A stretch of DNA of 64,000 nucleotides. Origin: Rhodococcus sp. X156 (lineage in GTDB: Bacteria; Actinomycetota; Actinomycetes; Mycobacteriales; Mycobacteriaceae). Both the position numbers and the translations under genes were made by a program. Positions 1 to 64,000 of the stretch are shown here, in pieces. Under the pieces are notes generated by a model. That model was given only the letters and a program-made list of their open reading frames with translations. It made no database searches and was not told where the DNA came from. Where the stretch lies: positions 2,451,001-2,515,000 of the forward strand of contig NZ_CP034766.1 in NCBI RefSeq assembly GCF_004006015.1, written 5' to 3'. Within the stretch, counting starts at the first letter, position 1. Every line of letters starts with the position of its first letter.

Positions 1-107
1 ACGACCCCACCGATCACCACCACCGCCACGAGAGCGAGCACCACGCCGGCGATGATCGTTGACCGCTTGCTGGTCACCGGGCGCTTGTTCATGCCTTGGC
101 TGCTCAC
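1..107 (-). CDS. Membrane-anchored protein N-terminus, probably DsbA-like thioredoxin-fold (partial)
   Basis: The gene runs off the left edge, so only about 35 codons are visible. The start is taken as GTG at 107, because GGAGG lies 5 nt upstream on the minus strand; an ATG at 92 has no comparable ribosome site. The visible peptide has a short basic stretch (NKRPVTSKR) followed by a hydrophobic run (IIAGVVLALVAVVVIGG), which is a single N-terminal membrane anchor. No catalytic domain is visible. The guess of a DsbA-family oxidoreductase rests only on the upstream MauE/DoxX gene on the same strand, because these two families often pair; it is inference. Any other anchored protein is possible. 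Confidence 0.5.
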   Translation of the reverse strand, partial: MSSQGMNKRPVTSKRSTIIAGVVLALVAVVVIGGV

Positions 108-249
108 GTGTTCCTCCGGGGCGGTTCGCCGGCGAGCCTGGTGCCGCAGACGTTGCACCCCAGGATGCCACTGCTGTCGCCGACGCCACACAGACACCGT
201 TGACATGTTGGCGCACAACAACACTCACGCCAGGTCGGGCCTGGTGACC

Positions 250-729
250 TCAGCGGGCGCGGGCCGGCGGCCAGGGTGAGCGCGAGCCGGCACCCAGCGC
301 CACCGGGCTCAGCGGGCGGTACACCAGCCACCCCGCCAGCACCATGAAGCCCAGGTCACGGACGATCTCCACGGCGTAGTCCCAGGGTCCGACGTCGCCC
401 ACCCCTCCCCCGCCGAAGCAACCGCAGTCGATGGACAGCCCACGAGCCCAGACCGAGGACACCCCGGCGATGAAGCCGACCAGCACCACCAGCGAGACCA
501 CCGCCACCGGTCGCACCCCCACGCCGCACAGCAGCAGCAGGCCGAGCCCGATCTCGACGAAGGGCAGCGCGTTGGCGAACGGGGTGACCATCGACTCCGG
601 CAGCAGCTGGTAGGCGCGCACGGCGACCACGGCCTGCAGGGGGTCGGCCGCCTTGATGGCGCCTGAGGCCAGCCACACGGCCGCCAGTCCGAGCCGGGCG
701 AGCAGGCTCACCCAGGGAGTGAGGAACAT
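250..729 (-). CDS. MauE/DoxX-family membrane protein
   Basis: A protein of about 159 residues with four hydrophobic segments. The first is LLARLGLAAVWLASGAIKA, and a central loop carries a CGCF motif (SIDCGCFGGGG). This matches MauE/DoxX-like proteins, which deliver reducing or oxidising equivalents across the membrane to periplasmic thiol enzymes. The frame extends upstream to 876, but the hydrophobic core begins just after ATG 729, and the upstream extension would cover most of the neighbouring promoter region. It lies 142 bp upstream of the partial membrane-anchored gene on the same strand, consistent with a small thiol-redox operon. Family assignment is good; the partner is inferred. Confidence 0.72.
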   Translation of the reverse strand: MFLTPWVSLLARLGLAAVWLASGAIKAADPLQAVVAVRAYQLLPESMVTPFANALPFVEIGLGLLLLCGVGVRPVAVVSLVVLVGFIAGVSSVWARGLSIDCGCFGGGGVGDVGPWDYAVEIVRDLGFMVLAGWLVYRPLSPVALGAGSRSPWPPARAR

Positions 730-755
730 CCCCGCAGAGTAGACGTTTCCCCCGG

Positions 756-774
756 TCAGGGTAGCCTCTCCTTC
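756..774. promoter_or_regulatory. Candidate IdeR/DtxR-like iron box
   Basis: The 19-mer at 756-774 matches the mycobacterial IdeR consensus TTAGGTTAGGCTAACCTAA at about 14 positions, with the left half (TCAGGGTAGCCT) much better than the right. It lies in the 73-bp gap between the divergent mauE-like and VIT-family genes, 29 bp before the VIT start. IdeR activating or repressing a metal-storage transporter would make sense, but the match is imperfect and GC-rich DNA yields chance hits. Confidence 0.3.
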
Positions 775-802
775 GTCCACAAAGGATCGTCTGGCCGGTA
801 TC

Positions 803-1588
803 GTGCACCTGGTGACCACCTCAGCCATCCCCGGGTTCCGGGGCCCGGCCGCCACCGGCGGATCTGTCGCCAGCACGGCCCAGGACGGCCCGGGCGAGAT
901 CGGTCACACCCACGCCGACGTGTCCGGCGGGTGGCTGCGCGCCGCGGTCTTCGGCGCGATGGACGGGTTGGTGACCAACATCTCCCTGGTCGCGGGCATC
1001 GGCGCTGCCGGGGCCGCGCCACGCACCATCGTGCTCACCGGGGTGGCCGGGCTGGTGGCGGGCGCGTTCTCCATGGCGCTGGGCGAGTACACCTCGGTGT
1101 CCACCCAGAACGAGCAGGTGGAGGCCGAGGCGCGGGTGGAGCGCCGCGAGCTGCGGGACAACCCCGCGGGCGAGGAGGCCGAGCTGGTCGCCATGTTCAC
1201 CGCGATGGGCATGAGCACCCCCACCGCCACCAGCGCGGCCCGGGAGGTGCACCACGACCCGGAGCGCGCGGTGCGCACGCACCTCACCCACGAGCTGGGC
1301 ATCGACCCCGAGGAGAAGCCCTCCCCGATGGTGGCGGCGCTGTCGTCGTTCCTGATGTTCGCCCTGGGCGCGATCGTGCCCCTGCTGCCCTACCTGCTGG
1401 GCTTCAGCTCGCTGCTGGCCGGGCTGGCCGTGGGCGCGCTGGGGCTGGTGCTGGCCGGAGCGGTCGCGGCCACGTTCACCGCGCAGAAGTGGTGGCGCGG
1501 CGCCGCCCGCCAGCTGGTGTTCGGCGTCGTGGCGGCGGGCGCCACCTACCTGGTGGGCACCCTCATCGGGGTGGGCCCGGTCGGCTGA
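803..1588 (+). CDS. VIT1/CCC1-family metal transporter
   Basis: A 261-residue protein of the vacuolar iron transporter/CCC1 family, which moves Fe2+ or Mn2+ out of the cytoplasm. The first membrane region holds the family signature around residues 51-70 (GAMDGLVTNISLVAGIG). It is followed by MALGEYTSVSTQNE, an acidic cytoplasmic metal-binding segment (VEAEARVERRELRDNPAGEE), and three C-terminal membrane segments ([51 protein letters not shown]). The start is GTG 803; an in-frame GTG at 812 is an alternative. The gene is divergent from mauE, and its 3' end overlaps the convergent MFS gene by 26 bp. A possible IdeR box precedes it. Confidence 0.85.
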   Translation: MHLVTTSAIPGFRGPAATGGSVASTAQDGPGEIGHTHADVSGGWLRAAVFGAMDGLVTNISLVAGIGAAGAAPRTIVLTGVAGLVAGAFSMALGEYTSVSTQNEQVEAEARVERRELRDNPAGEEAELVAMFTAMGMSTPTATSAAREVHHDPERAVRTHLTHELGIDPEEKPSPMVAALSSFLMFALGAIVPLLPYLLGFSSLLAGLAVGALGLVLAGAVAATFTAQKWWRGAARQLVFGVVAAGATYLVGTLIGVGPVG

Positions 1589-2875
1589 CCTGCCCCTTGC
1601 CCTGCCCCTTGCCCTGACCCTTGCCCTCACCCGGAGCCGCTGCCCGGCCGGGCAGCGTCTCCGGGGCCCGTGCCCACACCAGTGCGGCCACCAGGGCGAT
1701 GGCCCCGGTCACCCCGAAGGCCGCCGAGTAGGACACGTGCTCGGCCAGCAGGCCCGCCCCCACCGGGCCGGCGATGGCGCCCACGTCCGAGGCCATCTGG
1801 AAGCCGGCGAACACCGGCCCGCCCTTGCTCTCCGAGCCCACCACGTCGGCCACCGCGGCCTGCTGCGGCGGGTTCATCAGCCCCGACCCGACGCCCGCCA
1901 GCGCCGTGGCCACCAGGAAGGACACCGGCCCGCCGGTGAAGCCGAGCCAGATGGTGGCGCTGCCGGTGATCACCAGCCCGGTCAGGGTCAACCCGCGCCG
2001 CCCCCACACGTCCGACATGCGGCCGGCGGGCAGCAGCACCGCGGCGTTGCCCACGGCGAACACCGACAGCGCCACTCCGGACAGCGTGGCGCCCTGGTCC
2101 AGCGCCTCGGTGACGAACAGCGGGATCAGCGCCACCCGCACGCCGATCACGCCCCAGCCGTTGGCGAAGCTCGACGCCAGCGACGCCCGGTAGGCGCCGT
2201 TGCCGAGCGCCGCGCGCAGGGTCATCACCGGCCGGTTGTCGGTGCTGTCGCGGGGGGTGAGCGTGGACCCTCGCAGCTGGGTGTACACCACGGCGGCGGC
2301 CACCAGCAGGGAGACCATGTAGATCACGAACGGCACCCGCAGGCCGAAGCGCAGCAGCGCCCCGCCCACCAGCGGCCCGCCGATGCTGCCCAGCAGGAAG
2401 CTGGTGGCGTAGAGCCCGGTGACCCGGCCACGCACCTCCGGCGGGGAGATCCGCACCAGCAGGCCCACCGCGGACACGGTGAACATGGTCGAGCCGATGC
2501 CCCCGAGCCCGCGGAAGACCAGCAGCTGCCAGTAGGTCTGGGCGATGGCGCAGGCACCGGTGGACAGCGCCACGATGAGCAGGCCGGTGAGGTAGACCGG
2601 CTGCTCCCCCAGCCGCTGCACCAGCCGGCCGCTGGCGGGGGCGAACACCAGCCGCATGAACGCGAACGCGCTGATCACCACCGACGCCGCGGTGACCCCC
2701 ACGTCGAAGGAGCGGGCGAACTCCGGCAGCGCGGGGGCCACCAGTCCGAAGCCCACGGCGATGACGAAGGCCGCGGCGACCAGCACCCAGATCTCCCGCG
2801 GCAGCGGTGCGCGCGCAGAGCTCCGGGCGCTCGAGGTGGTGTCAGGGTGGTCGGCGGGATCGGGGAGCGGGTCGC

Positions 2876-2879
<4 letters not shown>
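1563..2879 (-). CDS. MFS transporter
   Basis: A 438-residue major facilitator with 12 predicted membrane segments and the typical loop motif [16 protein letters not shown] between segments 2 and 3, repeated as [16 protein letters not shown] in the second half. This fits a drug or metabolite exporter of the DHA1 type; the substrate is unknown. The start is TTG 2879, whose TTGA overlaps the stop of pgm upstream, with GAGG 8 nt before it, so translation is coupled to phosphoglucomutase. The C-terminus ends in three GKGQ-type tetrapeptide repeats encoded by a 12-bp tandem repeat, which also runs up to the stop of the convergent VIT gene. Confidence 0.82.
1591..1626. repeat. 12-bp tandem repeat, three copies
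   Basis: The unit tgccccttgccc occurs at 1591-1602 and 1603-1614, with a one-base variant at 1615-1626. It encodes the GKGQ repeats at the C-terminus of the MFS protein and sits next to the VIT stop codon. Copy-number slippage would change the MFS tail by four residues at a time without breaking the frame. Confidence 0.85.
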
Positions 2880-4504
<1,625 letters not shown>

Positions 4505-4767
4505 GGGTACTCCTCGGGTCTCACGGGTTCGGAGGTCACAGGTCGGGGTGGGGCGCTGCGGGGCAGGCGCACCGGGGTCAGCGCTTCAGGTCACCACGGG
4601 CAGGCCCGCGTGCCGTCCATCCTCTCCCCCTCCCCCGACGGGCGCACACCCCGCCCGGTCGCAGTGGCCGCCAACGACGGCCGGGCAGGCAGCGCAGCCG
4701 GCAGCACGCCGGCTTGGCAGCGGTTGCAGACCACCGTGGCGGTGGTGGGGGCGTCTGCAAGTACGCC
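4505..4767. other. Intergenic region between crcB and pgm with hairpins
   Basis: There is no convincing gene in these 263 bp. They contain a 7-bp stem with a 5-nt loop at 4696-4714 (AGCCGGC/GCCGGCT). At 4722-4760 there is an imperfect hairpin in which ttgcagac pairs with gtctgcaa; the right arm is part of a repeated element (see 4752). Both lie just downstream of crcB on its strand and may act in transcription termination, although no T tract is present. Confidence 0.4.
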
Positions 4768-4768
4768 C
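4752..4768. repeat. Copy of dispersed cgtctgcaagtac element
   Basis: cgtctgcaagtacgccc sits at the 3' end of the first crcB gene. The same sequence forms both arms of the palindrome at 18536-18589, and its 13-base core recurs at 54925-54937. Three copies of a 13-16 base word in 64 kb is far above chance. Confidence 0.75.
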
Positions 4769-5124
4769 TAGTCGTGCACCCACTCGTAGCCGGCCAGGGC
4801 CAGCAGCAGACCCACCACCACGCTCACCGCGACGTAGATGAGCGCGGTGCCCTGGTCGCCCTTCTCGTTCAGGCTGACCGCCTCGTGGCTGAACGTGGAG
4901 TACGTCGTGTACGCCCCGCAGAAGCCGGTGCCGACCAGGGCGAACCACTCCGCCGACAGGTCTGCCCCGGTGAACATGCCCAGCAGGAAGCAGCCGGTCA
5001 TGTTCACCACGAACGTGCCCGCCGGGAACGCGGTGCTGCCGGCCCACGGCTTGGTCCACCTGCCCACGAGGTACCGGGTGGGCGCCCCGATCGCGCCACC
5101 GATGGCCACCAGCAGCCACACCAT
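4768..5124 (-). CDS. crcB: Fluoride ion channel CrcB/Fluc (copy 1)
   Basis: A protein of about 118 residues with four membrane segments, the size of one Fluc subunit. The family marks are GAPTRYLVGRW in the first helix, GTFVVNMTGCFLLG with the conserved Asn, and GTGFCGAYTTYSTFSHE with the phenylalanine/threonine/serine pore segment. Fluc channels export fluoride as dual-topology dimers. ATG 5124 overlaps the stop of the upstream crcB by one base (TGATG); a GTG at 5127 would give a GTGA overlap. Adjacent unequal copies like these often form a heterodimer. An element of the dispersed repeat overlaps its stop codon. Confidence 0.92.
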   Translation of the reverse strand: MVWLLVAIGGAIGAPTRYLVGRWTKPWAGSTAFPAGTFVVNMTGCFLLGMFTGADLSAEWFALVGTGFCGAYTTYSTFSHEAVSLNEKGDQGTALIYVAVSVVVGLLLALAGYEWVHD

Positions 5125-5555
5125 CACCGGGCTCCGATCGATCGGGTGAGCTGCACGCCCAGCCAGGCGGCCGCCAGTGCTCCCACCAGGGTCACCACCG
5201 CATAGATGGTGGCCACCCCGCTGCTGTCTCGCGTCACCGCATCAACGGCATAGGTGGAAAAGGTGGTGAACCCACCCATCAGCCCCGTTCCGAGAAAGGG
5301 ATACAACAATGGGTGACCGCTGCGCTTCTCGGTCACCGCCACCACGATCACCCCGAGCAGGAATGACCCGAGCACGTTCTCCACCAGCGTCGACCAGGGA
5401 AATCCCCCGGGATCGGTGGTCCACCCGCGGTCCAGCCCGTGTCGGGCCAGCGCCCCGAGCGCGCCCCCCAGCGCGATGGCCACCAGCACGTGGAGCGTCT
5501 TCTGCCGCGTGCGATTTGGGGGATGAAGGTCCTCGTCGGTGTGCTTGCCCGCCAT
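5124..5555 (-). CDS. crcB: Fluoride ion channel CrcB/Fluc (copy 2)
   Basis: A 143-residue Fluc paralogue with a longer polar N-terminus (about 22 residues, rich in His, Asp and Arg). The core has GGALGALARHGL, WSTLVENVLGSFLLG and GTGLMGGFTTFSTYAVD, all typical of the family. It is the first gene of a two-gene unit with the other crcB, joined by TGATG. The start is ATG 5555. No fluoride riboswitch could be recognised in the 131 bp upstream. The pair probably gives one heterodimeric fluoride exporter. Confidence 0.92.
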   Translation of the reverse strand: MAGKHTDEDLHPPNRTRQKTLHVLVAIALGGALGALARHGLDRGWTTDPGGFPWSTLVENVLGSFLLGVIVVAVTEKRSGHPLLYPFLGTGLMGGFTTFSTYAVDAVTRDSSGVATIYAVVTLVGALAAAWLGVQLTRSIGAR

Positions 5556-5686
5556 GGCACGACCCCAATCTTTGCGACTCTGAGCCCATCTTCCTTGGGC
5601 TGGACCCTTGCCCCGGCACTACCTGCACGGGCAACCTAGGACCTCAGCCGAAGCAACGACGCTCCGCGCTGAGTGAGGAGCTAGCT

Positions 5687-7372
5687 ATGGTGCACGACAC
5701 CACCACGGTAGGCGCGATCTTGCCCCCCGGCATCCCTGCTGACCTGCAGTTCCCGCTCACCGACGTGGGTGCGGTGCTGCGTGGTTCCGCCATTCGCTTC
5801 GCCGACCGGACTGCCTTTCACCACGACGGTGCTGAGCTGACCTACACCCAGCTGCTGGAGCGCGCCGCCCAGGTGGCCAACGGGCTACGGGCCCAGGGCG
5901 TGCAACCCGGCGACGTGGTGGCCGTGCACATGCCCAACTGCCTGGACTACCCGCCGATCTACTTCGGCATCCTGCTGGCCGGTGCGGTGTTCACCCCGGC
6001 CAACCCGCTGCTGCCGCCCGGCGACCTCGCCTTCCAGCTGTCCGACAGCGGTGCCGTCGCGGTGGTCACCTGGAGCATCGCCGCTCCGGCGATCGGGGCC
6101 ATCCGCGACCAGATCCCCGCCCGCACCATCATCACCGTGGACGCCGAGCTGCCCGACGCGGTGCCGCTGGAGCAGCTGCTGGCGGGCCAGTCCACCACGC
6201 CGCCGGAGCTGGACGTCGACCCCGCCACCGCGCTGGCGCACCTGGCCTACACCGGCGGCACCACCGGACGCTCCAAGGGCGTGGAGCTGACCCACCGGCA
6301 CGTGGTGACCAACGCACTGCAGGCGGCGTGCTGGGGCAGCGGCTCGGTGCCGGTGCTCACCGACGACGGTGACCTGCTGCTGGACCAGGTCGGCTCCGAG
6401 CAGGAGTGGCCCACCCGCCACGGCACCGCCATCACCGTGAACCTCACCCCGTGGTTCCACGCCATGGGCGTCATCGGCTACCTCAGCGTGCCGCTGCTGA
6501 CGGGCAGCACGGTGGTGATCCACCAGCGCTTCGACCCCGGGCACTTCCTGGCCGACCTGGAGAAGTTCCGGGCCACCATGATCGGCGGCGCACCCCCGGT
6601 GTTCGTGGCGCTGCTGCGTCACCCGGACTTCCTCACCCGCGACCTGTCGGCGGTCAAGGGCATCACCTCCGGTGCTGCACCGCTGCCGGTGTCGGTGCTG
6701 GAGGCGCTCAAGCAGCGCTTCCCCGACGCGGTGGTCACCGAGGCCTACGGGCTCACCGAGGTGACGATGATGGCCACCAGCAACCCGTCGTGGCGCTCGG
6801 GCACCCGCAAGGTGGGCACCGTGGGGGTGCCGGTGTTCCAGACCCAGGTGCGCCTGGTGGACGTGGACGGCTCGGACGTCGCCGACGGCGAGAGCGGCGA
6901 GGTGTGCATCCGCGGCCCGCAGGTGATGCAGGGCTACCACCACCGCCCGGAGGCCACCGAGGAGGTGCTGGCCGACGGCTGGCTGCGCACCGGCGACGTC
7001 GGCACCCTCGACGAGCAGGGCTACCTGTCCATCGTCGACCGCGCCAAGGACATGCTGCTCTACAAGGGCTACAACGTGTTCCCGCGCGAGCTGGAGGAGA
7101 TCCTGCACGCCCACCCTGCGGTGGCCGGGGCCGCGGTGGTCGGCCGGCCCGACCAGGAGGCCGGCGAGCTGCCGGTGGCCTTCGTGGTGCTGGTGGAGGG
7201 CTCCGACGTCACCGCCGAGGCGTTGCAGGAGCACGTGAACGCGCTGGTGGTGCCGTACAAGAAGCTGCGCGAGGTGCACCTGGTGGACGCCATCCCGGTG
7301 TCGGCGGCAGGCAAGGTGCTGCGCCGGGAGCTGCGGGCGGGGCTGATCGCCGAGACGGGCATCGTCGAGTGA
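5687..7372 (+). CDS. AMP-dependent acyl-CoA synthetase (fatty-acid/aryl-CoA ligase)
   Basis: A 561-residue adenylate-forming enzyme that activates a carboxylic acid with ATP and loads it on coenzyme A. The P-loop-like motif is YTGGTTGRSKGVELTH (about residues 187-202), followed by YGLTEVTMM, the hinge GDVGTLDEQGYLSIVDRAKD with YKGYNVFPRELEE, and the catalytic-lysine region VSAAGKVLRRELR at the C-terminus. ATG 5687 has GAGGAG 6 nt upstream; the longer upstream frame is antisense to crcB and is not used. The crotonase-fold gene follows with a GTGA overlap, so the two act together. The chain length of the substrate cannot be read from the sequence. Confidence 0.9.
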   Translation: MVHDTTTVGAILPPGIPADLQFPLTDVGAVLRGSAIRFADRTAFHHDGAELTYTQLLERAAQVANGLRAQGVQPGDVVAVHMPNCLDYPPIYFGILLAGAVFTPANPLLPPGDLAFQLSDSGAVAVVTWSIAAPAIGAIRDQIPARTIITVDAELPDAVPLEQLLAGQSTTPPELDVDPATALAHLAYTGGTTGRSKGVELTHRHVVTNALQAACWGSGSVPVLTDDGDLLLDQVGSEQEWPTRHGTAITVNLTPWFHAMGVIGYLSVPLLTGSTVVIHQRFDPGHFLADLEKFRATMIGGAPPVFVALLRHPDFLTRDLSAVKGITSGAAPLPVSVLEALKQRFPDAVVTEAYGLTEVTMMATSNPSWRSGTRKVGTVGVPVFQTQVRLVDVDGSDVADGESGEVCIRGPQVMQGYHHRPEATEEVLADGWLRTGDVGTLDEQGYLSIVDRAKDMLLYKGYNVFPRELEEILHAHPAVAGAAVVGRPDQEAGELPVAFVVLVEGSDVTAEALQEHVNALVVPYKKLREVHLVDAIPVSAAGKVLRRELRAGLIAETGIVE

Positions 7373-8130
7373 GCGTGCTGGTCAAGCTGGACGGCCCCAC
7401 CACTCGCATCACCCTGGACCGCCCGCAGCGGCGCAACGCCCTGGCCGAGGACGTGCTGCGCGAGCTGCTCGCCGCGCTGGAGGAGACCGCCGCCACCCCG
7501 GCCACCGGCATCGTGCTGGCGGCGGAGGGTCCGGTGTTCTCCGCCGGGCACGACTTCAGCGACGTGCACGGCCGCGACCACGCCGGGGTGCGGGAGCTGT
7601 TGCAGCTGTGCACGGCGGTGATGGGAGCCATCGGCAGCGCACCGCAGGTGGTGATCGCCCGGGTGCAGGGACTGGCCACCGCGGCGGGCTGCCAGCTGGT
7701 GGCCAGCTGCGACCTGGCGGTGGCCGCGGAGTCGGCGGGCTTCGCGCTGCCGGGCGGACAGGCCGGGTGGTTCTGCCACACCCCCGCGGTGCCGGTGGCC
7801 CGCTCCATCAGCCGCAAGCACCTGATGGAGCTGGCCCTCACCGGCGACGTCATCGACGCCACCACCGCCGCACAGTGGGGCCTGGTCAACTACGCGGTGC
7901 CCGACGCCGAGCTGGACGCCGCGGTGGACGCGCTGCTGGCCCGGGCCACCCGGGGCAGCAGGGCGTCCAAGGCGCTGGGCAAGCAGACCCTGCGCGCCCA
8001 GCTGGACCGGCCCACCGACGACGCCTACGCCCTGGCCATCGAGGTGATGGCCGCGGCCTCGCAGACCCCGGACGCGGTGGAGGGCCGGGCGGCGTTCCTG
8101 GAGAAGCGCCGGCCCACCTGGCAGGGCTAG
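7369..8130 (+). CDS. Enoyl-CoA hydratase/isomerase-fold protein, ECHDC3-like, lacking both catalytic Glu
   Basis: A 253-residue crotonase-superfamily protein. The oxyanion-hole segments are present (FSAGHDFSD near residue 58; GLATAAG at 101-107). The two glutamates that hydrate enoyl-CoA in classical crotonase are absent: the first position is Gln109 (GCQLVASCD) and the second Gly129 (LPGGQAGWFC). The same changes and the GWFC/GLFC motif are typical of the ECHDC3-like group, whose reaction is not settled. It starts at GTG 7369 inside the stop of the acyl-CoA ligase (GTGA), so an acyl-CoA substrate made by the ligase is likely. Its stop lies 1 bp from the stop of the convergent alcohol dehydrogenase. 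Confidence 0.85.
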   Translation: MSVLVKLDGPTTRITLDRPQRRNALAEDVLRELLAALEETAATPATGIVLAAEGPVFSAGHDFSDVHGRDHAGVRELLQLCTAVMGAIGSAPQVVIARVQGLATAAGCQLVASCDLAVAAESAGFALPGGQAGWFCHTPAVPVARSISRKHLMELALTGDVIDATTAAQWGLVNYAVPDAELDAAVDALLARATRGSRASKALGKQTLRAQLDRPTDDAYALAIEVMAAASQTPDAVEGRAAFLEKRRPTWQG

Positions 8131-8131
8131 C

Positions 8132-9181
8132 TCAGCCCGCCGCGATGGTGGCGGTGTCGATGACGAACCGGTAGCGCACGTCGGAGTCCACGACGCGGTC
8201 GTAGGCCTCGTCCACCTGGTCGGCGCTGATCGTCTCGATGACGGCGCCGATTCCGTGCTCGGCGCAGAAGTCGAGCATCTCCTGCGTCTGCGGGATGCCA
8301 CCGATGTTCGACCCGGCCAGGGTGCGGCCCTCGCCGACCAGTCCGCCGGGTGTCACCTGGTAAGGGTTGGAGGGCAGACCCACGTTCACCAGCGCACCCA
8401 GCGGGCGCAGCAGCGCCACGTAGCGGTCCATCTCCAGGTCGGCGCTGACGGTGTTGATGATCAGGTCGAAGCTGTTGCGCAGGCTCTTCAGCGTGTCGGC
8501 GTCGGAGGTGGCGTAGTAGTGGTCGGCGCCCAGCTCCGCGCCCTGCTCCTGCTTGGCCATCGTGCGGGAGAGCACGGAGACCTCGGCGCCGAGCTTGTCG
8601 GCGATCTGCACAGCCATGTGGCCCAGCCCGCCCATGCCGATGACGGCGACCTTCTTGCCCGGCCCCGCTCCCCAGCGCTTGAGCGGGCTGTAGGTGGTGA
8701 TGCCGGCGCACAGCAGCGGCGCGGCCACGTCGAGACCGAGGCCGTCCGGGATGCGCAGCACGAACCGGTCGGAGACCACGACCTCCTGGCTGTAGCCGCC
8801 CAGGGTGGGCTCGCCGTCGTAGCCGAGGCCGTTGTAGGTCATCACCGCACCCTTGTCGCAGTACTGCTCCTCGCCGCTGCGGCAGAAGTCGCACTCCCCG
8901 CAGGAGTCCACCATGCAGCCCACCCCGACACGGTCACCCACCTGGTAGGAGGTCACGCCGGAGCCCACCTCGGACACCACGCCCGCGATCTCGTGGCCGG
9001 GAACCATCGGGAAGATCGCCGTGCCCCACTCCTCGCGCACCTGGTGGATGTCGCTGTGGCAGATGCCGGCGAACTTGACGTCGATGCGGACGTCCTCGTC
9101 CCGCAGCGCGCGGCGCTCGATGGTGGTCGGCTTGAGCGGCGCTCCGGCCGAGTCGGCAGCGAGGGCGGCGGTGCTCGTCAT
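8132..9181 (-). CDS. Zinc-dependent NAD(P) alcohol dehydrogenase, cinnamyl-alcohol/YahK type
   Basis: A 349-residue medium-chain dehydrogenase interconverting aldehydes and alcohols. Catalytic zinc ligands are in GICHSDIH and GHEIAGVV; the structural zinc is bound by the four cysteines of CGECDFCRSGEEQYC. The nucleotide-binding loop is GMGGLGHMAVQ. Overall layout resembles the YahK/AdhC NADPH-dependent aldehyde reductases. ATG 9181 has AGGAG 5 nt upstream; the longer frame is not used. It stands alone and converges with the crotonase-fold gene. Two inverted repeats in its upstream region (9206-9248) could be operators. Confidence 0.92.
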   Translation of the reverse strand: MTSTAALAADSAGAPLKPTTIERRALRDEDVRIDVKFAGICHSDIHQVREEWGTAIFPMVPGHEIAGVVSEVGSGVTSYQVGDRVGVGCMVDSCGECDFCRSGEEQYCDKGAVMTYNGLGYDGEPTLGGYSQEVVVSDRFVLRIPDGLGLDVAAPLLCAGITTYSPLKRWGAGPGKKVAVIGMGGLGHMAVQIADKLGAEVSVLSRTMAKQEQGAELGADHYYATSDADTLKSLRNSFDLIINTVSADLEMDRYVALLRPLGALVNVGLPSNPYQVTPGGLVGEGRTLAGSNIGGIPQTQEMLDFCAEHGIGAVIETISADQVDEAYDRVVDSDVRYRFVIDTATIAAG

Positions 9182-9205
9182 AGTTCTCCTGTGCGTAGGC
9201 GGTGT

Positions 9206-9248
9206 TACTCCCGAGTACAGGTCGCCAGAGCCGCGGGCTATTCCGCGG
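9206..9248. promoter_or_regulatory. Two inverted repeats upstream of the alcohol dehydrogenase
   Basis: TACTC-cc-GAGTA at 9206-9217 and CCGCGG-N6-CCGCGG at 9231-9248 lie 25-67 bp before the dehydrogenase ATG on its coding side. They are in the right place for repressor or activator binding, but no regulator is adjacent and no clear -35/-10 pair is visible. Confidence 0.3.
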
Positions 9249-9280
9249 ATCACACGACGTGCGTCACAGCGCCTGCGCCG

Positions 9281-10858
9281 TCAGCGCCGTCTGCAGGCGC
9301 GCAGCACCACGTCGTGGGTGTGCGGCGAGATCTCCGCGGGCTCGCCGGTGCGCGGGCGGGTCTCGTCCACCAGCACCTCCCAGTCGTCGTCCAGCAGGTC
9401 CGCGACGTCCGGCGGCTGCACGTAGTCGGCGGGGTCGAAGTCCCGGGAGTGGGCGTGGGTGTGGGTGTGGGTGTGGGCCAGGTCACCGAAGGCGTGGCCC
9501 ACCACCAGCAGGGTGCCGCCCGGGGCCACGGCGGCCAGCAGCGCGCGCTCGGTGGCGTGGTCGGCGCCGTGCTGCAGCGCCGGGTAGTGCAGCGACACCA
9601 GGTCGTAGCTGCCCAGCGGCTCGGTGGTGACGTCGACCTTGCGCCAGTCCACCTCCACCCCTGCCCCGGCAGCCGCCGCCCGGCCTCGGTCCAGCGCCAC
9701 CTGCGAGACGTCCACGGCGGTCACCTGCCAGCCCCGCTGGGCCAGCCAGATCGCGTCGCCGCCCTCTCCGCAGCCCACGTCCAGGGCCCGTCCCGGCTGG
9801 TGCCCGGTCAGCTCGTCCACCAGCACGCCGTTGGGTCCGCCGCTCCAGATCTGCTCGGCGTAGCGGTGGTCCCACTCCACGTCAGCCGGCAGCGCCGCCA
9901 CCGCCGCGGTGGTGTCCTCGGCCACCAGGTCGGCGTTGATCGCCGCACCCACCCAGCCACCGTCGGCGGCGGCGGCCAGCACCTGCTGCGCGACGTTGGT
10001 GGCGTTGCCGGCGACGAACACCCCGGCCACCGCCGTGGCGCCGCTGGCGTCGGTGGGGATCACCTCGCCCCGGCCGGCTGGGTCGGGCACCGCCGTCAGC
10101 CCCAGCGAGTGCACCAGCTCGGCCCGGGCCACCATCCGCGGCGCCACCACCACCGCGTCGGCAGGCACCACGGTGCCGTTGGCCAGGCGCACCCCGGAGA
10201 CCTGGTCGGCGTCGACCACCACCTGCTCCACCGGGCCGGGCAGCACCTGCACGCCGCGTGCCGCCAGCCGAACCCGCTCGTGGTGGTCCGGCCCGGTGCC
10301 CTCGTGCACCACGACCGTCACCTGCTCGGTGAGCTGGCGGAACAGCCCCGCCTGGTGTGCCCCGCCCGGTCCGGTCGCGATCACCACGATGCGTTGGTCG
10401 CGCACCTCCCAGCCGTGGCAGTACGGGCAGTGCAGGACCCCGCGGCCCCACTGCGCGCGCACCCCCGGGATGTCCGGCAGCAGGTCGGTGAGGCCGGTGG
10501 CCAGCAGCACCCGGCGCGCCTGGACGGTGCGGCCGTCGGTGAGCGTGGCCTGGAAGCCGGTGTCGGTGCGGTCCACGGTGTGCACCCGGCCGGCCCAGAT
10601 CTCCACGCCGTAGCCGCGCACCTCGGCGTGACCCCGCGCGAGCAGCTCGGCCGGGGCGATGCCCTCGTGACCGAGGAAGCCGTGCACGTGCGCGGCCGGG
10701 GCGTTGCGCGGCTCGCCGGAGTCGATCACCACCACCGAGCGGCGTGCCCGCCCGAGCTGCAGGGCGGCGGTCAGGCCGGCCGCGCCGCCGCCGATCACCA
10801 CCACGTCGTGGGGGTGGTCGGCAGAGCGCTGGTCGTCCTGGATCACTGGTTCCGTCAT
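9281..10858 (-). CDS. Bifunctional thioredoxin-reductase-like flavoprotein / SAM methyltransferase
   Basis: A 525-residue fusion. Residues 1-310 form an FAD/NAD(P)H oxidoreductase of the thioredoxin-reductase fold: FAD loop VVIGGGAAGL (about 20-29), redox pair CPYC at 144-147, NAD(P) loop near 160, and an FAD-closing segment GVFVAGNATNV. Residues 325-525 form a class I methyltransferase with LDVGCGEGGD at 359-368 (SAM binding). A His/Thr run (HTHTHTHAH, 462-470) encoded by a hexanucleotide repeat lies near the end. The ATG 10858 has no Shine-Dalgarno sequence. It is divergent from an XRE-cupin regulator 51 bp away, which probably controls it. Substrates of both halves are unknown. Confidence 0.85.
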   Translation of the reverse strand: MTEPVIQDDQRSADHPHDVVVIGGGAAGLTAALQLGRARRSVVVIDSGEPRNAPAAHVHGFLGHEGIAPAELLARGHAEVRGYGVEIWAGRVHTVDRTDTGFQATLTDGRTVQARRVLLATGLTDLLPDIPGVRAQWGRGVLHCPYCHGWEVRDQRIVVIATGPGGAHQAGLFRQLTEQVTVVVHEGTGPDHHERVRLAARGVQVLPGPVEQVVVDADQVSGVRLANGTVVPADAVVVAPRMVARAELVHSLGLTAVPDPAGRGEVIPTDASGATAVAGVFVAGNATNVAQQVLAAAADGGWVGAAINADLVAEDTTAAVAALPADVEWDHRYAEQIWSGGPNGVLVDELTGHQPGRALDVGCGEGGDAIWLAQRGWQVTAVDVSQVALDRGRAAAAGAGVEVDWRKVDVTTEPLGSYDLVSLHYPALQHGADHATERALLAAVAPGGTLLVVGHAFGDLAHTHTHTHAHSRDFDPADYVQPPDVADLLDDDWEVLVDETRPRTGEPAEISPHTHDVVLRACRRR

Positions 10859-10900
10859 GTCCACAACCGTACGACCGCTCAGGCGAATGCAGCAACGCGT

Positions 10901-10917
10901 CTTGCGGTAATGGCAAG
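10901..10917. promoter_or_regulatory. Inverted repeat CTTGC-N7-GCAAG, candidate operator of the XRE regulator
   Basis: A perfect 5-bp-arm inverted repeat lies in the divergent promoter region and overlaps the first possible start codon (10910) of the XRE-cupin gene. This is where an autoregulator would bind to control both directions. If it is the operator, the true start of the regulator may be the in-frame GTG at 10937. Confidence 0.35.
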
Positions 10918-11503
10918 AATCGCCCAGGATGGTTCCGTGCCCGCCAACGACGTCGAAGAGCTCGTCCGCGCCCGGTTGCGCACCCTGCGTCGCTCGCTCG
11001 GGTGGTCCCTGGACGAGCTGGCCCAGCGCAGCCACCTCAGCCCGTCCACCATCAGCCGCATCGAGACGGGCAAGCGGGGCATCAGCATCGACGTGCTCAT
11101 CGCCCTGGCCACCGCGCTGCAGATCGACCTCGACTCGCTGCTGGACGTGCACGGCAACGACGAGGACGTGGTGATCCGGCCCGTCCCCACCACCCGCCAC
11201 GGTGCCACCACCTGGCCGCTGAGCCGCCCGACCGGCAGCACGGTCGCCCTCAAGATGCGCCTGGTGCCCACCGCGGAGCGCCGTGAGCCGCGCGTGCACC
11301 CGGGCCACGACTGGATGTTCGTGCTCTCCGGCCGGGTGCGGCTCACGCTCGGCGAGCGCGAGATCGTGGTGGAGACCGGTGAGGCCGCGGAGTTCTCCAC
11401 CATGACCCCGCACGCCGTGGACGCCCTCGACGGGCCGGCCGAGCTGGTCATGGTGTTCGACCGCGACGGCCAGCGCGCCCACCTGCACACCGACGGCGCC
11501 TGA
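10910..11503 (+). CDS. XRE-family regulator with C-terminal cupin domain
   Basis: A 197-residue regulator. The helix-turn-helix spans about residues 20-75 (LDELAQRSHLSPSTISRIETGKRGIS), and a cupin barrel spans about 100-190 (HPGHDWMFVLSGRVRLTLGE; STMTPHAVDAL), which in this class binds a small ligand or metal. It starts at ATG 10910, or possibly at GTG 10937, because an inverted repeat overlaps the first. It is divergent from the flavoprotein-methyltransferase fusion and likely regulates it. Its last codons are part of a 22-bp sequence repeated on the far side of the neighbouring nuclease gene. Confidence 0.87.
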   Translation: MARIAQDGSVPANDVEELVRARLRTLRRSLGWSLDELAQRSHLSPSTISRIETGKRGISIDVLIALATALQIDLDSLLDVHGNDEDVVIRPVPTTRHGATTWPLSRPTGSTVALKMRLVPTAERREPRVHPGHDWMFVLSGRVRLTLGEREIVVETGEAAEFSTMTPHAVDALDGPAELVMVFDRDGQRAHLHTDGA

Positions 11504-11508
11504 GCCGG
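11487..11508. repeat. 22-bp direct repeat, left copy
   Basis: These 22 bases span the last codons and stop of the XRE-cupin gene and are repeated without mismatch at 12078-12099, 591 bp away. The two copies bracket exactly the GIY-YIG gene, as expected if that segment was inserted with duplication of the target or copied by recombination. Confidence 0.85.
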
Positions 11509-11513
11509 AAGAC

Positions 11514-12062
11514 TCACGCGGTTGTCGGTGGTCGCGGCCCCGCGGAGGCGCGGTAGGCCGCACGTGCGGAGGCGATGCTCGAGTACAGCGGATGGTCGCT
11601 GTTGTGGGCCTGGTTCAGCGGAGGGGCCAGCTCCGCGATCACCGCAGCTTCCACCGCGCGCGGCTCGGGGTGCTGCACCCAGGTGACGCGGAGGTGCTCC
11701 CGCATCCACTGCGACAGCCGTGCCTCGTCCGCATCGATGGGAACAACCCGAGTGCTGGTCCACCGCGTGGCGTAGCCCTCGGAGCTCATGAGCAGTGCGA
11801 CCAGGGCGCGGCGAAAGGTCGAGGAACCAGTCGGACCTCGGAAGTGGTTCCGCACCACCCTGCGGTGCAAGTTCCGCGCCAGCCCGACGTACAGCAGCTC
11901 CAGCCCCTCGACGCCAGGAGCTTCGGCCCCGCGCACGCCAGGGAGAGCGTCGGGCGCTGCCCACCACGAGTAGAGGCCCGAGGTCCGGGGCACCTCTGAA
12001 CCCGCTCGCTCCACATCAGCCGGGGTCTGGCACAGCTCCGCCGCTACCGCCTGCGCATCCAT
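11514..12062 (-). CDS. GIY-YIG nuclease-domain protein
   Basis: A 182-residue protein with the GIY-YIG fold. The two signature strands are GLY (29-31) and LYVG (57-60); the catalytic arginine region is LHRRVVRNHF (66-75); the catalytic glutamate is Glu138 in VEAAVIAELAPPLN, with the usual terminal PPLN. All catalytic elements are therefore present, so it can be an active nuclease. No extra DNA-binding domain is seen. ATG 12062 was chosen because homology begins there; the upstream frame crosses the repeat. The gene lies between two copies of a 22-bp direct repeat, downstream of the tmRNA terminator. Its role (homing, restriction, repair) is unknown. Confidence 0.75.
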   Translation of the reverse strand: MDAQAVAAELCQTPADVERAGSEVPRTSGLYSWWAAPDALPGVRGAEAPGVEGLELLYVGLARNLHRRVVRNHFRGPTGSSTFRRALVALLMSSEGYATRWTSTRVVPIDADEARLSQWMREHLRVTWVQHPEPRAVEAAVIAELAPPLNQAHNSDHPLYSSIASARAAYRASAGPRPPTTA

Positions 12063-12077
12063 CACGTCTCTAGCCTG

Positions 12078-12099
12078 ACACCGACGGCGCCTGAGCCGG
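12078..12099. repeat. 22-bp direct repeat, right copy
   Basis: Perfect copy of 11487-11508, lying just before the ssrA terminator. Here it has no coding role, so it is the duplicated copy of the XRE gene end. Deleting one copy and the DNA between would restore a simple XRE-ssrA junction. Confidence 0.85.
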
Positions 12100-12105
12100 G
12101 GCACG

Positions 12106-12136
12106 AAAAAGGGGCGGTCACCGTGGTGACCGCCCC
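12106..12136 (-). terminator. Intrinsic terminator of ssrA
   Basis: On the minus strand a 12-bp perfect stem (GGGGCGGTCACC with its complement, 2-nt loop) at 12111-12136 is followed by TTTTT (12110-12106). It begins 14 bp after the tmRNA 3' end. Confidence 0.9.
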
Positions 12137-12150
12137 TCCCTCACGTACGG

Positions 12151-12520
12151 GGTGGAGGTGCCGGGAATCGAACCCGGGTCCTTCGTCGCATCAACAGGGC
12201 TTCTCCGTGCGCAGTCCTCTATGTCCCTGCTTGGATCTCCTGGTCACGAGGACGAGCCAGGACGACGATCCCAGCCGCTGTTTGGTGTCCCCTGCGGATC
12301 CGCGGCCGATCCGCAGGGTAAGAGCCCTCTAGTCGATGCCAGGGTCCGGGGCGAGGGCACACCCGGTCTGACAGAGTCGCTACTCGCTCAGGCGGCGAGG
12401 GCGAACTCGCGCTGACTGGAGTCGGCGCTTATTTGGTTGCAGTGACGCTTGTGGTGGTCTCCTGCCTGCACCAGCACGCTTCCCCTGAATCAACGTACGG
12501 AGTCGAAACCGTTCACCCCC
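12151..12520 (-). ncRNA. ssrA: Transfer-messenger RNA (tmRNA)
   Basis: About 370 nt. The 5' end GGGGGTGAACGGTTTCGAC pairs with the 3' acceptor strand CACCTCC to form the tRNA-like stem, and the T arm reads GGGTTCGATTCCC. The tag reading frame in the middle encodes ADSSQREFALAA followed by TGA, close to the actinobacterial tag pattern. The terminal CCA is not fully encoded. tmRNA with SmpB rescues stalled ribosomes and marks the nascent chain for proteolysis; smpB lies about 1 kb upstream on the same strand. Confidence 0.97.
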
Positions 12521-12552
12521 ATACGTGCCCGGCAACCTGCACCGGGCTCCCT

Positions 12553-12581
12553 ACCTTAACGCCCCGACCCGGCCGCGTCAT
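12553..12581 (-). promoter_or_regulatory. Candidate ssrA promoter
   Basis: On the minus strand, -35 ATGACG (12581-12576) and -10 TAAGGT (12558-12553) are separated by 17 bp, placing the transcription start near 12546, about 26 nt before the mature tmRNA 5' end, which is normally made by processing. Confidence 0.5.
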
Positions 12582-12612
12582 TCCTGGGCGGGAGAAGGCG
12601 CGTCGGCCCAGG

Positions 12613-13551
12613 TCAGGCAGCCAGCCCCAGCAGCCGGGACGGGGTGTCGTGCAGGACCGCCCGCAGGAAACCCTCCCCCAGCCGGTCGTCCGCGGCGGCC
12701 CAGCCGGCGATGGCCCGCAGCTGGGTGGCGTAGTCGTAGGGGATGTTGGGGAAGTCGGTGCCCAGCGCCACCCGGTCGGGGTGCTCGGCCAGCCGGGCCG
12801 CCCAGTCGGCGGGCAGCGGCGTCATCTGCTGGCTGAACGGCGTGCCCACCATGGTGGTGTCCAGGTGCACCCGCGGGTAGGCCGCCACCAGCTCCAGCGC
12901 CTCGGTGAACTCGGGCATCCCGGCGTGAGCCAGCACTGCAGTCAGCTGCGGGTGCCGGCGCAGCACCTCGCCGAACACGTCCAGGCCGGTGTGCTCGCCG
13001 GGGATCGGGCCGTGCCCGCAGTGGATCACCACCGGCACGCCCAGCTCGGCGAGCAACCCCCAGGACTGGTCCAGCAACGGGTCGCGCGGGTCGAAGCCGC
13101 CGACCTGCACGTGCACCTTGACCACCCGCGCACCCTGGCGCAGCGCGGTGCGCAGGTAGTCGGTGACGCCCGGCTCGGGGAACAGCGTGGCGGTGGGCAC
13201 CGCGGTGGGCACCCGCGCGGCGAAGTCGGCGGCCCAGTCGTTGAGCCACGCCGCCATGCCGGGCTTGTGCGGGTACACCAGTGGCGCGAAGGCCCGCAGA
13301 CCCAGGCGGCCCAGCACCGCCAGCCGCTCGGGCTCGGGCAGGCGGTAGTGCACCGGCCACGGGGTGCCGTAGTTCTCGCTGGCGTGGTCGAAGTAGTCCC
13401 AGACCTTGGCCATCACCCGCTCGGGCAGGAAGTGCACGTGTAGGTCGACCAACCCGTCCAGGCCCAGCGCCCGGGTCCAGGCGGCCACCTCGGCGTCGTC
13501 CGCGGGGCCGTCGAGCACCGGCCGCGTGAACGCTGCGGCAGCGGTGCCCAC
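12613..13551 (-). CDS. Amidohydrolase-2 family metal-dependent hydrolase
   Basis: A 312-residue TIM-barrel hydrolase. The metal-binding start is DLHVHF near residue 36; further ligands are likely in VVIHCGHGP and VLAHAGMPEF, and the last barrel strand carries GTDFPNIPYDY with the catalytic Asp. The family hydrolyses or decarboxylates aromatic or lactone substrates; the reaction is not predictable here. GTG 13551 lies 8 bp after the smpB stop, so it is probably cotranscribed with smpB. No strong ribosome site is visible. Confidence 0.82.
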   Translation of the reverse strand: MGTAAAAFTRPVLDGPADDAEVAAWTRALGLDGLVDLHVHFLPERVMAKVWDYFDHASENYGTPWPVHYRLPEPERLAVLGRLGLRAFAPLVYPHKPGMAAWLNDWAADFAARVPTAVPTATLFPEPGVTDYLRTALRQGARVVKVHVQVGGFDPRDPLLDQSWGLLAELGVPVVIHCGHGPIPGEHTGLDVFGEVLRRHPQLTAVLAHAGMPEFTEALELVAAYPRVHLDTTMVGTPFSQQMTPLPADWAARLAEHPDRVALGTDFPNIPYDYATQLRAIAGWAAADDRLGEGFLRAVLHDTPSRLLGLAA

Positions 13552-13559
13552 CGGGGTGC

Positions 13560-14033
13560 TCAGCGCATCCCCTTGACGCGACGCCCCAGCTCCCGGGTGA
13601 CCTCGCGCTCCATGTCCCGCTTGGCCAGGTCCTGGCGCTTGTCGTGGGCCTGCTTGCCCTTGGCCAGGGCCAGCTCCACCTTGACGTAGCCGTTCTGGAA
13701 GTACATCGACAGCGGCACCAGCGTGAGGCTGCCCTCCCGGGTCTTGCCGATCAGCCGCTCGATCTCGGACTTGTGCAGCAGCAGCTTGCGGCTGCGGCGC
13801 GGGGCGTGGTTGGTCCAGCTGCCCTGGGTGTACTCGGGGATGTGCAGACCGCGCAGCCAGATCTCGCCGTTGTCCACCGTGGCGAAGGCGTCCACCAGCG
13901 ACGCCTTGCCGTCGCGCAGGCTCTTCACCTCGGTGCCGACCAGCACGACGCCGGCCTCGAAGACGTCCACGATGCTGTAGTTGTGGCGCGCCTTCCGGTT
14001 GGTCGCGATGGCCTTGCGGCCCTTTTCCCTCAT
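13560..14033 (-). CDS. smpB: SsrA-binding protein SmpB
   Basis: A 157-residue partner of tmRNA in ribosome rescue. The beginning [15 protein letters not shown] is the conserved OB-fold start, followed by [18 protein letters not shown] and [11 protein letters not shown]. The basic C-terminal tail ([20 protein letters not shown]) mimics mRNA in the decoding site. Length and motifs are standard. ATG 14033 has AGGGTGG 5 nt upstream. It follows ftsX and precedes the amidohydrolase and ssrA, the usual actinobacterial order. Confidence 0.97.
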
Positions 14034-14085
14034 GCGTCCACCCTATCCACCGGCGCCAGCCGGTAACCGGGGCGCCCGGCGCGCG

Positions 14086-14988
14086 CTACTGGCGGACGTA
14101 CAGGCGCAGCGTGATGTAGGCGGTGAGCGAGGACAGCCCGATGCCGACGATGCCCAGCAGCGGTGCCACGTAGAGCACGTCGCTGGTGGTGATCTGGCCG
14201 ATGATGTTGGACGAGTACAGGTCCTCCAGCACCCCGTCCAGGAACACCGACTTGGCCGTGAACAGCCCGATCACCGCCAGCGCCGAGCCGATGAGCCCGG
14301 CCACCACCGCCTCCAGCAGGAACGGCAGCTGGGTGTACCAGCGGGTGGCGCCCACCAGCCGCATGATGCTCACCTCGGTGCGTCGGGTGAACGCCGCGAT
14401 CTGGATCATGTTGGAGATCAGCAGCAGCGCGGCCAGGGCCTGCACCACCGCGATGGCGAAGGCGGCGTTGCGCACCCCGCCGAGCACGGAGAACAGCCGC
14501 TCCACCAGCTGCGCCTGGTCGACCACCCGGTCCACCCCCGGCTGGGTGCCGAAGGTCTCGTTGATCACCGCGAAGCGCTTGGGGTCGCTCAGCTTCACCC
14601 GGAACGACGCCGGCAGCGCCTCCGGGCGGGCCAGCTGCACCAGCTCGGGCTGCTGGGCGAAGACCTTCTTGAAGCGCTCGTAGGCGGCGGTCCGGCTCTC
14701 GTACTCCACCGACTGCACGCCGGGGAAGTTCTGCAGGTCCTCGCGCAGGGTGGCGCAGATCGGTCCGCTGCACTCGGCGTCGCTGGTGGAGATGTCGTTG
14801 GTGAGGAAGACCGCCACCTCGACCCGGTCGAAGTAGATCTGCTCGGTCTTGTTGGTCATCTGCACGACCAGCAGCCCGGCGCCGAGGAGCCCGAGGGAGA
14901 TCGCCGTGGTGATGATCATGGCGATCGTCATGGTGATGTTGCGGCGCAGGCCGGTGAAGACCTCGCTGAGTACAAAGCTGACGCGCAT
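14086..14988 (-). CDS. ftsX: Cell-division ABC transporter permease FtsX
   Basis: A 300-residue membrane protein with the FtsX layout: a cytoplasmic start [17 protein letters not shown], a first helix ([20 protein letters not shown]), an extracytoplasmic domain of about 120 residues, and three C-terminal helices. With FtsE it couples division to activation of peptidoglycan hydrolases. ATG 14988 is chosen over an upstream extension of 26 residues that has no membrane character. GGAGG is 11 nt upstream. The gap to ftsE is 67 bp. Confidence 0.95.
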
Positions 14989-15055
14989 CGGGTCGCGGTC
15001 CTCCGGGACGTGGGAACAGGGTGCAGGGGCTAGCGGGGCGGCGCTGAGCGCAGGG

Positions 15056-15745
15056 TCAGCGGCCAACTCCGTACACGCCGCGCGCCTCGTCCCGCACGAC
15101 CTTGCCCAGCGACAGCTCCACCACGCGGCGGCGCATGGAATCCACGATGTGGTTGTCGTGCGTGGCCATCAGCACGGTGGTGCCGGTGCGGTTGATCCGC
15201 TCCAGCAGCAGCATGATGTCCTGGCTGGTGTCGGGGTCGAGGTTGCCGGTGGGCTCGTCGGCCAGCAGCAGCAGCGGCCGGTTGACGAAGGCCCGGGCGA
15301 TGGCCACCCGCTGCTGCTCGCCACCGGAGAGCTCCGAGGGCAGGCGGTCGGCCTTGCCGGCCAGCCCGACCAGGTCGAGCACCTCGGGCACCACCTTCTT
15401 GATGGTGCTGCGGGGCTTGCCGATCACCTCCAGCGCGAAGGCCACGTTGTCGGCGACGTTCTTCTGCTGCAGCAGCCGGAAGTCCTGGAACACGCAGCCG
15501 ATGCGCTGGCGCAGCTTGGGCACCCGGCGGGCGGCGAGCTTGTTCACGTGGAAGTTGGCCACGTGGATGTCACCGGAGGTGGGGGCCTCCTCGCGGAGCA
15601 GCATCCGCATGAACGTGGACTTGCCCGAGCCGGAGGCGCCGATGACGAAGACGAACTCGCCCTTCTCGACCTCCATGCTCACGCCGTCCAGCGCAGGCCT
15701 GGTGGAGGACTTGTAGGACTTGGACACGTGCTCGACCCGGATCAC
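15056..15745 (-). CDS. ftsE: Cell-division ATP-binding protein FtsE
   Basis: A 229-residue ABC ATPase partner of FtsX. The Walker A is GASGSGKST, the signature LSGGEQQR, and the Walker [15 protein letters not shown]. The last twenty residues form the short FtsE tail. The start is GTG 15745; no ribosome site precedes it, but a -10-like TAGACT lies 8 nt upstream, so the mRNA may be leaderless. Confidence 0.96.
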
Positions 15746-15753
15746 AGGCGGGA

Positions 15754-15759
15754 AGTCTA
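15754..15759 (-). promoter_or_regulatory. Candidate -10 box of ftsE (leaderless start)
   Basis: TAGACT on the minus strand, 8 nt before the GTG of ftsE. The -35 region is weak. The same arrangement (TAnnnT 6-8 nt before a GTG or ATG) recurs before at least five other genes in the window. Confidence 0.4.
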
Positions 15760-15848
15760 CCGACCCAGTCGGATTGTCCGATCCCTTCCCGACCCGGGCG
15801 CGTCACGAAAGCCGTGCTCACACGCTTTCAGGGACGCGCCGACGGTCC

Positions 15849-16964
15849 TCAGGCCTGGGGCTCCCGCATGCGCCAGCGGATCCCGGCCTCCAGGAAGCCG
15901 TCGATGTCGCCGTCGAGCACCTTGGTGGGGTCGCCCACCTCGTGCTCGGTGCGCAGGTCCTTCACCATCTGGTACGGGTGCAGCACGTAGGAGCGCATCT
16001 GGTTGCCCCACGAGCTGCCGCCGTCGCCCTTGAGCGCGTCCATCTCGGCGCGCTCCTCCTTGCGCTTGACCTCCAGCAGCTTGGCCTGCAGCACCTTCAT
16101 GGCGGCGACCTTGTTCTGCAGCTGGCTCTTCTCGTTCTGGCAGGTGACCACGATGCCGGTGGGGATGTGGGTCAGCCGGACGGCGGAGTCGGTGGTGTTG
16201 ACGCTCTGCCCACCGGGGCCGGACGAGCGGTAGACGTCCACCCGCAGGTCGCCCTCGGGGATCTCGATGTGGTCGGTGGTCTCCACCACCGGCAGCACCT
16301 CCACGTCGGCGAAGGAGGTCTGCCGCCGCGCCTGGTTGTCGAACGGGCTGATCCGTACCAGGCGGTGGGTGCCTTGCTCCACCGAGAGCGTGCCGTAGGC
16401 GTAGGGCGCCTTCACCGCGAAGGTGGCGCTCTTGATGCCCGCCTCCTCGGCGTAGGAGGTGTCGTAGACCTCGGTGCCGTAGCCGTGCCGCTCCGCCCAG
16501 CGCAGGTACATCCGCATGAGCATCTCGGCCCAGTCGGCGGCGTCCACTCCCCCGGCGCCGGAGCGGATGGTGACCAGGGCGTCGCGCTCGTCGTAGGGAC
16601 CGGAGAGCAGCGTGCGGACCTCCATGGCGGCGATGTCCTCGCGCAGGGCGGCCCGCTCGGCGTCGGCGTCGGCGGTGGCCTCGGCGGCTGCGTCCCCCTC
16701 CTCGCCCTCGGCCAGCTCGTAGAGCAGCGGCAGGTCCTCCAGGCGCTGACGCAGGCCGTTGACCCGGCGCAGGTCGGCCTGGACGTGGGAAAGCTGGCTG
16801 GTCACCTGCTGGGCGTGCTCCTGGTCGTTCCACAGATCCGGGGAGGCAGCCTGCTGCTCGAGCTCGTCCACCCGGCGACGCAGCTCCTCCACGTCCAGCA
16901 CCGCCTCGACGGTGCCCAGGGTGGTCTCGAGCTCGGCCAGGTCAGCAATGACGTCGGGATGCAC
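15849..16964 (-). CDS. prfB: Peptide chain release factor 2
   Basis: A 371-residue class I release factor reading UGA and UAA. The RF2 recognition tripeptide is SPF in VRISPFDNQ, and the peptidyl-tRNA hydrolysis motif is GGQ in [10 protein letters not shown] (about residues 244-253). The N-terminal helical domain is complete. The frame is continuous from GTG 16964, so the programmed frameshift found in many bacterial prfB genes is absent. A -10-like TAGCCT lies 9 nt before the GTG, suggesting a leaderless transcript. Confidence 0.97.
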
Positions 16965-17030
16965 GATTCACCAGGCTACCGCCCTGATCAACCGACCAAC
17001 CGCCTAGGCGCAGGAGGCCGCCCCCGGCGT

Positions 17031-17552
17031 CTAGATCGTCATGATGCGGTCGACCAGCTTGGCCAGCGCCTTGTAGTGGTTGACCGTGAACTCCGCGACC
17101 GCCTTGTCGTAGGGGTCCGGCACGGCCCGGTAGGTGGCCTTGGCCTCGGCCAACCGGTCGGCCACCGCCTGCTGGGCGGTCTCCAGCAGCTCGTTGCGGT
17201 GGCGCTCGCTCATGTCGCCGGCGTTGGCCAGCCGCAGGATGAGCGGGCTGCGCACGGTGTCGCCCACCGCGGCGACCGCATCACCCTGGCCCAGCCACGC
17301 CTTGAAGGCTCGGCGGCCGGCGGCGGTGATGACGTACTGCTGGCTGGAGCGCGCACCGAGCTTGCCCAGGCGCAGCAGGCCGGCCTCGGTGAGGGCGGGC
17401 AGCTCCCGGTACACCTGACTACGAGTGAGACCGAAGTACCCGCTGTAACGCTCTTCGGCCAGCGCCATCAGCTGACCGCCGGTGGCCGGCCCCTCGCGGA
17501 GGAGTCCGAGCAGCGCCGCAGCGGTGGAGTTCAGCTGGATGCGCGTAGCCAT
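17031..17552 (-). CDS. PadR-family transcriptional regulator
   Basis: A 173-residue regulator. Residues 8-85 form the PadR winged helix ([58 protein letters not shown]), and the rest is the helical dimerisation domain of the Vir-type C-terminus ([20 protein letters not shown]). The ligand is unknown. ATG 17552 has GGAAGG immediately upstream, unusually close. It diverges from hisN (117 bp between the starts) and may control itself or hisN; no operator stands out. Confidence 0.87.
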
Positions 17553-17669
17553 CCTTCCACCGTGCCACCGTGCACCCGAGGACGTCCACTCACGACCGTC
17601 CATATCGGACGAAACTGCAGCCACCGGCCAGCGGGACGACGGTACGAGCAGGCCGGTACCGTACTTGCC

Positions 17670-18527
17670 GTGACAAACCCGGAGCACTCCGCCGACCCCA
17701 CGGCTAGCGAGTCCACCCACGACGACGCGGCCAGCGAGACCTCCGACATCCTGGCCACCGACGACCTCGCCCTGGCCCACCAGATCGCCGACGCCGCCGA
17801 CGCCATCACGCTGGCTCGCTTCCTGGCCCTGGACCTGCAGGTGGACGACAAGCCCGACCTCACGCCGGTGTCCGACGCCGACCTGGCCGTGGAGCGCGCC
17901 GCCAGGGAGGTGCTGGCCGCCCAGCGCCCCGACGACGCGGTGCTCGGCGAGGAGTACGGCGGCGAGGTGACCTTCAGCGGCCGCCAGTGGGTGCTGGACC
18001 CGGTGGACGGCACCAAGAACTTCGTCCGCGGCGTGCCGGTGTGGGCCACCCTGGTGTCGCTGCTGGAGGACGGCGTCCCCACGGTGGGCGTGGTGAGCGC
18101 GCCCGCCCTGGGCCGGCGCTGGTGGGCCAGCACCGGCGACGGCGCGTGGCTGCGGGTGTACGGCTCGCCGCGGCGGCGCCTCAGCGTCTCGCGGGTGGAC
18201 GACCTCGCCTCGGCCAGCCTGGCGTTCTCCAGCCTCAGCGGGTGGCGCGACGCGGGCCTGCGGGAGCAGTTCATCGCGCTGTCCGACGACGTGTGGCGGC
18301 TGCGCGGCTACGGCGACTTCTTCTCCTACTGCCTGCTCGCCGAGGGCGCGGTGGACGCCGTCGCCGAGCCCGAGGTGTCGCTGTGGGACCTCGCGGCGCT
18401 GGACGTCCTGGTGCGCGAGGCCGGCGGGGCGTTCACCGCGCTGGACGGCACGCCGGGCCCGCACGGGGGCAGCGCGGTGGCCACCAACGGGCTGCTGCAG
18501 GAGCGGGTGCTGTCCCGGCTGCGCTGA
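17670..18527 (+). CDS. hisN: Histidinol-phosphatase, inositol-monophosphatase family
   Basis: A 285-residue metal-dependent phosphatase. The motifs are GEEYGG (metal ligand Glu), [15 protein letters not shown] with DPVDGT, and the C-terminal [16 protein letters not shown]. The arrangement, especially [19 protein letters not shown], matches the actinobacterial HisN group that dephosphorylates histidinol phosphate; related enzymes act on inositol phosphate. The first 45 residues are acidic and low in complexity. GTG 17670 is preceded by TACCGT 7 nt upstream, a leaderless arrangement. Confidence 0.85.
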
Positions 18528-18535
18528 CTGCTCTG

Positions 18536-18589
18536 GGTGCGTCTGCAAGTACGCCCATCCGCCAGGATGGGCGTACTTGCAGACGCACC
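18536..18589. terminator. 25-bp perfect palindrome, bidirectional terminator
   Basis: Two 25-base arms (18536-18560 and 18565-18589) are exact complements around the loop gcca. The hairpin lies between the convergent hisN and clpB stops and would stop transcription from either side. There is no T tract, so it may act through RNA structure or with Rho. Both arms contain gtctgcaagtacgccc, also found at 4752 and partly at 54925. Confidence 0.8.
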
Positions 18590-18596
18590 TAACCCC

Positions 18597-21233
18597 TCAC
18601 GCGGCGGTGCCGGCCAGCTCCTCGGCCCCGCTGTAGTCGACCTTCAGCGCCCCGTCCACCGCGTCCACCGTCACCGTGGCGCCCTCCGCGACGTCGCCGC
18701 GCAGCAGCGCCCTCCCCACCGCGGTCTCCACGTCGTGGGAGATGTAGCGGCGCAGCGGCCGCGCCCCGTACACCGGGTCGAAGCCCCGCTCCGCGATCAG
18801 CTTGCGGGCGGCGTCGGTGAGGGTGATCCGGATGCGCTGCTCGGCGAGGCGGTCGCGCAGCTCGGCGAACTGCAGGTCCACGATCTGCATGATCTGCGGC
18901 AGCCCGAGCGGGGCGAAGAGCACCACGTCGTCCACCCGGTTGAGGAACTCCGGGCGGAAGTGCAGCCGCAGGTCGGCCATCACCGCCTCGCGGGCCTGCG
19001 GCTGGATCTCCCCCTCGGCGGTGATGCCCTCCAGCAGGTGCTGCGAGCCGATGTTGGAGGTCATGATGATGACGGTGTTGCGGAAGTTCACCGTCCGTCC
19101 CTGCGCGTCGGTGATCCGGCCGTCGTCGAGCACCTGCAGCAGCGTGTTGAACACGTCCACGTGCGCCTTCTCGATCTCGTCGAAGAGGATCACGGAGTAC
19201 GGCTTGCGGCGCACCGCCTCGGTCAGCTGGCCGCCCTCGTCGTAGCCGACGTAGCCGGGCGGCGCGCCCAGCAGCCGGCTCACGGTGTGCCGCTCCTGGT
19301 ACTCGCTCATGTCCAGGCGCACCATCGCGTCCTCGGAGTCGAACAGCGCCACCGCCAGCGACTTGGCCAGCTCGGTCTTGCCCACCCCGGTGGGGCCCAG
19401 GAAGATGAACGACCCGATCGGCTTGCGGGGGTCCCGGATGCCCGAGCGGGCCCGGATGATCGCGTCGGACACCGCCTCCACGGCCTCGTCCTGGCCCACC
19501 ACCCGCTCGCGCAGGGTCTCGTCCAGGCGCAGGATCTTCTGCCGCTCCCCCTCCTGCAGCCGGGTCACCGGGATGCCCGTCCAGGACGCCACGATCTCGG
19601 CGATCTCGTCGGCGGTGACCACCTCGCGCAGCAGCCGGTGCCCGTCCTGCCGGTTGGCCAGCTGCGACTCCTCCGCGCCCAGCCGGCGCTCCAGGTCGGT
19701 CAGCTCGCCGTAGCGGATCTCCGCGGCCCGGTTGAGGTCGTAGCGGCGCTCGGCCTCCTCCGCCTCGTGGCGCAGCCGCTCCAGCTGCCCGCGCAGGTCC
19801 TGCACGCGGCGGATGGAGCGCCGCTCGGACTCCCACTGGGCCCGCTTGGCGTCGGCCTCCGCACGCAGGTCGGTCAGCTCGCGGCGCAGGTCCTCCAGCC
19901 GAGTCATGCTGGCCGGGTCGGTCTCCTTCTCCAGCGCCGCCTCCTCGATCTCCAGCCGGGTCACCCGCCGGGTGAGCTCGTCCAGCTCGGCGGGCATGGA
20001 GTCGATCTCGGTGCGCAGCCGGGCGCACGCCTCGTCCACCAGGTCGATGGCCTTGTCCGGGAGGAAGCGGTCGGTGATGTACCGGTTGGACAGCGTCGCC
20101 GCCGCCACCAGGGCGCCGTCCTGGATCTTCACCCCGTGGAAGACCTCCAGGCGCTCACGCAGGCCGCGCAGGATGGAGATGGTGTCCTCCACGTCCGGCT
20201 CGGACACCACCACCGGCTGGAAGCGCCGCTCCAGCGCGGCGTCGGGCTCCACGTGCTTGCGGTACTCGTCCAGGGTGGTCGCCCCGATCAGGTGCAGCTC
20301 GCCGCGGGCCAGCATCGGCTTGAGCATGTTGCCGGCGTCCATGGCGCCCTCCGCCGCGCCGGCGCCCACCACGGTGTGCAGCTCGTCGATGAACAGCAGG
20401 ATGCGGCCCTCGGCGGCCTTGACCTCCCCCAGCACCGCCTTGAGCCGTTCCTCGAACTCACCCCGGTACTTGGCCCCGGCCACCAGCGCACCCATGTCCA
20501 GGGCGAACACCGTCTTGTCCCGCAGCCCCTCGGGCACGTCGGAGCGGACGATGCGCTGGGCCAGTCCCTCCACGATGGCCGTCTTGCCCACGCCGGGCTC
20601 GCCGATGAGCACCGGGTTGTTCTTGGACTTGCGGGAGAGGATCTGGATCACCCGGCGGATCTCGCTGTCCCGGCCGATCACCGGGTCCAGCGTGCCGCGG
20701 CGGGCGTCCTCCACCAGGTCGCGGCCGTACTTCTCCAGCGCCTCGTAGGTGCCCTCCGGCGTCGCCGAGGTGACCCGCTGGTTGCCCCGGACGTCGGTGA
20801 GCGCGGCGAGGAAGCGCTCCCGGGTGACGCCGAAGCTGGCCAGCAGGCGGCCGGCGGCGGTGCTGGAGCCGGTCTCCACGATGGCCAGCAGCAGGTGCTC
20901 GACGGAGACGTAGTCGTCCTTGAGCCGGCCGGCCTCGCGCTGGGCGCCCTCCAGCACTCCGTTGAGCTCGCGGCTGACGTAGACCTGCCCGGGGGTGACC
21001 CCGGGCCCGCTCACCCGCGGCTTGCGCTGCTGCTCGGCCTCGGCGCCGCGGCGCAGCCCGCCCAGGTCCACCTCCATCCGGGTGAGCAGGCGCGGCACCA
21101 GCGACTCCGGGTCGTCGATCAGCGCGACCAGCAGGTCCAGGGGGTCGGTCTCGTTGTGGCCCCTGCGCAGCGCCTCGGCCTGCGCCTTCTGCAGCGCCTC
21201 CTGCGACTTCTGGGTCAATGCGTTCATGTCCAT
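18597..21233 (-). CDS. clpB: Disaggregase chaperone ClpB
   Basis: An 878-residue AAA+ protein that, with DnaK, pulls proteins out of aggregates. The order is: Clp N-domain (residues 1-150), first ATPase with [13 protein letters not shown], the long coiled-coil middle domain (about 410-530, many Glu and Arg), second ATPase with [12 protein letters not shown], and a C-terminal oligomerisation domain. ATG 21233 overlaps the cbpM stop by 10 bp; an ATG two codons later is possible. It is the last gene of the dnaK-grpE-cbpA-cbpM-clpB operon and ends at the palindrome shared with hisN. Confidence 0.97.
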
Positions 21234-21529
21234 GGCGTCGCTCTTCCTCGTCTCACGTCGTGCTCGAGCGCGTCGATCCGGTCGAGCAGGTCGATGACCA
21301 GTCCGATCGCCGCGTAGTTCAGGGCCAGCCCGGACCGCAGCCGCCGGATGCGCGCCACCCGCACCGGGGTGCCCGGGGCGAACCACAGCCGCCCCTGGGC
21401 GTCCCGGGTGGCGTCGAGCAGGCTCAGCTCCACGAAGCGCACCAGCAGCTCCGGGTGCAGCCCGCTCTCCCGGGCGACGCTGTCCAGGCTCAGCCGCACG
21501 GGACGGGCCAGCGGGTAGGTGGTGCTCAT
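21224..21529 (-). CDS. CbpM-like chaperone modulator (MerR-like)
   Basis: A 101-residue protein in the place where actinobacterial dnaK operons usually carry hspR. The N-terminal MerR-like segment is [21 protein letters not shown]. The tail [32 protein letters not shown] matches the E. coli CbpM family ([21 protein letters not shown]), which binds the J-domain of CbpA. It lacks the C-terminal extension expected of HspR. ATG 21529 has AGGAG 9 nt upstream. Its partner is probably the DnaJ-type protein encoded just before it. A residual DNA-binding role cannot be excluded. Confidence 0.72.
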
Positions 21530-21581
21530 GCGGTGCTCCTGCTGCCGGTGGACTCGGGGTGGGGACGGTGGTGCGCGGGCC

Positions 21582-22544
21582 TCAGGTGCGGGCCCGGGGG
21601 TCGAAGGTGGACTCGGTTGCCAGCTGCTCGTACAGCTCGCGCTCGTGGTCGGTGAGGATGGCCGGCACCCGGATCTGCACCTCGGCGTAGAGGTCGCCGG
21701 GGGCACCGCGGGCGTTGGGCATGCCCTGGCCCTTGAGCCGGAAGCGGCGCCCGCTGGAGGAGCCCGGCGTGATGCGGACCTTCAGCTCCCCGCCCGGGGT
21801 CTCCACCGGCACGGTGGCGCCCAGCGCCGCCTCGGCCGGGCTCAGCGGCACCGTGACGGTGATGTCGCGGCCGTTGACCCGGTAGCGCGGGTCCGGGCGC
21901 AGCCGCACCACCAGGTACAGGTCACCGGCCGGGGCGTCGCCGGTGCCCTGCCCGCCCTGCCCGGCCAGCCGGATGCGCTGGCCCTCGACGACCCCGGGCG
22001 GGATGGTGACGTCGTACTCCCGGGTGCCGTTGCCGGTGAGGCTCAGGTGTCGCTTGCCGCCGCGGTAGGCCTCCAGCACGGTCAGCTCCAGCTCCGCCTC
22101 CTGGTCGGCGCCGGGCACCGCGAAGCCACCCCCGCCCCGGGCGCCGCCGAAGATGCCCCCCAGCAGGTCCTCGAAGTCGAAGCCCTCGGCCCCGCCGAAG
22201 TCGCCGCCGAAGTGCACCCGGGTGCCGCCCGCGGGTCCCCCGGCGGTGGTCCACCCGCCGGAGCGTCCTCGTGCACCTGCCCCGGCCCTGGCCCGCTCCG
22301 CGGCGTCCTCCATCCCCTCCGGGATCTTGCGGAAGTCCGGTCCGAAGCGGTCGTAGCGCGCCCGCTGCTTGGGGTCGGTGAGCACCTCGTGGGCCTCGCT
22401 GATCTCCTTGAACCGCTCCTCGGCCTCCGGGCTGGAGTTGAGGTCGGGGTGGTACTGGCGCGCGAGCCTGCGGTAGGCCTGCTGAATCTCCTTGGTGGAG
22501 GCGCTCCGGTCCACCCCGAGCACCTGGTAGAAGTCAGTGGCCAT
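21582..22544 (-). CDS. Type II J-domain co-chaperone (CbpA/DnaJ-like)
   Basis: A 320-residue co-chaperone. The J-domain (residues 4-70) contains the HPD motif in ARQYHPDLNSSPEAEERF. A Gly/Phe-rich linker follows (GGDFGGAEGFDFEDLLGGIFGGARGGGGF), then two beta-sandwich substrate domains. The four CxxCxGxG zinc repeats of true DnaJ are missing, which makes this the CbpA class. It stimulates DnaK ATP hydrolysis. It sits 6 bp after grpE and before cbpM, so chaperone and modulator are produced together. Confidence 0.92.
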   Translation of the reverse strand: MATDFYQVLGVDRSASTKEIQQAYRRLARQYHPDLNSSPEAEERFKEISEAHEVLTDPKQRARYDRFGPDFRKIPEGMEDAAERARAGAGARGRSGGWTTAGGPAGGTRVHFGGDFGGAEGFDFEDLLGGIFGGARGGGGFAVPGADQEAELELTVLEAYRGGKRHLSLTGNGTREYDVTIPPGVVEGQRIRLAGQGGQGTGDAPAGDLYLVVRLRPDPRYRVNGRDITVTVPLSPAEAALGATVPVETPGGELKVRITPGSSSGRRFRLKGQGMPNARGAPGDLYAEVQIRVPAILTDHERELYEQLATESTFDPRART

Positions 22545-22550
22545 GCGCCC

Positions 22551-23180
22551 TCACTCCGCGGTTCCGGGATCCGCCGGGGCACGGCTGACCACCACCGCCG
22601 CCGGGCGCAGCTGGTGGGTGTCCTCGCCGTAGCCGGGCGACGTCACGTGCACCACCGTGCTCGGCGCCGCGCTCGGGTCCTCCACCACCGACACCACGTC
22701 GTGGTGGCGGGGGTCGAACGGGACGCCGACCTCGTCGTGGCGGACGTAGCCCAGGTGCGCCAGCACCTGCACCGCCTGCTGGTGGATGGCCTTGAGCCCC
22801 TGCACCACCGGGTTGTCGGCGTCGGCGTGCTCCAGGGCCAGCTCGAGGTTGTCCACCACCGGCAGCCACTGGGCGGCCACCCGGTTGCGCTCGTCCTGGC
22901 GCTCCCGACCGGCCTCCCGCGCGTGGCGCTTGCGCAGGTTGTCCAGGTCGGCCAGCGCCCGCCGCCAGCGGTCCTCCATCTCCGCCAGCGCCCCGGCAGC
23001 GTCCCCCGGCTCCGCGGCGCCGGTGACCAGCTCTTCCTCGGTGCCCTCCGTCGCCGCGACGGACTCGGTGGGGTCGGGCGTGCTCGTGCTCTCCCCGCCC
23101 ACCGCGGCGTCGGCGGGCTGCGCGGCCGGCTCGGCGGCCGACGCCGCCCGGCCGGTGCGACGCGGACTCGGTGACGTCAC
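22551..23180 (-). CDS. grpE: Nucleotide exchange factor GrpE
   Basis: A 209-residue exchange factor for DnaK. About 65 low-complexity acidic residues come first, then the long helix (MEDRWRRALADLDNLRKRHARE) and the beta domain (WLPVVDNLELAL; GVPFDPRHHDVV). The final PGYGEDTHQLRPAAVVVS is family-typical. The GTG 23180 start lies 11 bp after dnaK with GAGG upstream. Confidence 0.94.
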   Translation of the reverse strand: MTSPSPRRTGRAASAAEPAAQPADAAVGGESTSTPDPTESVAATEGTEEELVTGAAEPGDAAGALAEMEDRWRRALADLDNLRKRHAREAGRERQDERNRVAAQWLPVVDNLELALEHADADNPVVQGLKAIHQQAVQVLAHLGYVRHDEVGVPFDPRHHDVVSVVEDPSAAPSTVVHVTSPGYGEDTHQLRPAAVVVSRAPADPGTAE

Positions 23181-23191
23181 CGGGTGCCGCC

Positions 23192-25096
<1,905 letters not shown>

Positions 25097-25311
25097 CAGG
25101 GTGTGCTCCGCTCAGGTCGGGACGAGCTGTCTCGGGTCGGCAACCGGACGGCCTGTCCGGGCGGCCGGACGCGGCCACGACCCCTGCGCTCCAGCGTCAC
25201 CGCCCGTCGGAGGCCCCGCCTCGACCCGACGGGGTGAACTGCCCGCCGGCGACCCGTCCCAGCAGGTCAGGTCGGCGGGGCGACGGCGCCGTCGTGGGTA
25301 CGCTCGGTGTG
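25097..25311. other. Divergent promoter region dnaK / PucR regulator
   Basis: There is no gene in these 215 bp. For the plus-strand regulator, TACGCT at 25299-25304 lies 7 nt before GTG 25312 and fits a leaderless -10. For dnaK I see no clear -35/-10, no HAIR (CTTGAGT-N7-ACTCAAG) and no CIRCE. Short GGTCGGG-type direct repeats occur near 25118-25142. Confidence 0.45.
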
Positions 25312-27099
25312 GTGGCACGTGAGCTGGACGACACCGTCGGAGGGTGCGTGCTGCCCGCCGCTGGTCCGGTCGAGCGGGCGTGGGACTGGCGCCAGGTGTT
25401 CAGCGCGACCGCGCACCTGTTCGACGGCCACGAGCCGGCCGAGGTGCTGCAGCTGGCCGCGCACGTGGTGCCCTGCCTGGGCCCGTTCACGGTGGAGGCC
25501 AGCTACCGCGCCGAGGCCGGGCTGCTGCGGCCCAGCCCACCGCAGTCCGCCGGGGCCCTGCGCCCGGGCACGGCGGCCAGCTCGCTGGGCGCCGACCGCG
25601 ACGTGGCGCGCGACGACGACCGGTGGCACCACCTGCTGGGCCTGCGCGCCGGCCACGACGTGGTGGGCTGCCTGGTGGTGGGCGCACCCGCTGCTCCCGA
25701 CCCCGACGCGCTGTTCGCCCTGGGCGTGCTGGCCCACGAGGCGGCCACCGCGGTGGCGCACGCGCAGCTGGCCGCCCGCGAGCAGCAGCGCAGTCGCCAG
25801 CTGCGCCAGCTCGCCCGGTTGCGCGAGGTGATCAAGGACCGCACCAGCACCATCGGTGAGCTGGCCACGGAGGTGGCGCGCCTGCAGGGGCAGCAGCACG
25901 TGCAGCGCACCGTGGCCGTCGCCGCGGCGGCGGGCTCGGCTGACGCGGCCCTGCTGACCGCGCTGCACCAGCTCACCGGGCTGGCAAGCGGCCTGGAGGA
26001 CACCTTCGGCAACCTGCGCGCCTGGCAGGGACCCGAGCGCGCCGGGCGCTACCGCCGCACCGGGGGCCGCAACCGCGAGGACCTGCTGCGCCGGGCCGCC
26101 GCCAGCTGCGGCCCGCTGCGCGAGGCCAACCGGGTGCTGCAGGTGATCCGTCCCCGCCAGGACGTGCTGGGGCTGCTGTACCTGTGGGATCCCGACCACC
26201 GGGTGGGTGAGCTCGACGAGCTGGCACTGACCCAGACCGCTGCGGCGCTCGGGGTGGAGATGGCCCACCAGCGCGACCTCGCCGAGACCGAGCTCCGGCT
26301 GCGGCGCCACCTCGCCGAGGACCTGGTGGCGGGCACCGACGAGGCCAGCGCCGTAGCCCGGGCCGACCTGTTGGGCCACGACCTGCGCCAGCCGCACCGC
26401 GTGGTCACCCTCAGCTGGGACCCCCGGACGGCGGTGCACACGGTGGCCGAGGCGGTCCGGCACTGCGTCGGCACCCGGCAGGTGCCGTCGCTGCTGACCC
26501 AGCGCGGACAGACCGTGGTGCTGGTGACCCAGGCGAGCACCGACCCCGACGCGTTGTACCGCGGCGTCGCCGAGGAGCTGGCCCCGGCCACCGGGGTGCT
26601 GGGGGTGGGGTCGGTGTGTGCCGGACCTGCCGGGCTGCCGCAGTCCTTCGCCGACGCGCTCCGGGCGCAGGAGGTCCGGCGCCACACCCACCACGCCGCC
26701 GGGGTGGTGCGCTTCGACGAGCTGGGGGTGTACCGGCTGCTGGACTCCGGCGGCGGGCCGGAGGAGGTGCGCGCCTTCGTCCGGGAGAACCTGGGCCCGT
26801 TGCTGGACTACGACGAGCTCCACGGCAGCACCATGGTGGCCACGCTCACCCAGTACCTCGAGCGCGGCGGTGGCTACGACGCGACCGCCCGGGCGCTGCT
26901 CATCCACCGCAGCACGCTGCGCTACCGCCTCGCCCGCATCCGCGAGCTCACCGGGGGCGACCTGCACGACGTGGACACCCGCCTCAACCTGCACCTGGCC
27001 ACCCGGGCCCTGCAGGTGCTGCGCGGTGCCGAGGTCGCAGCAGTCCCGGCGCTGCGCAGCCCAGCGGTGCCGAACCAGGCAGCCGAGGTCGTGGAGTGA
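25312..27099 (+). CDS. PucR/CdaR-type regulator with GAF-like sensor region
   Basis: A 595-residue regulator. The first 200 residues resemble a GAF-type sensor. A coiled stretch follows (REQQRSRQLRQLARLREVIKD), then a second sensor-like domain (DVLGLLYLWDPDHRVGELDELALTQTAAALG), a CdaR GGDEF-like region, and a C-terminal PucR helix-turn-helix (DATARALLIHRSTLRYRLAR). PucR proteins respond to small molecules. The start is GTG 25312, 7 nt after a TACGCT -10 box; GTG 25309 is also in frame. It stands opposite dnaK, and the shared 215 bp make regulation of the chaperone operon a testable idea, not shown by the sequence. Confidence 0.8.
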   Translation: MARELDDTVGGCVLPAAGPVERAWDWRQVFSATAHLFDGHEPAEVLQLAAHVVPCLGPFTVEASYRAEAGLLRPSPPQSAGALRPGTAASSLGADRDVARDDDRWHHLLGLRAGHDVVGCLVVGAPAAPDPDALFALGVLAHEAATAVAHAQLAAREQQRSRQLRQLARLREVIKDRTSTIGELATEVARLQGQQHVQRTVAVAAAAGSADAALLTALHQLTGLASGLEDTFGNLRAWQGPERAGRYRRTGGRNREDLLRRAAASCGPLREANRVLQVIRPRQDVLGLLYLWDPDHRVGELDELALTQTAAALGVEMAHQRDLAETELRLRRHLAEDLVAGTDEASAVARADLLGHDLRQPHRVVTLSWDPRTAVHTVAEAVRHCVGTRQVPSLLTQRGQTVVLVTQASTDPDALYRGVAEELAPATGVLGVGSVCAGPAGLPQSFADALRAQEVRRHTHHAAGVVRFDELGVYRLLDSGGGPEEVRAFVRENLGPLLDYDELHGSTMVATLTQYLERGGGYDATARALLIHRSTLRYRLARIRELTGGDLHDVDTRLNLHLATRALQVLRGAEVAAVPALRSPAVPNQAAEVVE

Positions 27100-27199
27100 G
27101 TGCCCCGGCCGGCGCCGCCCCGTCGCCGCCGCGCCTACCCTCGTGGGTTGCGCAACGGCGCACCCTGGTGAGCACGACGAGAGAGGGAAGCAGGTGCAC

Positions 27200-27418
27200 A
27201 TGGCAGACGACCGCAGGCCACCGCTGGAGACCCCGGAGGCCGACCGCCTCGAGCAGGAGCGCGCGCTCGACGAGCTGCCGGAGGACGGCGACACCACCGA
27301 CGAGCTGCCCGAGCAGCTGCCCGAGTCGCTGGAGGCTGATCCCGCCGACGCCCTCGACCAGCGCCGCGAGCTGCCGGACACCGACGACGACTACCCGCCC
27401 GGCGAGACGGCCGGCTAG
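27200..27418 (+). CDS. Small acidic hypothetical protein
   Basis: 72 residues, very rich in Asp and Glu, with Pro and Leu and repeated EL/ELPE segments (DELPEDGDTTDELPEQLPE). No membrane segment, Cys or known domain is visible, and I do not recognise the family. ATG 27200 is preceded by AGG 5 nt upstream within GAAGCAGGTGCAC; a GTG at 27194 is also in frame. Third codon positions are almost all G or C, so it is probably real. It lies 100 bp downstream of the PucR regulator. Confidence 0.6.
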   Translation: MADDRRPPLETPEADRLEQERALDELPEDGDTTDELPEQLPESLEADPADALDQRRELPDTDDDYPPGETAG

Positions 27419-27508
27419 ACCCGCGCCGGGTCGTCGCCGGGCTCGCGCACGAGCCGAAGGGGGTTGTCGCTAGCAGCTCTGGACCTCTCCCCCGGAAGGT
27501 GTGTTGTC

Positions 27509-28582
27509 ATGCGCCCTGTTCTCGTGCCCCTCTCTACCGAGCCCGGCGGCGGGCCAGCTGCAGCCGTCACCAGCCGACGCCGACAGCTCCGGCTGGGCGC
27601 GTGCAGCGCAACCGTGGTCCTCGGGGTCGTGCTGGCCGGCTGCACGTCGTCCTCCACCCCCAGCCCCACCGTCTCCTCCGCCTCCGCCGTCGCCGACGTG
27701 CCCGCGATCGTCGACAAGGTCGAGCCGTCGGTGGTCACGATCATCAACAACAACGACCTGGGCAGCGGCGTGGTCTACCGGAGCGACGGCATCATCCTCA
27801 CTGCCGCGCACGTGGTCTCCGGGGCGGCGCAGGTGGTCATCGCCTACTCCGACGGCCAGCGCGGGCCCGCCACGGTGCGGGCCAGCGACGCGGGCAGCGA
27901 CATCGCGGTGCTGCAGGCCAGCCGGCAGGACCTGCCGGCCGCGACCTTCAACACCGAGCTGCCGGTGGTGGGCGCACCCACGGTGGTGATCGGCAGCCCG
28001 CTGGGCCTGCAGGACACGGTGACCTCCGGGATCATCTCTGGGCTGCACCGGGAGATCCCCACCTCCAGCAACATCGGCACCGCGCTGTCTGACCTCATCC
28101 AGACCGACGCCCCGATCTCTCCGGGCAACTCCGGAGGACCGCTGGTCAACGCCGGGGCCGAGGTGATCGGGCTGGCCGAGGCCTACCTCCCGCCGACCAC
28201 CGGGGCGGTGGCGCTGGGCTTCGCCACGCCGGCGGCGACGGTGGTGAGCGTGGCCGACCAGCTGCTGGCCTCCGGCACCGCCAAGAACCCCTACGTCGGC
28301 CTGCAGATCCAGACGCTGACCGCGGCCGAGGCACAGCGGCTGGAGCTCAACCGCGACAGCGGCGTGGTCGTGGTGGAGGTGGTGCAGGACAGCCCGGCCG
28401 CCAACGCAGGCTTGCAGCCCGGCGACGTCATCATCAGCTTCGACGGCAAGGACACCCCCACTGCCCAGGCCTTCGTGCGGATCCTGCGCGGCACCACGCC
28501 GGGGCAGACCGTCCCGATGACGGTGCTGCGGGGACCTTCTGAGCAGCAGCTGCAGGTGGTGATCGGCGCCCGAGCCGGCTGA
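27509..28582 (+). CDS. Lipoprotein HtrA/DegP-type serine protease with PDZ domain
   Basis: A 357-residue trypsin-like protease. The lipobox LAGC lies near residue 46 after the hydrophobic stretch ACSATVVLGVV, so it is anchored to the outer face of the membrane. The catalytic triad is His in LTAAHVVSGA, Asp in AGSDIAVLQ and Ser in SPGNSGGPL. One PDZ domain follows (VVVVEVVQDSPAANAGLQPGDVIISFDG). It is an envelope quality-control protease of the PepD/HtrA type. ATG 27509 has GGAAGG 9 nt upstream; the frame is open further back without a better start. Confidence 0.92.
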   Translation: MRPVLVPLSTEPGGGPAAAVTSRRRQLRLGACSATVVLGVVLAGCTSSSTPSPTVSSASAVADVPAIVDKVEPSVVTIINNNDLGSGVVYRSDGIILTAAHVVSGAAQVVIAYSDGQRGPATVRASDAGSDIAVLQASRQDLPAATFNTELPVVGAPTVVIGSPLGLQDTVTSGIISGLHREIPTSSNIGTALSDLIQTDAPISPGNSGGPLVNAGAEVIGLAEAYLPPTTGAVALGFATPAATVVSVADQLLASGTAKNPYVGLQIQTLTAAEAQRLELNRDSGVVVVEVVQDSPAANAGLQPGDVIISFDGKDTPTAQAFVRILRGTTPGQTVPMTVLRGPSEQQLQVVIGARAG

Positions 28583-28590
28583 CGGTGCTC

Positions 28591-28635
28591 CGGGTCAGCG
28601 CTGGTCGGGTCAGCGTTGGGCGGGTCAGCGCTGGT
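28591..28635. repeat. 15-bp tandem repeat, three copies
   Basis: cgggtcagcgctggt occurs at 28591-28605 and 28621-28635 with a variant (cgggtcagcgttggg) between. On the minus strand each unit contains the codons for Asp-Gln-Arg and a TGA, and the DUF2382 gene stops in the first unit it meets. The repeat separates two convergent genes. Confidence 0.8.
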
Positions 28636-29119
28636 CGGGGGGCTCGGTCGCGGTGTGCACCTCGACCACCTCCCGGGCGAGGTCGGCGCTGATGGTGTGC
28701 GCCCCGTCGACCCGCTCCACCCGGACGGTCACCCGCTCGTAGGGCCGCGTCGCCAGCTGCACGACGGGGACCTCCTCGTGCAGCACCAGCACCACCGGCT
28801 CACGCTCCTCCCCGAACGCGGCACCCTCGGCGGCCTGGTCGGGGGTCTGGGCGTCGGGGACCTGGTCATCGGGGGTCTGGGCCACCGGCAGGTGCTCCAG
28901 CACCAGCTCTTCCCGGCGGACGTCCACGCTCACCTGGCGGGTCTCGGTGACCACCCGCCGGCGCACCCGCACCCGTTCGACGGGCACCCGGCGGACGCGG
29001 ACGTCCAGCTCCTCCTCGGCGCGAGTCGTGCTGGCAGGTGCCGCACCCACAGCACCGGTACGACCAGGACGCGCCGCCGAGGGGTCGGCGGCGCGTCCCG
29101 GGTCGGGGGTGGCGCTCAC
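28625..29119 (-). CDS. DUF2382-domain protein (stress-response type)
   Basis: 164 residues. A low-complexity start (DPGRAADPSAARPGRTGAV) is followed by two copies of the DUF2382 charged beta-strand pattern (VRVRRVPVERVRVRRRVVTETRQVSVDVRREELVLEH and VLVLHEEVPVVQLATRPYERVTVRVERV). The family is linked to stress proteins such as YsnF, but its activity is not established. GTG 29119 overlaps the stop of the upstream PRC-barrel gene (GTGA), so the two are made together. The coding end lies in a 15-bp tandem repeat. Confidence 0.8.
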   Translation of the reverse strand: MSATPDPGRAADPSAARPGRTGAVGAAPASTTRAEEELDVRVRRVPVERVRVRRRVVTETRQVSVDVRREELVLEHLPVAQTPDDQVPDAQTPDQAAEGAAFGEEREPVVLVLHEEVPVVQLATRPYERVTVRVERVDGAHTISADLAREVVEVHTATEPPDQR

Positions 29120-30015
29120 GAGCGCTTGTGGCCCTTGTCGTCGTCGGTCACCTGGTCGATCTGCTCCTTGCGGACCTGCTCGGAGACCTTCTCCTCGCCG
29201 CGGACGGTCTCGGTGTCCATCCGCACCCGCTCCTTGGGCACCGTCTTCTTCTCCACCACCGGCTCCTCGGCGTGCAGCGTCACCTCGTGCTCCTCCTCGC
29301 TGATCTCCGGCCCGGAGGTGGCGGCGTCCACGTTGGCGTCGGTGATGGGCTCGCGCTGCACCCGGACCTCCTCGTGCGAGACGGGCACCGACTGGGTCAC
29401 CGTCTCGGTGACCACGTGCTTGCGCAGCCGTGCCCGGCCCGTCCGCACGCGCTCGGTGCTCACGCTCACCTCCTCCTCCGACCGGGTCATCGCGTCGTCG
29501 GTGTTGGGCCCGGAGGTGTCGTGGCCCGAGCTGCTGGACTGGCTCGCCTGGCCCGCGCTGCTGCTGGCCGAGCCGCTGCTGCCCGCTGAGCTGGTGCCGC
29601 TGGAGCTGGTCTCGCTCGAGCCGCTGGAGCTGCTGCCGCTCGAGCCGCTGGAGCCGGTGCCGCTGGAGCTGGTGTCGGCGGTGGCGGTGCTGCCGGAGTA
29701 GGGCACGTCGTAGTAGGTGAACAGCTCGATCTCCTCGTCGGTGGACAGGTCGCCACCGGGATCGTGGTGGGGCGCGTCCTTGATGAGGTTCTTGCTGTAG
29801 GGCACCGTGAGGTCCTTCTCCTCCAGCGAGGCGTCGACCAGCGGGACCAGGGTCACGTGGCCGCCGAAGAACCCGGTCTTCACCGCCGCCCACTCCGGCT
29901 GGTTGGTCTCCACGTCGAGGTAGATCGCGTCCACCTTCCCGACCTTGCTGCCGCTGCCGTCCTTCACCTGCAGCCCTTCCAGCTGGTCGGGGCTCATGGT
30001 GCGGGGATTAGCCAT
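29116..30015 (-). CDS. PRC-barrel / DUF2382 stress protein with Ser-rich linker
   Basis: A 299-residue YsnF-like protein. Residues 5-80 form a PRC-barrel (LEGLQVKDGSGSKVGKVDAIYLDV; VPYSKNLIKDAPHHDPGGDL). About 70 residues follow that are nearly all Ser, Gly, Thr and Ala, a flexible spacer. The C-terminal half is a DUF2382 domain with alternating charged strands (EEEVSVSTERVRTGRARLRKHVV). ATG 30015 has AGGAGA 7 nt upstream. The role is unknown, but the family is commonly stress-induced. A second DUF2382 gene follows with overlap, and ChaB is divergent. Confidence 0.88.
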   Translation of the reverse strand: MANPRTMSPDQLEGLQVKDGSGSKVGKVDAIYLDVETNQPEWAAVKTGFFGGHVTLVPLVDASLEEKDLTVPYSKNLIKDAPHHDPGGDLSTDEEIELFTYYDVPYSGSTATADTSSSGTGSSGSSGSSSSGSSETSSSGTSSAGSSGSASSSAGQASQSSSSGHDTSGPNTDDAMTRSEEEVSVSTERVRTGRARLRKHVVTETVTQSVPVSHEEVRVQREPITDANVDAATSGPEISEEEHEVTLHAEEPVVEKKTVPKERVRMDTETVRGEEKVSEQVRKEQIDQVTDDDKGHKRS

Positions 30016-30326
30016 CTCAGTTCTCCTCGTTGCGTGGGGGCCGCGCGCTGCTGGCGCGGTCCGGAAGTTCGTCGGTCCTCGTCGGCCCCCACCCACCGGC
30101 GCCGCACGCTGCGGACGCCGGCCCGACCTTCCCCACGGTAAGCGCGTTCGGCCCCCCGCGCCGTTCGACAAAACCCATGGTTACCTGGGGAAACAGTGTT
30201 GCCAGCCGCGTCCGAGCAGCGCCAGGAGAGGCCCCGGAGGTGGCCGCGGTTGTCGGTCGTCGACGCGCTGGCGAGGATGGGCCGAGACCCACCCGACGGG
30301 TGCTGCGCGGACAGAGAGGACTGGAG
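30016..30326. other. Divergent promoter region, PRC-barrel gene / ChaB
   Basis: No gene fits in these 311 bp. The tract around 30165-30195 is less GC-rich (acaaaacccatggttacctggggaaac is the centre, split here as acaaaaccc, atggttacc and tggggaaac) and is the likely promoter zone. I found no firm SigB-type or -35/-10 pair. Confidence 0.35.
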
Positions 30327-30740
30327 ATGCCGAAGACCACCAAGCAGGGCAAGGCGATCGAGGACGAGCTGCCGAGCACCCTGCAGCGCTCCGACGACAA
30401 GGCCAAGCGGACCTTCGCCAAGACGCACGACTCCGCCGCCGAGGAGTACGGCGACGAGCGGCGCGCCAACCAGGTGGCCTACTCCGCGCTCAAGCACACC
30501 CACGAGAAGGTGGGTGACCACTGGGAGCCCAAGGACGGCAAGGGCCCCTCGGACGAGCAGGCCGAGGGCGGCAACCGGGAGACCGCCGGCGGGGTGGACG
30601 CCAACGCGTCCAAGGCCCACCTCATGGAGCTGGCCAGGCGCCTGGACGTCAGCGGCCGGTCCCGGATGACCAAGGACGAGCTGGTCCAGGCCATCGGCAA
30701 GGCGAACGACCGGGAGTCCGCCCGCGCCCGCAAGTCCTGA
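30327..30740 (+). CDS. ChaB-family protein with Rho-N-like C-terminus
   Basis: 137 residues. Residues 10-70 form a ChaB domain (LPSTLQRSDDKAKRTFAKTHDSA; YGDERRANQVAYSALKHTHEKVGDHW), named after a regulator of cation transport in E. coli whose real role is unclear. After a short acidic linker, residues 100-130 (KAHLMELARRLDVSGRSRMTKDELVQAI) look like a SAP/Rho-N nucleic-acid-binding motif. This combination suggests a small DNA- or RNA-associated protein. It is divergent from the PRC-barrel/DUF2382 genes, which supports a stress function. ATG 30327 has AGAGG upstream. Confidence 0.83.
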   Translation: MPKTTKQGKAIEDELPSTLQRSDDKAKRTFAKTHDSAAEEYGDERRANQVAYSALKHTHEKVGDHWEPKDGKGPSDEQAEGGNRETAGGVDANASKAHLMELARRLDVSGRSRMTKDELVQAIGKANDRESARARKS

Positions 30741-30811
30741 GCGGCGTGGGAGACCAGCGCCACGCGGGCCCGCACGGTGCACCCGAGGGGAACTCGGTAC
30801 GGTCCTGGAAC

Positions 30812-31552
30812 ATGGGAACACTGGAGCTGCTGCTCGTCCGGCACGGGGAGAGCGTCGGGAACTTGGCGCAGCGCAAGGCAGAAGCAGCCAAGGCCGACCG
30901 GCTCGAGGTCGATCTCCGCGACGCCGACGTGGCGCTGTCGCCGCTCGGGCTGGAGCAGGCCCGGGCCTTCGGCCGGTGGCTGCGCGAGCAGGATCCCGAC
31001 CAGCGTCCGCAGGGGCTCTGGGTGTCCACGTACGCCCGTGCCCGGGAGACCGCCAGCACCGCGCTGGAGGAGGCCGGGCTGCAGCTGCCGACCCGGGTGG
31101 ACGAGCGGCTGCGCGACCGCGAGCTCGGCGTGCTGGACATGCTCACCACCCAGGGCATGCTGGCTCGCTACCCGGAGGAGGCTGAGCGCCGCGGCTGGCT
31201 GGGCAAGTTCTACCACCGCCCGCCCGGTGGGGAGTCGTGGGCGGACGTCATCCTGCGGCTGCGCACCTGGCTGGCCGACCTGGAGCGCACCACCCCGCAC
31301 CAGCGCGTGCTCGTGGTCGCCCACGACATGGTGATCCTGGGCATCCGCTACATCTGCGAGCAGCTCAGCGAGGAGGAGGTGCTCGCCATCGGCAAGGGTT
31401 CCGGAGTCGCCAACGCCTCGGTCACCCGGCTGGTGCGCGAGCCCGACGGCCTCACCTGGCGCCTCGACGTCTTCAACGACCAGGATCACTTGACCGACAA
31501 CGGAACTCCCACGACCGACCAACCGACGGAGCACGATGCCCGAGCACACTGA
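30812..31552 (+). CDS. Histidine phosphatase (phosphoglycerate-mutase-like)
   Basis: A 246-residue member of the histidine phosphatase superfamily. The phosphohistidine is in LLLVRHGESVGN; further pocket residues are in STYARARETAS and VLVVAHDMVILGIRYI. Substrate unknown; such proteins act on phosphosugars or phosphopeptides. The start is ATG 30812, with TACGGT 8 nt upstream (leaderless type). It overlaps nnrD downstream by 17 bp, so the two genes form one unit. Confidence 0.88.
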   Translation: MGTLELLLVRHGESVGNLAQRKAEAAKADRLEVDLRDADVALSPLGLEQARAFGRWLREQDPDQRPQGLWVSTYARARETASTALEEAGLQLPTRVDERLRDRELGVLDMLTTQGMLARYPEEAERRGWLGKFYHRPPGGESWADVILRLRTWLADLERTTPHQRVLVVAHDMVILGIRYICEQLSEEEVLAIGKGSGVANASVTRLVREPDGLTWRLDVFNDQDHLTDNGTPTTDQPTEHDARAH

Positions 31553-32420
31553 CTCACCCGAGATCGTCACCCCCGCGCTGCTGCGCGAGTGGCGGCTGCC
31601 CGAGCTGGGCGGGTCCAAGAACAGCCGCGGACGGCTGCTGGTGGTCGGCGGCGCACGGACCACCCCCGGTGCGGTCGCGCTGTCCTCCGTCGCGGCGCTG
31701 CGGGTGGGCGCCGGCGTGCTCACCGCCGCGGTGGCCCGCTCGGTCGCCGTGCAGCTGGCGCTGAGCGTGCCCGAGCTGGGTGTGATCGAGCTGCCGGAGA
31801 CCGACGCAGGATCGGTGCGTCGCGACGCCGCCGAGGCGCTGGCCGACCAGCTGGAGCAGGTGGACGCGGTGCTGTTCGGCCCCGGCCTGGACAACCCGGA
31901 CGAGACCCGGCCCCTGCTCGCCGAGCTGGTGCGCCGACTGCCCGAGGACGTGCCGGTGGTGCTGGACGCCTACGGCATCGGGGTGCTGGCCGACGCCGAG
32001 GAGACCGCCGAGCGGCTGTCCGGGCGGCTGGTGCTCACCCCCAACACCACCGAGGCCGCCTTCCTGCTGCACTGCGAGGAGGACGAGCTGGACGACCCGC
32101 TGGACACCGCGGTGCGGGTGGCCGAGGCCTACGGCGCCGTGGTGACGGCGCACAACGGCATCGCCGACGCCAAGGGCGGACGGTGGGTCTCCCCCACCGG
32201 GCACTCCGGGCTGGGCACGGCCGGCAGCGGGGACGTGCTGGCCGGCGCGGTGGCCGGGCTGCTGGCCCGGGGCGCCGACGCCGCGCAAGCGGCGTGCTGG
32301 GGCACCTACCTGCACGGCACCGCCGGCGACCGCCTTGCTGCGCGGGTGGGCCGGGTGGGCTTCCTGGCCCGTGAGCTGCTGGAGGAGATCCCGCTGGTGA
32401 ACACCGAGATGGACGCCTGA
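31536..32420 (+). CDS. nnrD: ADP-dependent (S)-NAD(P)H-hydrate dehydratase
   Basis: A 294-residue ribokinase-like enzyme that repairs hydrated NADH and NADPH. Signatures are GGSKNSRGRLLVVGGA near residue 25, LTPNTTEAAFLL (a variant of the NxxE loop), and the phosphate loop GLGTAGSGDVLAGAVAG. It lacks the fused NnrE epimerase domain, so it is a stand-alone NnrD. ATG 31536 has GGAG 4 nt upstream and lies inside the end of the histidine phosphatase gene. Confidence 0.9.
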   Translation: MPEHTDSPEIVTPALLREWRLPELGGSKNSRGRLLVVGGARTTPGAVALSSVAALRVGAGVLTAAVARSVAVQLALSVPELGVIELPETDAGSVRRDAAEALADQLEQVDAVLFGPGLDNPDETRPLLAELVRRLPEDVPVVLDAYGIGVLADAEETAERLSGRLVLTPNTTEAAFLLHCEEDELDDPLDTAVRVAEAYGAVVTAHNGIADAKGGRWVSPTGHSGLGTAGSGDVLAGAVAGLLARGADAAQAACWGTYLHGTAGDRLAARVGRVGFLARELLEEIPLVNTEMDA

Positions 32421-32430
32421 CCCGGAGCCG

Positions 32431-33258
32431 CTACAGCGGGATGGTCTCCCCGCGCCTGGGCACGCGCAGTCGCTCGCCCAGGCCGGCGCCGCTGGCCGCG
32501 CTGAGGAACGCCGACAGCGGAGAGCGGAACACCCCGTAGTCGTCGTGGTGCACCGGCACGGCGATGTCCGGCTGGATGCGCTGCAGGAAGTCCACGCCCT
32601 GCGCGGCGTCCATGGTGACGGTGTGCAGCAGCACCCGGGTACCGCCCAGGTGCACCACCGCGACGTCGATGTCGGGGTGGCGGCGGTGGATCTCGTCCAG
32701 GTGGTCCCCGGTGAGGGTGTCGCCGCTGACGTAGACCCGCCGGGTCACCTCGCCGCCCGCCCGGTGCACCAGCAGCGAGCCCATCACCGGGGGCAGCAGC
32801 CGACCCATCACCCCCCGGGCGTGGATGGCCGGCAGCGACTCCACCGTCAGCGTCTCGTGGGTGTGCACGGCGCCCGGGCGGGCCGCGAGCTCGGTGCTCT
32901 CCCAGGGCGTGAGGCCCGTGGTGACGAAGCCCCAGCTGTTCAGCCGGCGCCCGGCCTGCGGCGTGGTGATGATGGGCACCGCCTTGTCCAGCCGGTGGCG
33001 GGCCACCCGGTCGAAGTGGTCGCCGTGCAGGTGCGACAGGACCACGGCGTCCAGCGCGGGCAGGTCGCCCGGCTGCATCGCCGGCTCGGTGAGACGGGTG
33101 GACCACAGCCCCTTGCCCAGGTAGGCGCGCTGGCCCCGGTGCAGGAAGTTGGGGTCGGTGAGCACGGTGAAACCACCCAGCCGGATCAGCGTGGTCGCCG
33201 TCCCGATGAAGGTGATGCTGTCGCCGGTGGGCGCGCTGGATGGGCCGGGGGCCGTCAT
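32431..33258 (-). CDS. Metallo-beta-lactamase-fold hydrolase (UlaG-like)
   Basis: A 275-residue MBL-fold protein. The metal-binding motif is SHLHGDHFD (HxHxDH), with further ligands in YVSGDTLTGDH and VPVHHDDYGVF. It belongs to the UlaG-like group, which includes lactonases and phosphodiesterase-like enzymes; the substrate is unknown. ATG 33258 has GAGGAG about 11 nt upstream; the frame continues further up without a better start. It converges with nnrD (10 bp between stops) and starts 71 bp past the pyruvyl-transferase stop. Confidence 0.87.
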   Translation of the reverse strand: MTAPGPSSAPTGDSITFIGTATTLIRLGGFTVLTDPNFLHRGQRAYLGKGLWSTRLTEPAMQPGDLPALDAVVLSHLHGDHFDRVARHRLDKAVPIITTPQAGRRLNSWGFVTTGLTPWESTELAARPGAVHTHETLTVESLPAIHARGVMGRLLPPVMGSLLVHRAGGEVTRRVYVSGDTLTGDHLDEIHRRHPDIDVAVVHLGGTRVLLHTVTMDAAQGVDFLQRIQPDIAVPVHHDDYGVFRSPLSAFLSAASGAGLGERLRVPRRGETIPL

Positions 33259-33329
33259 GGCGGGGGTGCTCCTCTGGGCTGGTGAGTCACGCCCTGCGAT
33301 GAGACCACAGCCACCCCGCGCGTGCCGGG

Positions 33330-34244
33330 TCAGCGCGGCGCACCACCGCCCTGCAGCACCGCCAGCAGCCGGGCCAGCTGGTCCTCGCCGGCGGGAGGCA
33401 GTGCCGCCCGCGCCGCGGCCGTCGTCCGCCCCGCGGCGGACAGGCACCACGCCAGCTGCTCGTGCAACCTCGCCGTGCCGACCTCCTCGGCGGGCACCAC
33501 CGCGGGCCACTGCCAGGCGTGGGCCTGCGCGCTGACCTTGCCGCCGCCGGCCACCGGGTCCACGGCCAGCGCCGGCACCCCGTTCTTCAGCGCGAGCACC
33601 AGTCCGTGCATCCGCATGGTGACCACCGCGTCCAACCGCCGCAGCAGCGCCTCGATCTGCCCCGGGGTGGCGGCCAGCCGCCAGTCCCGCGGGTCCAGCC
33701 GGGTGTCCAGGTCCAGGCGCGCGGCGTCCACCGTGGAGAGCCAGCCCTGCAGGGCAGCCACCACCGCGGGGTGCCGCCGCCGCGGGCCGTACTCGGCCTG
33801 GCCCCGGGTGAGGTAGACCCCGAGCACCGGGACGCTGGCAGACCGGTGGCGGGCGGCGAGGTCGCGCTGGGCGGGCACCCCAGGGGCGTCCCTGGCGATG
33901 ACGTGGTCGAACCCCGCGACCGCGGGGTCAGCGGCGTCGAGGACGCTCACGCCCACCGCGATGCGGCACAGGCCGGCGAAGCGCCGGTGCAGCTGCGTCG
34001 GGCCCGCCCCGGCCAGCGGTCCGCAGGCGAACACCAGGTGGGTGAAGCGCGCCGGGTCGGCGTCGTCCAGGCGCAACCCCTCCGGCGGGCACATCACCGC
34101 GCTCCAGGCCAGCTCGTGGGCGGTGCCCGCCCGCGCCAGCGCCCGGCCCACTGCCTGCATGCTGAGCACGTCGCCGGCGGTGGCCTCACCGTGCAGCAGG
34201 CTGGGCCAGCCCACCACCAGCACCCTGACCCGGTGCTCGCTCAC
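33330..34244 (-). CDS. Polysaccharide pyruvyl-transferase-like protein
   Basis: 304 residues. The N-terminus (VRVLVVGWPSLLHGEATAGD) and the core TMRMHGLVLALKNGVPALAVDPVAGGGKVSAQ match the polysaccharide pyruvyl transferase family, with the R-x-HG segment and the following Lys. The family transfers a ketal-linked pyruvate to sugars or, in some members, other groups. GTG 34244 overlaps the stop of the GT2 gene upstream (GTGA), so it is the last gene of the four-gene divergent unit. Transfer of pyruvate is inferred from the family. Confidence 0.75.
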   Translation of the reverse strand: MSEHRVRVLVVGWPSLLHGEATAGDVLSMQAVGRALARAGTAHELAWSAVMCPPEGLRLDDADPARFTHLVFACGPLAGAGPTQLHRRFAGLCRIAVGVSVLDAADPAVAGFDHVIARDAPGVPAQRDLAARHRSASVPVLGVYLTRGQAEYGPRRRHPAVVAALQGWLSTVDAARLDLDTRLDPRDWRLAATPGQIEALLRRLDAVVTMRMHGLVLALKNGVPALAVDPVAGGGKVSAQAHAWQWPAVVPAEEVGTARLHEQLAWCLSAAGRTTAAARAALPPAGEDQLARLLAVLQGGGAPR

Positions 34245-35137
34245 GAGACGTAGCGGCGGGTGGTGGAGCCGCGCTGCATCTGCTCCAGCAGCCGGTAGCC
34301 CTGCTCCAGCTCCGGCGCCACCACCCGCCGCTCGGCCAGCACCCACGGCAGGCCGCGCACGGCCTCGGCGAACCCGGCCACCGACAACCGGTCCCGCGGC
34401 ACCGTGCGCGCCAGGTAGAGCGTGCGCCGCACCGCGCTGGGCAGTGGCCGGCGCAGCCAGGTGAACCACAGGGTGTTGCGGATGCCGTGCCGACGCCGCA
34501 GGTGCGGGTCCCGCGCCCGGGACGGGTGGTGGTGGCAGACCAGCTCGGGGACGTAGGCCATCACCCAGCCGGCGGTGGCCAGGTCGGCGGCGAGCAGCTC
34601 CTCCTCACCGCCGAGCCACAGCCGGGCGGAGAAGCCTCCGGCCGCCTCGAACGCCGAGCGACGCACCACCGACGCCCCCGCCAGGAAGCTGAGCAGCGGG
34701 TGGCCGGGCAGCCCCGCGGGGTGGTGCAGCGGCGAGCGGCGCAGCTCGTCGCAGATGGGGTCGTCGTGGCCGCCGGGCTCCACCACGATGCGGGCGGTGA
34801 GCACCGCCAGCTGCGGGTGCGCCTCCAGCAGGTCCGCCGCCCGCGCCAGGGCACCGGGGTCCCACCAGGTGTCGTCGTCGCAGAAGGCGACGTAGGGGGC
34901 GTCCACCGTGGCGACGCCGAGGTTGCGCCCGGTGGCACCCATGTTCCAGCCCGGGCTCAGCAGCGTCACCTCGGGGTGGCGGGTTCGCACCATCTCGGCG
35001 GTGCCGTCGGTGCAGCCGTTGTCCACCACCACCACGGCGGGCTCCTCCGGCAGCCCGGCCAGGCTGGCGAGCGTCCGGTGCAGCTCGGTGCAGCGGTCGT
35101 GCGTGATCACCACCACCGCCACCCGGGGCTCACCCAC
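34241..35137 (-). CDS. Family 2 glycosyltransferase
   Basis: A 298-residue GT-A enzyme with VVVITHDRCTELHRTLASL, the divalent-metal motif FCDDDTWWDPGAL, and a later acidic loop LGGEEELLAADLATAGW. The C-terminal 90 residues are basic and helical, possibly membrane-associated. The start is GTG 35137, 8 bp inside the upstream GT2, with GGAG 8 nt before it. It is a close paralogue of that neighbour, probably adding successive sugars or using two donors. Confidence 0.88.
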   Translation of the reverse strand: MGEPRVAVVVITHDRCTELHRTLASLAGLPEEPAVVVVDNGCTDGTAEMVRTRHPEVTLLSPGWNMGATGRNLGVATVDAPYVAFCDDDTWWDPGALARAADLLEAHPQLAVLTARIVVEPGGHDDPICDELRRSPLHHPAGLPGHPLLSFLAGASVVRRSAFEAAGGFSARLWLGGEEELLAADLATAGWVMAYVPELVCHHHPSRARDPHLRRRHGIRNTLWFTWLRRPLPSAVRRTLYLARTVPRDRLSVAGFAEAVRGLPWVLAERRVVAPELEQGYRLLEQMQRGSTTRRYVS

Positions 35138-35984
35138 CGCTGGTCTCCAGCAGCCGTACCTGCGCCTCCACCTCCGCCGGCAGCCGGCGGCGGGTGCGCA
35201 GCGCTGCAGGCAGCCGCCGGGCCAGCTCCGGCACGGACGGGCGGGCGTCGCCGTCGCGCAGCGCAGCGGCGGTGTGCCGCAGCGCCACCGGCAGCGGACG
35301 GCGCAGCCAGGCGGAGAGCACGTCGTTGCGGGCCTGCAGCTGCCGCCGGCCCCGCCGGTCGGCCCCGGGCTGCGGGTGGTGGTGCGCCACCACGTCGTCG
35401 GCGTAGGACAGACCCCAGCCGGCCGCGGCGAGGTCCTGGGCCAGCACCGCCTCCTCCCCCAGGAAGAAGATCACCGGGCTGAAGCCGCCGGCCTGCAGGA
35501 ACGCGCGACGACGCACCACCGCCGCGCAGGCGACGAAGCCCAGCACCGACGGCCCCGGCAGGTCGGCGGCCACCGGCAGCGGGCTGGCGGCCATCGCGAC
35601 GCTGACCGGGTCCAGCCGCTCCTGCGGGCCCACCAGGGTCCGCGCCGCCAGCACCGCCAGCCGGGGACAGGCGTCGAAGTGCTCCGCCGCCCGGCCCAGT
35701 GCGCCGGGTGCCCACCAGGAGTCGTCGTCGCTGAAGGCCACGCAGGGCGTGCTCGCCAGCTGCACGCCGAGGTTGCGCGCCCCGGCACCCAGGTTGCGCC
35801 CGGGCTCCACCAGGCTCACCTCGGGGTGTGCCGCCCGCACCGCCGCGGCTGTTCCGTCGGTGGAACCGTTGTCCACCAAGATGATCGGGGGGCGCTCCGG
35901 CAGCGCCGACAGGTGCGCCAGCGAGGTGAGCAGCTGTGCACGCCGGTCCCGGGTCATCATCACCACCGTGGTGCGCGGGTCCAT
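35130..35984 (-). CDS. Family 2 glycosyltransferase
   Basis: A 284-residue GT2 with VVMMTRDRRAQLLTSLAHL, the nucleotide-sugar site ILVDNGSTDGTAAAV, the metal motif FSDDDSWWAPGAL and the acceptor loop FLGEEAVLAQDLAAAGW. ATG 35984 overlaps the aldehyde dehydrogenase stop (TGATG). Its sequence is parallel to the next gene over the full length, so the pair arose by duplication. Confidence 0.88.
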   Translation of the reverse strand: MDPRTTVVMMTRDRRAQLLTSLAHLSALPERPPIILVDNGSTDGTAAAVRAAHPEVSLVEPGRNLGAGARNLGVQLASTPCVAFSDDDSWWAPGALGRAAEHFDACPRLAVLAARTLVGPQERLDPVSVAMAASPLPVAADLPGPSVLGFVACAAVVRRRAFLQAGGFSPVIFFLGEEAVLAQDLAAAGWGLSYADDVVAHHHPQPGADRRGRRQLQARNDVLSAWLRRPLPVALRHTAAALRDGDARPSVPELARRLPAALRTRRRLPAEVEAQVRLLETSGG

Positions 35985-37444
35985 CAGGCGGGCGGAGCCG
36001 GCTCGAGGTGCACCGCCTTGAGGGCGCTCAGCTCGCCCAGCAGGGCAGGGCCGAAGCCGGGGCCGGAACCGCTGGCACGACGGGGGTCGGCCGAGCCACC
36101 CGGGGCGCCGCCGAACACGGCGTTCACCTTCACCGTGCCCACCTCCAGGTGCTCAGCGGCACGCAGGGCGTGGTCCATCCGCGGGGTGAGCACGGTGGCG
36201 GCCAGCCCGTGGGCGCCGGCCTCGGCCAGCTCCAGCCCCTCCTCGAAGTCGGCCACCACCACGATCGCGGCCACCGGGCCGAAGGTCTCCTCGGTGAGCA
36301 CGGCCATGTCCGGGGTGCACCCGGTGAGCACGGTCGGTGGGTACCAGCTGCCCGGGCGGTCCAGGCGTGCGCCGCCGGTCAGGCACTGGGCGCCGGCGGC
36401 CACCGCGGCGTCCACCTGCTCGGCGACCACCTGCAGCTGGCGCTCGTCCACCATCGGTCCCAGGTCGCTGGCCGGGTCGGCCGGGTCACCGACCACCATC
36501 GTCTCGGCGATCGCGAGCAGCGCGCTGATCACCGCGTCGGAGACGTCGCTGTGCAGGTAGACCCGCTCCACCGAGGTGCACAGCTGGCCGGCGTTGGTGA
36601 AGGCCCCGGTGGCGATCTGCTGGGCCGCCCAGCGCGGGTTCACCCCGGCGTCCACCAGGATGGGGTCCTTGCCGCCGTTCTCCAGCAGCACCCGTCCGCC
36701 GCGGGCACCGACCGTGGCGGCGATCGCCCGGCCGGTCGTGGTGCTGCCCACCTGGGCGACCACGTGCACCCGCGGGTCTGCCGCCACCGCGGCGCCCACC
36801 GCACCGTCACCGGTGAGCACGTTGAGCACGCCGTCGGGCAGGCACTGCGAGATCCGCACGGCCAGCTCCCAGCCCGCCGCGGCGCTGCGCTCGGAGGGCT
36901 TGTGCACCACCGTGTTGCCCATGACGAGCGCAGCGGCGAGCAGCCCAGCAGCGGCCGGGTAGGGGTCGTTCCACGGGGTGAGCACGGCGACCACGCCGCG
37001 CGGCTCCCGCCGCACCACGTCCACCGCACCCGGGTCGCCCGCCAGGTTCCTGCCCGCCGCCAGCAGGCCCGTCACCGCGGCCTCCGCCAGCAGGTCCGCG
37101 GCCACCTCCGCCGAGCCCCTGGCCTCGCCGAGCAGGCGGCCGGTCTCGGCGCTGAGGACCTCGCCCAGGTGCTGGGCATCGGCCCGCACCACCCGGGCCG
37201 CCTCCTGCAGCGCCGCGGCGCGCTGAGCTGGCGGCGTCCGTCGCCACACCCCCCGCGCCACGTCCGCAGTGGCCACCGCCGCGGCCACCTCCTCCCGCGT
37301 CGCGGCAATGAGCGCCGTGCCGGGCTGGCCGGTGGACGGGTTGGTCCCCCGCACCTCGCGGGAGCCCTCGGCGGGCACCACCTGGCCGGCAAGGAGGTGC
37401 TGCTCCACCCGCTGTCCTGATTGGATCCCCGGTGCGCCGTCCAC
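35984..37444 (-). CDS. Aldehyde dehydrogenase family protein
   Basis: About 486 residues. The catalytic Cys is in TNAGQLCTSVERV, the general base Glu in LLENGGKDPI, and the NAD region is PWNDPYPAAAGLLAAALVMGN. It oxidises an aldehyde to an acid with NAD(P); succinate-semialdehyde-like dehydrogenases are the closest type. I chose GTG 37444, because TAGCGT lies 7 nt upstream (leaderless type); the frame also begins at ATG 37486, but that overlaps an inverted repeat in the regulatory region. It opens the divergent unit with two GT2 enzymes and may make an acidic sugar or a precursor, which is inference. Confidence 0.88.
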   Translation of the reverse strand: MDGAPGIQSGQRVEQHLLAGQVVPAEGSREVRGTNPSTGQPGTALIAATREEVAAAVATADVARGVWRRTPPAQRAAALQEAARVVRADAQHLGEVLSAETGRLLGEARGSAEVAADLLAEAAVTGLLAAGRNLAGDPGAVDVVRREPRGVVAVLTPWNDPYPAAAGLLAAALVMGNTVVHKPSERSAAAGWELAVRISQCLPDGVLNVLTGDGAVGAAVAADPRVHVVAQVGSTTTGRAIAATVGARGGRVLLENGGKDPILVDAGVNPRWAAQQIATGAFTNAGQLCTSVERVYLHSDVSDAVISALLAIAETMVVGDPADPASDLGPMVDERQLQVVAEQVDAAVAAGAQCLTGGARLDRPGSWYPPTVLTGCTPDMAVLTEETFGPVAAIVVVADFEEGLELAEAGAHGLAATVLTPRMDHALRAAEHLEVGTVKVNAVFGGAPGGSADPRRASGSGPGFGPALLGELSALKAVHLEPAPPA

Positions 37445-37483
37445 CCGAGAAACGCTACCCACGAACGGCGGAGCACCGCCGAT

Positions 37484-37525
37484 CATGGGCGGGCAAAAGC
37501 CCCAAAAGTGCAGGTCACGCCCATG
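37484..37525. promoter_or_regulatory. Inverted repeat CATGGGCG-N26-CGCCCATG between the two glycan units
   Basis: Two perfect 8-bp arms (37484-37491, 37518-37525) flank a less GC-rich centre (aaaagccccaaaag) in the gap between the aldehyde dehydrogenase and carbamoyltransferase genes. A dimeric regulator could bind it and control both directions. Confidence 0.35.
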
Positions 37526-37593
37526 TTGTCGGTTCCTGGGGAGGGTGCCGGCTTCGCCGTGCGAGCGTTGCTCCGCTGTGGAACGTTGACCGC

Positions 37594-39255
37594 GTGAGGG
37601 TGCTGGGAGTCAACGCGATCTTTCATGACCCGGCGGCTGCCCTGGTGGTCGACGGACAGGTCGTCGCGGCCGCCGAGGAGGAGCGGTTCAGCCGGCGCAA
37701 GCACGGCAAGCGCCCGGTGCCGTTCTCCGCCTGGGAGCTGCCCGAGCTGAGCATGCGGTGGTGCCTGGAGACGGCGGGGCTGCGCCCGCAGGACCTCGAC
37801 GCCGTGGCGTACTCCTTCGACCCGGCGCTGGCCAAGCCGGTGGACAGCGACCCGTGGGACCACCTGCGCCTGGACTACGCCCGCCGCGCCCCGAGCTTCC
37901 TCGCCACCGCGCTGCCCGGCCTCGACCCGGCGCAGGTGCAGTTCGTCCCGCACCACGTGGCGCACGCGGCCTCCGCCGGGCTGGCCGCGCCGCACCCGCG
38001 CAACAGCGTGCTGGTGCTCGACGGCCGGGGCGAGAGCACCTCGCACCTGGCCGGCACCTACCGCGACGGAGCGCTGCAGGTCCTCGCCGCCCAGCAGCTG
38101 CCGCACTCCCTGGGCCTGCTGTACGAGTCCCTCACCGAGCACCTGGGCTTCCTGCGCTCCAGCGACGAGTTCAAGGTGATGGCGCTGGCCTCCCACGGCA
38201 CCCCGCGCCACCTCGAGGAGCTGCGCGAGCTGGTGCACGCGACCGGTAACGGCGGGTTCGTGGCTCCGGAGCTGGACTGGCACCGGTGGGCGCCCCCGCG
38301 GCGGGGCGGCGAGGAGAGCTGGGCGGCCCGGCACGCGGACCTGGCCGCCTCGGTGCAGCAGCGGCTGGAGGAGGTGCTGGTCGACCTCGCCACCTGGGTG
38401 CACGCCCAGACCGGCGACCAGGTGCTCACCATGGCCGGCGGCACCGCGCTCAACTGCGTCGCCAACTCCCGCATCTGGCGGGAGTCGCCGTTCGAGCAGG
38501 TGTGGGTGCAGCCGGCCGCCGGCGACGCCGGCACCGCCCTGGGCGCGGCGCTGCAGACCAGCGCGGACGGCGGGCAGGTGCCGGCGCCGATGCCCTCGGC
38601 CGCGCTGGGCCGCGGCTGGTCCGACGCGGACCTGGCGGCGTGGCTGCGCCGTGCCCAGGTCCCCTTCACCACCCCCGACGACCTGGCCGGCGAGGTGGCC
38701 GACGTGCTGGTGGCCGACGGGGTGGTGGCCTGGTTCGACGGCCGCAGCGAGTACGGCCCCCGCGCGCTGGGCCAGCGCTCGCTGCTGGCCAACCCGATGC
38801 ACGCGGCCAACCTGGAGCGGCTCAACGACGTCAAGGGTCGCGAGCAGTTCCGGCCGGTGGCACCCATGGTGCTCACCGAGCGGGCCGCGGAGATCTTCGG
38901 CAACGGACCCGTGCCCAGCCCCTACATGCTCTTCGTGCACGACGTGAGTCCACTGTGGCGGGACCGCGTGCCCGCCGTGGTGCACGTGGACGGCACCGCC
39001 CGGATCCAGACGGTGGACAGCTCCACCAACGCCGGCATCGCCGCGCTGCTGCGCGCCTTCGCCGCCCGGACCGGGGTGCCGGTGCTGGTGAACACCAGCC
39101 TGAACACCGCAGGGCGCCCGATGGTGGACGACCCGCGCGACGCCCTGGAGGTGTTCGGCTCCGCACCGGTGGACGTGCTGGTCCTCGGCCCGCACCTGGT
39201 GCGCCGGGCCGCCACGTTCCGGAGTCACTCGGGCGGAGGCCGTGCCGATGAGTGA
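37594..39255 (+). CDS. NodU/CmcH-family O-carbamoyltransferase
   Basis: A 553-residue enzyme transferring carbamoyl from carbamoyl phosphate (through carbamoyl-AMP) to a sugar hydroxyl. The N-terminal Kae1-like part starts VRVLGVNAIFHDPAAALVVDG and has the metal-binding HHVAHAAS and VLDGRGEST. The C-terminal domain begins near residue 380 with GPRALGQRSLLANP and REQFRPVAPMVL, and carries VNTSLNTAGRPMVDDPRDAL. GTG 37594 is the first gene of the nine-gene glycan operon. The GT2-GmhB gene overlaps its end by 8 bp. The sugar acceptor is presumably the heptose or a neighbouring residue. Confidence 0.9.
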   Translation: MRVLGVNAIFHDPAAALVVDGQVVAAAEEERFSRRKHGKRPVPFSAWELPELSMRWCLETAGLRPQDLDAVAYSFDPALAKPVDSDPWDHLRLDYARRAPSFLATALPGLDPAQVQFVPHHVAHAASAGLAAPHPRNSVLVLDGRGESTSHLAGTYRDGALQVLAAQQLPHSLGLLYESLTEHLGFLRSSDEFKVMALASHGTPRHLEELRELVHATGNGGFVAPELDWHRWAPPRRGGEESWAARHADLAASVQQRLEEVLVDLATWVHAQTGDQVLTMAGGTALNCVANSRIWRESPFEQVWVQPAAGDAGTALGAALQTSADGGQVPAPMPSAALGRGWSDADLAAWLRRAQVPFTTPDDLAGEVADVLVADGVVAWFDGRSEYGPRALGQRSLLANPMHAANLERLNDVKGREQFRPVAPMVLTERAAEIFGNGPVPSPYMLFVHDVSPLWRDRVPAVVHVDGTARIQTVDSSTNAGIAALLRAFAARTGVPVLVNTSLNTAGRPMVDDPRDALEVFGSAPVDVLVLGPHLVRRAATFRSHSGGGRADE

Positions 39256-40810
39256 GCTACCGAGCAGCGAGCTGCTCCCACCGGACTACGCCGTCGTCAT
39301 CCCCTCGCTGGGCCGACCCAGCCTGCAGCGGCTGCTGGACACCCTCGCCGCGCAGCACGAGCCGCTGCCCCGCGAGGTGGTGGTGGTCGACGACCGGGCC
39401 GAGGCCCCGGACGAGCTGAAGCTGACGGTGGACGCCGCGCTGCCGTGGGCCGCCCGGGTGCTGCGCGGCCACGGCCGCGGACCCGCCGCCGCCCGCAACG
39501 CCGGGTGGCGGGTGACCAGCACGCCGTGGGTGTGCTTCCTGGACGACGACGTGGAGCTACCCGCCGACTGGTCGCAGCACCTGGCCGCCGACCTCTCCGC
39601 CGCCGGGCCCGGCGTTGGCGGCAGCCAGGCGCGCCTGCACGTGCCGCTGCCGGTCCACCGCCGGCCCACCGACTGGGAGCGGGGCACCGCCGGGCTGCGC
39701 GACGCCGCCTGGGCCACCGCGGACATGGCCTACCGGCGGTGCGCGCTGGAGCAGGTGCACGGCTTCGACGAGCGCTTTCCCCGCGCCTACCGCGAGGACG
39801 CCGACCTGGCGCTGCGGGTGCAGCGCGCCGGTTGGGTGCTGCAGCGCGGCCGACGCACCACCGTGCACCCCGTGCGCCCGGCCGACGACTGGGTGAGCCT
39901 GCGGGTGCAGCGCGGCAACACCGACGACGCCCTGGCGCGCCGGCTGCACGGGCGGGGCTGGCGCGCGGTCGCGCAGGCGCCGCCGGGCCGGCTGCGCTGG
40001 CACGCGGTGACCACCGCGGCCGCCGGGGTGGCTGCCGCAGCGCTGCTGTCCCGGCGCCGGTGGGTGGCGGCGAGCGCCGGGCTGCTGTGGGGCGGGCTCA
40101 CCGGTGACTTCGCCCGCCGACGCCTGGCGCCTGGTCCGCGTCCGAGCGAGGAGCAGTGGTGGCCGGAGCTGCGGCGGATGGCCACCACCAGCGTGGCGAT
40201 CCCGCCCGCCGCGGTGTGGCACCGGGCGCGGGGCGAGTGGCGCCACCGCCGGGGCGCGGACCCGTGGCCGCCACCGCTGCGGGCGGTGCTCTTCGACCGA
40301 GACGGCACCTTGGTGCACGACGTGCCCTACAACGGCGAGCCCGACGCGGTGCGCGCCGTGGACAGCGCACGGCCCGCCCTGGACCTGGTGCGCGCGGCGG
40401 GGCTGGCCACCGGGGTGATCAGCAACCAGTCCGGCATCGCCCGCGGACTGCTGAGCCGGGAGCAGGTGGACGCGGTGAACGCCCGGGTGGCCGCCGAGCT
40501 CGGCCCGTTCGACACCTGGCAGGTGTGCCCGCACGGACCGGAGGACGGCTGCCCCTGCCGCAAGCCCCGCCCGGGCCTGGTGCTGCAGGCCGCGCGCGAG
40601 CTGGGGGTGCGCCCGGAGCAGTGCGCGGTGATCGGCGACATCGGCGCCGACGTGCAGGCCGCCCGCGCCGCCGGGGCCCGTGCCGTGCTGGTGCCCACCC
40701 CGGTGACGCTGGCCGAGGAGGTGAGCGCCGCCCCCGTGGTGGCGCCGGACCTCTACGCCGCGGTCACCACCCTGCTGGCCGGGCCGGCGGCGCCGGGAGC
40801 CCCGCGATGA
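39248..40810 (+). CDS. Fusion: GT2 glycosyltransferase + heptose 1,7-bisphosphate phosphatase (GmhB)
   Basis: 520 residues. Residues 12-230 form a GT2 (IPSLGRPSLQRLLDTLAA; FLDDDVELPADW; FDERFPRAYREDADLALR). Residues 230-335 hold hydrophobic and basic stretches. Residues 345-515 form a HAD-IIIA phosphatase: FDRDGT (349-354) with the nucleophile Asp, SNQSGIARG, the GmhB zinc site C427-H429-C435-C437 (CPHGPEDGCPC), and IGDIGADVQAARAAG. GmhB removes the 7-phosphate from D-glycero-D-manno-heptose bisphosphate. ATG 39248 is 8 nt after GGAGG. The fusion joins making the heptose with attaching a sugar. Confidence 0.9.
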   Translation: MSELPSSELLPPDYAVVIPSLGRPSLQRLLDTLAAQHEPLPREVVVVDDRAEAPDELKLTVDAALPWAARVLRGHGRGPAAARNAGWRVTSTPWVCFLDDDVELPADWSQHLAADLSAAGPGVGGSQARLHVPLPVHRRPTDWERGTAGLRDAAWATADMAYRRCALEQVHGFDERFPRAYREDADLALRVQRAGWVLQRGRRTTVHPVRPADDWVSLRVQRGNTDDALARRLHGRGWRAVAQAPPGRLRWHAVTTAAAGVAAAALLSRRRWVAASAGLLWGGLTGDFARRRLAPGPRPSEEQWWPELRRMATTSVAIPPAAVWHRARGEWRHRRGADPWPPPLRAVLFDRDGTLVHDVPYNGEPDAVRAVDSARPALDLVRAAGLATGVISNQSGIARGLLSREQVDAVNARVAAELGPFDTWQVCPHGPEDGCPCRKPRPGLVLQAARELGVRPEQCAVIGDIGADVQAARAAGARAVLVPTPVTLAEEVSAAPVVAPDLYAAVTTLLAGPAAPGAPR

Positions 40811-41835
40811 CCCGGGTGCTGGCCGTCCGCCTGGACAGCGACGGCGACGTCCTGCTCACCGGCCCGGCCCTGCGTGCGCTGGCCGCCGGCGCGCAGCGGC
40901 TGGACGTGCTGGTCTCCCCCGCTGGCGCCGCGGCCGCCCGCCTGCTCCCCGGGGTGGACGACGTGCTGGTCTTCGACGCCCCGTGGACCGGGTACCGCCC
41001 GCCGGCGGTGGACGCCGCGGCGGTGCAGGCACTGGTGCAGCAGCTGGCCGGGCGCGGGTACGACCTCGCCGTCGTGTTCACCTCCTTCCACCAGAGCCCG
41101 CTGCCCATGGCGCTGCTGGCGCGGCTGGCGGGCATCGGCCGGGTGGCCGCGACCAGCACGGACTACCCCGGCTCGCTGCTGGACGTGCGCCACCAGCGCC
41201 TGCAGGGCCGGCACGAGGTGCAGGCCGCGCTGGACCTGACCCGCGCCGCCGGCGCCGCGCCGCTGGCCGACGACCGCCTCGCCGTGCGCCACCCGCTGCC
41301 GCACGTGGACGCGCTGCTGCCCGCTGGTGAGCTGGTGGTGGTGCACCCCGGCGCCTCCGTGCCCGCCCGCGCGCTCGGGGCCGGCCACGCCGCGGCAGTG
41401 GTGGCCCGCCTGCGCGCCGAGGGCCGCACCGTGGTGGTCACCGGCGGGCCCGCGGAGACGGGGCTGGCCGCGGCCGCCGCCGCACCGGGCGCCACCGACC
41501 TGTCCGGGCGCACCACCCTGGGCGAGCTGGCGGCGGTGCTGCAGCGAGCGGCGTGCGTGGTGGTCGGCAACACCGGGCCCGCGCACCTCGCTGCCGCGGT
41601 GGGCACACCGGTGGTGTCGCTGTTCTCCCCGGTGGTGCCGGCGCAGCGCTGGGCGCCCTGGCGGGTGCCGCACGTGCTGCTGGGCGACCAGCAGGCCCCC
41701 TGCCGCGACAGCCGGGCCCGCGAGTGCCCGGTGCCGGGGCACCCCTGCCTGAGCGGGGTTGCCCCGGAGGCGGTGGCCGCGGCGGTGACCTCCCTGGTCG
41801 GTGCGCCGGCCCCAGCCGTGGCGGGAGGGCGCTAG
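40807..41835 (+). CDS. Family 9 glycosyltransferase (heptosyltransferase-like)
   Basis: A 342-residue GT-B enzyme with the GT9 marks RVLAVRLDSDGDVLLTGPAL at the start, VVVHPGASVPARALGAG for the donor domain, and VVGNTGPAHLAAAVGTPVVSLFSP near the end. GT9 enzymes of the LPS core transfer heptose from ADP-heptose. A Cys-rich tail (APCRDSRARECPVPGHPCLSG) resembles the tail of heptosyltransferases. ATG overlaps the GT2-GmhB stop (ATGA). It is likely to use the ADP-heptose produced by GmhA/HldE/GmhB of this operon. Confidence 0.9.
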   Translation: MTRVLAVRLDSDGDVLLTGPALRALAAGAQRLDVLVSPAGAAAARLLPGVDDVLVFDAPWTGYRPPAVDAAAVQALVQQLAGRGYDLAVVFTSFHQSPLPMALLARLAGIGRVAATSTDYPGSLLDVRHQRLQGRHEVQAALDLTRAAGAAPLADDRLAVRHPLPHVDALLPAGELVVVHPGASVPARALGAGHAAAVVARLRAEGRTVVVTGGPAETGLAAAAAAPGATDLSGRTTLGELAAVLQRAACVVVGNTGPAHLAAAVGTPVVSLFSPVVPAQRWAPWRVPHVLLGDQQAPCRDSRARECPVPGHPCLSGVAPEAVAAAVTSLVGAPAPAVAGGR

Positions 41836-42809
41836 TGCGGGTGTTGCTGTGGCACGTGCACGGGTCGTGGACGACGTCCTTCGTGCAGGGCGGGCACGAG
41901 TACGTGCTCCCGCTGGTGGACGACCGTGGCCCGGACGGGCGGGGGCGGGCGCAGACCTGGAGCTGGCCCAGCTCGGCGGTGGAGGTGGCGCCCGACCGGC
42001 TGCCCGAGCACGGCGTGGACGTGGTGGTGCTGCAGCGCCCGCACGAGGCGGAGCTGCTGCAGCGGTGGACGGGGCTGCGCGCCGGGGTGGACGTGCCCGC
42101 GGTGTACGTCGAGCACAACGCCCCCACGGCCGCCGCGCCGGGCAGCCGCCACCCGTTGGCGGAGCAGGCCGCGATCCCCGTCGTGCACGTCACCCGGTTC
42201 AACCAGCTGATGTGGGACTGCGGCGCCGCGCCCACCACCGTGCTGGAGCACGGCGTGGTGGACCCGGGCCCGCTCTACACCGGCGAGCGCGCGTCGCTGG
42301 GCGTGGTGGTCAACGAGCCGGTCCGGCGCTGGCGGGTGGCCGGTACCGACGTGCTGCTGCGCGTCGCCAGGGACGTCGACGTCGAGGTGTACGGCATGGG
42401 CATGTCCGCCCTGCTCGAGCGGGCGCCCCAGCTGCACGGGCGGGTGCACGAGAACCTGCCGCAGGCGCGGATGCACGCCGAGCTGGCCCGGCACCGCGCC
42501 TACCTGCACCCGTACCGCTGGACCAGCCTGGGCCTGGCCCTGGTGGAGGCGATGACCCTCGGCCAGCCGGTGCTCGCGCTGGCGACCACCGAGGCCCCGG
42601 AAGCGGTTCCGGCGGCGGCCGGGGTGGTGACCAACGACCTCACCACCCTGGTGCGGACCGCGCGCCGGTGGATGCGGGATCCCCAGGAGGCGCGCGAGCG
42701 CGGAGCCGCCGGGCGCAGCCACGCGCTGCGCCGCTTCGGCCTGCCGCGGTTCCTCGACGACTGGGACGCGGTGTTCGCGGGGGTTGTTGCCGGCCAGGAG
42801 GTTGCCTGA
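41835..42809 (+). CDS. Family 4-like glycosyltransferase
   Basis: A 324-residue GT-B protein. It starts VRVLLWHVHGSWTTSFVQGGHEY and has a donor-side segment RHRAYLHPYRWTSLGLALVEAMTLGQPVLALATTEAPEAVPAAAGVV, typical of GT4 with the E-x7-E pattern. It is shorter than usual for GT4. GTG 41835 overlaps the stop of the GT9 gene by one base. It forms part of the overlapping operon; the donor sugar is unknown. Confidence 0.82.
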   Translation: MRVLLWHVHGSWTTSFVQGGHEYVLPLVDDRGPDGRGRAQTWSWPSSAVEVAPDRLPEHGVDVVVLQRPHEAELLQRWTGLRAGVDVPAVYVEHNAPTAAAPGSRHPLAEQAAIPVVHVTRFNQLMWDCGAAPTTVLEHGVVDPGPLYTGERASLGVVVNEPVRRWRVAGTDVLLRVARDVDVEVYGMGMSALLERAPQLHGRVHENLPQARMHAELARHRAYLHPYRWTSLGLALVEAMTLGQPVLALATTEAPEAVPAAAGVVTNDLTTLVRTARRWMRDPQEARERGAAGRSHALRRFGLPRFLDDWDAVFAGVVAGQEVA

Positions 42810-44038
42810 TGAAGATCGCCATGGTGTCCGAGCACGCCAGTCCACTGGCCACCCTCGGTGGGACCGACGCCGGGGGGCAGAACGTGCACGTGGCTGCGCT
42901 GGCCCGGGCGCTGGCCGCACGGGGCCACCGGGTGGACGTCTACACCCGCCGGGACAGCACCACCCAGGCGGAGCGGGTGACGCTGTGCGCCGGGGTGGAC
43001 GTGGTGCACGTGCCGGCCGGTCCACCGGTGGCCATGGCCAAGGACGAGCTGCTGCAGCACATGCCGGCGTTCGGCGAGTGGCTGACCACCGCGTGGACCC
43101 GCACGCCCCCGGACGTGGTGCACGCGCACTTCTGGATGTCCGGCGTCGCCGCGCTCGCCGCCGCGCGGGCCGTGGGGGTGCCGGTGGTGCAGACCTTCCA
43201 CGCCCTCGGCTCGGTGAAGCGCCGCCACCAGGGGCTGGCGGACACCAGCCCCCGCTCGCGGGTGCGCACCGAGGCCGCGCTGGCCCAGCAGGTGGACTGC
43301 GTGGTGGCCACCTGTGCCGACGAGGTGACCGAGCTGGCCGCGCTGGGGGCGCCGCTGGAGCGGGTGCGGGTGGTGCCGTGCGGGGTGGACGTGCAGCACT
43401 TCTGCCCGGCGGGCCCCCCGTGGCGGGGCGACCCGGCGGGGCTGCGTCCGGCCGGCGTGCCGCGGCTGGTGTGCGTCGGCCGGCTGGTGGAGCGCAAGGG
43501 GGTGGACACCGCGGTGCGGGCCCTGGCTCAGCTGCCCGGGGTGGAGCTGCTGGTGGCCGGTGGCCCGCCCGCGGCGCAGCTGCCCGAGCACGCCGAGGCC
43601 CAGCGGCTCAGCGCGCTGGCCGCGCAGCTGGGGGTGGCCGAGCGGGTGCACCTGCTGGGCGAGGTCTCCCCCACCGACGTGCCTGCCCTGCTGCGCTCGG
43701 CGGACGTGGTGGTGACCACGCCCTGGTACGAGCCGTTCGGCATCGTGCCGCTGGAGGCGATGGCGTGCGGGCGGCCGCTGGTGGGCAGCGCGGTGGGCGG
43801 GCTGCTGGACACGGTGCAGCCGGGCACCACGGGCGTGCTGGTGCCCCCGCGGGAGCCGGACGCCCTGGTCGCGGCGCTGACTCCCCTGCTGGCGGACCCG
43901 CCACGGCGGACGCGCCTCGGCGCGGCGGCTCGGCGCCGCGCGGTGCACCGCTACAGCTGGGACCGGGTGGCCGCGGAGACCGAGGATGCCTACGCCACCG
44001 TGTGCACCGGGCAGCGCGAGCCGGCGGAGGCGCTGTGA
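42809..44038 (+). CDS. Family 4 glycosyltransferase
   Basis: A 409-residue GT-B enzyme. The acceptor domain has GGTDAGGQNVHVAALARALAARGH and VVHAHFWMSGVAALAAARAVG; the donor domain has LVCVGRLVERKGVDTAVRAL and YEPFGIVPLEAMACGRPLVGS with the E-x7-E motif. The first segment resembles sucrose-phosphate-synthase and MshA-type enzymes. ATG overlaps the previous stop (TGATG) with AGGAGG nearby. The donor is not evident; a retaining transfer is expected. Confidence 0.92.
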   Translation: MKIAMVSEHASPLATLGGTDAGGQNVHVAALARALAARGHRVDVYTRRDSTTQAERVTLCAGVDVVHVPAGPPVAMAKDELLQHMPAFGEWLTTAWTRTPPDVVHAHFWMSGVAALAAARAVGVPVVQTFHALGSVKRRHQGLADTSPRSRVRTEAALAQQVDCVVATCADEVTELAALGAPLERVRVVPCGVDVQHFCPAGPPWRGDPAGLRPAGVPRLVCVGRLVERKGVDTAVRALAQLPGVELLVAGGPPAAQLPEHAEAQRLSALAAQLGVAERVHLLGEVSPTDVPALLRSADVVVTTPWYEPFGIVPLEAMACGRPLVGSAVGGLLDTVQPGTTGVLVPPREPDALVAALTPLLADPPRRTRLGAAARRRAVHRYSWDRVAAETEDAYATVCTGQREPAEAL

Positions 44039-44646
44039 GCAGCGACTGGGTGCGCCAGCACGTGGCGGACCTGACGGCGGCGCTGCACGAGCTGGAGCGC
44101 GACGCCGCGCTGGTGCAGGCGTGGGGTGTCGAGCTGGCCCGGCTGCTGCCCGGCGGCGGACGGCTGCTGGTGGCCGGCAACGGGGGCAGCGCCGCCGAGG
44201 CTCAGCACCTCACCGCCGAGCTGGTGGGCCGCTACGTGGACGAGCGGCAGCCGCTGTCCGCGCTGTGCCTGAGCGCGGAGACCTCCAGCCTCACGGCGAT
44301 CCTCAACGACTACGGCGCCGAGGAGGTGTTCGCCCGCCAGGTGCAGGCGCACGGCCGGGCCGGCGACGTCCTGCTGCTGCTGTCCACCAGCGGGGCCAGC
44401 CCCAACGTGCTCTGCGCGGCCGAGCGGGCCCGCGCGGCCGGGCTGCGGGTGTGGGCGCTCACCGGGCCGCGTCCCAACCCGCTGGCCGAGCTGGCCGACG
44501 AGGCGGTGGCGGTGGCGGCCCCGAGCACCTCCACGGTGCAGGAGGTGCACCTGGTGGCGGTGCACGCGCTGTGCGCCGCCGTCGACTCCCGCCTGCCCAC
44601 CCGGCCCCGGGGCGCCCCCGCCGCGATGCCGGTGGCCTCGGCATGA
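44035..44646 (+). CDS. gmhA: Sedoheptulose-7-phosphate isomerase (GmhA-like)
   Basis: A 203-residue SIS-domain enzyme. The marks are LLVAGNGGSAAEAQHLTAELVGRY and LLLLSTSGASPNVLCAAERARAAG, plus TSTVQEVHLVAVHALC near the end, all features of GmhA. It converts sedoheptulose 7-phosphate from the pentose phosphate pathway to D-glycero-D-manno-heptose 7-phosphate. GTG 44035 overlaps the stop of the GT4 gene. HldE follows with ATGA. Confidence 0.93.
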   Translation: MSSDWVRQHVADLTAALHELERDAALVQAWGVELARLLPGGGRLLVAGNGGSAAEAQHLTAELVGRYVDERQPLSALCLSAETSSLTAILNDYGAEEVFARQVQAHGRAGDVLLLLSTSGASPNVLCAAERARAAGLRVWALTGPRPNPLAELADEAVAVAAPSTSTVQEVHLVAVHALCAAVDSRLPTRPRGAPAAMPVASA

Positions 44647-46061
44647 GCCGGCGCATCGTGGTGGTGGGCGACGTGCTGCTCGACCGCGACCTGCTGGGCA
44701 CGGTGCAGCGGGTGTGCCCGGACGCGCCGGTCCCGGTGGTGGACGTCACGGGGGTGCGGGAGAGTCCCGGCGGCGCCGGGCTGACGGCCCTGCTGTGCAC
44801 GGCCGCGGACACCGAGGTGGTGCTGGTGGCGCCGGTGGCCGCCGACGACGCCGGTGCGCGCCTGGCCCGGCTGCTGCGGGCCGAGGTGGAGCTGGTGGCC
44901 CTGCCGCACGCCGGCGGCACCCGGCGCAAGACCCGGGTGCGCTGCGCCGGGCAGTCGCTGCTGCGCCTGGACGACGGCGGGCCCGGCACCCCGGTCGACC
45001 CGCCGCTGTCCCTGGTGAGCGCCGCGCTGGCCGGCGCGGACGTGGTGCTGGTGGCCGACTACGGCGGGGGCACCACCCACCACGCGGGCCTGCGTGCGCT
45101 GCTGGCCGAGGCCGCCGCCCGCCGACCGCTGGTGTGGGACCCGCACCCGCGCGGTGGTGCTCCGGTGCCGGGCACCGCGCTGGTCACGCCCAACCGCGCG
45201 GAGGCCGCCCACGCCTGTGCAGTCCCGTCCACCAGCACCGCAGCCCCGTCCAGCACCCCCGATGCCCTCGCCGTGGCGCTGCGGACGCAGTGGCAGGCCC
45301 GCGCCGTCTGCGTCACCGCCGGCAGCGACGGCGCCTACCTCGCGCTGTCCGCCAGCGAGCCGATGTACGTCCCCGCACCCGTGGTGGCCGGCGGTGACCC
45401 GTGCGGGGCCGGCGACCGCTTCGCCGCCTCGGCCGCGCTGTCCCTGGCCCACGGAGCGGTGCTCTCGGAGGCGGTGGTGGACGCCGTCGCCGACGCCTCC
45501 GCGTGGGTGCGCGCCGGCGGCGCGGCCGGCTACCGAGCTCGCCCGCCCCAGCCGCCCGCCGCCGACGCAGCCGGCCTGGGCCCCGTCCAGCCCACCGCGG
45601 CGGAGGTGGTCGCCCGGGTGCGCGCCCGCGGCGGGACCGTGGTGGCCACCGGCGGCTGCTTCGACCTGGTGCACGCCGGGCACGTCGCGTGCCTGGAGGC
45701 GGCGCGCCGCCTGGGGGACGCGCTCGTGGTGCTGCTCAACTCCGACGAGTCGGTGCGCCGGCTCAAGGGCCCGTCGCGGCCGGTGGTCACCCAGGACGAC
45801 CGGGCCCGGGTGCTGCAGTCGCTGGCCAGCGTGGACGCCGTCGCGGTGTTCACCGAGGACGACCCGCGGGCCGCGCTGGCGCAGCTGCGCCCGGACGTGT
45901 GGGCCAAGGGCGGCGACTACGGCGGCACCCCGCTGCCGGAGACCGCCCTGGTGCGCTCCTGGGGCGGACGCGTGGTGCTGCTGCCCTACCTCGACGGGCG
46001 CTCCACCACCGCCCTGCTCGCCGCCCAGCCCAGCTCCCAGCCCAACCTGGAGGTTTCGTGA
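44643..46061 (+). CDS. hldE: Bifunctional heptose 7-phosphate kinase / heptose 1-phosphate adenylyltransferase
   Basis: A 472-residue two-domain enzyme. The N-terminal PfkB-type kinase (1-300) has VVVGDVLLDRD, GGAGLTAL where GGAxNVA is usual, and the catalytic GAGD at 255-258. The C-terminal nucleotidyltransferase (320-472) has GGCFDLVHAGH at 337-347, LNSDESVRRLKGPSRPV and VWAKGGDY. It makes ADP-D-glycero-beta-D-manno-heptose, with the phosphatase step done by the GmhB half of the fusion. ATG overlaps the gmhA stop (ATGA). The missing Asn in the GGA loop is a departure worth noting. Confidence 0.92.
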   Translation: MSRRIVVVGDVLLDRDLLGTVQRVCPDAPVPVVDVTGVRESPGGAGLTALLCTAADTEVVLVAPVAADDAGARLARLLRAEVELVALPHAGGTRRKTRVRCAGQSLLRLDDGGPGTPVDPPLSLVSAALAGADVVLVADYGGGTTHHAGLRALLAEAAARRPLVWDPHPRGGAPVPGTALVTPNRAEAAHACAVPSTSTAAPSSTPDALAVALRTQWQARAVCVTAGSDGAYLALSASEPMYVPAPVVAGGDPCGAGDRFAASAALSLAHGAVLSEAVVDAVADASAWVRAGGAAGYRARPPQPPAADAAGLGPVQPTAAEVVARVRARGGTVVATGGCFDLVHAGHVACLEAARRLGDALVVLLNSDESVRRLKGPSRPVVTQDDRARVLQSLASVDAVAVFTEDDPRAALAQLRPDVWAKGGDYGGTPLPETALVRSWGGRVVLLPYLDGRSTTALLAAQPSSQPNLEVS

Positions 46062-46780
46062 CCGCAGCAGGCAACGGCACCACCCCGCTCGCGCCGCGCG
46101 AGCTCGGCACGGTCTACGTCACCGGCGGGTCCAGCGGTCTCGGTGCCGCCGTGGTGGCGGCGGTGTGCGCCCAGGGCGGCCGAGCTGCGGTGATCGACCG
46201 CGTCGCACCCCAGGCCGACGTCCCGCACGTGCGGGCCGACCTCGCCGACAGCACCGCCGCCGAGGCAGCCGTCGCCGAGCTGGTGCAGCGGGTGGGCCCA
46301 CCCACCGCCGTGGTCACCGCGGCCGGCACCGACGCCTGCGGCGGCCTGGACGAGGTGCCCACCGAGACGTGGGAGCGGGTGGTGCGGGTCAACCTCTTCG
46401 GCACCGTGGCGGTGGTCCGCGCCTGCCTGCCGCACCTGCGGGCCAGCCGCGGCACCGTGGTGACGGTGGCCTCCACCCTCGGGATCAAGGCCGTCGGCGA
46501 CGCCACCGCCTACTGCGCCTCCAAGTTCGGCGTGGTCGGCTTCACCCGGGCGCTGGCCACCGAGCTGGCCGGCACGGTCGGGGTCACCCTGCTGATCCCC
46601 GGCGGCATGAGCACCGCGTTCTTCGACGGCCGCACCGAGCAGTACCGGCCGGGTCCGGACGCCGTCCTCAACGACCCGGCGCACACCGCGGCCACCGTGG
46701 TGATGGCCCTGCGGCAACCGGTGGGCTCGGAGGTCCGCGAGCTGGTGGTGGCCACCTCCACCGAGCCGTCCTGGCCGTGA
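46058..46780 (+). CDS. Short-chain dehydrogenase/reductase
   Basis: A 240-residue classical SDR: cofactor loop VTGGSSGLGAAV, catalytic AYCASK (Tyr-x3-Lys) with ASTLGIK before it. GTG 46058 overlaps the hldE stop (GTGA) with TGGAGG upstream. It lies where HldD, the 6-epimerase of ADP-heptose, would be expected, but HldD is of the extended SDR type and has a different length and motif set. It may modify the heptose (for example by oxidation or reduction) or act on another sugar nucleotide. The function is unknown. Confidence 0.85.
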   Translation: MTAAGNGTTPLAPRELGTVYVTGGSSGLGAAVVAAVCAQGGRAAVIDRVAPQADVPHVRADLADSTAAEAAVAELVQRVGPPTAVVTAAGTDACGGLDEVPTETWERVVRVNLFGTVAVVRACLPHLRASRGTVVTVASTLGIKAVGDATAYCASKFGVVGFTRALATELAGTVGVTLLIPGGMSTAFFDGRTEQYRPGPDAVLNDPAHTAATVVMALRQPVGSEVRELVVATSTEPSWP

Positions 46781-47739
46781 CCCCGACGGTGCTCGCGCTG
46801 CGGGCCCTCGGCCTCGGCGACGCCCTCACCGGGGTGCCCGCGCTGCGCGGGCTGCGCCGGGCGTTTCCCGCCCACCGCCTGGTGCTCGCCGCCCCCGAGC
46901 CCGTCGGTGCCTGGCTGCACCACCGCGGCGTGGTGGACGCGGTGCTGCCCACCGCAGGGCTGGCGCCGCTGCACTGGGAGGGCCCTGCCCCGGTGGCGGT
47001 GAACCTGCACGGCCACGGCCCGCAGAGCCACCGACTGCTGCAGGCCCTGCGCCCGCAGCAGCTCATCGCCTTCGGCTGCCCCGCCGCCGACCACCTCGGG
47101 CCCGCGTGGCGGGCCGACGAGCACGAGGTGCTCCGCTGGTGCCGGCTGGTGCGCAGCGCCGGTGGGGACTGCGGGCCGGAGGACCTGCGTCTGAGCCACC
47201 CCGCCGGCGCCACCCGCTCGCCGGACACCGTGGTGGTGCATCCCGGCGCGGCCTCGGGCTCACGCCGCTGGCCGGTGGAGCGCTGGGCCCCGGTGGCGCG
47301 CGCACTGCTCGCCCAGGGCTACCAGGTGGTGCTCACCGGCAGCCGCGCCGAGGCCGGGCTCTGCGCCCGCATCGCCGAGCAGGCGCCGGGTGCGCGCAGC
47401 ACCGCCGGGCGGCTGGACCTGGCGGCGCTCACCGCCTGCGTGGCCGGAGCGGGCGTGGTGCTGTGCGGCGACACCGGGGTGGCCCACCTGGCCACGGCGC
47501 TGGCCACCCCGTCGGTGCTGCTGTTCGGACCCACCCCGCCGCACCGCTGGGGCCCGGCCGTCGACCCGCACCTGCACACCGTGCTGTGGCCGGGTGATCC
47601 TGCCACTCCCGCCTGGGGCGATCCGCACGCCGAGGCGCTCGACCCACGCCTGGCCGCGGTGACCGTGGCGGAGGTGCTGCAGGCGGTGCGCGGCCTGGTG
47701 GGCGGGCCGGTCAGGCCGACTGCCGCGCGGCCTGGCTGA
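46777..47739 (+). CDS. Family 9 glycosyltransferase (heptosyltransferase-like)
   Basis: A 320-residue second GT9 of the locus. It begins VLALRALGLGDALTGVPALRGL and has VVVHPGAASGSRRWPVERWAPVA and VVLCGDTGVAHLATALATPSVLLFGP, all GT9 motifs. It differs from the first one in the tail and the mid-region. GTG 46777 overlaps the SDR stop (GTGA). Its last 29 bp overlap the convergent decarboxylase-like gene. Two GT9 enzymes suggest at least two heptose additions. Confidence 0.88.
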   Translation: MTPTVLALRALGLGDALTGVPALRGLRRAFPAHRLVLAAPEPVGAWLHHRGVVDAVLPTAGLAPLHWEGPAPVAVNLHGHGPQSHRLLQALRPQQLIAFGCPAADHLGPAWRADEHEVLRWCRLVRSAGGDCGPEDLRLSHPAGATRSPDTVVVHPGAASGSRRWPVERWAPVARALLAQGYQVVLTGSRAEAGLCARIAEQAPGARSTAGRLDLAALTACVAGAGVVLCGDTGVAHLATALATPSVLLFGPTPPHRWGPAVDPHLHTVLWPGDPATPAWGDPHAEALDPRLAAVTVAEVLQAVRGLVGGPVRPTAARPG

Positions 47740-48709
47740 ACCACTCCACCGTCCGCGCCAGGCCCTGGGGCCAGGACACCTCCGGGCGCCAGCCCAGGGT
47801 GTGCTCGGCGAGGGTGGTGTCCGGCCGCCGCACCTGGGGGTCGTCCACCGGACGTCCGACGTGCTCGACGGTGGAGCGTGACCCGGTCGCCGCCACCACG
47901 TCCTCGGCGATCTGCCGCACGGTCAGCTCGGTGGGGTTGCCGATGTTCATCGGGCCGGGGTGCCCGCTCCCGGCCAGCGCGAGGATCCCCGCGATCAGGT
48001 CGGAGACGTAGCACACCGACCGGGTCTGCAGCCCGTCCCCGGCGACCGTCAGCGGCTGCCCGGCCAGCGCCTGGCGGATGAAGGTGGGGATGGCGCGGCC
48101 GTCGTGCGGGCGCATCCGGGGGCCGAAGGTGTTGAAGATCCGCACGATGGCGGTGTCCACGTCGCAGCTGCTGCGGTAGGCCACCGTCATGGCCTCGGCG
48201 TAGCGCTTGGCCTCGTCGTACACCCCGCGCGGGCCCACCGGGTTGACGTGGCCCCAGTAGCTCTCCGGCTGGGGGTGCACCTGGGGGTCGCCGTAGACCT
48301 CGGAGGTGGAGGCCAGCAGGAAGCGCGCACCCTTGTCCTTGGCCAGGCCGAGAGCGTGCAGCGTGCCGATGGCCCCCACCTTGAGCGTCTCGATGGGCAG
48401 CGTCAGGTAGTCCACCGGCGAGGCGGGCGAGGCGAGGTGCAGCACCAGGTCGACCGGACCGGGCACGTGCACGAAGTCGGTGACGTCGCAGCGCACCAGC
48501 CGGAAGCGCGGGTCGTCGAGGAGGTGGGCGACGTTGCCGGGGCTGCCGGTGAGGAAGCTGTCCAGGCAGACCACCTCCGCGCCGCGCCGCAGCAGCTCCT
48601 CGCACAGGTGGCTGCCCAGGAACCCGGCGCCGCCCGTCACCACCACCCGCTCGACGTCCCGAGCCGCGTGGGACGTGCGGGACCCGAGGTCACCCCCTGA
48701 TGCACCCAT
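47711..48709 (-). CDS. NAD-dependent epimerase/dehydratase, UDP-glucuronate decarboxylase-like
   Basis: A 332-residue extended SDR. The cofactor loop is VTGGAGFLGSHLCE; the substrate region is HLASPASPVDYLTLPIETLKVG; the catalytic site is STSEVYGDP and YDEAKRYAE; and RIFNTFGPRMRPHDGR closes the pocket. The run PASPVDY-x4-IETLKV is characteristic of UDP-xylose synthase (UDP-glucuronate decarboxylase). ATG 48709 is used; the upstream frame has no support. It is the third gene of the minus-strand unit after the GT2 and HAD genes and overlaps the GT9 3' end. It probably supplies UDP-xylose or a related pentose donor. Confidence 0.88.
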   Translation of the reverse strand: MGASGGDLGSRTSHAARDVERVVVTGGAGFLGSHLCEELLRRGAEVVCLDSFLTGSPGNVAHLLDDPRFRLVRCDVTDFVHVPGPVDLVLHLASPASPVDYLTLPIETLKVGAIGTLHALGLAKDKGARFLLASTSEVYGDPQVHPQPESYWGHVNPVGPRGVYDEAKRYAEAMTVAYRSSCDVDTAIVRIFNTFGPRMRPHDGRAIPTFIRQALAGQPLTVAGDGLQTRSVCYVSDLIAGILALAGSGHPGPMNIGNPTELTVRQIAEDVVAATGSRSTVEHVGRPVDDPQVRRPDTTLAEHTLGWRPEVSWPQGLARTVEWFSQAARQSA

Positions 48710-48745
48710 GGACCACAGGTACCAGCCGTGCCGACCCCCCGCGAC

Positions 48746-48787
48746 TCGACCGCAGGGGGTCGACCGCAGGGGACTCGACCGCAGGGC
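48746..48787. repeat. Tandem repeat tcgaccgcaggg, three copies
   Basis: Three near-perfect copies of tcgaccgcaggg spaced 14 bp occur in the 111-bp gap between the decarboxylase-like and HAD genes. No protein is encoded; a role in transcription or a slippage-prone tract are both possible. Confidence 0.7.
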
Positions 48788-48820
48788 GGGCCGTCCGGCA
48801 GCTCCACCCACCCACCGGGG

Positions 48821-49750
48821 TCACGGTGCGGCGGTCTCGCCCACCATCGCTGCCAGGCCGTCGCCGGGTCCGACGACGCTCACCGGTTCCGGTTCCCACC
48901 ACCGCCGCAGCACCCGAGCCACCCCGTCCTCGGTGTTGGCGTCGGTGACCACGTCAGCCACGGCCCGGACCGAGGCGTGGGCGTTGCCCATGGCCACGCC
49001 GCAGCCCGCCCACCGCAGCATCGACACGTCGTTGGGCATGTCGCCGAAGGCGAGCACCCGCTGGGCCTGCACCCCGTGGTAGCGGGCCACCATCGCCAGC
49101 CCGGCTGCCTTGCTCACCCCGGCCGGCAGGATCTCCACCAGGCCGTCGCCGGTGGAGCAGGTCAGTCCCACGCTCTCCGGCAGCCGCGGGGCCAGCACGT
49201 CGGCCACGTCCTGGCTGCTCAGGCCGCACTGGCGCACCAGCAGCTTCACCGCCGGCTCGGCGCAGAGCTCGGCCAGGGAGACCTCGAGGTTGTCCGCGCT
49301 GGGCCAGTGGTGGGCACGGCGCGGAACCCACACCTCGTCGCGGGTCGACGGCTCGGGGTGCCCCAGGCGGTCGACGGCGAGGCCGCACCCCGGCAGCGCG
49401 GCCAGGGCCACCTCCGCCACCTCGGCCAGCACCGGCTGCTCCAGGCAGCGCTTCCACAGCACCCGCAGCGTCGCGGTGTCGAAGAGCACCGCGCCGTTGG
49501 CGCAGACGGCGAGCGGGGCGATGCCGAGCTGGTCGGTCACCGGCAGCACCCACTGCGGGGGACGTCCCGTGACCGGCACGAAGGGGACCTGCGAGGTCAC
49601 CAGCGCACGCACCCCCGCGATGGTCGCCGGGCTGACCAGCCCGTCAGCGCCCAGCAGCGTCCCGTCCAGGTCGCTGGCCACCAGGTGCGGCAGCGGTGCG
49701 GCAGGTGGGTTCACCGGAGTCGCAGCAGCCCCCGGATCAGATGGTGACAT
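48821..49750 (-). CDS. HAD-superfamily (Cof-type) phosphatase
   Basis: A 309-residue HAD hydrolase of the IIB (Cof) class. The nucleophile motif is VASDLDGTLLGADG near residue 24, motif II VTGRPPQWV, and the last motif FGDMPNDVSMLRWAGCGVAMGNA. Between them sits the IIB cap. Such enzymes dephosphorylate sugar phosphates or FMN-like compounds. ATG 49750 overlaps the GT2 gene by 14 bp. It may dephosphorylate a sugar phosphate of the glycan locus, which is inferred from context. Confidence 0.87.
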   Translation of the reverse strand: MSPSDPGAAATPVNPPAAPLPHLVASDLDGTLLGADGLVSPATIAGVRALVTSQVPFVPVTGRPPQWVLPVTDQLGIAPLAVCANGAVLFDTATLRVLWKRCLEQPVLAEVAEVALAALPGCGLAVDRLGHPEPSTRDEVWVPRRAHHWPSADNLEVSLAELCAEPAVKLLVRQCGLSSQDVADVLAPRLPESVGLTCSTGDGLVEILPAGVSKAAGLAMVARYHGVQAQRVLAFGDMPNDVSMLRWAGCGVAMGNAHASVRAVADVVTDANTEDGVARVLRRWWEPEPVSVVGPGDGLAAMVGETAAP

Positions 49751-50612
49751 CGGCACCCAGACCACGGAACTGGTTCTCCTTGAACTCGCGAAAGCCGGGG
49801 ATGCGCTCGCACGCGCGGTGCCAGTTGGGGTTGGTCTTCTTGTCCCGCTTGTAGCCGTAGGTGCCCACCCCGGCGTCTGCCGGCTCCTGGTGGAACACCC
49901 GCAGGTTCGGTGAGTACTCGGGCACGCAACCGGCAACGGTGATCATCCGGTGGGCGAAGTCGGCGTCCTCGTAGCCCCAGACCCCGTCGAACTCCTCGTC
50001 GTGACCGCCGATCTCCCGGGCCTTGGCCACGGGGTACAACAGGTTGCCCGCGTGCATGAACGCCCAGGGCTGCGGCACCTCCGGCAGCGCCACCATGTCC
50101 GGCATCCTTCGATCCTGCGGCAGCCCGTAGTTGGACACGCTGCCCACGGTCGGCAGCAGGTCCAGCACGCTCACGTCCCGCATGATGTGGGCGGGGCTGA
50201 GCGCGGCACAGGAGACGAAGACCCGCTCACCCGTGCAAATCCTGCTCTGCCCGCCCCGGGCGACGTACTGCAGCGCCGCGACCAGGTACCCCTCCTGCAG
50301 CACGCAGTCGGAGTCCAGGGACAGCACCCACTGGGCTCGGGTGAGCCGGAGGGCCAGGTTGCGCGCCCGGCAGAGCGCGAACGGGTGCGGCAGCTGGGGC
50401 TGCTGCACCAGGGTCAGCTGCATCCGGCTGGAGAACTGCCGGTGGAGCCGCTCGAGGGAGTCGACGTCGGAGTTGTTGTCGACCAAGATCACCTCGACGC
50501 GGTCCAGGGCAGGGCCCTGCCCGGCGATGCCGGCCAACGTCCTGGCGAGCAGGTCGGCGTCGTTGTGGCAGGGGATGGTGATGGCGATCAGCGGTGCTTC
50601 TGTTGCGGCCAT
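49737..50612 (-). CDS. Family 2 glycosyltransferase
   Basis: A 291-residue GT-A enzyme: IAITIPCHNDADLLARTLAGI, VILVDNNSDVDSLERL, the metal motif SLDSDCVLQEGYL and the acceptor loop WGYEDADFAHRMI. The architecture resembles the chondroitin-polymerase/GalNAc-transferase type of GT2. ATG 50612 has GGAG 5 nt upstream. It is the first gene of the minus-strand unit GT2-HAD-decarboxylase and likely adds a sugar to the same glycan. Confidence 0.9.
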   Translation of the reverse strand: MAATEAPLIAITIPCHNDADLLARTLAGIAGQGPALDRVEVILVDNNSDVDSLERLHRQFSSRMQLTLVQQPQLPHPFALCRARNLALRLTRAQWVLSLDSDCVLQEGYLVAALQYVARGGQSRICTGERVFVSCAALSPAHIMRDVSVLDLLPTVGSVSNYGLPQDRRMPDMVALPEVPQPWAFMHAGNLLYPVAKAREIGGHDEEFDGVWGYEDADFAHRMITVAGCVPEYSPNLRVFHQEPADAGVGTYGYKRDKKTNPNWHRACERIPGFREFKENQFRGLGADVTI

Positions 50613-50946
50613 GGCGCTCCACAGGAGAGAGGGAGGGTGCCGCCGGGGTGCACTCACCCGACGTGGGGTGTGCCGATGGCTACAGCTTCCCCATGACCAA
50701 CGCTACGGTGGCGCCCCGGAACCCGCTCAACGAGAAGACGTCTCGGCGAACTCGTAGTCGATGTCGGTGAAGGAGTCGACCGCGAGGACGTAGCAGAACC
50801 GCAGCACGGACTCGCCTCGCTCGCCGTGGTTCCAGGGTGGGACGGCTGGGCCCGCGCTGCTCGGCGCAGTGGCCTTCGTCGCAGCACCGCGCTGCTGCGC
50901 CCCGCCAGCGCGCCGATGCCGCTCGGGCAGTGCATCCTTGGGCGCC
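50613..50946. other. Divergent intergenic region
   Basis: These 334 bp separate the GT2 gene from the thioredoxin-reductase-like gene. A possible 26-codon peptide (50727-50807, listed separately) lies in it. No strong -35/-10 pair, hairpin or RNA gene was found. Confidence 0.35.
50727..50807 (-). CDS. Possible 26-residue peptide
   Basis: A GTG at 50807 preceded by GAGG 7 nt upstream opens a short frame with almost only G/C third positions until three final Ser/Arg codons. The peptide begins VLRFCYVLAVDSF and ends in an acidic stretch TDIDYEFAETSSR. No family is recognised. The frame also continues upstream to an ATG at 50948, which would overlap the neighbouring gene start. It could be a real small protein, a leader, or a gene remnant. 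Confidence 0.25.
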   Translation of the reverse strand: MLRFCYVLAVDSFTDIDYEFAETSSR

Positions 50947-51870
50947 ATGACCCCCCCACAGCAGAAGACCGGTGAGGAGACCCACTACGAGGCCGTGGTG
51001 GTGGGAGGCGGCTTCGCCGGGCTCACTGCCGCACTGTGGCTGGGCCGGTTCCACCGACGGACGCTGGTCCTCTCGGCCGGACCGTCCCGCAACGCGCCGG
51101 CGCAGGTCGCGCACGGCTACCCCGGCTTCGACGGTGCCAACCCCGGGGAGCTGCTGGACAAGCTCGAGGCGGAGGTGGACCAGTACCCCAGCGTCACCCG
51201 ACGCACCGCGTGGGTGGACACCGCCGCCCAGGACGGCGACCAGTTCTGCATCACCGCCGGTGAGCTGGCGGTCACAGCTGACCGAGTGGTTCTGGCCACC
51301 GGCATCCGCGACGTGCAGCCGGACCTGCCCGGCTTCGCCGACTACGAGGGCAGGAGCATCTGGCACTGCCCCGCCTGCGACGGCTACGAGTACACCGGCA
51401 AGCCGATCGTGGTGGTGGGCAACGGGGAGCACGTCGCCGGGTACGCCCAGGAGCTCATGCCCTACGCCGACCCGCTCACCATCGTCACCCTCGGCTCCAC
51501 CCTGGCCGGCTCCGCCGAGGACCTCGCCGCGCTGGCGCCCCGCGGCATCGAGGTGCACGAGCAGGCGATCCACCGCCTGCACGGGGCCGACGGGCAGCTG
51601 GAGGCAGTGGAGCTGGCCGACGGCACCGTGCTGGAGGCGGCGGCGGTGTTCTACTCCCTGGGCCACGAGCCGCTCTCCGAGCTGGCCAAGCAGCTGGGCT
51701 GCGAGGTGGGCGCGGAGGGGCTCGTCGTAGACCGGCGGCAGGAGACCACCACCACGGGCGTCTACGCCGCCGGCGACCTGGCGCCGCTGGAGGAGCTGGT
51801 GGTGGTGGCCGCCGCGATGGGTGCGGTCGCCGCCAACAACCTGCACCAGAGCCTCGGCCCGGGCAGCTGA
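50947..51870 (+). CDS. Thioredoxin-reductase-like FAD oxidoreductase
   Basis: A 307-residue flavoprotein of the same fold as the N-half of the fusion at 9281. FAD loop VVVGGGFAGLTAALWLG near residue 17, redox pair CPAC in WHCPACDGYEYTG, NAD(P) loop VVVGNGEHVAGYA, and a C-terminal FAD-closing segment GVYAAGDLAPLEEL. Substrates unknown; relatives act on thioredoxin or small-molecule disulfides. The ATG 50947 start has no ribosome site. It precedes ectD by 114 bp. Confidence 0.87.
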   Translation: MTPPQQKTGEETHYEAVVVGGGFAGLTAALWLGRFHRRTLVLSAGPSRNAPAQVAHGYPGFDGANPGELLDKLEAEVDQYPSVTRRTAWVDTAAQDGDQFCITAGELAVTADRVVLATGIRDVQPDLPGFADYEGRSIWHCPACDGYEYTGKPIVVVGNGEHVAGYAQELMPYADPLTIVTLGSTLAGSAEDLAALAPRGIEVHEQAIHRLHGADGQLEAVELADGTVLEAAAVFYSLGHEPLSELAKQLGCEVGAEGLVVDRRQETTTTGVYAAGDLAPLEELVVVAAAMGAVAANNLHQSLGPGS

Positions 51871-51984
51871 GCCAGCGCCCACCCCAGCCGCGCTCACCTC
51901 GACTTGCGGCAGTGGGGCAGACGGGCACGATCGGGCCATGCCCGCACCGCGGACGCGGTGGCTCGTGCGCCGAAGGAGGATGCC

Positions 51985-52911
51985 GTGACCGATCGCCTCT
52001 CCCCGCCGTCGACAGCCGTCACCGCTGGCTCGGAACCCGTGCTCGACCGCTACCCCACCCGCACCGCGGCGCGCCCGGAGCTGCTGGTCCGGACCGATCC
52101 CGCGGTGTGGGGCGGGCTCTCCGCACCCGGCCCGTTCTCCGCCGACGAGCTGGCTGACTACGACCGCACCGGCTTCAGCGCGGTCCCGGCGCTGCTCGGC
52201 CCGCAGGAGGTGGCCGACCTCGCGGCCGAGCTCGTCCGGTTCGCGGCCGACCCCGCCGTGCGGGAGGACCGCCGCACCGTCATCGAGAAGTCCTCCCAGG
52301 AGGTGCGCTCGGTGTTCGAGGTGCACCGGACGAGCCAGGCGGTGGCGGCGCTGGTCGCCGACGAGCGCGTGATCGGCCGGGCGCGCCAGGTGCTGGGCTC
52401 CGACGTGTACGTCCACCAGAGCCGGATCAACTACAAGCCCGGCTTCGGCGGTGGTGGCTTCTACTGGCACTCCGACTTCGAGACCTGGCACGCCGAGGAC
52501 GGCATGCCCGCCCCGCGAGCCGCGAGCATCTCCATCGCGCTGACGGAGAACTTCCCGCACAACGGCTGCCTGATGATCATCCCGGGATCGCACCGAACGT
52601 TCGTGCCGTGCGTGGGCGAGACACCCGAGGAGCACTTCACCACCTCGCTGCGCGAGCAGGGCCGCCAGGTCGGCACCCCCGACGACGCCAGCCTCGCCAC
52701 CCTCACCGCGGCCGGCGGCATCAGCCTGCTCACCGGCGCTGCGGGCTCGGCCACGATGTTCGACTCCAACTGCATGCACGGCTCGGCGAACAACATCACC
52801 CCGTACCCGCGGTCCAACCTGTTCGTCGTGTTCAACAGCGTGCAGAACCGCCTGGTGGAGCCGTTCGCCGCGCCGGCACCACGGCCGGAGCACATCGCCG
52901 CGCGGGGGTGA
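51985..52911 (+). CDS. ectD: Ectoine hydroxylase
   Basis: A 308-residue Fe(II)/2-oxoglutarate dioxygenase converting ectoine to 5-hydroxyectoine. The signature FYWHSDFETWHAEDGMPAPR carries the iron ligands His and Asp; NNITPYPRSNLFVVFNSV is family-typical, and the third iron ligand is likely the His in SNCMHGSANN. Length and motifs agree with EctD. GTG 51985 has GGAGG 5 nt upstream. The ectABC genes are not nearby, so ectoine is either made elsewhere in the genome or imported. Confidence 0.93.
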   Translation: MTDRLSPPSTAVTAGSEPVLDRYPTRTAARPELLVRTDPAVWGGLSAPGPFSADELADYDRTGFSAVPALLGPQEVADLAAELVRFAADPAVREDRRTVIEKSSQEVRSVFEVHRTSQAVAALVADERVIGRARQVLGSDVYVHQSRINYKPGFGGGGFYWHSDFETWHAEDGMPAPRAASISIALTENFPHNGCLMIIPGSHRTFVPCVGETPEEHFTTSLREQGRQVGTPDDASLATLTAAGGISLLTGAAGSATMFDSNCMHGSANNITPYPRSNLFVVFNSVQNRLVEPFAAPAPRPEHIAARG

Positions 52912-53101
52912 GGCGGTTCCCAGCGGCACCCTCGTCGACCAGCACGTGCACCATCGCTTAAAGTTTCACCTGTCTGGCCCCGTGCGGGCCCGGCGCGGTC
53001 CAGCCGTCGGGCCACCCTTGTCGCTGAGGGTGTTCCGTGGCCGCGCGCCCGCTGCATCCTCGTGGATGGCCGCCTGTACGGCCGCAAACGGGAGCACAAC
53101 C
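52912..53101. other. Intergenic region upstream of the GAF-ANTAR gene
   Basis: These 190 bp contain a less GC-rich tract (cgcttaaagtttcacc, 52955-52970) that could be promoter DNA for the antiterminator gene. Several GC-rich hairpins are possible, but none could be called an ANTAR target from the sequence alone. Confidence 0.35.
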
Positions 53102-53881
53102 ATGAGTGACACACCCAGCGCCGCTGGGCGTCCAGCACCGAGCGCGAGCCAGGCTGGCGCTGCGGAGGCACCCAGCCCGGGCCCCGCGCGCGAGCTCATC
53201 TCCGCGATCCACGAGCTCACCCGGATCGTGGTGGGCGAGAAGCCGCTCGACGAGGTGTTCGCCCAGGTGGTCCAGCTGGCCCGGCGGGAGATTCCCGGCG
53301 CCGACGAGGTGTCGGTGACCATGGTCGACGGATCGGGCGCCACCACACCGGCCGCGACGGGCGAGCTCGCGTGCACGCTGGACGAGCAGCAGTACTCCAC
53401 GGGGCAGGGCCCGTGCCTGCAGGCGGCCACCACCGGAGAGACGCTGCACATCCCGGACATGCAGGCAGAGCAGCGGTGGCCTGAGTACACCCCCTTCGCC
53501 GCGCGCAACGGCGGGCTGAGCTCGCTGTCGGTACCGCTGCCCGTGCAGGACACCACGGTGGGCGCGCTGAACATCTACGCCCGCGTGGTCGACGCCTTCG
53601 ACGAGCACAGCCGCGAGCTGGCCGAGCACTTCGCCGGCTACGCCGCGGTGACCGTGCGCAACGCCAGCCTCTACACGGCCACCACGAACCTGGCCGAGCA
53701 GATGCAGGCGGCCATGGAGTCCCGCGCGGTGATCGAGCAGGCCAAGGGCATCATCATGGGCGAGCGCCGGTGCAGCCCCGACGAGGCCTTCCGGCTGCTG
53801 TCCAAGGTCTCCCAGGATGCCAACCGCAAGCTCCGCGACGTGGCGACCGCGTTCGTCGCCCAGGCCTACCAGTCGTCCTAG
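53102..53881 (+). CDS. GAF-ANTAR RNA-binding antiterminator
   Basis: A 259-residue regulator. Residues 40-190 form a GAF sensor (LTRIVVGEKPLDEVFAQVVQLA; QGPCLQAATTGETLHIPDM; SSLSVPLPVQDTTVGALNIYA), and residues 205-255 an ANTAR domain (ESRAVIEQAKGIIMGERRCSPDEAFRLL; LRDVATAFV). ANTAR proteins bind two-hairpin RNA targets and prevent termination in response to a signal. The first 35 residues are a low-complexity Pro/Ala stretch. ATG 53102 has GGGAG 8 nt upstream. Its targets are probably elsewhere. Confidence 0.92.
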   Translation: MSDTPSAAGRPAPSASQAGAAEAPSPGPARELISAIHELTRIVVGEKPLDEVFAQVVQLARREIPGADEVSVTMVDGSGATTPAATGELACTLDEQQYSTGQGPCLQAATTGETLHIPDMQAEQRWPEYTPFAARNGGLSSLSVPLPVQDTTVGALNIYARVVDAFDEHSRELAEHFAGYAAVTVRNASLYTATTNLAEQMQAAMESRAVIEQAKGIIMGERRCSPDEAFRLLSKVSQDANRKLRDVATAFVAQAYQSS

Positions 53882-53921
53882 CCCGCCTGGACCTCTGCGC
53901 TGCGGGCCCGGCGGAAACCGC

Positions 53922-53951
53922 TTGACAAAGTTGACCGGTCCAGTCGACTAT
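53922..53951 (+). promoter_or_regulatory. Promoter of the SAM-IV riboswitch / cysteine dioxygenase unit
   Basis: A perfect -35 TTGACA (53922-53927) is followed after 18 bp by GACTAT (53946-53951), which places the transcription start near 53958, exactly where the riboswitch begins. This good -35 stands out in a window where most promoters lack one. Confidence 0.65.
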
Positions 53952-53958
53952 TGGTGGC

Positions 53959-54075
53959 AGGTCATGAGTGCCAGCGTCAAGCCCCGGCTCGCTGGCCGGC
54001 AACCCTCCTCCGCGGTGGGGTGCCCCGGGTGAGGACCAGGCTCCGGCGAGGTGTCGGAGCAAGCGCGGACCCCCG
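53959..54075 (+). ncRNA. SAM-IV type riboswitch
   Basis: The leader matches the actinobacterial SAM-IV aptamer as I remember it: the segments ggtcatgagtgccagcg, tcaagccccggc, ggccggcaaccctcc, cgcggtggggtgccccggg and gaggaccagg follow in order, with ggtc pairing gacc to close P1. A further stem gctccg/cggagc lies at 54040-54060. This class binds S-adenosylmethionine, and a nearby SAM-I would have a different core. It lies 57 nt before the cysteine dioxygenase start, so SAM level should control that gene. Confidence 0.8.
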
Positions 54076-54111
54076 AGTGACGCACGCTCTCTCTCGGGAT
54101 CTCTGGGGTCC
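54067..54111 (+). promoter_or_regulatory. Candidate expression platform hairpin of the riboswitch
   Basis: GGACCCC at 54067-54073 can pair with GGGGTCC at 54105-54111, with a second stem CCGAG/CTCGG inside. The left arm is also part of the aptamer 3' end, so ligand binding and this hairpin would exclude each other. It ends about 20 nt before the start codon; no T tract follows, which points to translation control, but the exact switch is inferred. Confidence 0.4.
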
Positions 54112-54131
54112 CTGAGCGGAACGAGAACGCC

Positions 54132-54641
54132 GTGACCACCACCCTGCTGTCCCGCCCCGCCGCTGCGGCGGCGACCGAGACCCCCACCACGCTGCGCCTG
54201 GCCACCCTGGTGCGGGGCATCGCCGCCCAGCCACACCGGTGGCGCGACCAGGTGCGCTTCTCCACCCGGGAGCGCTGCTGGTCCCGGCTGGAGTCACCGG
54301 CCGGGGTGGACGTCTGGCTGCTCACCTGGACCAGGACGCAGAGCACCGACCTGCACAGCCACGGGCTGGCCAGCGCCGCGCTGACCGTGGTGCAGGGCAC
54401 CATCACCGAGGTTCGCCCGGACGGCCGCGGTGGGCTGCACGCCGACCGGCTGGGGGTGGGCGGGCTGCGCACCGTCACCACCGGCGTGATCCACGACGTG
54501 CGCAACGAGCGGGACGAGCCGGCGGTGAGCATCCACGCCTACTCCCCCCGGCTCACCGAGATGACGTTCTACCGGCTGGAGGACGGGCTGCCCGTCGCCG
54601 ACCGCACGGTGCTCACCGACGAGCCGGAGGTTGACGCCTGA
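54132..54641 (+). CDS. Cysteine dioxygenase family protein
   Basis: A 169-residue cupin enzyme of the type I cysteine dioxygenase family, oxidising cysteine to cysteine sulfinate. Iron ligands are the two His of TDLHSHGLASAALTVVQG and the His of GVIHDVRNERDE; the following SIHAYSPRLTEMTFYR is the family tail. It is preceded by a SAM-IV riboswitch and a SAM-dependent leader, so sulfur amino-acid excess should regulate it. GTG 54132 lacks a clear ribosome site. Confidence 0.87.
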   Translation: MTTTLLSRPAAAAATETPTTLRLATLVRGIAAQPHRWRDQVRFSTRERCWSRLESPAGVDVWLLTWTRTQSTDLHSHGLASAALTVVQGTITEVRPDGRGGLHADRLGVGGLRTVTTGVIHDVRNERDEPAVSIHAYSPRLTEMTFYRLEDGLPVADRTVLTDEPEVDA

Positions 54642-54657
54642 GACCTGCCGGTGGGTC

Positions 54658-54728
54658 GCACCCCGGGGTGCAACCGGTCACATCCCGGCGATCAATGGCC
54701 GCTGCACCGCCCTGAACAGGGCATTCTT
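54658..54728 (+). terminator. Candidate terminator region after cysteine dioxygenase
   Basis: Two hairpins lie here: a 14-bp palindrome GCACCCC/GGGGTGC (54658-54671), and GCCCTG-aa-CAGGGC (54709-54722) followed by a weak T-rich tract (attctt). The second resembles a short intrinsic terminator. Confidence 0.4.
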
Positions 54729-54767
54729 GAGCTCATACCCCGCTCGGGGTGGTGAGGAGGACCGGCG

Positions 54768-54965
54768 ATGAGCACCTCGTCAGGACGCGGCGGTCCCTGG
54801 ATGAGCGCGACGATGCGGTACTGCAGCGGCTGGCGCACCTCGGCCTCGGCCGGGTTGCAGCGCCGGGCCAGCACCCCGCGCCGCGTGCGCCGCACCGTCA
54901 AAGCCCTCCGCGCCGTGGATGGGCCGTCTGCAAGTACCACCAAGCGCGCCGCAGACCGTCGCTAA
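54768..54965 (+). CDS. Small basic hypothetical protein
   Basis: 65 residues, rich in Arg, Ser and Ala (QRRASTPRRVRRTVKALRAVDG), with no recognised domain or membrane segment. ATG 54768 has GAGGAGG 7 nt upstream, an excellent ribosome site, and third positions are mostly G or C. A copy of the dispersed element cgtctgcaagtac lies inside its 3' end (54925-54937), so the last 14 residues derive from the repeat. It may be real, or a frame opened by the repeat. Confidence 0.4.
   Translation: MSTSSGRGGPWMSATMRYCSGWRTSASAGLQRRASTPRRVRRTVKALRAVDGPSASTTKRAADRR
54925..54937. repeat. Copy of dispersed cgtctgcaagtac element
   Basis: The third occurrence of the element, 13 exact bases (cgtctgcaagtac), inside the 3' end of the small ORF at 54768. 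Unlike 18536-18589 it has no inverted partner. Confidence 0.6.
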
Positions 54966-55026
54966 CCGCTACCAGGTGCTGCTGCTCAGCCCCCGCCAGC
55001 AGCAACACCCGGTCAGCAGCACCCGG

Positions 55027-55929
55027 TCAGCGGAAGAAGCTGAGGAACAGCGCCACCAGCCAGCTCCAGAAGTCCAGCCACGGGTTCGACGGCGCGGGGG
55101 CCACCACCGGCGGCGCCGGCTCGCCCGCGCACGGCGCGCCGTCCAGTCCGCCCGCGGCCCGGCCCACCCGCTCCAGGCCCTTGCGGTCGCCCGCGGCGAA
55201 CCCTGGGGTGGCGGCACCGCTCACGGTCGGGTTCATCACCTGGCCCGGCGTGTTGGTGTGGTCCAGACCGATGGCGTGGCCCAGCTCGTGCAGCACCAGC
55301 CGGCCCCGGGTGGACGACGCGGCCGGCCCGAACCCGGGCGCCAGCTGCGGGTACGTGCGGCTGTCGAGCACCACGAACCCGGACACCACCTGCCACGGGG
55401 TCGCCTGCGCGGCACCCGGCGGGGTGTACGACCAGGTGGTGACGCCGCCGACGCCCGCGGCGCCGCCCATGCCGTTGAGCAGGCTGGACGTGCCCGGACC
55501 CGTCCCCGGCGCGGCCCAGGCGATCACCAGCGGCGTCCTGGGGTTGGCCGGCGTGCCGTCGAAGCCGTGGCCGCGCTGCGGAACCACGTCGGTGGTGCCG
55601 GTGTACACCAGGTTCAGCCCGGACTCCCGGCGCACGATGTCCACGGCCGCCGCCGCGTCAGCCTCGGCCGTGGGACCGCCGTTGCGCGGGTTGACCTGGT
55701 ACGGGATCGGCTCGCAGGGGTTCCAGCGGATCACCGTCCCGTCCGGGTTGTGGTGCAGCGCGTAGCCGTCGTAGCTGACCGAGGCGGCCCCGGTGGTGGT
55801 AACCGGCGCCGGGTCCGGCGCCACGGGCGCGGGTGCCGACGAGGCCACCGCGGCACCGGAGGCCATCAGCAGCGCCGTGGTGGCACCGGCCAGCGCGAGC
55901 CCGCGGAGGCGAGGAACGGTCAGCGTCAT
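55027..55929 (-). CDS. Secreted matrixin-like zinc metalloprotease
   Basis: 300 residues. A Sec-type signal peptide (RGLALAGATTALLMASGAAVASS) is followed by a Pro/Ala linker and a metalloprotease domain with HELGHAIGLDH, the HExxHxxGxxH zinc motif of metzincins. NPTVSG after it may provide the Met-turn-like segment, but no clear Met follows the zinc site. The C-terminus is hydrophobic (WLDFWSWLVALFLSFF), which could anchor it to the membrane. ATG 55929 has GGAG 7 nt upstream. The substrate is unknown. Confidence 0.85.
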   Translation of the reverse strand: MTLTVPRLRGLALAGATTALLMASGAAVASSAPAPVAPDPAPVTTTGAASVSYDGYALHHNPDGTVIRWNPCEPIPYQVNPRNGGPTAEADAAAAVDIVRRESGLNLVYTGTTDVVPQRGHGFDGTPANPRTPLVIAWAAPGTGPGTSSLLNGMGGAAGVGGVTTWSYTPPGAAQATPWQVVSGFVVLDSRTYPQLAPGFGPAASSTRGRLVLHELGHAIGLDHTNTPGQVMNPTVSGAATPGFAAGDRKGLERVGRAAGGLDGAPCAGEPAPPVVAPAPSNPWLDFWSWLVALFLSFFR

Positions 55930-56076
55930 GTGGGGTCTCCGTAGCTGTCTCGGCCGCCCTGCTCCGGGCGCACCGCCACCTCCCCCATCGGCCACCGAGC
56001 GACGGTGCTGAGCCGACACCGCGGCCCGGGCGACCTAGGGTGGGCGGCACTGGCCCTGAGCACGAGGAGACGACCA

Positions 56077-56664
56077 ATGAGCACCGTCCGGGCCTGCCTC
56101 GTCGTGGACGCTCAGCCGACGTTCTGCGAGGGCGGGGAGCTGGCGGTGGACGGCGGCAACGACGTCTGCGTCCGCAGCGCGCAGTTCCTCGCCGAGCACG
56201 GCGACCGCTACCACCTGGTGGTGTCCAGCCAGGACTACCACGTCGATCCCGGCCACCACTTCTCCAGCGAGCCCGACTTCGTCGACACCTGGCCCCCGCA
56301 CGGCCTGGCCGGCACCGCCAACGCCGAGCTGCACCCCGCGCTGGCCGACACCGCCATCGACGTGCGGGTCCGCAAGGGTGCGCACGAGGCGGCGTACTCC
56401 CTCTTCGACGGCGCCGACCCGGACGGACGACCAGCGCTGCAGGTGCTGCGCGCGGCCGGCGTCACCGACCTGGACGTGCTGGGCATCGCCGAGAGCCACT
56501 GTGTGCGGGCCACCGTGCTCGACGCGCTGCGCCACGGCTTCGGCGTCCGGCTGCTGCGCGACCTGACGGTGCCGGTGACCGCCGAGCTGGGGGCGGCCGC
56601 GCGCACCGAGATGCACGCTGCCGGGGCCGCGCTCACCACCAGCGCCGCGGCGTTCGCCAGCTGA
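56077..56664 (+). CDS. Isochorismatase/nicotinamidase-family cysteine hydrolase
   Basis: A 195-residue enzyme close to nicotinamidase (PncA): catalytic Asp in LVVDAQPTF, metal site in SSQDYHVDPGHHFSSEP, Lys in VRKGAHEAAYSLFDG, and the nucleophile Cys in GIAESHCVRATVLDAL. PncA deamidates nicotinamide for NAD salvage; related enzymes act on other amides. The metal-binding pattern D-x-H-x-D-x-x-H favours nicotinamidase. ATG 56077 has GAGGAG 9 nt upstream. Confidence 0.85.
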   Translation: MSTVRACLVVDAQPTFCEGGELAVDGGNDVCVRSAQFLAEHGDRYHLVVSSQDYHVDPGHHFSSEPDFVDTWPPHGLAGTANAELHPALADTAIDVRVRKGAHEAAYSLFDGADPDGRPALQVLRAAGVTDLDVLGIAESHCVRATVLDALRHGFGVRLLRDLTVPVTAELGAAARTEMHAAGAALTTSAAAFAS

Positions 56665-56683
56665 CGGCAGCACCGGCCCAGGG

Positions 56684-57502
56684 TCAGGCTCCGGTGAGCA
56701 CTCCCTGCTGCGCGGCGGCTGTGGTGGTGGTGCTGCGGCGGCTGGTGTCCAGCAGCCGCCGGGCCGCCCAGTCGAGCACGAAGCCGAGCACGCCGATCAC
56801 CACGATCACGGCCATCACCTGGTCGTAGGCGAGCTGGTCGCGGGCGTTGAGGATCTGGTAGCCCAGCCCGGAGCGCACCCCCAGCATCTCCGCCGGCACC
56901 AGCACGATCCAGGCGATGCCCAGGCCCACCCGCAGCCCGGTGCGCACGTGGTCGCGGATCGCCGGCAGCACCACGGCGGTGAGCTGCTCCCACCGAGTGG
57001 CGCCCAGCGAGCGGGCCACCAGCAGGTGCCCGGGGTCCACGGCGCGCACGCCTGCGGCGGTGTTGATGACGATCGGCCACACCGCAGCGGCGGCGATGAG
57101 GAAGAACACCGGTTGGTGGCCGATGCCGAACAGGGCCACCGCGATGGGCGCCCAGGACAGCGGCGAGATCATCCGCAGGAACTGCACCACGGGCATCGAG
57201 GCGCGCTCGAAGCGGACGTTGAGCCCGATCAGCAGGCCCAGCGGGATGCCGATCACCGTGGCGACGAGCAGGCCGACGAGCAGCCGCCACACGCTGACCC
57301 CGACGTCGGGCAGCAGCACCCCGCGGTCGAACAGCTCCACCAGCGCCGGAACGACGTGCTGCGGGGCGAACTCGCGCACCAGCGACGTGCTGCCGGCGAC
57401 CACCGTGGTGAGCAGCCACCACACGGCCACGGCCACGGCGATCGCGGCCGCGGGCGGCCAGCACGCGCTCCACCTCGGACGGGCAGGCTGCTTGGTGCTC
57501 AC
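56684..57502 (-). CDS. ABC importer permease (NrtB/SsuC type)
   Basis: A 272-residue permease with six membrane segments and the EAA-like loop ARSLGATRWEQLTAVVLPAI. Layout matches the permeases of nitrate, sulfonate and taurine importers. GTG 57502 overlaps the stop of the substrate-binding gene (GTGA). It is the last gene of the sulfur-type operon. Substrate is unknown; the leader peptide upstream points to a sulfur compound. Confidence 0.9.
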   Translation of the reverse strand: MSTKQPARPRWSACWPPAAAIAVAVAVWWLLTTVVAGSTSLVREFAPQHVVPALVELFDRGVLLPDVGVSVWRLLVGLLVATVIGIPLGLLIGLNVRFERASMPVVQFLRMISPLSWAPIAVALFGIGHQPVFFLIAAAAVWPIVINTAAGVRAVDPGHLLVARSLGATRWEQLTAVVLPAIRDHVRTGLRVGLGIAWIVLVPAEMLGVRSGLGYQILNARDQLAYDQVMAVIVVIGVLGFVLDWAARRLLDTSRRSTTTTAAAQQGVLTGA

Positions 57503-58674
57503 GTGGGATCCACTTCCTCGGTACGGGTGAGGGTCTCGGGCAGGCCGAACGCGGCGGGACCGCCGTGCCGGGTGATGCTCTGCCGCACGAAGCGGTCGTC
57601 CACCAGCTCGCCGTGCACCGCCGCGGCGTCCACCCGGTCGAGGAAGCCGGTGTCGCCGTCCACCACGGTGTCGTGCATGGCCTCCACCAGCGCCTGCGTG
57701 AAGCTGGGGAAGGGGAAGGGCTGGAAACCGAGCCGCTGCGGCTGCCAGCCGGGGTGGCGCAGGTCGTACTTGTCGGCCGGATAGGTCAGCGCCTTGGTGA
57801 TCGCCGGCAGCGGCTGCGGCAGGTACTTGCCCGCGGAGAGCTCCCCGGCGGTGGCCTGGCGCCCGCCGTCGATGCGCAGCTGGGCGGCGAGCACGGAGTC
57901 GGTGAGCGTCTGCACCCCGGCGGGGGCACGGTCGATGAGGTCGGCGTGCACCAGCAGCGCGCAGCAGGCGTGGTCGCGCCAGACGTCGCCGACGAAGCGG
58001 TGGATGCGCCCGATCTTCCTGGCCTCGGCCGCGGCGTTGAACGGGTCGGCCACGGTGAAGGCCGCGATGGAGCCGGCGGCCAGCGCGGGCACCATGTCCG
58101 ACGGGCTCATCACGATCAGCTCGACGGTGCCGGCGGAGCGGGACGCGGACTGGCGGATCACCGGACGCAGGCCGTTGGCCCGGAAGAGCTGCTGGATGGC
58201 GATGTTGTGGATGGACCACCAGAACGGGATAGCCACCTGCTCCCCCGCCAGCTGGCCCAGCTCGGTGACGTGCGGCGCCACCGTCAGCGCGGAGCCGTTG
58301 GTGTGGTTCCAGCCGAGGATGCGTGCGCTGGAGCCCACCGAGTAGCGCAGCTGCACGGCCATCGGCATCAGCAGGTGCACCACGTCCACCTGCCGGCTGA
58401 CGAACGCCTCCGCCAGCGACGCCCAGCTGCGGAACAGCACCGGCTTCGCCTGGCTCACCACCGCCGGGTCGTAGAGCCCGGCGTCGTGGGCGATGAGCAG
58501 CGGGGAGGCGTCGGTGATGGGCAGGTAGCCGATGCGCAGCTGACCGGTGGTGTTGCTGCGGTCGGTGGCCGCGGCGCGGGCCAGGTCGGCCACCCCGGCC
58601 AGCCCACCCGCGACGGCCAGCCCGGTCGCCCCGCGCAGGAGGGTGCGCCGGTTCAGCCCACCACCAGCACTCAC
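57499..58674 (-). CDS. ABC importer substrate-binding protein (NrtA/SsuA-like)
   Basis: A 391-residue solute-binding protein. A twin-arginine type export signal (NRRTLLRGATGLAVAGGLAG) is followed by a periplasmic-binding fold: LRIGYLPITDASPLLIAHDAGLY, DVVHLLMPMAVQLRY and FTVADPFNAAAEARKIG. The class binds nitrate, sulfonates or aminomethylpyrimidines. GTG 58674 overlaps the ATPase stop (GTGA). Export by Tat would mean that a folded, perhaps cofactor-bearing, protein is secreted. Confidence 0.9.
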   Translation of the reverse strand: MSAGGGLNRRTLLRGATGLAVAGGLAGVADLARAAATDRSNTTGQLRIGYLPITDASPLLIAHDAGLYDPAVVSQAKPVLFRSWASLAEAFVSRQVDVVHLLMPMAVQLRYSVGSSARILGWNHTNGSALTVAPHVTELGQLAGEQVAIPFWWSIHNIAIQQLFRANGLRPVIRQSASRSAGTVELIVMSPSDMVPALAAGSIAAFTVADPFNAAAEARKIGRIHRFVGDVWRDHACCALLVHADLIDRAPAGVQTLTDSVLAAQLRIDGGRQATAGELSAGKYLPQPLPAITKALTYPADKYDLRHPGWQPQRLGFQPFPFPSFTQALVEAMHDTVVDGDTGFLDRVDAAAVHGELVDDRFVRQSITRHGGPAAFGLPETLTRTEEVDPT

Positions 58675-59420
58675 CGGGCCTCCACGGGCACACCGGTGGC
58701 GTCGCGGTAGCGGGCCATGATCTCCACCCGCAGCCGCTGCGGGTCGGTGCTGGTCGACCACTCCTGCTCGAACACCCCGGAGGCGCCGAGCAGCGCGATG
58801 CGGTCGCCCACCACCACGGCCTCGTCGATGTCGTGGGTGACCAGCACGGTGGTCAGGCCCAGCTCGGTGGTCATCGTCCGCAGCCACTGCTGCAGGTCGG
58901 CGCGGATCGCCGGGTCCAGCGCGCTGAACGGCTCGTCCAGCAGCAGCACCTGGGGCCGGATCGCCACCGCACGGATCACCGCCACCCGCTGGGCCTGCCC
59001 GCCGGAGAGCTGGTCGGGGTAGGAACCGGCCAGCGCGGCCAGGCCGAAGTGCTCGAGCAGCTCCTCGGCGTGCGCGGGGTCGAAGCGGTCCCGGTTGCGG
59101 CCGAAGCGCCCACCCAGCGCGATGTTCTCCCGCACAGTCAGCCACGGCATCAGCAGCGGCTGCTGGAACACCACGCCGGTGTGCGGGCGGGGCTCGCCCC
59201 GGCCCGGGGTGTGCGGCTGCTCCCACTGCAGCGAGCCGCTGTCCAGCTGGTCCAGCCCGGCCAGGATCCGCAGCAGCGTGGACTTGCCGCTGCCGCTGAC
59301 GCCGAGCACCACCAGGGTCTCCCCCGCCTCGACTGAGAGGTCGACCCCGCGCAGGACGGCGTCACCCCGCCCGGCGTAGCTCTTGTGGCCGTTGACTAGT
59401 CGGACTGCGCTAGTTCCCAC
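58671..59420 (-). CDS. ABC importer ATP-binding protein (NrtD/SsuB type)
   Basis: A 249-residue ATPase: Walker A GVSGSGKST, signature LSGGQAQR, Walker B VLLLDEPFSALDP, then THDIDEAVVVGDRI. The class serves nitrate/sulfonate/taurine importers. GTG 59420 lies 25 bp inside the acyl-CoA-dehydrogenase-like gene, so translation is coupled. AGGA is 9 nt before it. Confidence 0.93.
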   Translation of the reverse strand: MGTSAVRLVNGHKSYAGRGDAVLRGVDLSVEAGETLVVLGVSGSGKSTLLRILAGLDQLDSGSLQWEQPHTPGRGEPRPHTGVVFQQPLLMPWLTVRENIALGGRFGRNRDRFDPAHAEELLEHFGLAALAGSYPDQLSGGQAQRVAVIRAVAIRPQVLLLDEPFSALDPAIRADLQQWLRTMTTELGLTTVLVTHDIDEAVVVGDRIALLGASGVFEQEWSTSTDPQRLRVEIMARYRDATGVPVEAR

Positions 59421-60460
59421 CGCAGCTGTCCTTCCGAGGGTGACTGGATGGGGAGGAACGCCGCCTCGCGGAAGCGACGGTTGGTGGCGCTGCCGGTGGC
59501 GTAGCCGGCCCCACCCCGCAGGGTGGACTCCAGCCGGGTGGCGGTCACCGCGGCACCGGCGGCGTCCAGGCGCAGCTGCACCAGCTCGCGCCCGGTCATG
59601 GGGGGCGGGCCGTCGGGGGTGGTCTGCGCCGCCCACCGGTACAGCCGCTCGCGCACCGACGCGTGCTCGGCGGCCACCTGCCGGTGCTCCGCCTCCAGCA
59701 GCTTGCCCAGCTTGGTGAGCAGCGGCTCGGACTCTGCCAGCGCGGCCCCGGTGACGCCGCTGCAGAAGGCCGTCTGCAGCAGCAGGAAGGTGGGCCGCAA
59801 CCGGGCGACGAACCCGACCAGGTCGGTGCTCACCACCTGTGCGGCGGGCACGTGCACCCGCTCCAGGGTCAGCGAGGTGGAGGCCGTGGCCCCCAGCGCC
59901 AGCAGCTGCGGGGCTGGGTGCACGGTGACGCCCGGGTCGTCGGTGCGCACCAGCGCGACGAAGGTGCGCCCGTCCTCGGTGCGGGTGGGCAGCACCACCA
60001 GGGCCGAGCGGAACACGTTGGACGCCCAGCGGATCGGACCGGAGACCTCGAGCCCGTCGGCCACCTCGGTGGCGATCAGCGGAGTCTCGCCCAGGCCGGC
60101 CGCGTGCTTGAGCCCGGCCGCCATGGCGGTGACACCCACCTCGGTGCCGTTCTCCAGCGCGGGCCGGAACGCGGCGCGCACCGGCTCGGGCGCCCGGTTG
60201 ACGCACTCCAGCGTCACCCGGTGCGCCCACACCGAGAACCCGGCAGCGAGGCTCTCCGCCGCGACGTCCTCGATGACGGCGACCATCCGGTCCAGGCTCG
60301 TCCCGTCCAGGCCCAGCCGGAACAGGCCCCGCTCGCCGAGGGCGGCGATGTCGGCCCGAACGTCGGTCTCACCCCGGTCGAGCGCGTCGGCGCGGTCGCG
60401 CACCAGGGCGCACACCTCGCGCCGCCGCTGCTCCTCGGTGGGTGCGATGGCCGCAGTCAT
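59396..60460 (-). CDS. Acyl-CoA-dehydrogenase-like flavoprotein (possible FMN-dependent monooxygenase)
   Basis: A 354-residue member of the acyl-CoA dehydrogenase fold: N-terminal helices, a beta domain (AAGLKHAAGLGETPLIATEV; RWASNVFRSALVVLP) and C-terminal helices. It is shorter than classical dehydrogenases, and I see no acyl-CoA catalytic Glu that can be placed with confidence. In operons with a sulfonate-type importer the fold often serves SfnC/DszC-type FMNH2-dependent monooxygenases, which attack C-S bonds. ATG 60460 overlaps nothing upstream; DUF4242 lies 6 bp before it. A desulfurising role is inferred. Confidence 0.72.
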   Translation of the reverse strand: MTAAIAPTEEQRRREVCALVRDRADALDRGETDVRADIAALGERGLFRLGLDGTSLDRMVAVIEDVAAESLAAGFSVWAHRVTLECVNRAPEPVRAAFRPALENGTEVGVTAMAAGLKHAAGLGETPLIATEVADGLEVSGPIRWASNVFRSALVVLPTRTEDGRTFVALVRTDDPGVTVHPAPQLLALGATASTSLTLERVHVPAAQVVSTDLVGFVARLRPTFLLLQTAFCSGVTGAALAESEPLLTKLGKLLEAEHRQVAAEHASVRERLYRWAAQTTPDGPPPMTGRELVQLRLDAAGAAVTATRLESTLRGGAGYATGSATNRRFREAAFLPIQSPSEGQLRWELAQSD

Positions 60461-60466
60461 GGCTAC

Positions 60467-60982
60467 CTATCCCTCGAGGGCGTGGATGCGGTCGACCGGG
60501 GTGCTGACGGCCTCGCGGGCGCGGAACACCGCAGCCTCGTCGGGGGCGTCGTAGAAGCACAGGCACTTGCCCATGTCCTCGCGGACGTAGGTGCGCAGGA
60601 AGGCGACCTCGGGCACGTTGGCGTACTTGGGCGCGTTGGCCTTCTTGCGCGCCAGGTAGGAGTCCATGTCCAGCTCCGCGGGCAGGTCCCACTCCACCAG
60701 GTAGCCGGCCTCCGGACGGGCGGCCTTGATCTGCGCCAGCTCGGCGCCCACCAGCCGCACCTCGCTGGGGCCCTCGACGCTGGCGACCCCCAGCGCGTCG
60801 GCGGCCAGCTCCGGGGCGCGGCAGGACTCGAACTCGGTGATCGCGAAGACGCGCTCACCACCGGCGGTCACCTGGGTCTCGATCAGCTCGCCACCGGCCT
60901 CGGCCGTGCGGGCGTCGACGTCCTTGATGACCTGGGCGGCCTGGCCGGCGGTGGTCACGAGCTCGTAGAGGTACAGCGACAT
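60467..60982 (-). CDS. DUF4242-domain protein
   Basis: A 171-residue protein with two similar ferredoxin-like halves (YLYELVTTAGQAAQVIKDVD and YLVEWDLPAELDMDSYLARK); the second half is the DUF4242 domain. Cys pairs CLCF may bind metal. The family has no proven activity. It is the first gene after the leader peptide, 6 bp before the flavoprotein, with AAAGG upstream of ATG 60982. In this context a role with the sulfur importer and flavoprotein is inferred. Confidence 0.75.
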   Translation of the reverse strand: MSLYLYELVTTAGQAAQVIKDVDARTAEAGGELIETQVTAGGERVFAITEFESCRAPELAADALGVASVEGPSEVRLVGAELAQIKAARPEAGYLVEWDLPAELDMDSYLARKKANAPKYANVPEVAFLRTYVREDMGKCLCFYDAPDEAAVFRAREAVSTPVDRIHALEG

Positions 60983-61015
60983 GGGGGTCACCTTTCGAGA
61001 GACGGGTAGCGCGCA

Positions 61016-61051
61016 GCGCGCGTCAGGATGAAAGCGCGCGTCAGGATGAAA
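61016..61051. repeat. 18-bp perfect tandem repeat in the operon leader
   Basis: gcgcgcgtcaggatgaaa occurs twice without mismatch (61016-61033, 61034-61051), between the leader peptide stop and the DUF4242 start. Together with the nearby gcgcgc stretch it may form alternative RNA structures for attenuation. Confidence 0.75.
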
Positions 61052-61145
61052 AAGTGCGATTCGGACGACGGTGTCCGGAGAACCGGCAACGGTGGCCGGC
61101 AAGACCGAGGAGGGCGCAGCGCTGGTTCAGCGGGTGCGCGGGCGG

Positions 61146-61226
61146 TCAGCGAGTGCGACGACAGGCAGCGTTCGCCACACGCACGAGGTCCACGTGCAGG
61201 CGGCGGATCAGGAAGCTGCGGGTCAC
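61146..61226 (-). CDS. Leader peptide of the RRLHVDL type (sulfur-linked attenuation)
   Basis: A 26-codon frame from GTG 61226 to TGA 61146, encoding VTRSFLIRRLHVDLVRVANA with ACRRTR at the end. This matches a class of small actinobacterial leader peptides (RRxHVDLxRxxxAxC) found before sulfur-uptake genes. The single Cys near the end could sense cysteinyl-tRNA. No ribosome site is seen, but TAGTGT lies 7 nt before the GTG, so translation is leaderless. A weak hairpin (61062-61077) followed by a T run of five lies downstream. The operon genes begin 163 nt after its stop. Confidence 0.72.
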   Translation of the reverse strand: MTRSFLIRRLHVDLVRVANAACRRTR

Positions 61227-61233
61227 GTGCAGA

Positions 61234-61263
61234 ACACTAGCAATAGACAGATCGTTCTGTCTA
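61234..61263 (-). promoter_or_regulatory. Leader-peptide promoter with TetR-type operator
   Basis: On the minus strand -35 TAGACA (61263-61258) and -10 TAGTGT (61239-61234) are 18 bp apart. The -35 is part of a perfect inverted repeat TAGACAG-N6-CTGTCTA (61244-61263), the size and symmetry of TetR operators. A TetR gene starts 43 bp away in the other direction, so this is its likely binding site, and binding would block the operon promoter. Confidence 0.7.
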
Positions 61264-61305
61264 GAAATCCCCCCACGGGACGCGCTGGGGCAGTAACCTG
61301 GTGTC

Positions 61306-61935
61306 GTGCCTGCGCCTCACACCCTCCCCGCCCGCGCGGGCCGGCGACCCGGAAGCACCAAGGCTGGCAAGGCATCCCCCGCCGATCGCCTGCTGGACGC
61401 CGCGACCGCGCTGTTCGCGGCCGAGGGAATCCGCGCGGTGGGCATCGACCGGATCCTCAGCGGCGCGGGGGTGGCCAAGGCCAGCCTGTACTCCGCGTTC
61501 GGCTCCAAGGACGCGCTGGTGCTGGCCTACCTGCGCCGGCTGGACGAGCGCGACCGCACCCGCTGGACCGAGGCCGTCGCCACCGTCGAGGACCCGCTGG
61601 CCAAGGTGCTCACCTTCTTCGACCTGGCCATCGCCTCCGCTCCGGCGCGCAACTACCGCGGCTGCCAGTACGTCAACGCGGCCACCGAGTTCCCCGACGA
61701 GGAGCTCGAACCGGTGCAGGCGCACCGGACGTGGTTCCGCCACACCGTCAGCGCCCTGCTGCGCGAGGCCGGTCTGGCCCACCCCGACGACGCAGCGCAG
61801 CGCATCCAGCTGATCTACGACGGTGCGCTGGCCGGCTCCAAGGTGGAGCACTCCGAGGAGCCGCTGCGCCTGGGCCGGCAGATGGCCGAGCTGGTCATCG
61901 CGGCGGGCTCCGCCGCCACGGACCGGGACCAATAG
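61306..61935 (+). CDS. TetR-family regulator
   Basis: A 209-residue regulator. The N-terminal helix-turn-helix is AEGIRAVGIDRILSGAGVAKASLYSAFGSKDALVLAYL; the C-terminal ligand domain has RGCQYVNAATEFPDEELEPV, seen in the TetR group with the YRGCxF segment. GTG 61306 lies 6 nt after TAACCT (leaderless type). It diverges from the sulfur-type operon, with a palindromic operator between; it probably represses that operon until a ligand binds. Confidence 0.88.
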   Translation: MPAPHTLPARAGRRPGSTKAGKASPADRLLDAATALFAAEGIRAVGIDRILSGAGVAKASLYSAFGSKDALVLAYLRRLDERDRTRWTEAVATVEDPLAKVLTFFDLAIASAPARNYRGCQYVNAATEFPDEELEPVQAHRTWFRHTVSALLREAGLAHPDDAAQRIQLIYDGALAGSKVEHSEEPLRLGRQMAELVIAAGSAATDRDQ

Positions 61936-61944
61936 CGCCGGGCA

Positions 61945-61994
61945 TCAAGAACTCGTCAAGACGACGGGTGCCCGCGTAAGGAGCTCGTCAGGAC
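61945..61994. promoter_or_regulatory. Candidate KdpE-type direct repeats upstream of kdp
   Basis: TCAAGA recurs at 61945-61950 and 61956-61961, exactly 11 bp apart, the layout expected for OmpR/PhoB-family response regulators. ctcgtcaagac (61952-61962) recurs as ctcgtcaggac (61984-61994), 32 bp on, about three helical turns. It lies 75-125 bp before the first kdp gene. kdpD/kdpE are outside the window. Confidence 0.4.
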
Positions 61995-62068
61995 CGGCTT
62001 CCGCACTCCCCCACCGGCTCACGCTGTCTTCCGGCGGAAGGTTTCCGCGCTGGAAGGGGTGTGTTCTG

Positions 62069-62185
62069 ATGGCCGACCTGGCCTACCTGTCACTGGTCCT
62101 GGGTGGACTGCTCTGTTGCGTGCTGGTGCTTCGTGCCCTGCGCGACTCGGAGAGCCCCAGCTCCACGACCAAGGCTTCCCGGTGA
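62069..62185 (+). CDS. Small membrane protein upstream of kdpF
   Basis: 38 residues: one membrane helix (LAYLSLVLGGLLCCVLVLRAL) with a polar Ser/Thr tail. ATG 62069 has GGAAGGGG 9 nt upstream. Its stop overlaps the kdpF GTG (GTGA), so it is the first gene of the kdp operon. The family is unknown, but it could be a regulator or assembly factor of the Kdp complex. Confidence 0.6.
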   Translation: MADLAYLSLVLGGLLCCVLVLRALRDSESPSSTTKASR

Positions 62186-62280
62186 CGGGCGCGGGCGCGC
62201 TGAGCGTGGCGCTGATCGTCCTCGCGCTCCTCCTCGTCGTCTACCTGTTGGTGGCCCTGCTCGACCCGGAGCGGTTCTGA
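62182..62280 (+). CDS. kdpF: Kdp complex subunit KdpF
   Basis: A 32-residue one-helix protein (ALSVALIVLALLLVVYLLVALLDPERF), ending in the family-typical PERF. KdpF stabilises the KdpABC potassium pump. GTG 62182 overlaps the previous stop; kdpA overlaps its own stop (TGATG). Confidence 0.87.
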   Translation: MTGAGALSVALIVLALLLVVYLLVALLDPERF

Positions 62281-63965
62281 TGAGCCCCGCCCTGGCCGCC
62301 ACCCTCCAGCTCGGTGCGGTGCTCGCGGTGCTCGCCGCGGTCTACGTGCCCCTGGGCGACTACATGGCCCGAGTGTTCACCAGCACCAGCGACCTGCGGG
62401 TGGAGCGCGGCGTCTACCGGCTCTGCCGCATCAACCCGTCCGCCGAGCAGACCTGGGTCGGCTACGCGCTGAGCATGCTCGGCTTCACCACCGCCAGCGT
62501 GCTGCTGCTCTACCTGCTGCAGCGCGTGCAAGGGGTGCTGCCGCTCAACGGCGGCCTGTCCGGGGTCAGCCCGTCGGTCGCCTTCAACACCTCGATCTCC
62601 TTCGTGGCCAACACCAACTGGCAGTCCTACGTGCCCGAGACCACGATGAGCCACCTCACCCAGGCCGCCGGCCTGGCGGTGCAGAACTTCCTCTCCGCCG
62701 CAGTCGGGCTCTCCGTGGCAGTAGCCCTCATCCGCGGTTTCGTCCGGGTCACCGGACGGGGCGAGATCGGCAGCTTCTGGGTGGACCTCACCCGGGGCGC
62801 CCTGCGGATCCTGCTGCCGCTGTCCTTCCTGGTCGCACTGGTGCTGCTCAGCCAGGGCGTGATCCAGTCCTTCCACACCGGCTTCGCCTCCACCGGCCTG
62901 GACGGCGCGCAGTCCACCAACGCCCTGGCCCCGGTGGCCTCGCAGGAGGCCATCAAGGAGCTGGGCACCAACGGCGGCGGCATCCTCGCGGCCAACTCCG
63001 CGCACCCGTTCGAGAACGCCACCCCGCTGAGCAACGCCGTCGAGATCCTCGCGATCCTGCTCATTCCGGTGTGCCTCACCCGGACCTTCGGCACCATGGT
63101 CGGCAGCCGCCGCCAGGGCCTGTCGCTGCTCGCCGTGATGGCGCTGCTCTGGGGCGCGATGCTCGCGGTCACCTCCTGGGCCGAGCAGCACCAGCACGGC
63201 GTCGCCGCCCAGGCCGCCGGCGCCATGATGGAGGGCAAGGAGGTGCGCTTCGGCATCCCCGGCTCGGTGTTGTTCGGCGTCAGCACCACCGGAACCTCCA
63301 CCGGCGCAGTGAACGCCGCCCACGACAGCTTCTCCGCCGCGGGTGGCGGGGCCCTCCTGCTGAACATGCTGCTGGGCGAGATCGCTCCCGGCGGGGTGGG
63401 CACCGGGCTGTACGGGCTCCTCGTGCTCGCCATCATCGCGGTGTTCGTCGGTGGTCTGCTGGTCGGTCGCACCCCGGAGTACCTGGGCAAGAAGATCCGC
63501 CGTCGCGAGATCACCATGGCGGCCCTGTCAGTGCTGGTCATGCCGGCCCTGGTGCTCATCGGCACGGCCATCACCGTGGTGCTGTCCTCCACCACCGGGT
63601 TCCTCGGCAACAGCGGCGATCCCGGCTCGCCCGGCGCCATCCACGGCTTCACCGAGGTGCTCTACGCGTTCGCCTCGGCGTCGAACAACAACGGCAGCGC
63701 CTTCGGCGGGCTCACCGTCACCAGTGACTGGTTCCAGTCCTCGCTCGGCATCGCCATGCTGCTCGGCCGACTGCTGCCCATCATCTTCGTGCTCGCCCTG
63801 GCGGGCTCCCTCGCCCGACAGCCGAGGACTCCCACCAGCTCGGGCACGCTGCCGACCGGCGGGCTGGTGTTCACCGGCCTGCTCACGGGCACCGTCGTGC
63901 TCGTCGCGGCCCTCACCTTCTTCCCGGCGCTGGCGCTGGGACCCATCTCGGAGGCCCTGTCATGA
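62280..63965 (+). CDS. kdpA: Potassium-transporting ATPase subunit A
   Basis: A 561-residue channel-like subunit with ten membrane segments that selects K+ for the Kdp P-type pump. The selectivity loops are visible: NTSISFVANTNWQSY, LGTNGGGILAANSAHPFENA, TSTGAVNAAHDSFSAAGG and SASNNNGSAFGGL. ATG 62280 overlaps the kdpF stop. The operon continues into kdpB with an ATGA overlap. Confidence 0.97.
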   Translation: MSPALAATLQLGAVLAVLAAVYVPLGDYMARVFTSTSDLRVERGVYRLCRINPSAEQTWVGYALSMLGFTTASVLLLYLLQRVQGVLPLNGGLSGVSPSVAFNTSISFVANTNWQSYVPETTMSHLTQAAGLAVQNFLSAAVGLSVAVALIRGFVRVTGRGEIGSFWVDLTRGALRILLPLSFLVALVLLSQGVIQSFHTGFASTGLDGAQSTNALAPVASQEAIKELGTNGGGILAANSAHPFENATPLSNAVEILAILLIPVCLTRTFGTMVGSRRQGLSLLAVMALLWGAMLAVTSWAEQHQHGVAAQAAGAMMEGKEVRFGIPGSVLFGVSTTGTSTGAVNAAHDSFSAAGGGALLLNMLLGEIAPGGVGTGLYGLLVLAIIAVFVGGLLVGRTPEYLGKKIRRREITMAALSVLVMPALVLIGTAITVVLSSTTGFLGNSGDPGSPGAIHGFTEVLYAFASASNNNGSAFGGLTVTSDWFQSSLGIAMLLGRLLPIIFVLALAGSLARQPRTPTSSGTLPTGGLVFTGLLTGTVVLVAALTFFPALALGPISEALS

Positions 63966-64000
63966 CCGCTCCCACGCTCGACGAGCCCGTGCTCCCGAAG
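63962..64000 (+). CDS. kdpB: Potassium-transporting ATPase subunit B (partial, cut by window end)
   Basis: Only 13 codons are visible (MTAPTLDEPVLPK) from ATG 63962, overlapping the kdpA stop by 4 bp. Position after kdpA and the ATGA overlap make kdpB by far the likeliest gene; the P-type ATPase motifs lie beyond the window. Confidence 0.8.
   Translation, partial: MTAPTLDEPVLPK

Follow-up and report, generated by a model that had tools for sequence, protein, structure and literature searches.

The closest described systems to the locus reported here are the solitary PF20815 nucleases of Mycobacteriales, the tDNA-targeted genomic islands of the Islander type, and the free-standing GIY-YIG homing endonucleases of the Seg and I-TevI type. 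In homing, a recombination event places a copy of the gene in a split site, without a 22-bp duplication. Homing enzymes are among the members of the GIY-YIG superfamily (PMC1564403), and tmRNA is a well-known integration target (PMC4383910), which supports the description of the ssrA region as an integration hotspot in a first-pass annotation of this DNA. The locus lies in a window of 64,000 nucleotides, the whole stretch analyzed, which spans positions 2,451,001 to 2,515,000 of the closed 3.72-Mb genome of Rhodococcus sp. X156 and has a G+C content of 73.5%. Coordinates below are window positions.

The nuclease gene sits between a regulator gene and ssrA. To its left are a zinc-type alcohol dehydrogenase open reading frame (ORF) (8132 to 9253, minus strand; identified by eye from its translation), a gene for an FAD oxidoreductase/SAM methyltransferase fusion (9281 to 10858, minus strand), whose homologues also adjoin XRE homologues in other genomes, and an intact gene for an XRE-type regulator with helix-turn-helix (HTH) and cupin domains (10913 to 11503, plus strand; 5′ end not refined). 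To its right are the tmRNA terminator (12105 to 12140, minus strand), the intact tmRNA gene (12151 to 12520, minus strand), whose 3′ end and the GIY-YIG start lie 85 bp apart, and smpB (13560 to 14033, minus strand), identified by a profile search. On the minus strand, the terminator reads as a GC stem with TTTTT after it; the stem folds, and a simple terminator scan did not flag it. Elsewhere in the window, a SAM-IV riboswitch (109.5 bits) is found at positions 53960 to 54071.

The sequence ACACCGACGGCGCCTGAGCCGG is present at positions 11487 to 11508 (copy 1) and again at 12078 to 12099 (copy 2), on the plus strand. The two copies are identical, so the perfect 22-bp direct repeat around the GIY-YIG gene was confirmed exactly where the first-pass annotation had placed it. 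This pair is the longest direct repeat of the window at any distance; among repeats spaced no more than 2.5 kb apart, the runner-up measures 18 bp. Direct repeats in 40 windows simulated with a Markov-3 model peaked at 20 bp, compared to the 22 bp observed, and a simple composition estimate gave an expectation of ~5e-4 pairs of 22 bp or longer within 2.5 kb. Beyond the repeat, the flanking sequences show no relationship, with 6/30 and 7/30 matches. A search of the 3.72-Mb genome returned exactly 2 copies, with the next-best match, ~190 kb away, carrying 3 mismatches; the repeat was absent from the viral contigs searched, and no unusual folding of either copy was found (z scores of -0.33 and 0.38). 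The repeat is more than chance and is most simply read as an insertion scar.

Copy 1 comprises the end of the XRE coding sequence, including the stop codon (11501 to 11503), plus 5 bp. Because the best XRE homologue (L043; 65%) stops after an equal length (HSEGD-stop versus HTDGA-stop), copy 1 is taken, on this sequence comparison, to be the native XRE end. Copy 2 lies just beyond the tmRNA terminator, on the side facing the GIY-YIG start. A gap of 51 bp separates the repeat from the tmRNA end, and the two sequences do not match, indicating that the repeat is not a tmRNA att duplication.

The bracketed segment (11509 to 12077) is 569 bp long and consists of 5 bp, one ORF, and 12 bp. The ORF (11514 to 12065, minus strand) encodes a GIY-YIG nuclease of family PF20815 (GIY_YIG_2). 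The first-pass annotation described it as a gene of 549 bp; the ORF stood up, and the length probably needs a small correction, since comparison with the orthologues L075 and L074 makes a GTG start at 12065 (552 bp) likelier than the possible ATG at 12062. An AGG ahead of the GTG may act as a weak ribosome-binding site. The protein matches the Pfam PF20815 profile with an E value of 7.7e-24 and 84.9 bits, against a curated cutoff of 22.4, and matches the classical GIY-YIG model weakly, with a score under the cutoff. Its active-site residues G29/Y31, Y58/G60, R68, H73, E138, and N150 agree with the family; in a 30-row alignment, G29, Y31, Y58, G60, H73, E138, and N150 are invariant and R68 nearly so. 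The catalytic site is thus predicted to be intact, as had been claimed, with every expected position conserved across homologues. Within the conserved STLRR stretch, the window protein carries Phe83 (11814 to 11816), where 57/59 rows carry Leu. The AlphaFold model has a mean pLDDT of 95.7, and its closest solved fold is the UvrC N-terminal GIY-YIG domain (PDB 1yd4 and 1yd5), with a probability of 0.96 to 0.98 and a weak match (E value of 0.029; 14% identity). A search for sequence relatives in the PDB returned none, and a Pfam profile search found only the GIY-YIG domain and no extra DNA-binding module (NUMOD or HTH).

The GIY-YIG ORF stands alone, with no recombinase within the 569 bp. No terminal inverted repeats were found (the best 14-nt end match was 7/14), and the integron attC core GTTRRRY is absent from either strand of positions 11471 to 12120. 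The lack of end inverted repeats and transposase and the single GIY-YIG ORF speak against an IS element or transposon, and the absence of the GTTRRRY core speaks against an integron gene cassette. A scan for sigma-70-type promoters gave no match, such scans being weak for high-GC actinobacteria. A promoter would not fit within the insert, and the sequence upstream of the nuclease gene contains the tmRNA terminator, from which we infer that the gene is promoterless. The nuclease is presumed to be expressed and active.

Comparison of the XRE-ssrA junction covered two genomes of this genus and one of the next genus. The same-genus genome G001 lacks the whole of positions 8131 to 12148 (the alcohol dehydrogenase, oxidoreductase-methyltransferase, XRE, and GIY-YIG genes), beginning at its left end with the alcohol dehydrogenase ORF; in G001 the tmRNA gene is followed by an enoyl-CoA hydratase gene. 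No XRE, oxidoreductase, or GIY-YIG homologue was found in the flank read beside the tmRNA gene of the nearest other genus (G012). The first-pass annotation had proposed this comparison, and the nuclease gene proved not to be a fixture of the site in all relatives. With the block missing from G001 and the checked genes unseen beside tmRNA in G012, the tmRNA 3′ flank is variable, with a variable segment of ~4 kb (8131 to 12148) that is larger than the unit first reported. Both genomes lack the XRE gene at the site as well as the nuclease, so the direction of the event is something that we infer. Break repair is likewise a proposed mechanism. No XRE homologue lies beside tmRNA among the 30 best loci elsewhere. 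BLAST found no second tmRNA fragment in the genome, although a copy under ~25 bp could escape such a search. The genome encodes Ku, a key end-joining protein, and three tyrosine recombinases, all >200 kb away.

The nuclease gene is well supported as a horizontal acquisition. Its GC3 is 0.814, compared to 0.93 to 0.975 in six neighboring genes. The best relatives in the bacterial family of the host (f1) reach ~56% identity; members of family f16, which the Blastococcus records L035 and L036 identify as Geodermatophilaceae, attain about 66 to 71%. A maximum-likelihood tree grouped the window gene with four Geodermatophilaceae genes (L074, L035, L075, and L036; starred support, 95/97), and DNA homology to relatives covers the ORF alone, ending at the ORF ends. 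The depressed GC3, this placement, and the homology edges together argue for acquisition, with the nearest relatives in Geodermatophilaceae. The foreign codon profile and the Geodermatophilaceae grouping, along with the native XRE end and the absence of the gene from G001 and G012, also bear out the earlier view of the segment as inserted.

We then considered the PF20815 relatives, which occur in 69 other genomes of the 399 sampled in the order Mycobacteriales. At ~57 homologous loci, no comparable bracketing direct repeat was found, the longest being 13 bp versus shuffle maxima of 10 to 13 bp, indicating that the repeat belongs to the insertion in the window and not to the family. Nuclease relatives occur on Rhodococcus and Dietzia plasmids, and none were found among viral contigs and phages in two collections. 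Several homologue groups look as though they were inherited in place, given the conserved neighbors common to their members. The closest clade presents a different picture in one respect: 3 of its 5 members lie within ~160 bp of the 3′ end of a tRNA or tmRNA gene or of a displaced tRNA copy, the window gene, at 85 bp, being one of the three. The chance of this pattern is ~1.5e-5, a rough figure to be read only as a lead, because the number of tDNA ends was assumed and the pattern was spotted before testing. In Blastococcus G215 (L177, 3102 to 7930), a 4.7-kb segment has a complete tRNA-Met gene at one end and, at the other, a displaced 43-bp copy of the 3′ part of that gene; the nuclease start lies 75 bp beyond this copy. 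At L035 (3995 to 4748), the nuclease ends 159 bp before an identical 43-bp displaced copy; this locus also has a phage-integrase fragment and a DNA methylase/Mrr-like gene. Many Blastococcus genomes have the 43-bp sequence, frequently in multiple copies. Blastococcus G420 has no nuclease gene between the tRNA-Met end copy and a permease gene, the 113-bp gap being too diverged to place edges, and no shared flanks for L072 were found within Blastococcus. The fourth member of the clade (L180), which is 71% identical to the window nuclease, adjoins two identical tandem transposase ORFs (49 to 1398 and 1587 to 2936) that are IS110-like by inspection. The position of 3/5 members at tDNA ends suggests that the clade is carried as cargo of tDNA-targeted islands.

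The reading that we favor, at somewhat short of an even chance, is a one-off capture of a foreign nuclease gene, with the 22-bp repeat as the scar of staggered-break repair or an equivalent template switch. A solitary promoterless GIY-YIG gene would have been acquired horizontally from a Geodermatophilaceae-type pool, probably as island or plasmid cargo, and inserted once, where little space separates the tmRNA terminator from the XRE stop codon. The preinsertion junction would read XRE...ACACCGACGGCGCCTGAGCCGG directly joined to GGCACGAAAAAGGGG. Most likely, a break with 22-nt staggered ends was repaired with the foreign fragment joined in (or a template switch had the same effect), and fill-in of the overhangs would duplicate the target and leave both the XRE gene and the tmRNA terminator intact. 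The gene would be a passenger and would not move itself. That the bracketing pattern is repeated at no homologous locus supports a one-off scar; the varied contexts of the relatives (plasmids, IS110-like transposases, and displaced tRNA-Met copies) and the presence of Ku also count in its favor. Against it, neither G001 nor G012 offers the XRE gene with one repeat copy and no nuclease, a 22-nt stagger is a long one for a break, the insert of one complete ORF with a short leader is neater than random capture usually gives, and the nearest homologues are just ~70% identical.

The main rival of capture is a decayed site-specific element, and the evidence does not separate the two strongly. A circular element would have been integrated by a tyrosine recombinase at a 22-bp core in the XRE 3′ end, leaving the repeats as attL and attR and regenerating the XRE end, and everything except the GIY-YIG gene, including the integrase, would later have been lost. 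An identical core at both ends, with one copy restoring the 3′ end of a gene and a displaced copy marking the opposite boundary, is what integrases classically leave (PMC4383910, for tDNA targets). The close relatives at L177 and L035 adjoin displaced tRNA-Met copies of integrative segments, the genome has tyrosine recombinases of its own (three), and islands can be expected beside tmRNA. The 569 bp, however, neither contain nor adjoin an integrase and have no room for an attP arm or an integrase remnant, while the repeat is missing from viral contigs and from the rest of the genome and is unlike the tmRNA 3′ end. We regard this history as possible but doubtful.

It is unlikely, though less so than the explanations that follow, that the repeat and the nuclease arose by separate events, with the 22 bp of the XRE end duplicated by template switching or short-homology recombination, partly through similarity between the nuclease leader and the XRE end, so that the repeat would not mark the insertion edges. 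The L075 orthologue has the leader GGCGGTGAGAGGCTG, which is similar to the XRE end read as its complement, GTCGGTGTGCAGG, and, if one base is skipped, the repeat extends by CCTG; from this likeness and the extension, part of copy 2 could be the leader of the nuclease itself. The similarity amounts to only a few bases, however, and no more than 5 and 12 bp separate the repeats from the two ends of the ORF.

The first-pass annotation saw in the segment a very small mobile unit and pointed to homing nucleases. In such a scheme, the GIY-YIG enzyme would cut the XRE-tmRNA junction and promote its own insertion by homing or transposition; the intact active site, the single, exactly bracketed gene, and the homing enzymes within the superfamily speak for it. 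The mobile unit was not supported, since the homologous loci (~57) offer no such repeat and the segment has no terminal inverted repeats, recombinase, or integron core. Homing is likewise disfavored, since it would split its site instead of duplicating it and since bracketing repeats of this kind are not seen across the family: the putative site (assumed to lie within the 22 bp) is intact on both sides, the protein belongs to PF20815, scores below the classical GIY-YIG cutoff, and has no added DNA-binding module, several homologue groups share neighbors and look inherited in place, and the phage collections contain no relatives. Self-mobility is therefore highly improbable. We give even less credence to a minimal mobile unit of an undescribed kind, in which a promoterless cassette of leader and ORF would enter gene 3′ ends beside tRNA or tmRNA genes with a 22-bp target duplication, by means of its own GIY-YIG enzyme or a host recombinase acting in trans. 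Least credible of all is a chance repeat or a retained regulatory motif, for although repeats of up to 18 to 20 bp arise in GC-rich DNA, a perfect 22 bp exceeds all 40 simulations, the motif is nowhere else in the genome, and neither copy folds unusually.

Should the repeat indeed be a scar, this locus would be a clean example, preserved in nature, of single-gene capture in a Ku-encoding actinobacterium. The clade tends to lie at the edges of tRNA and tmRNA genes, a testable hint of transport with tDNA-targeted islands. Were the gene self-mobile, it would be among the smallest mobile units known; the evidence leans against this.

The window gene resembles the solitary PF20815 nucleases of Mycobacteriales in its profile score far over the cutoff, its full set of conserved residues, its length of ~180 amino acids, and its isolation, but it is the only one of the PF20815 loci examined with a long bracketing direct repeat. 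With free-standing GIY-YIG homing endonucleases it shares the catalytic motifs and a single free-standing ORF; unlike the Seg and I-TevI type, it belongs to a different Pfam family and has no added DNA-binding domain, its target is duplicated and not split, and it is absent from the phage sets searched. The UvrC N-terminal domain is the nearest solved fold, and the window protein has none of the UvrC domains. As in Islander-type islands, a foreign gene adjoins tmRNA, and sister genes lie beside displaced tRNA-Met ends; unlike in those islands, the 22-bp repeat is no tmRNA fragment and the segment carries no integrase. Set beside these systems, the locus most likely records a one-off capture that left an orphan nuclease gene as a passenger in the flank of a tDNA, with a scar of unusual cleanness.
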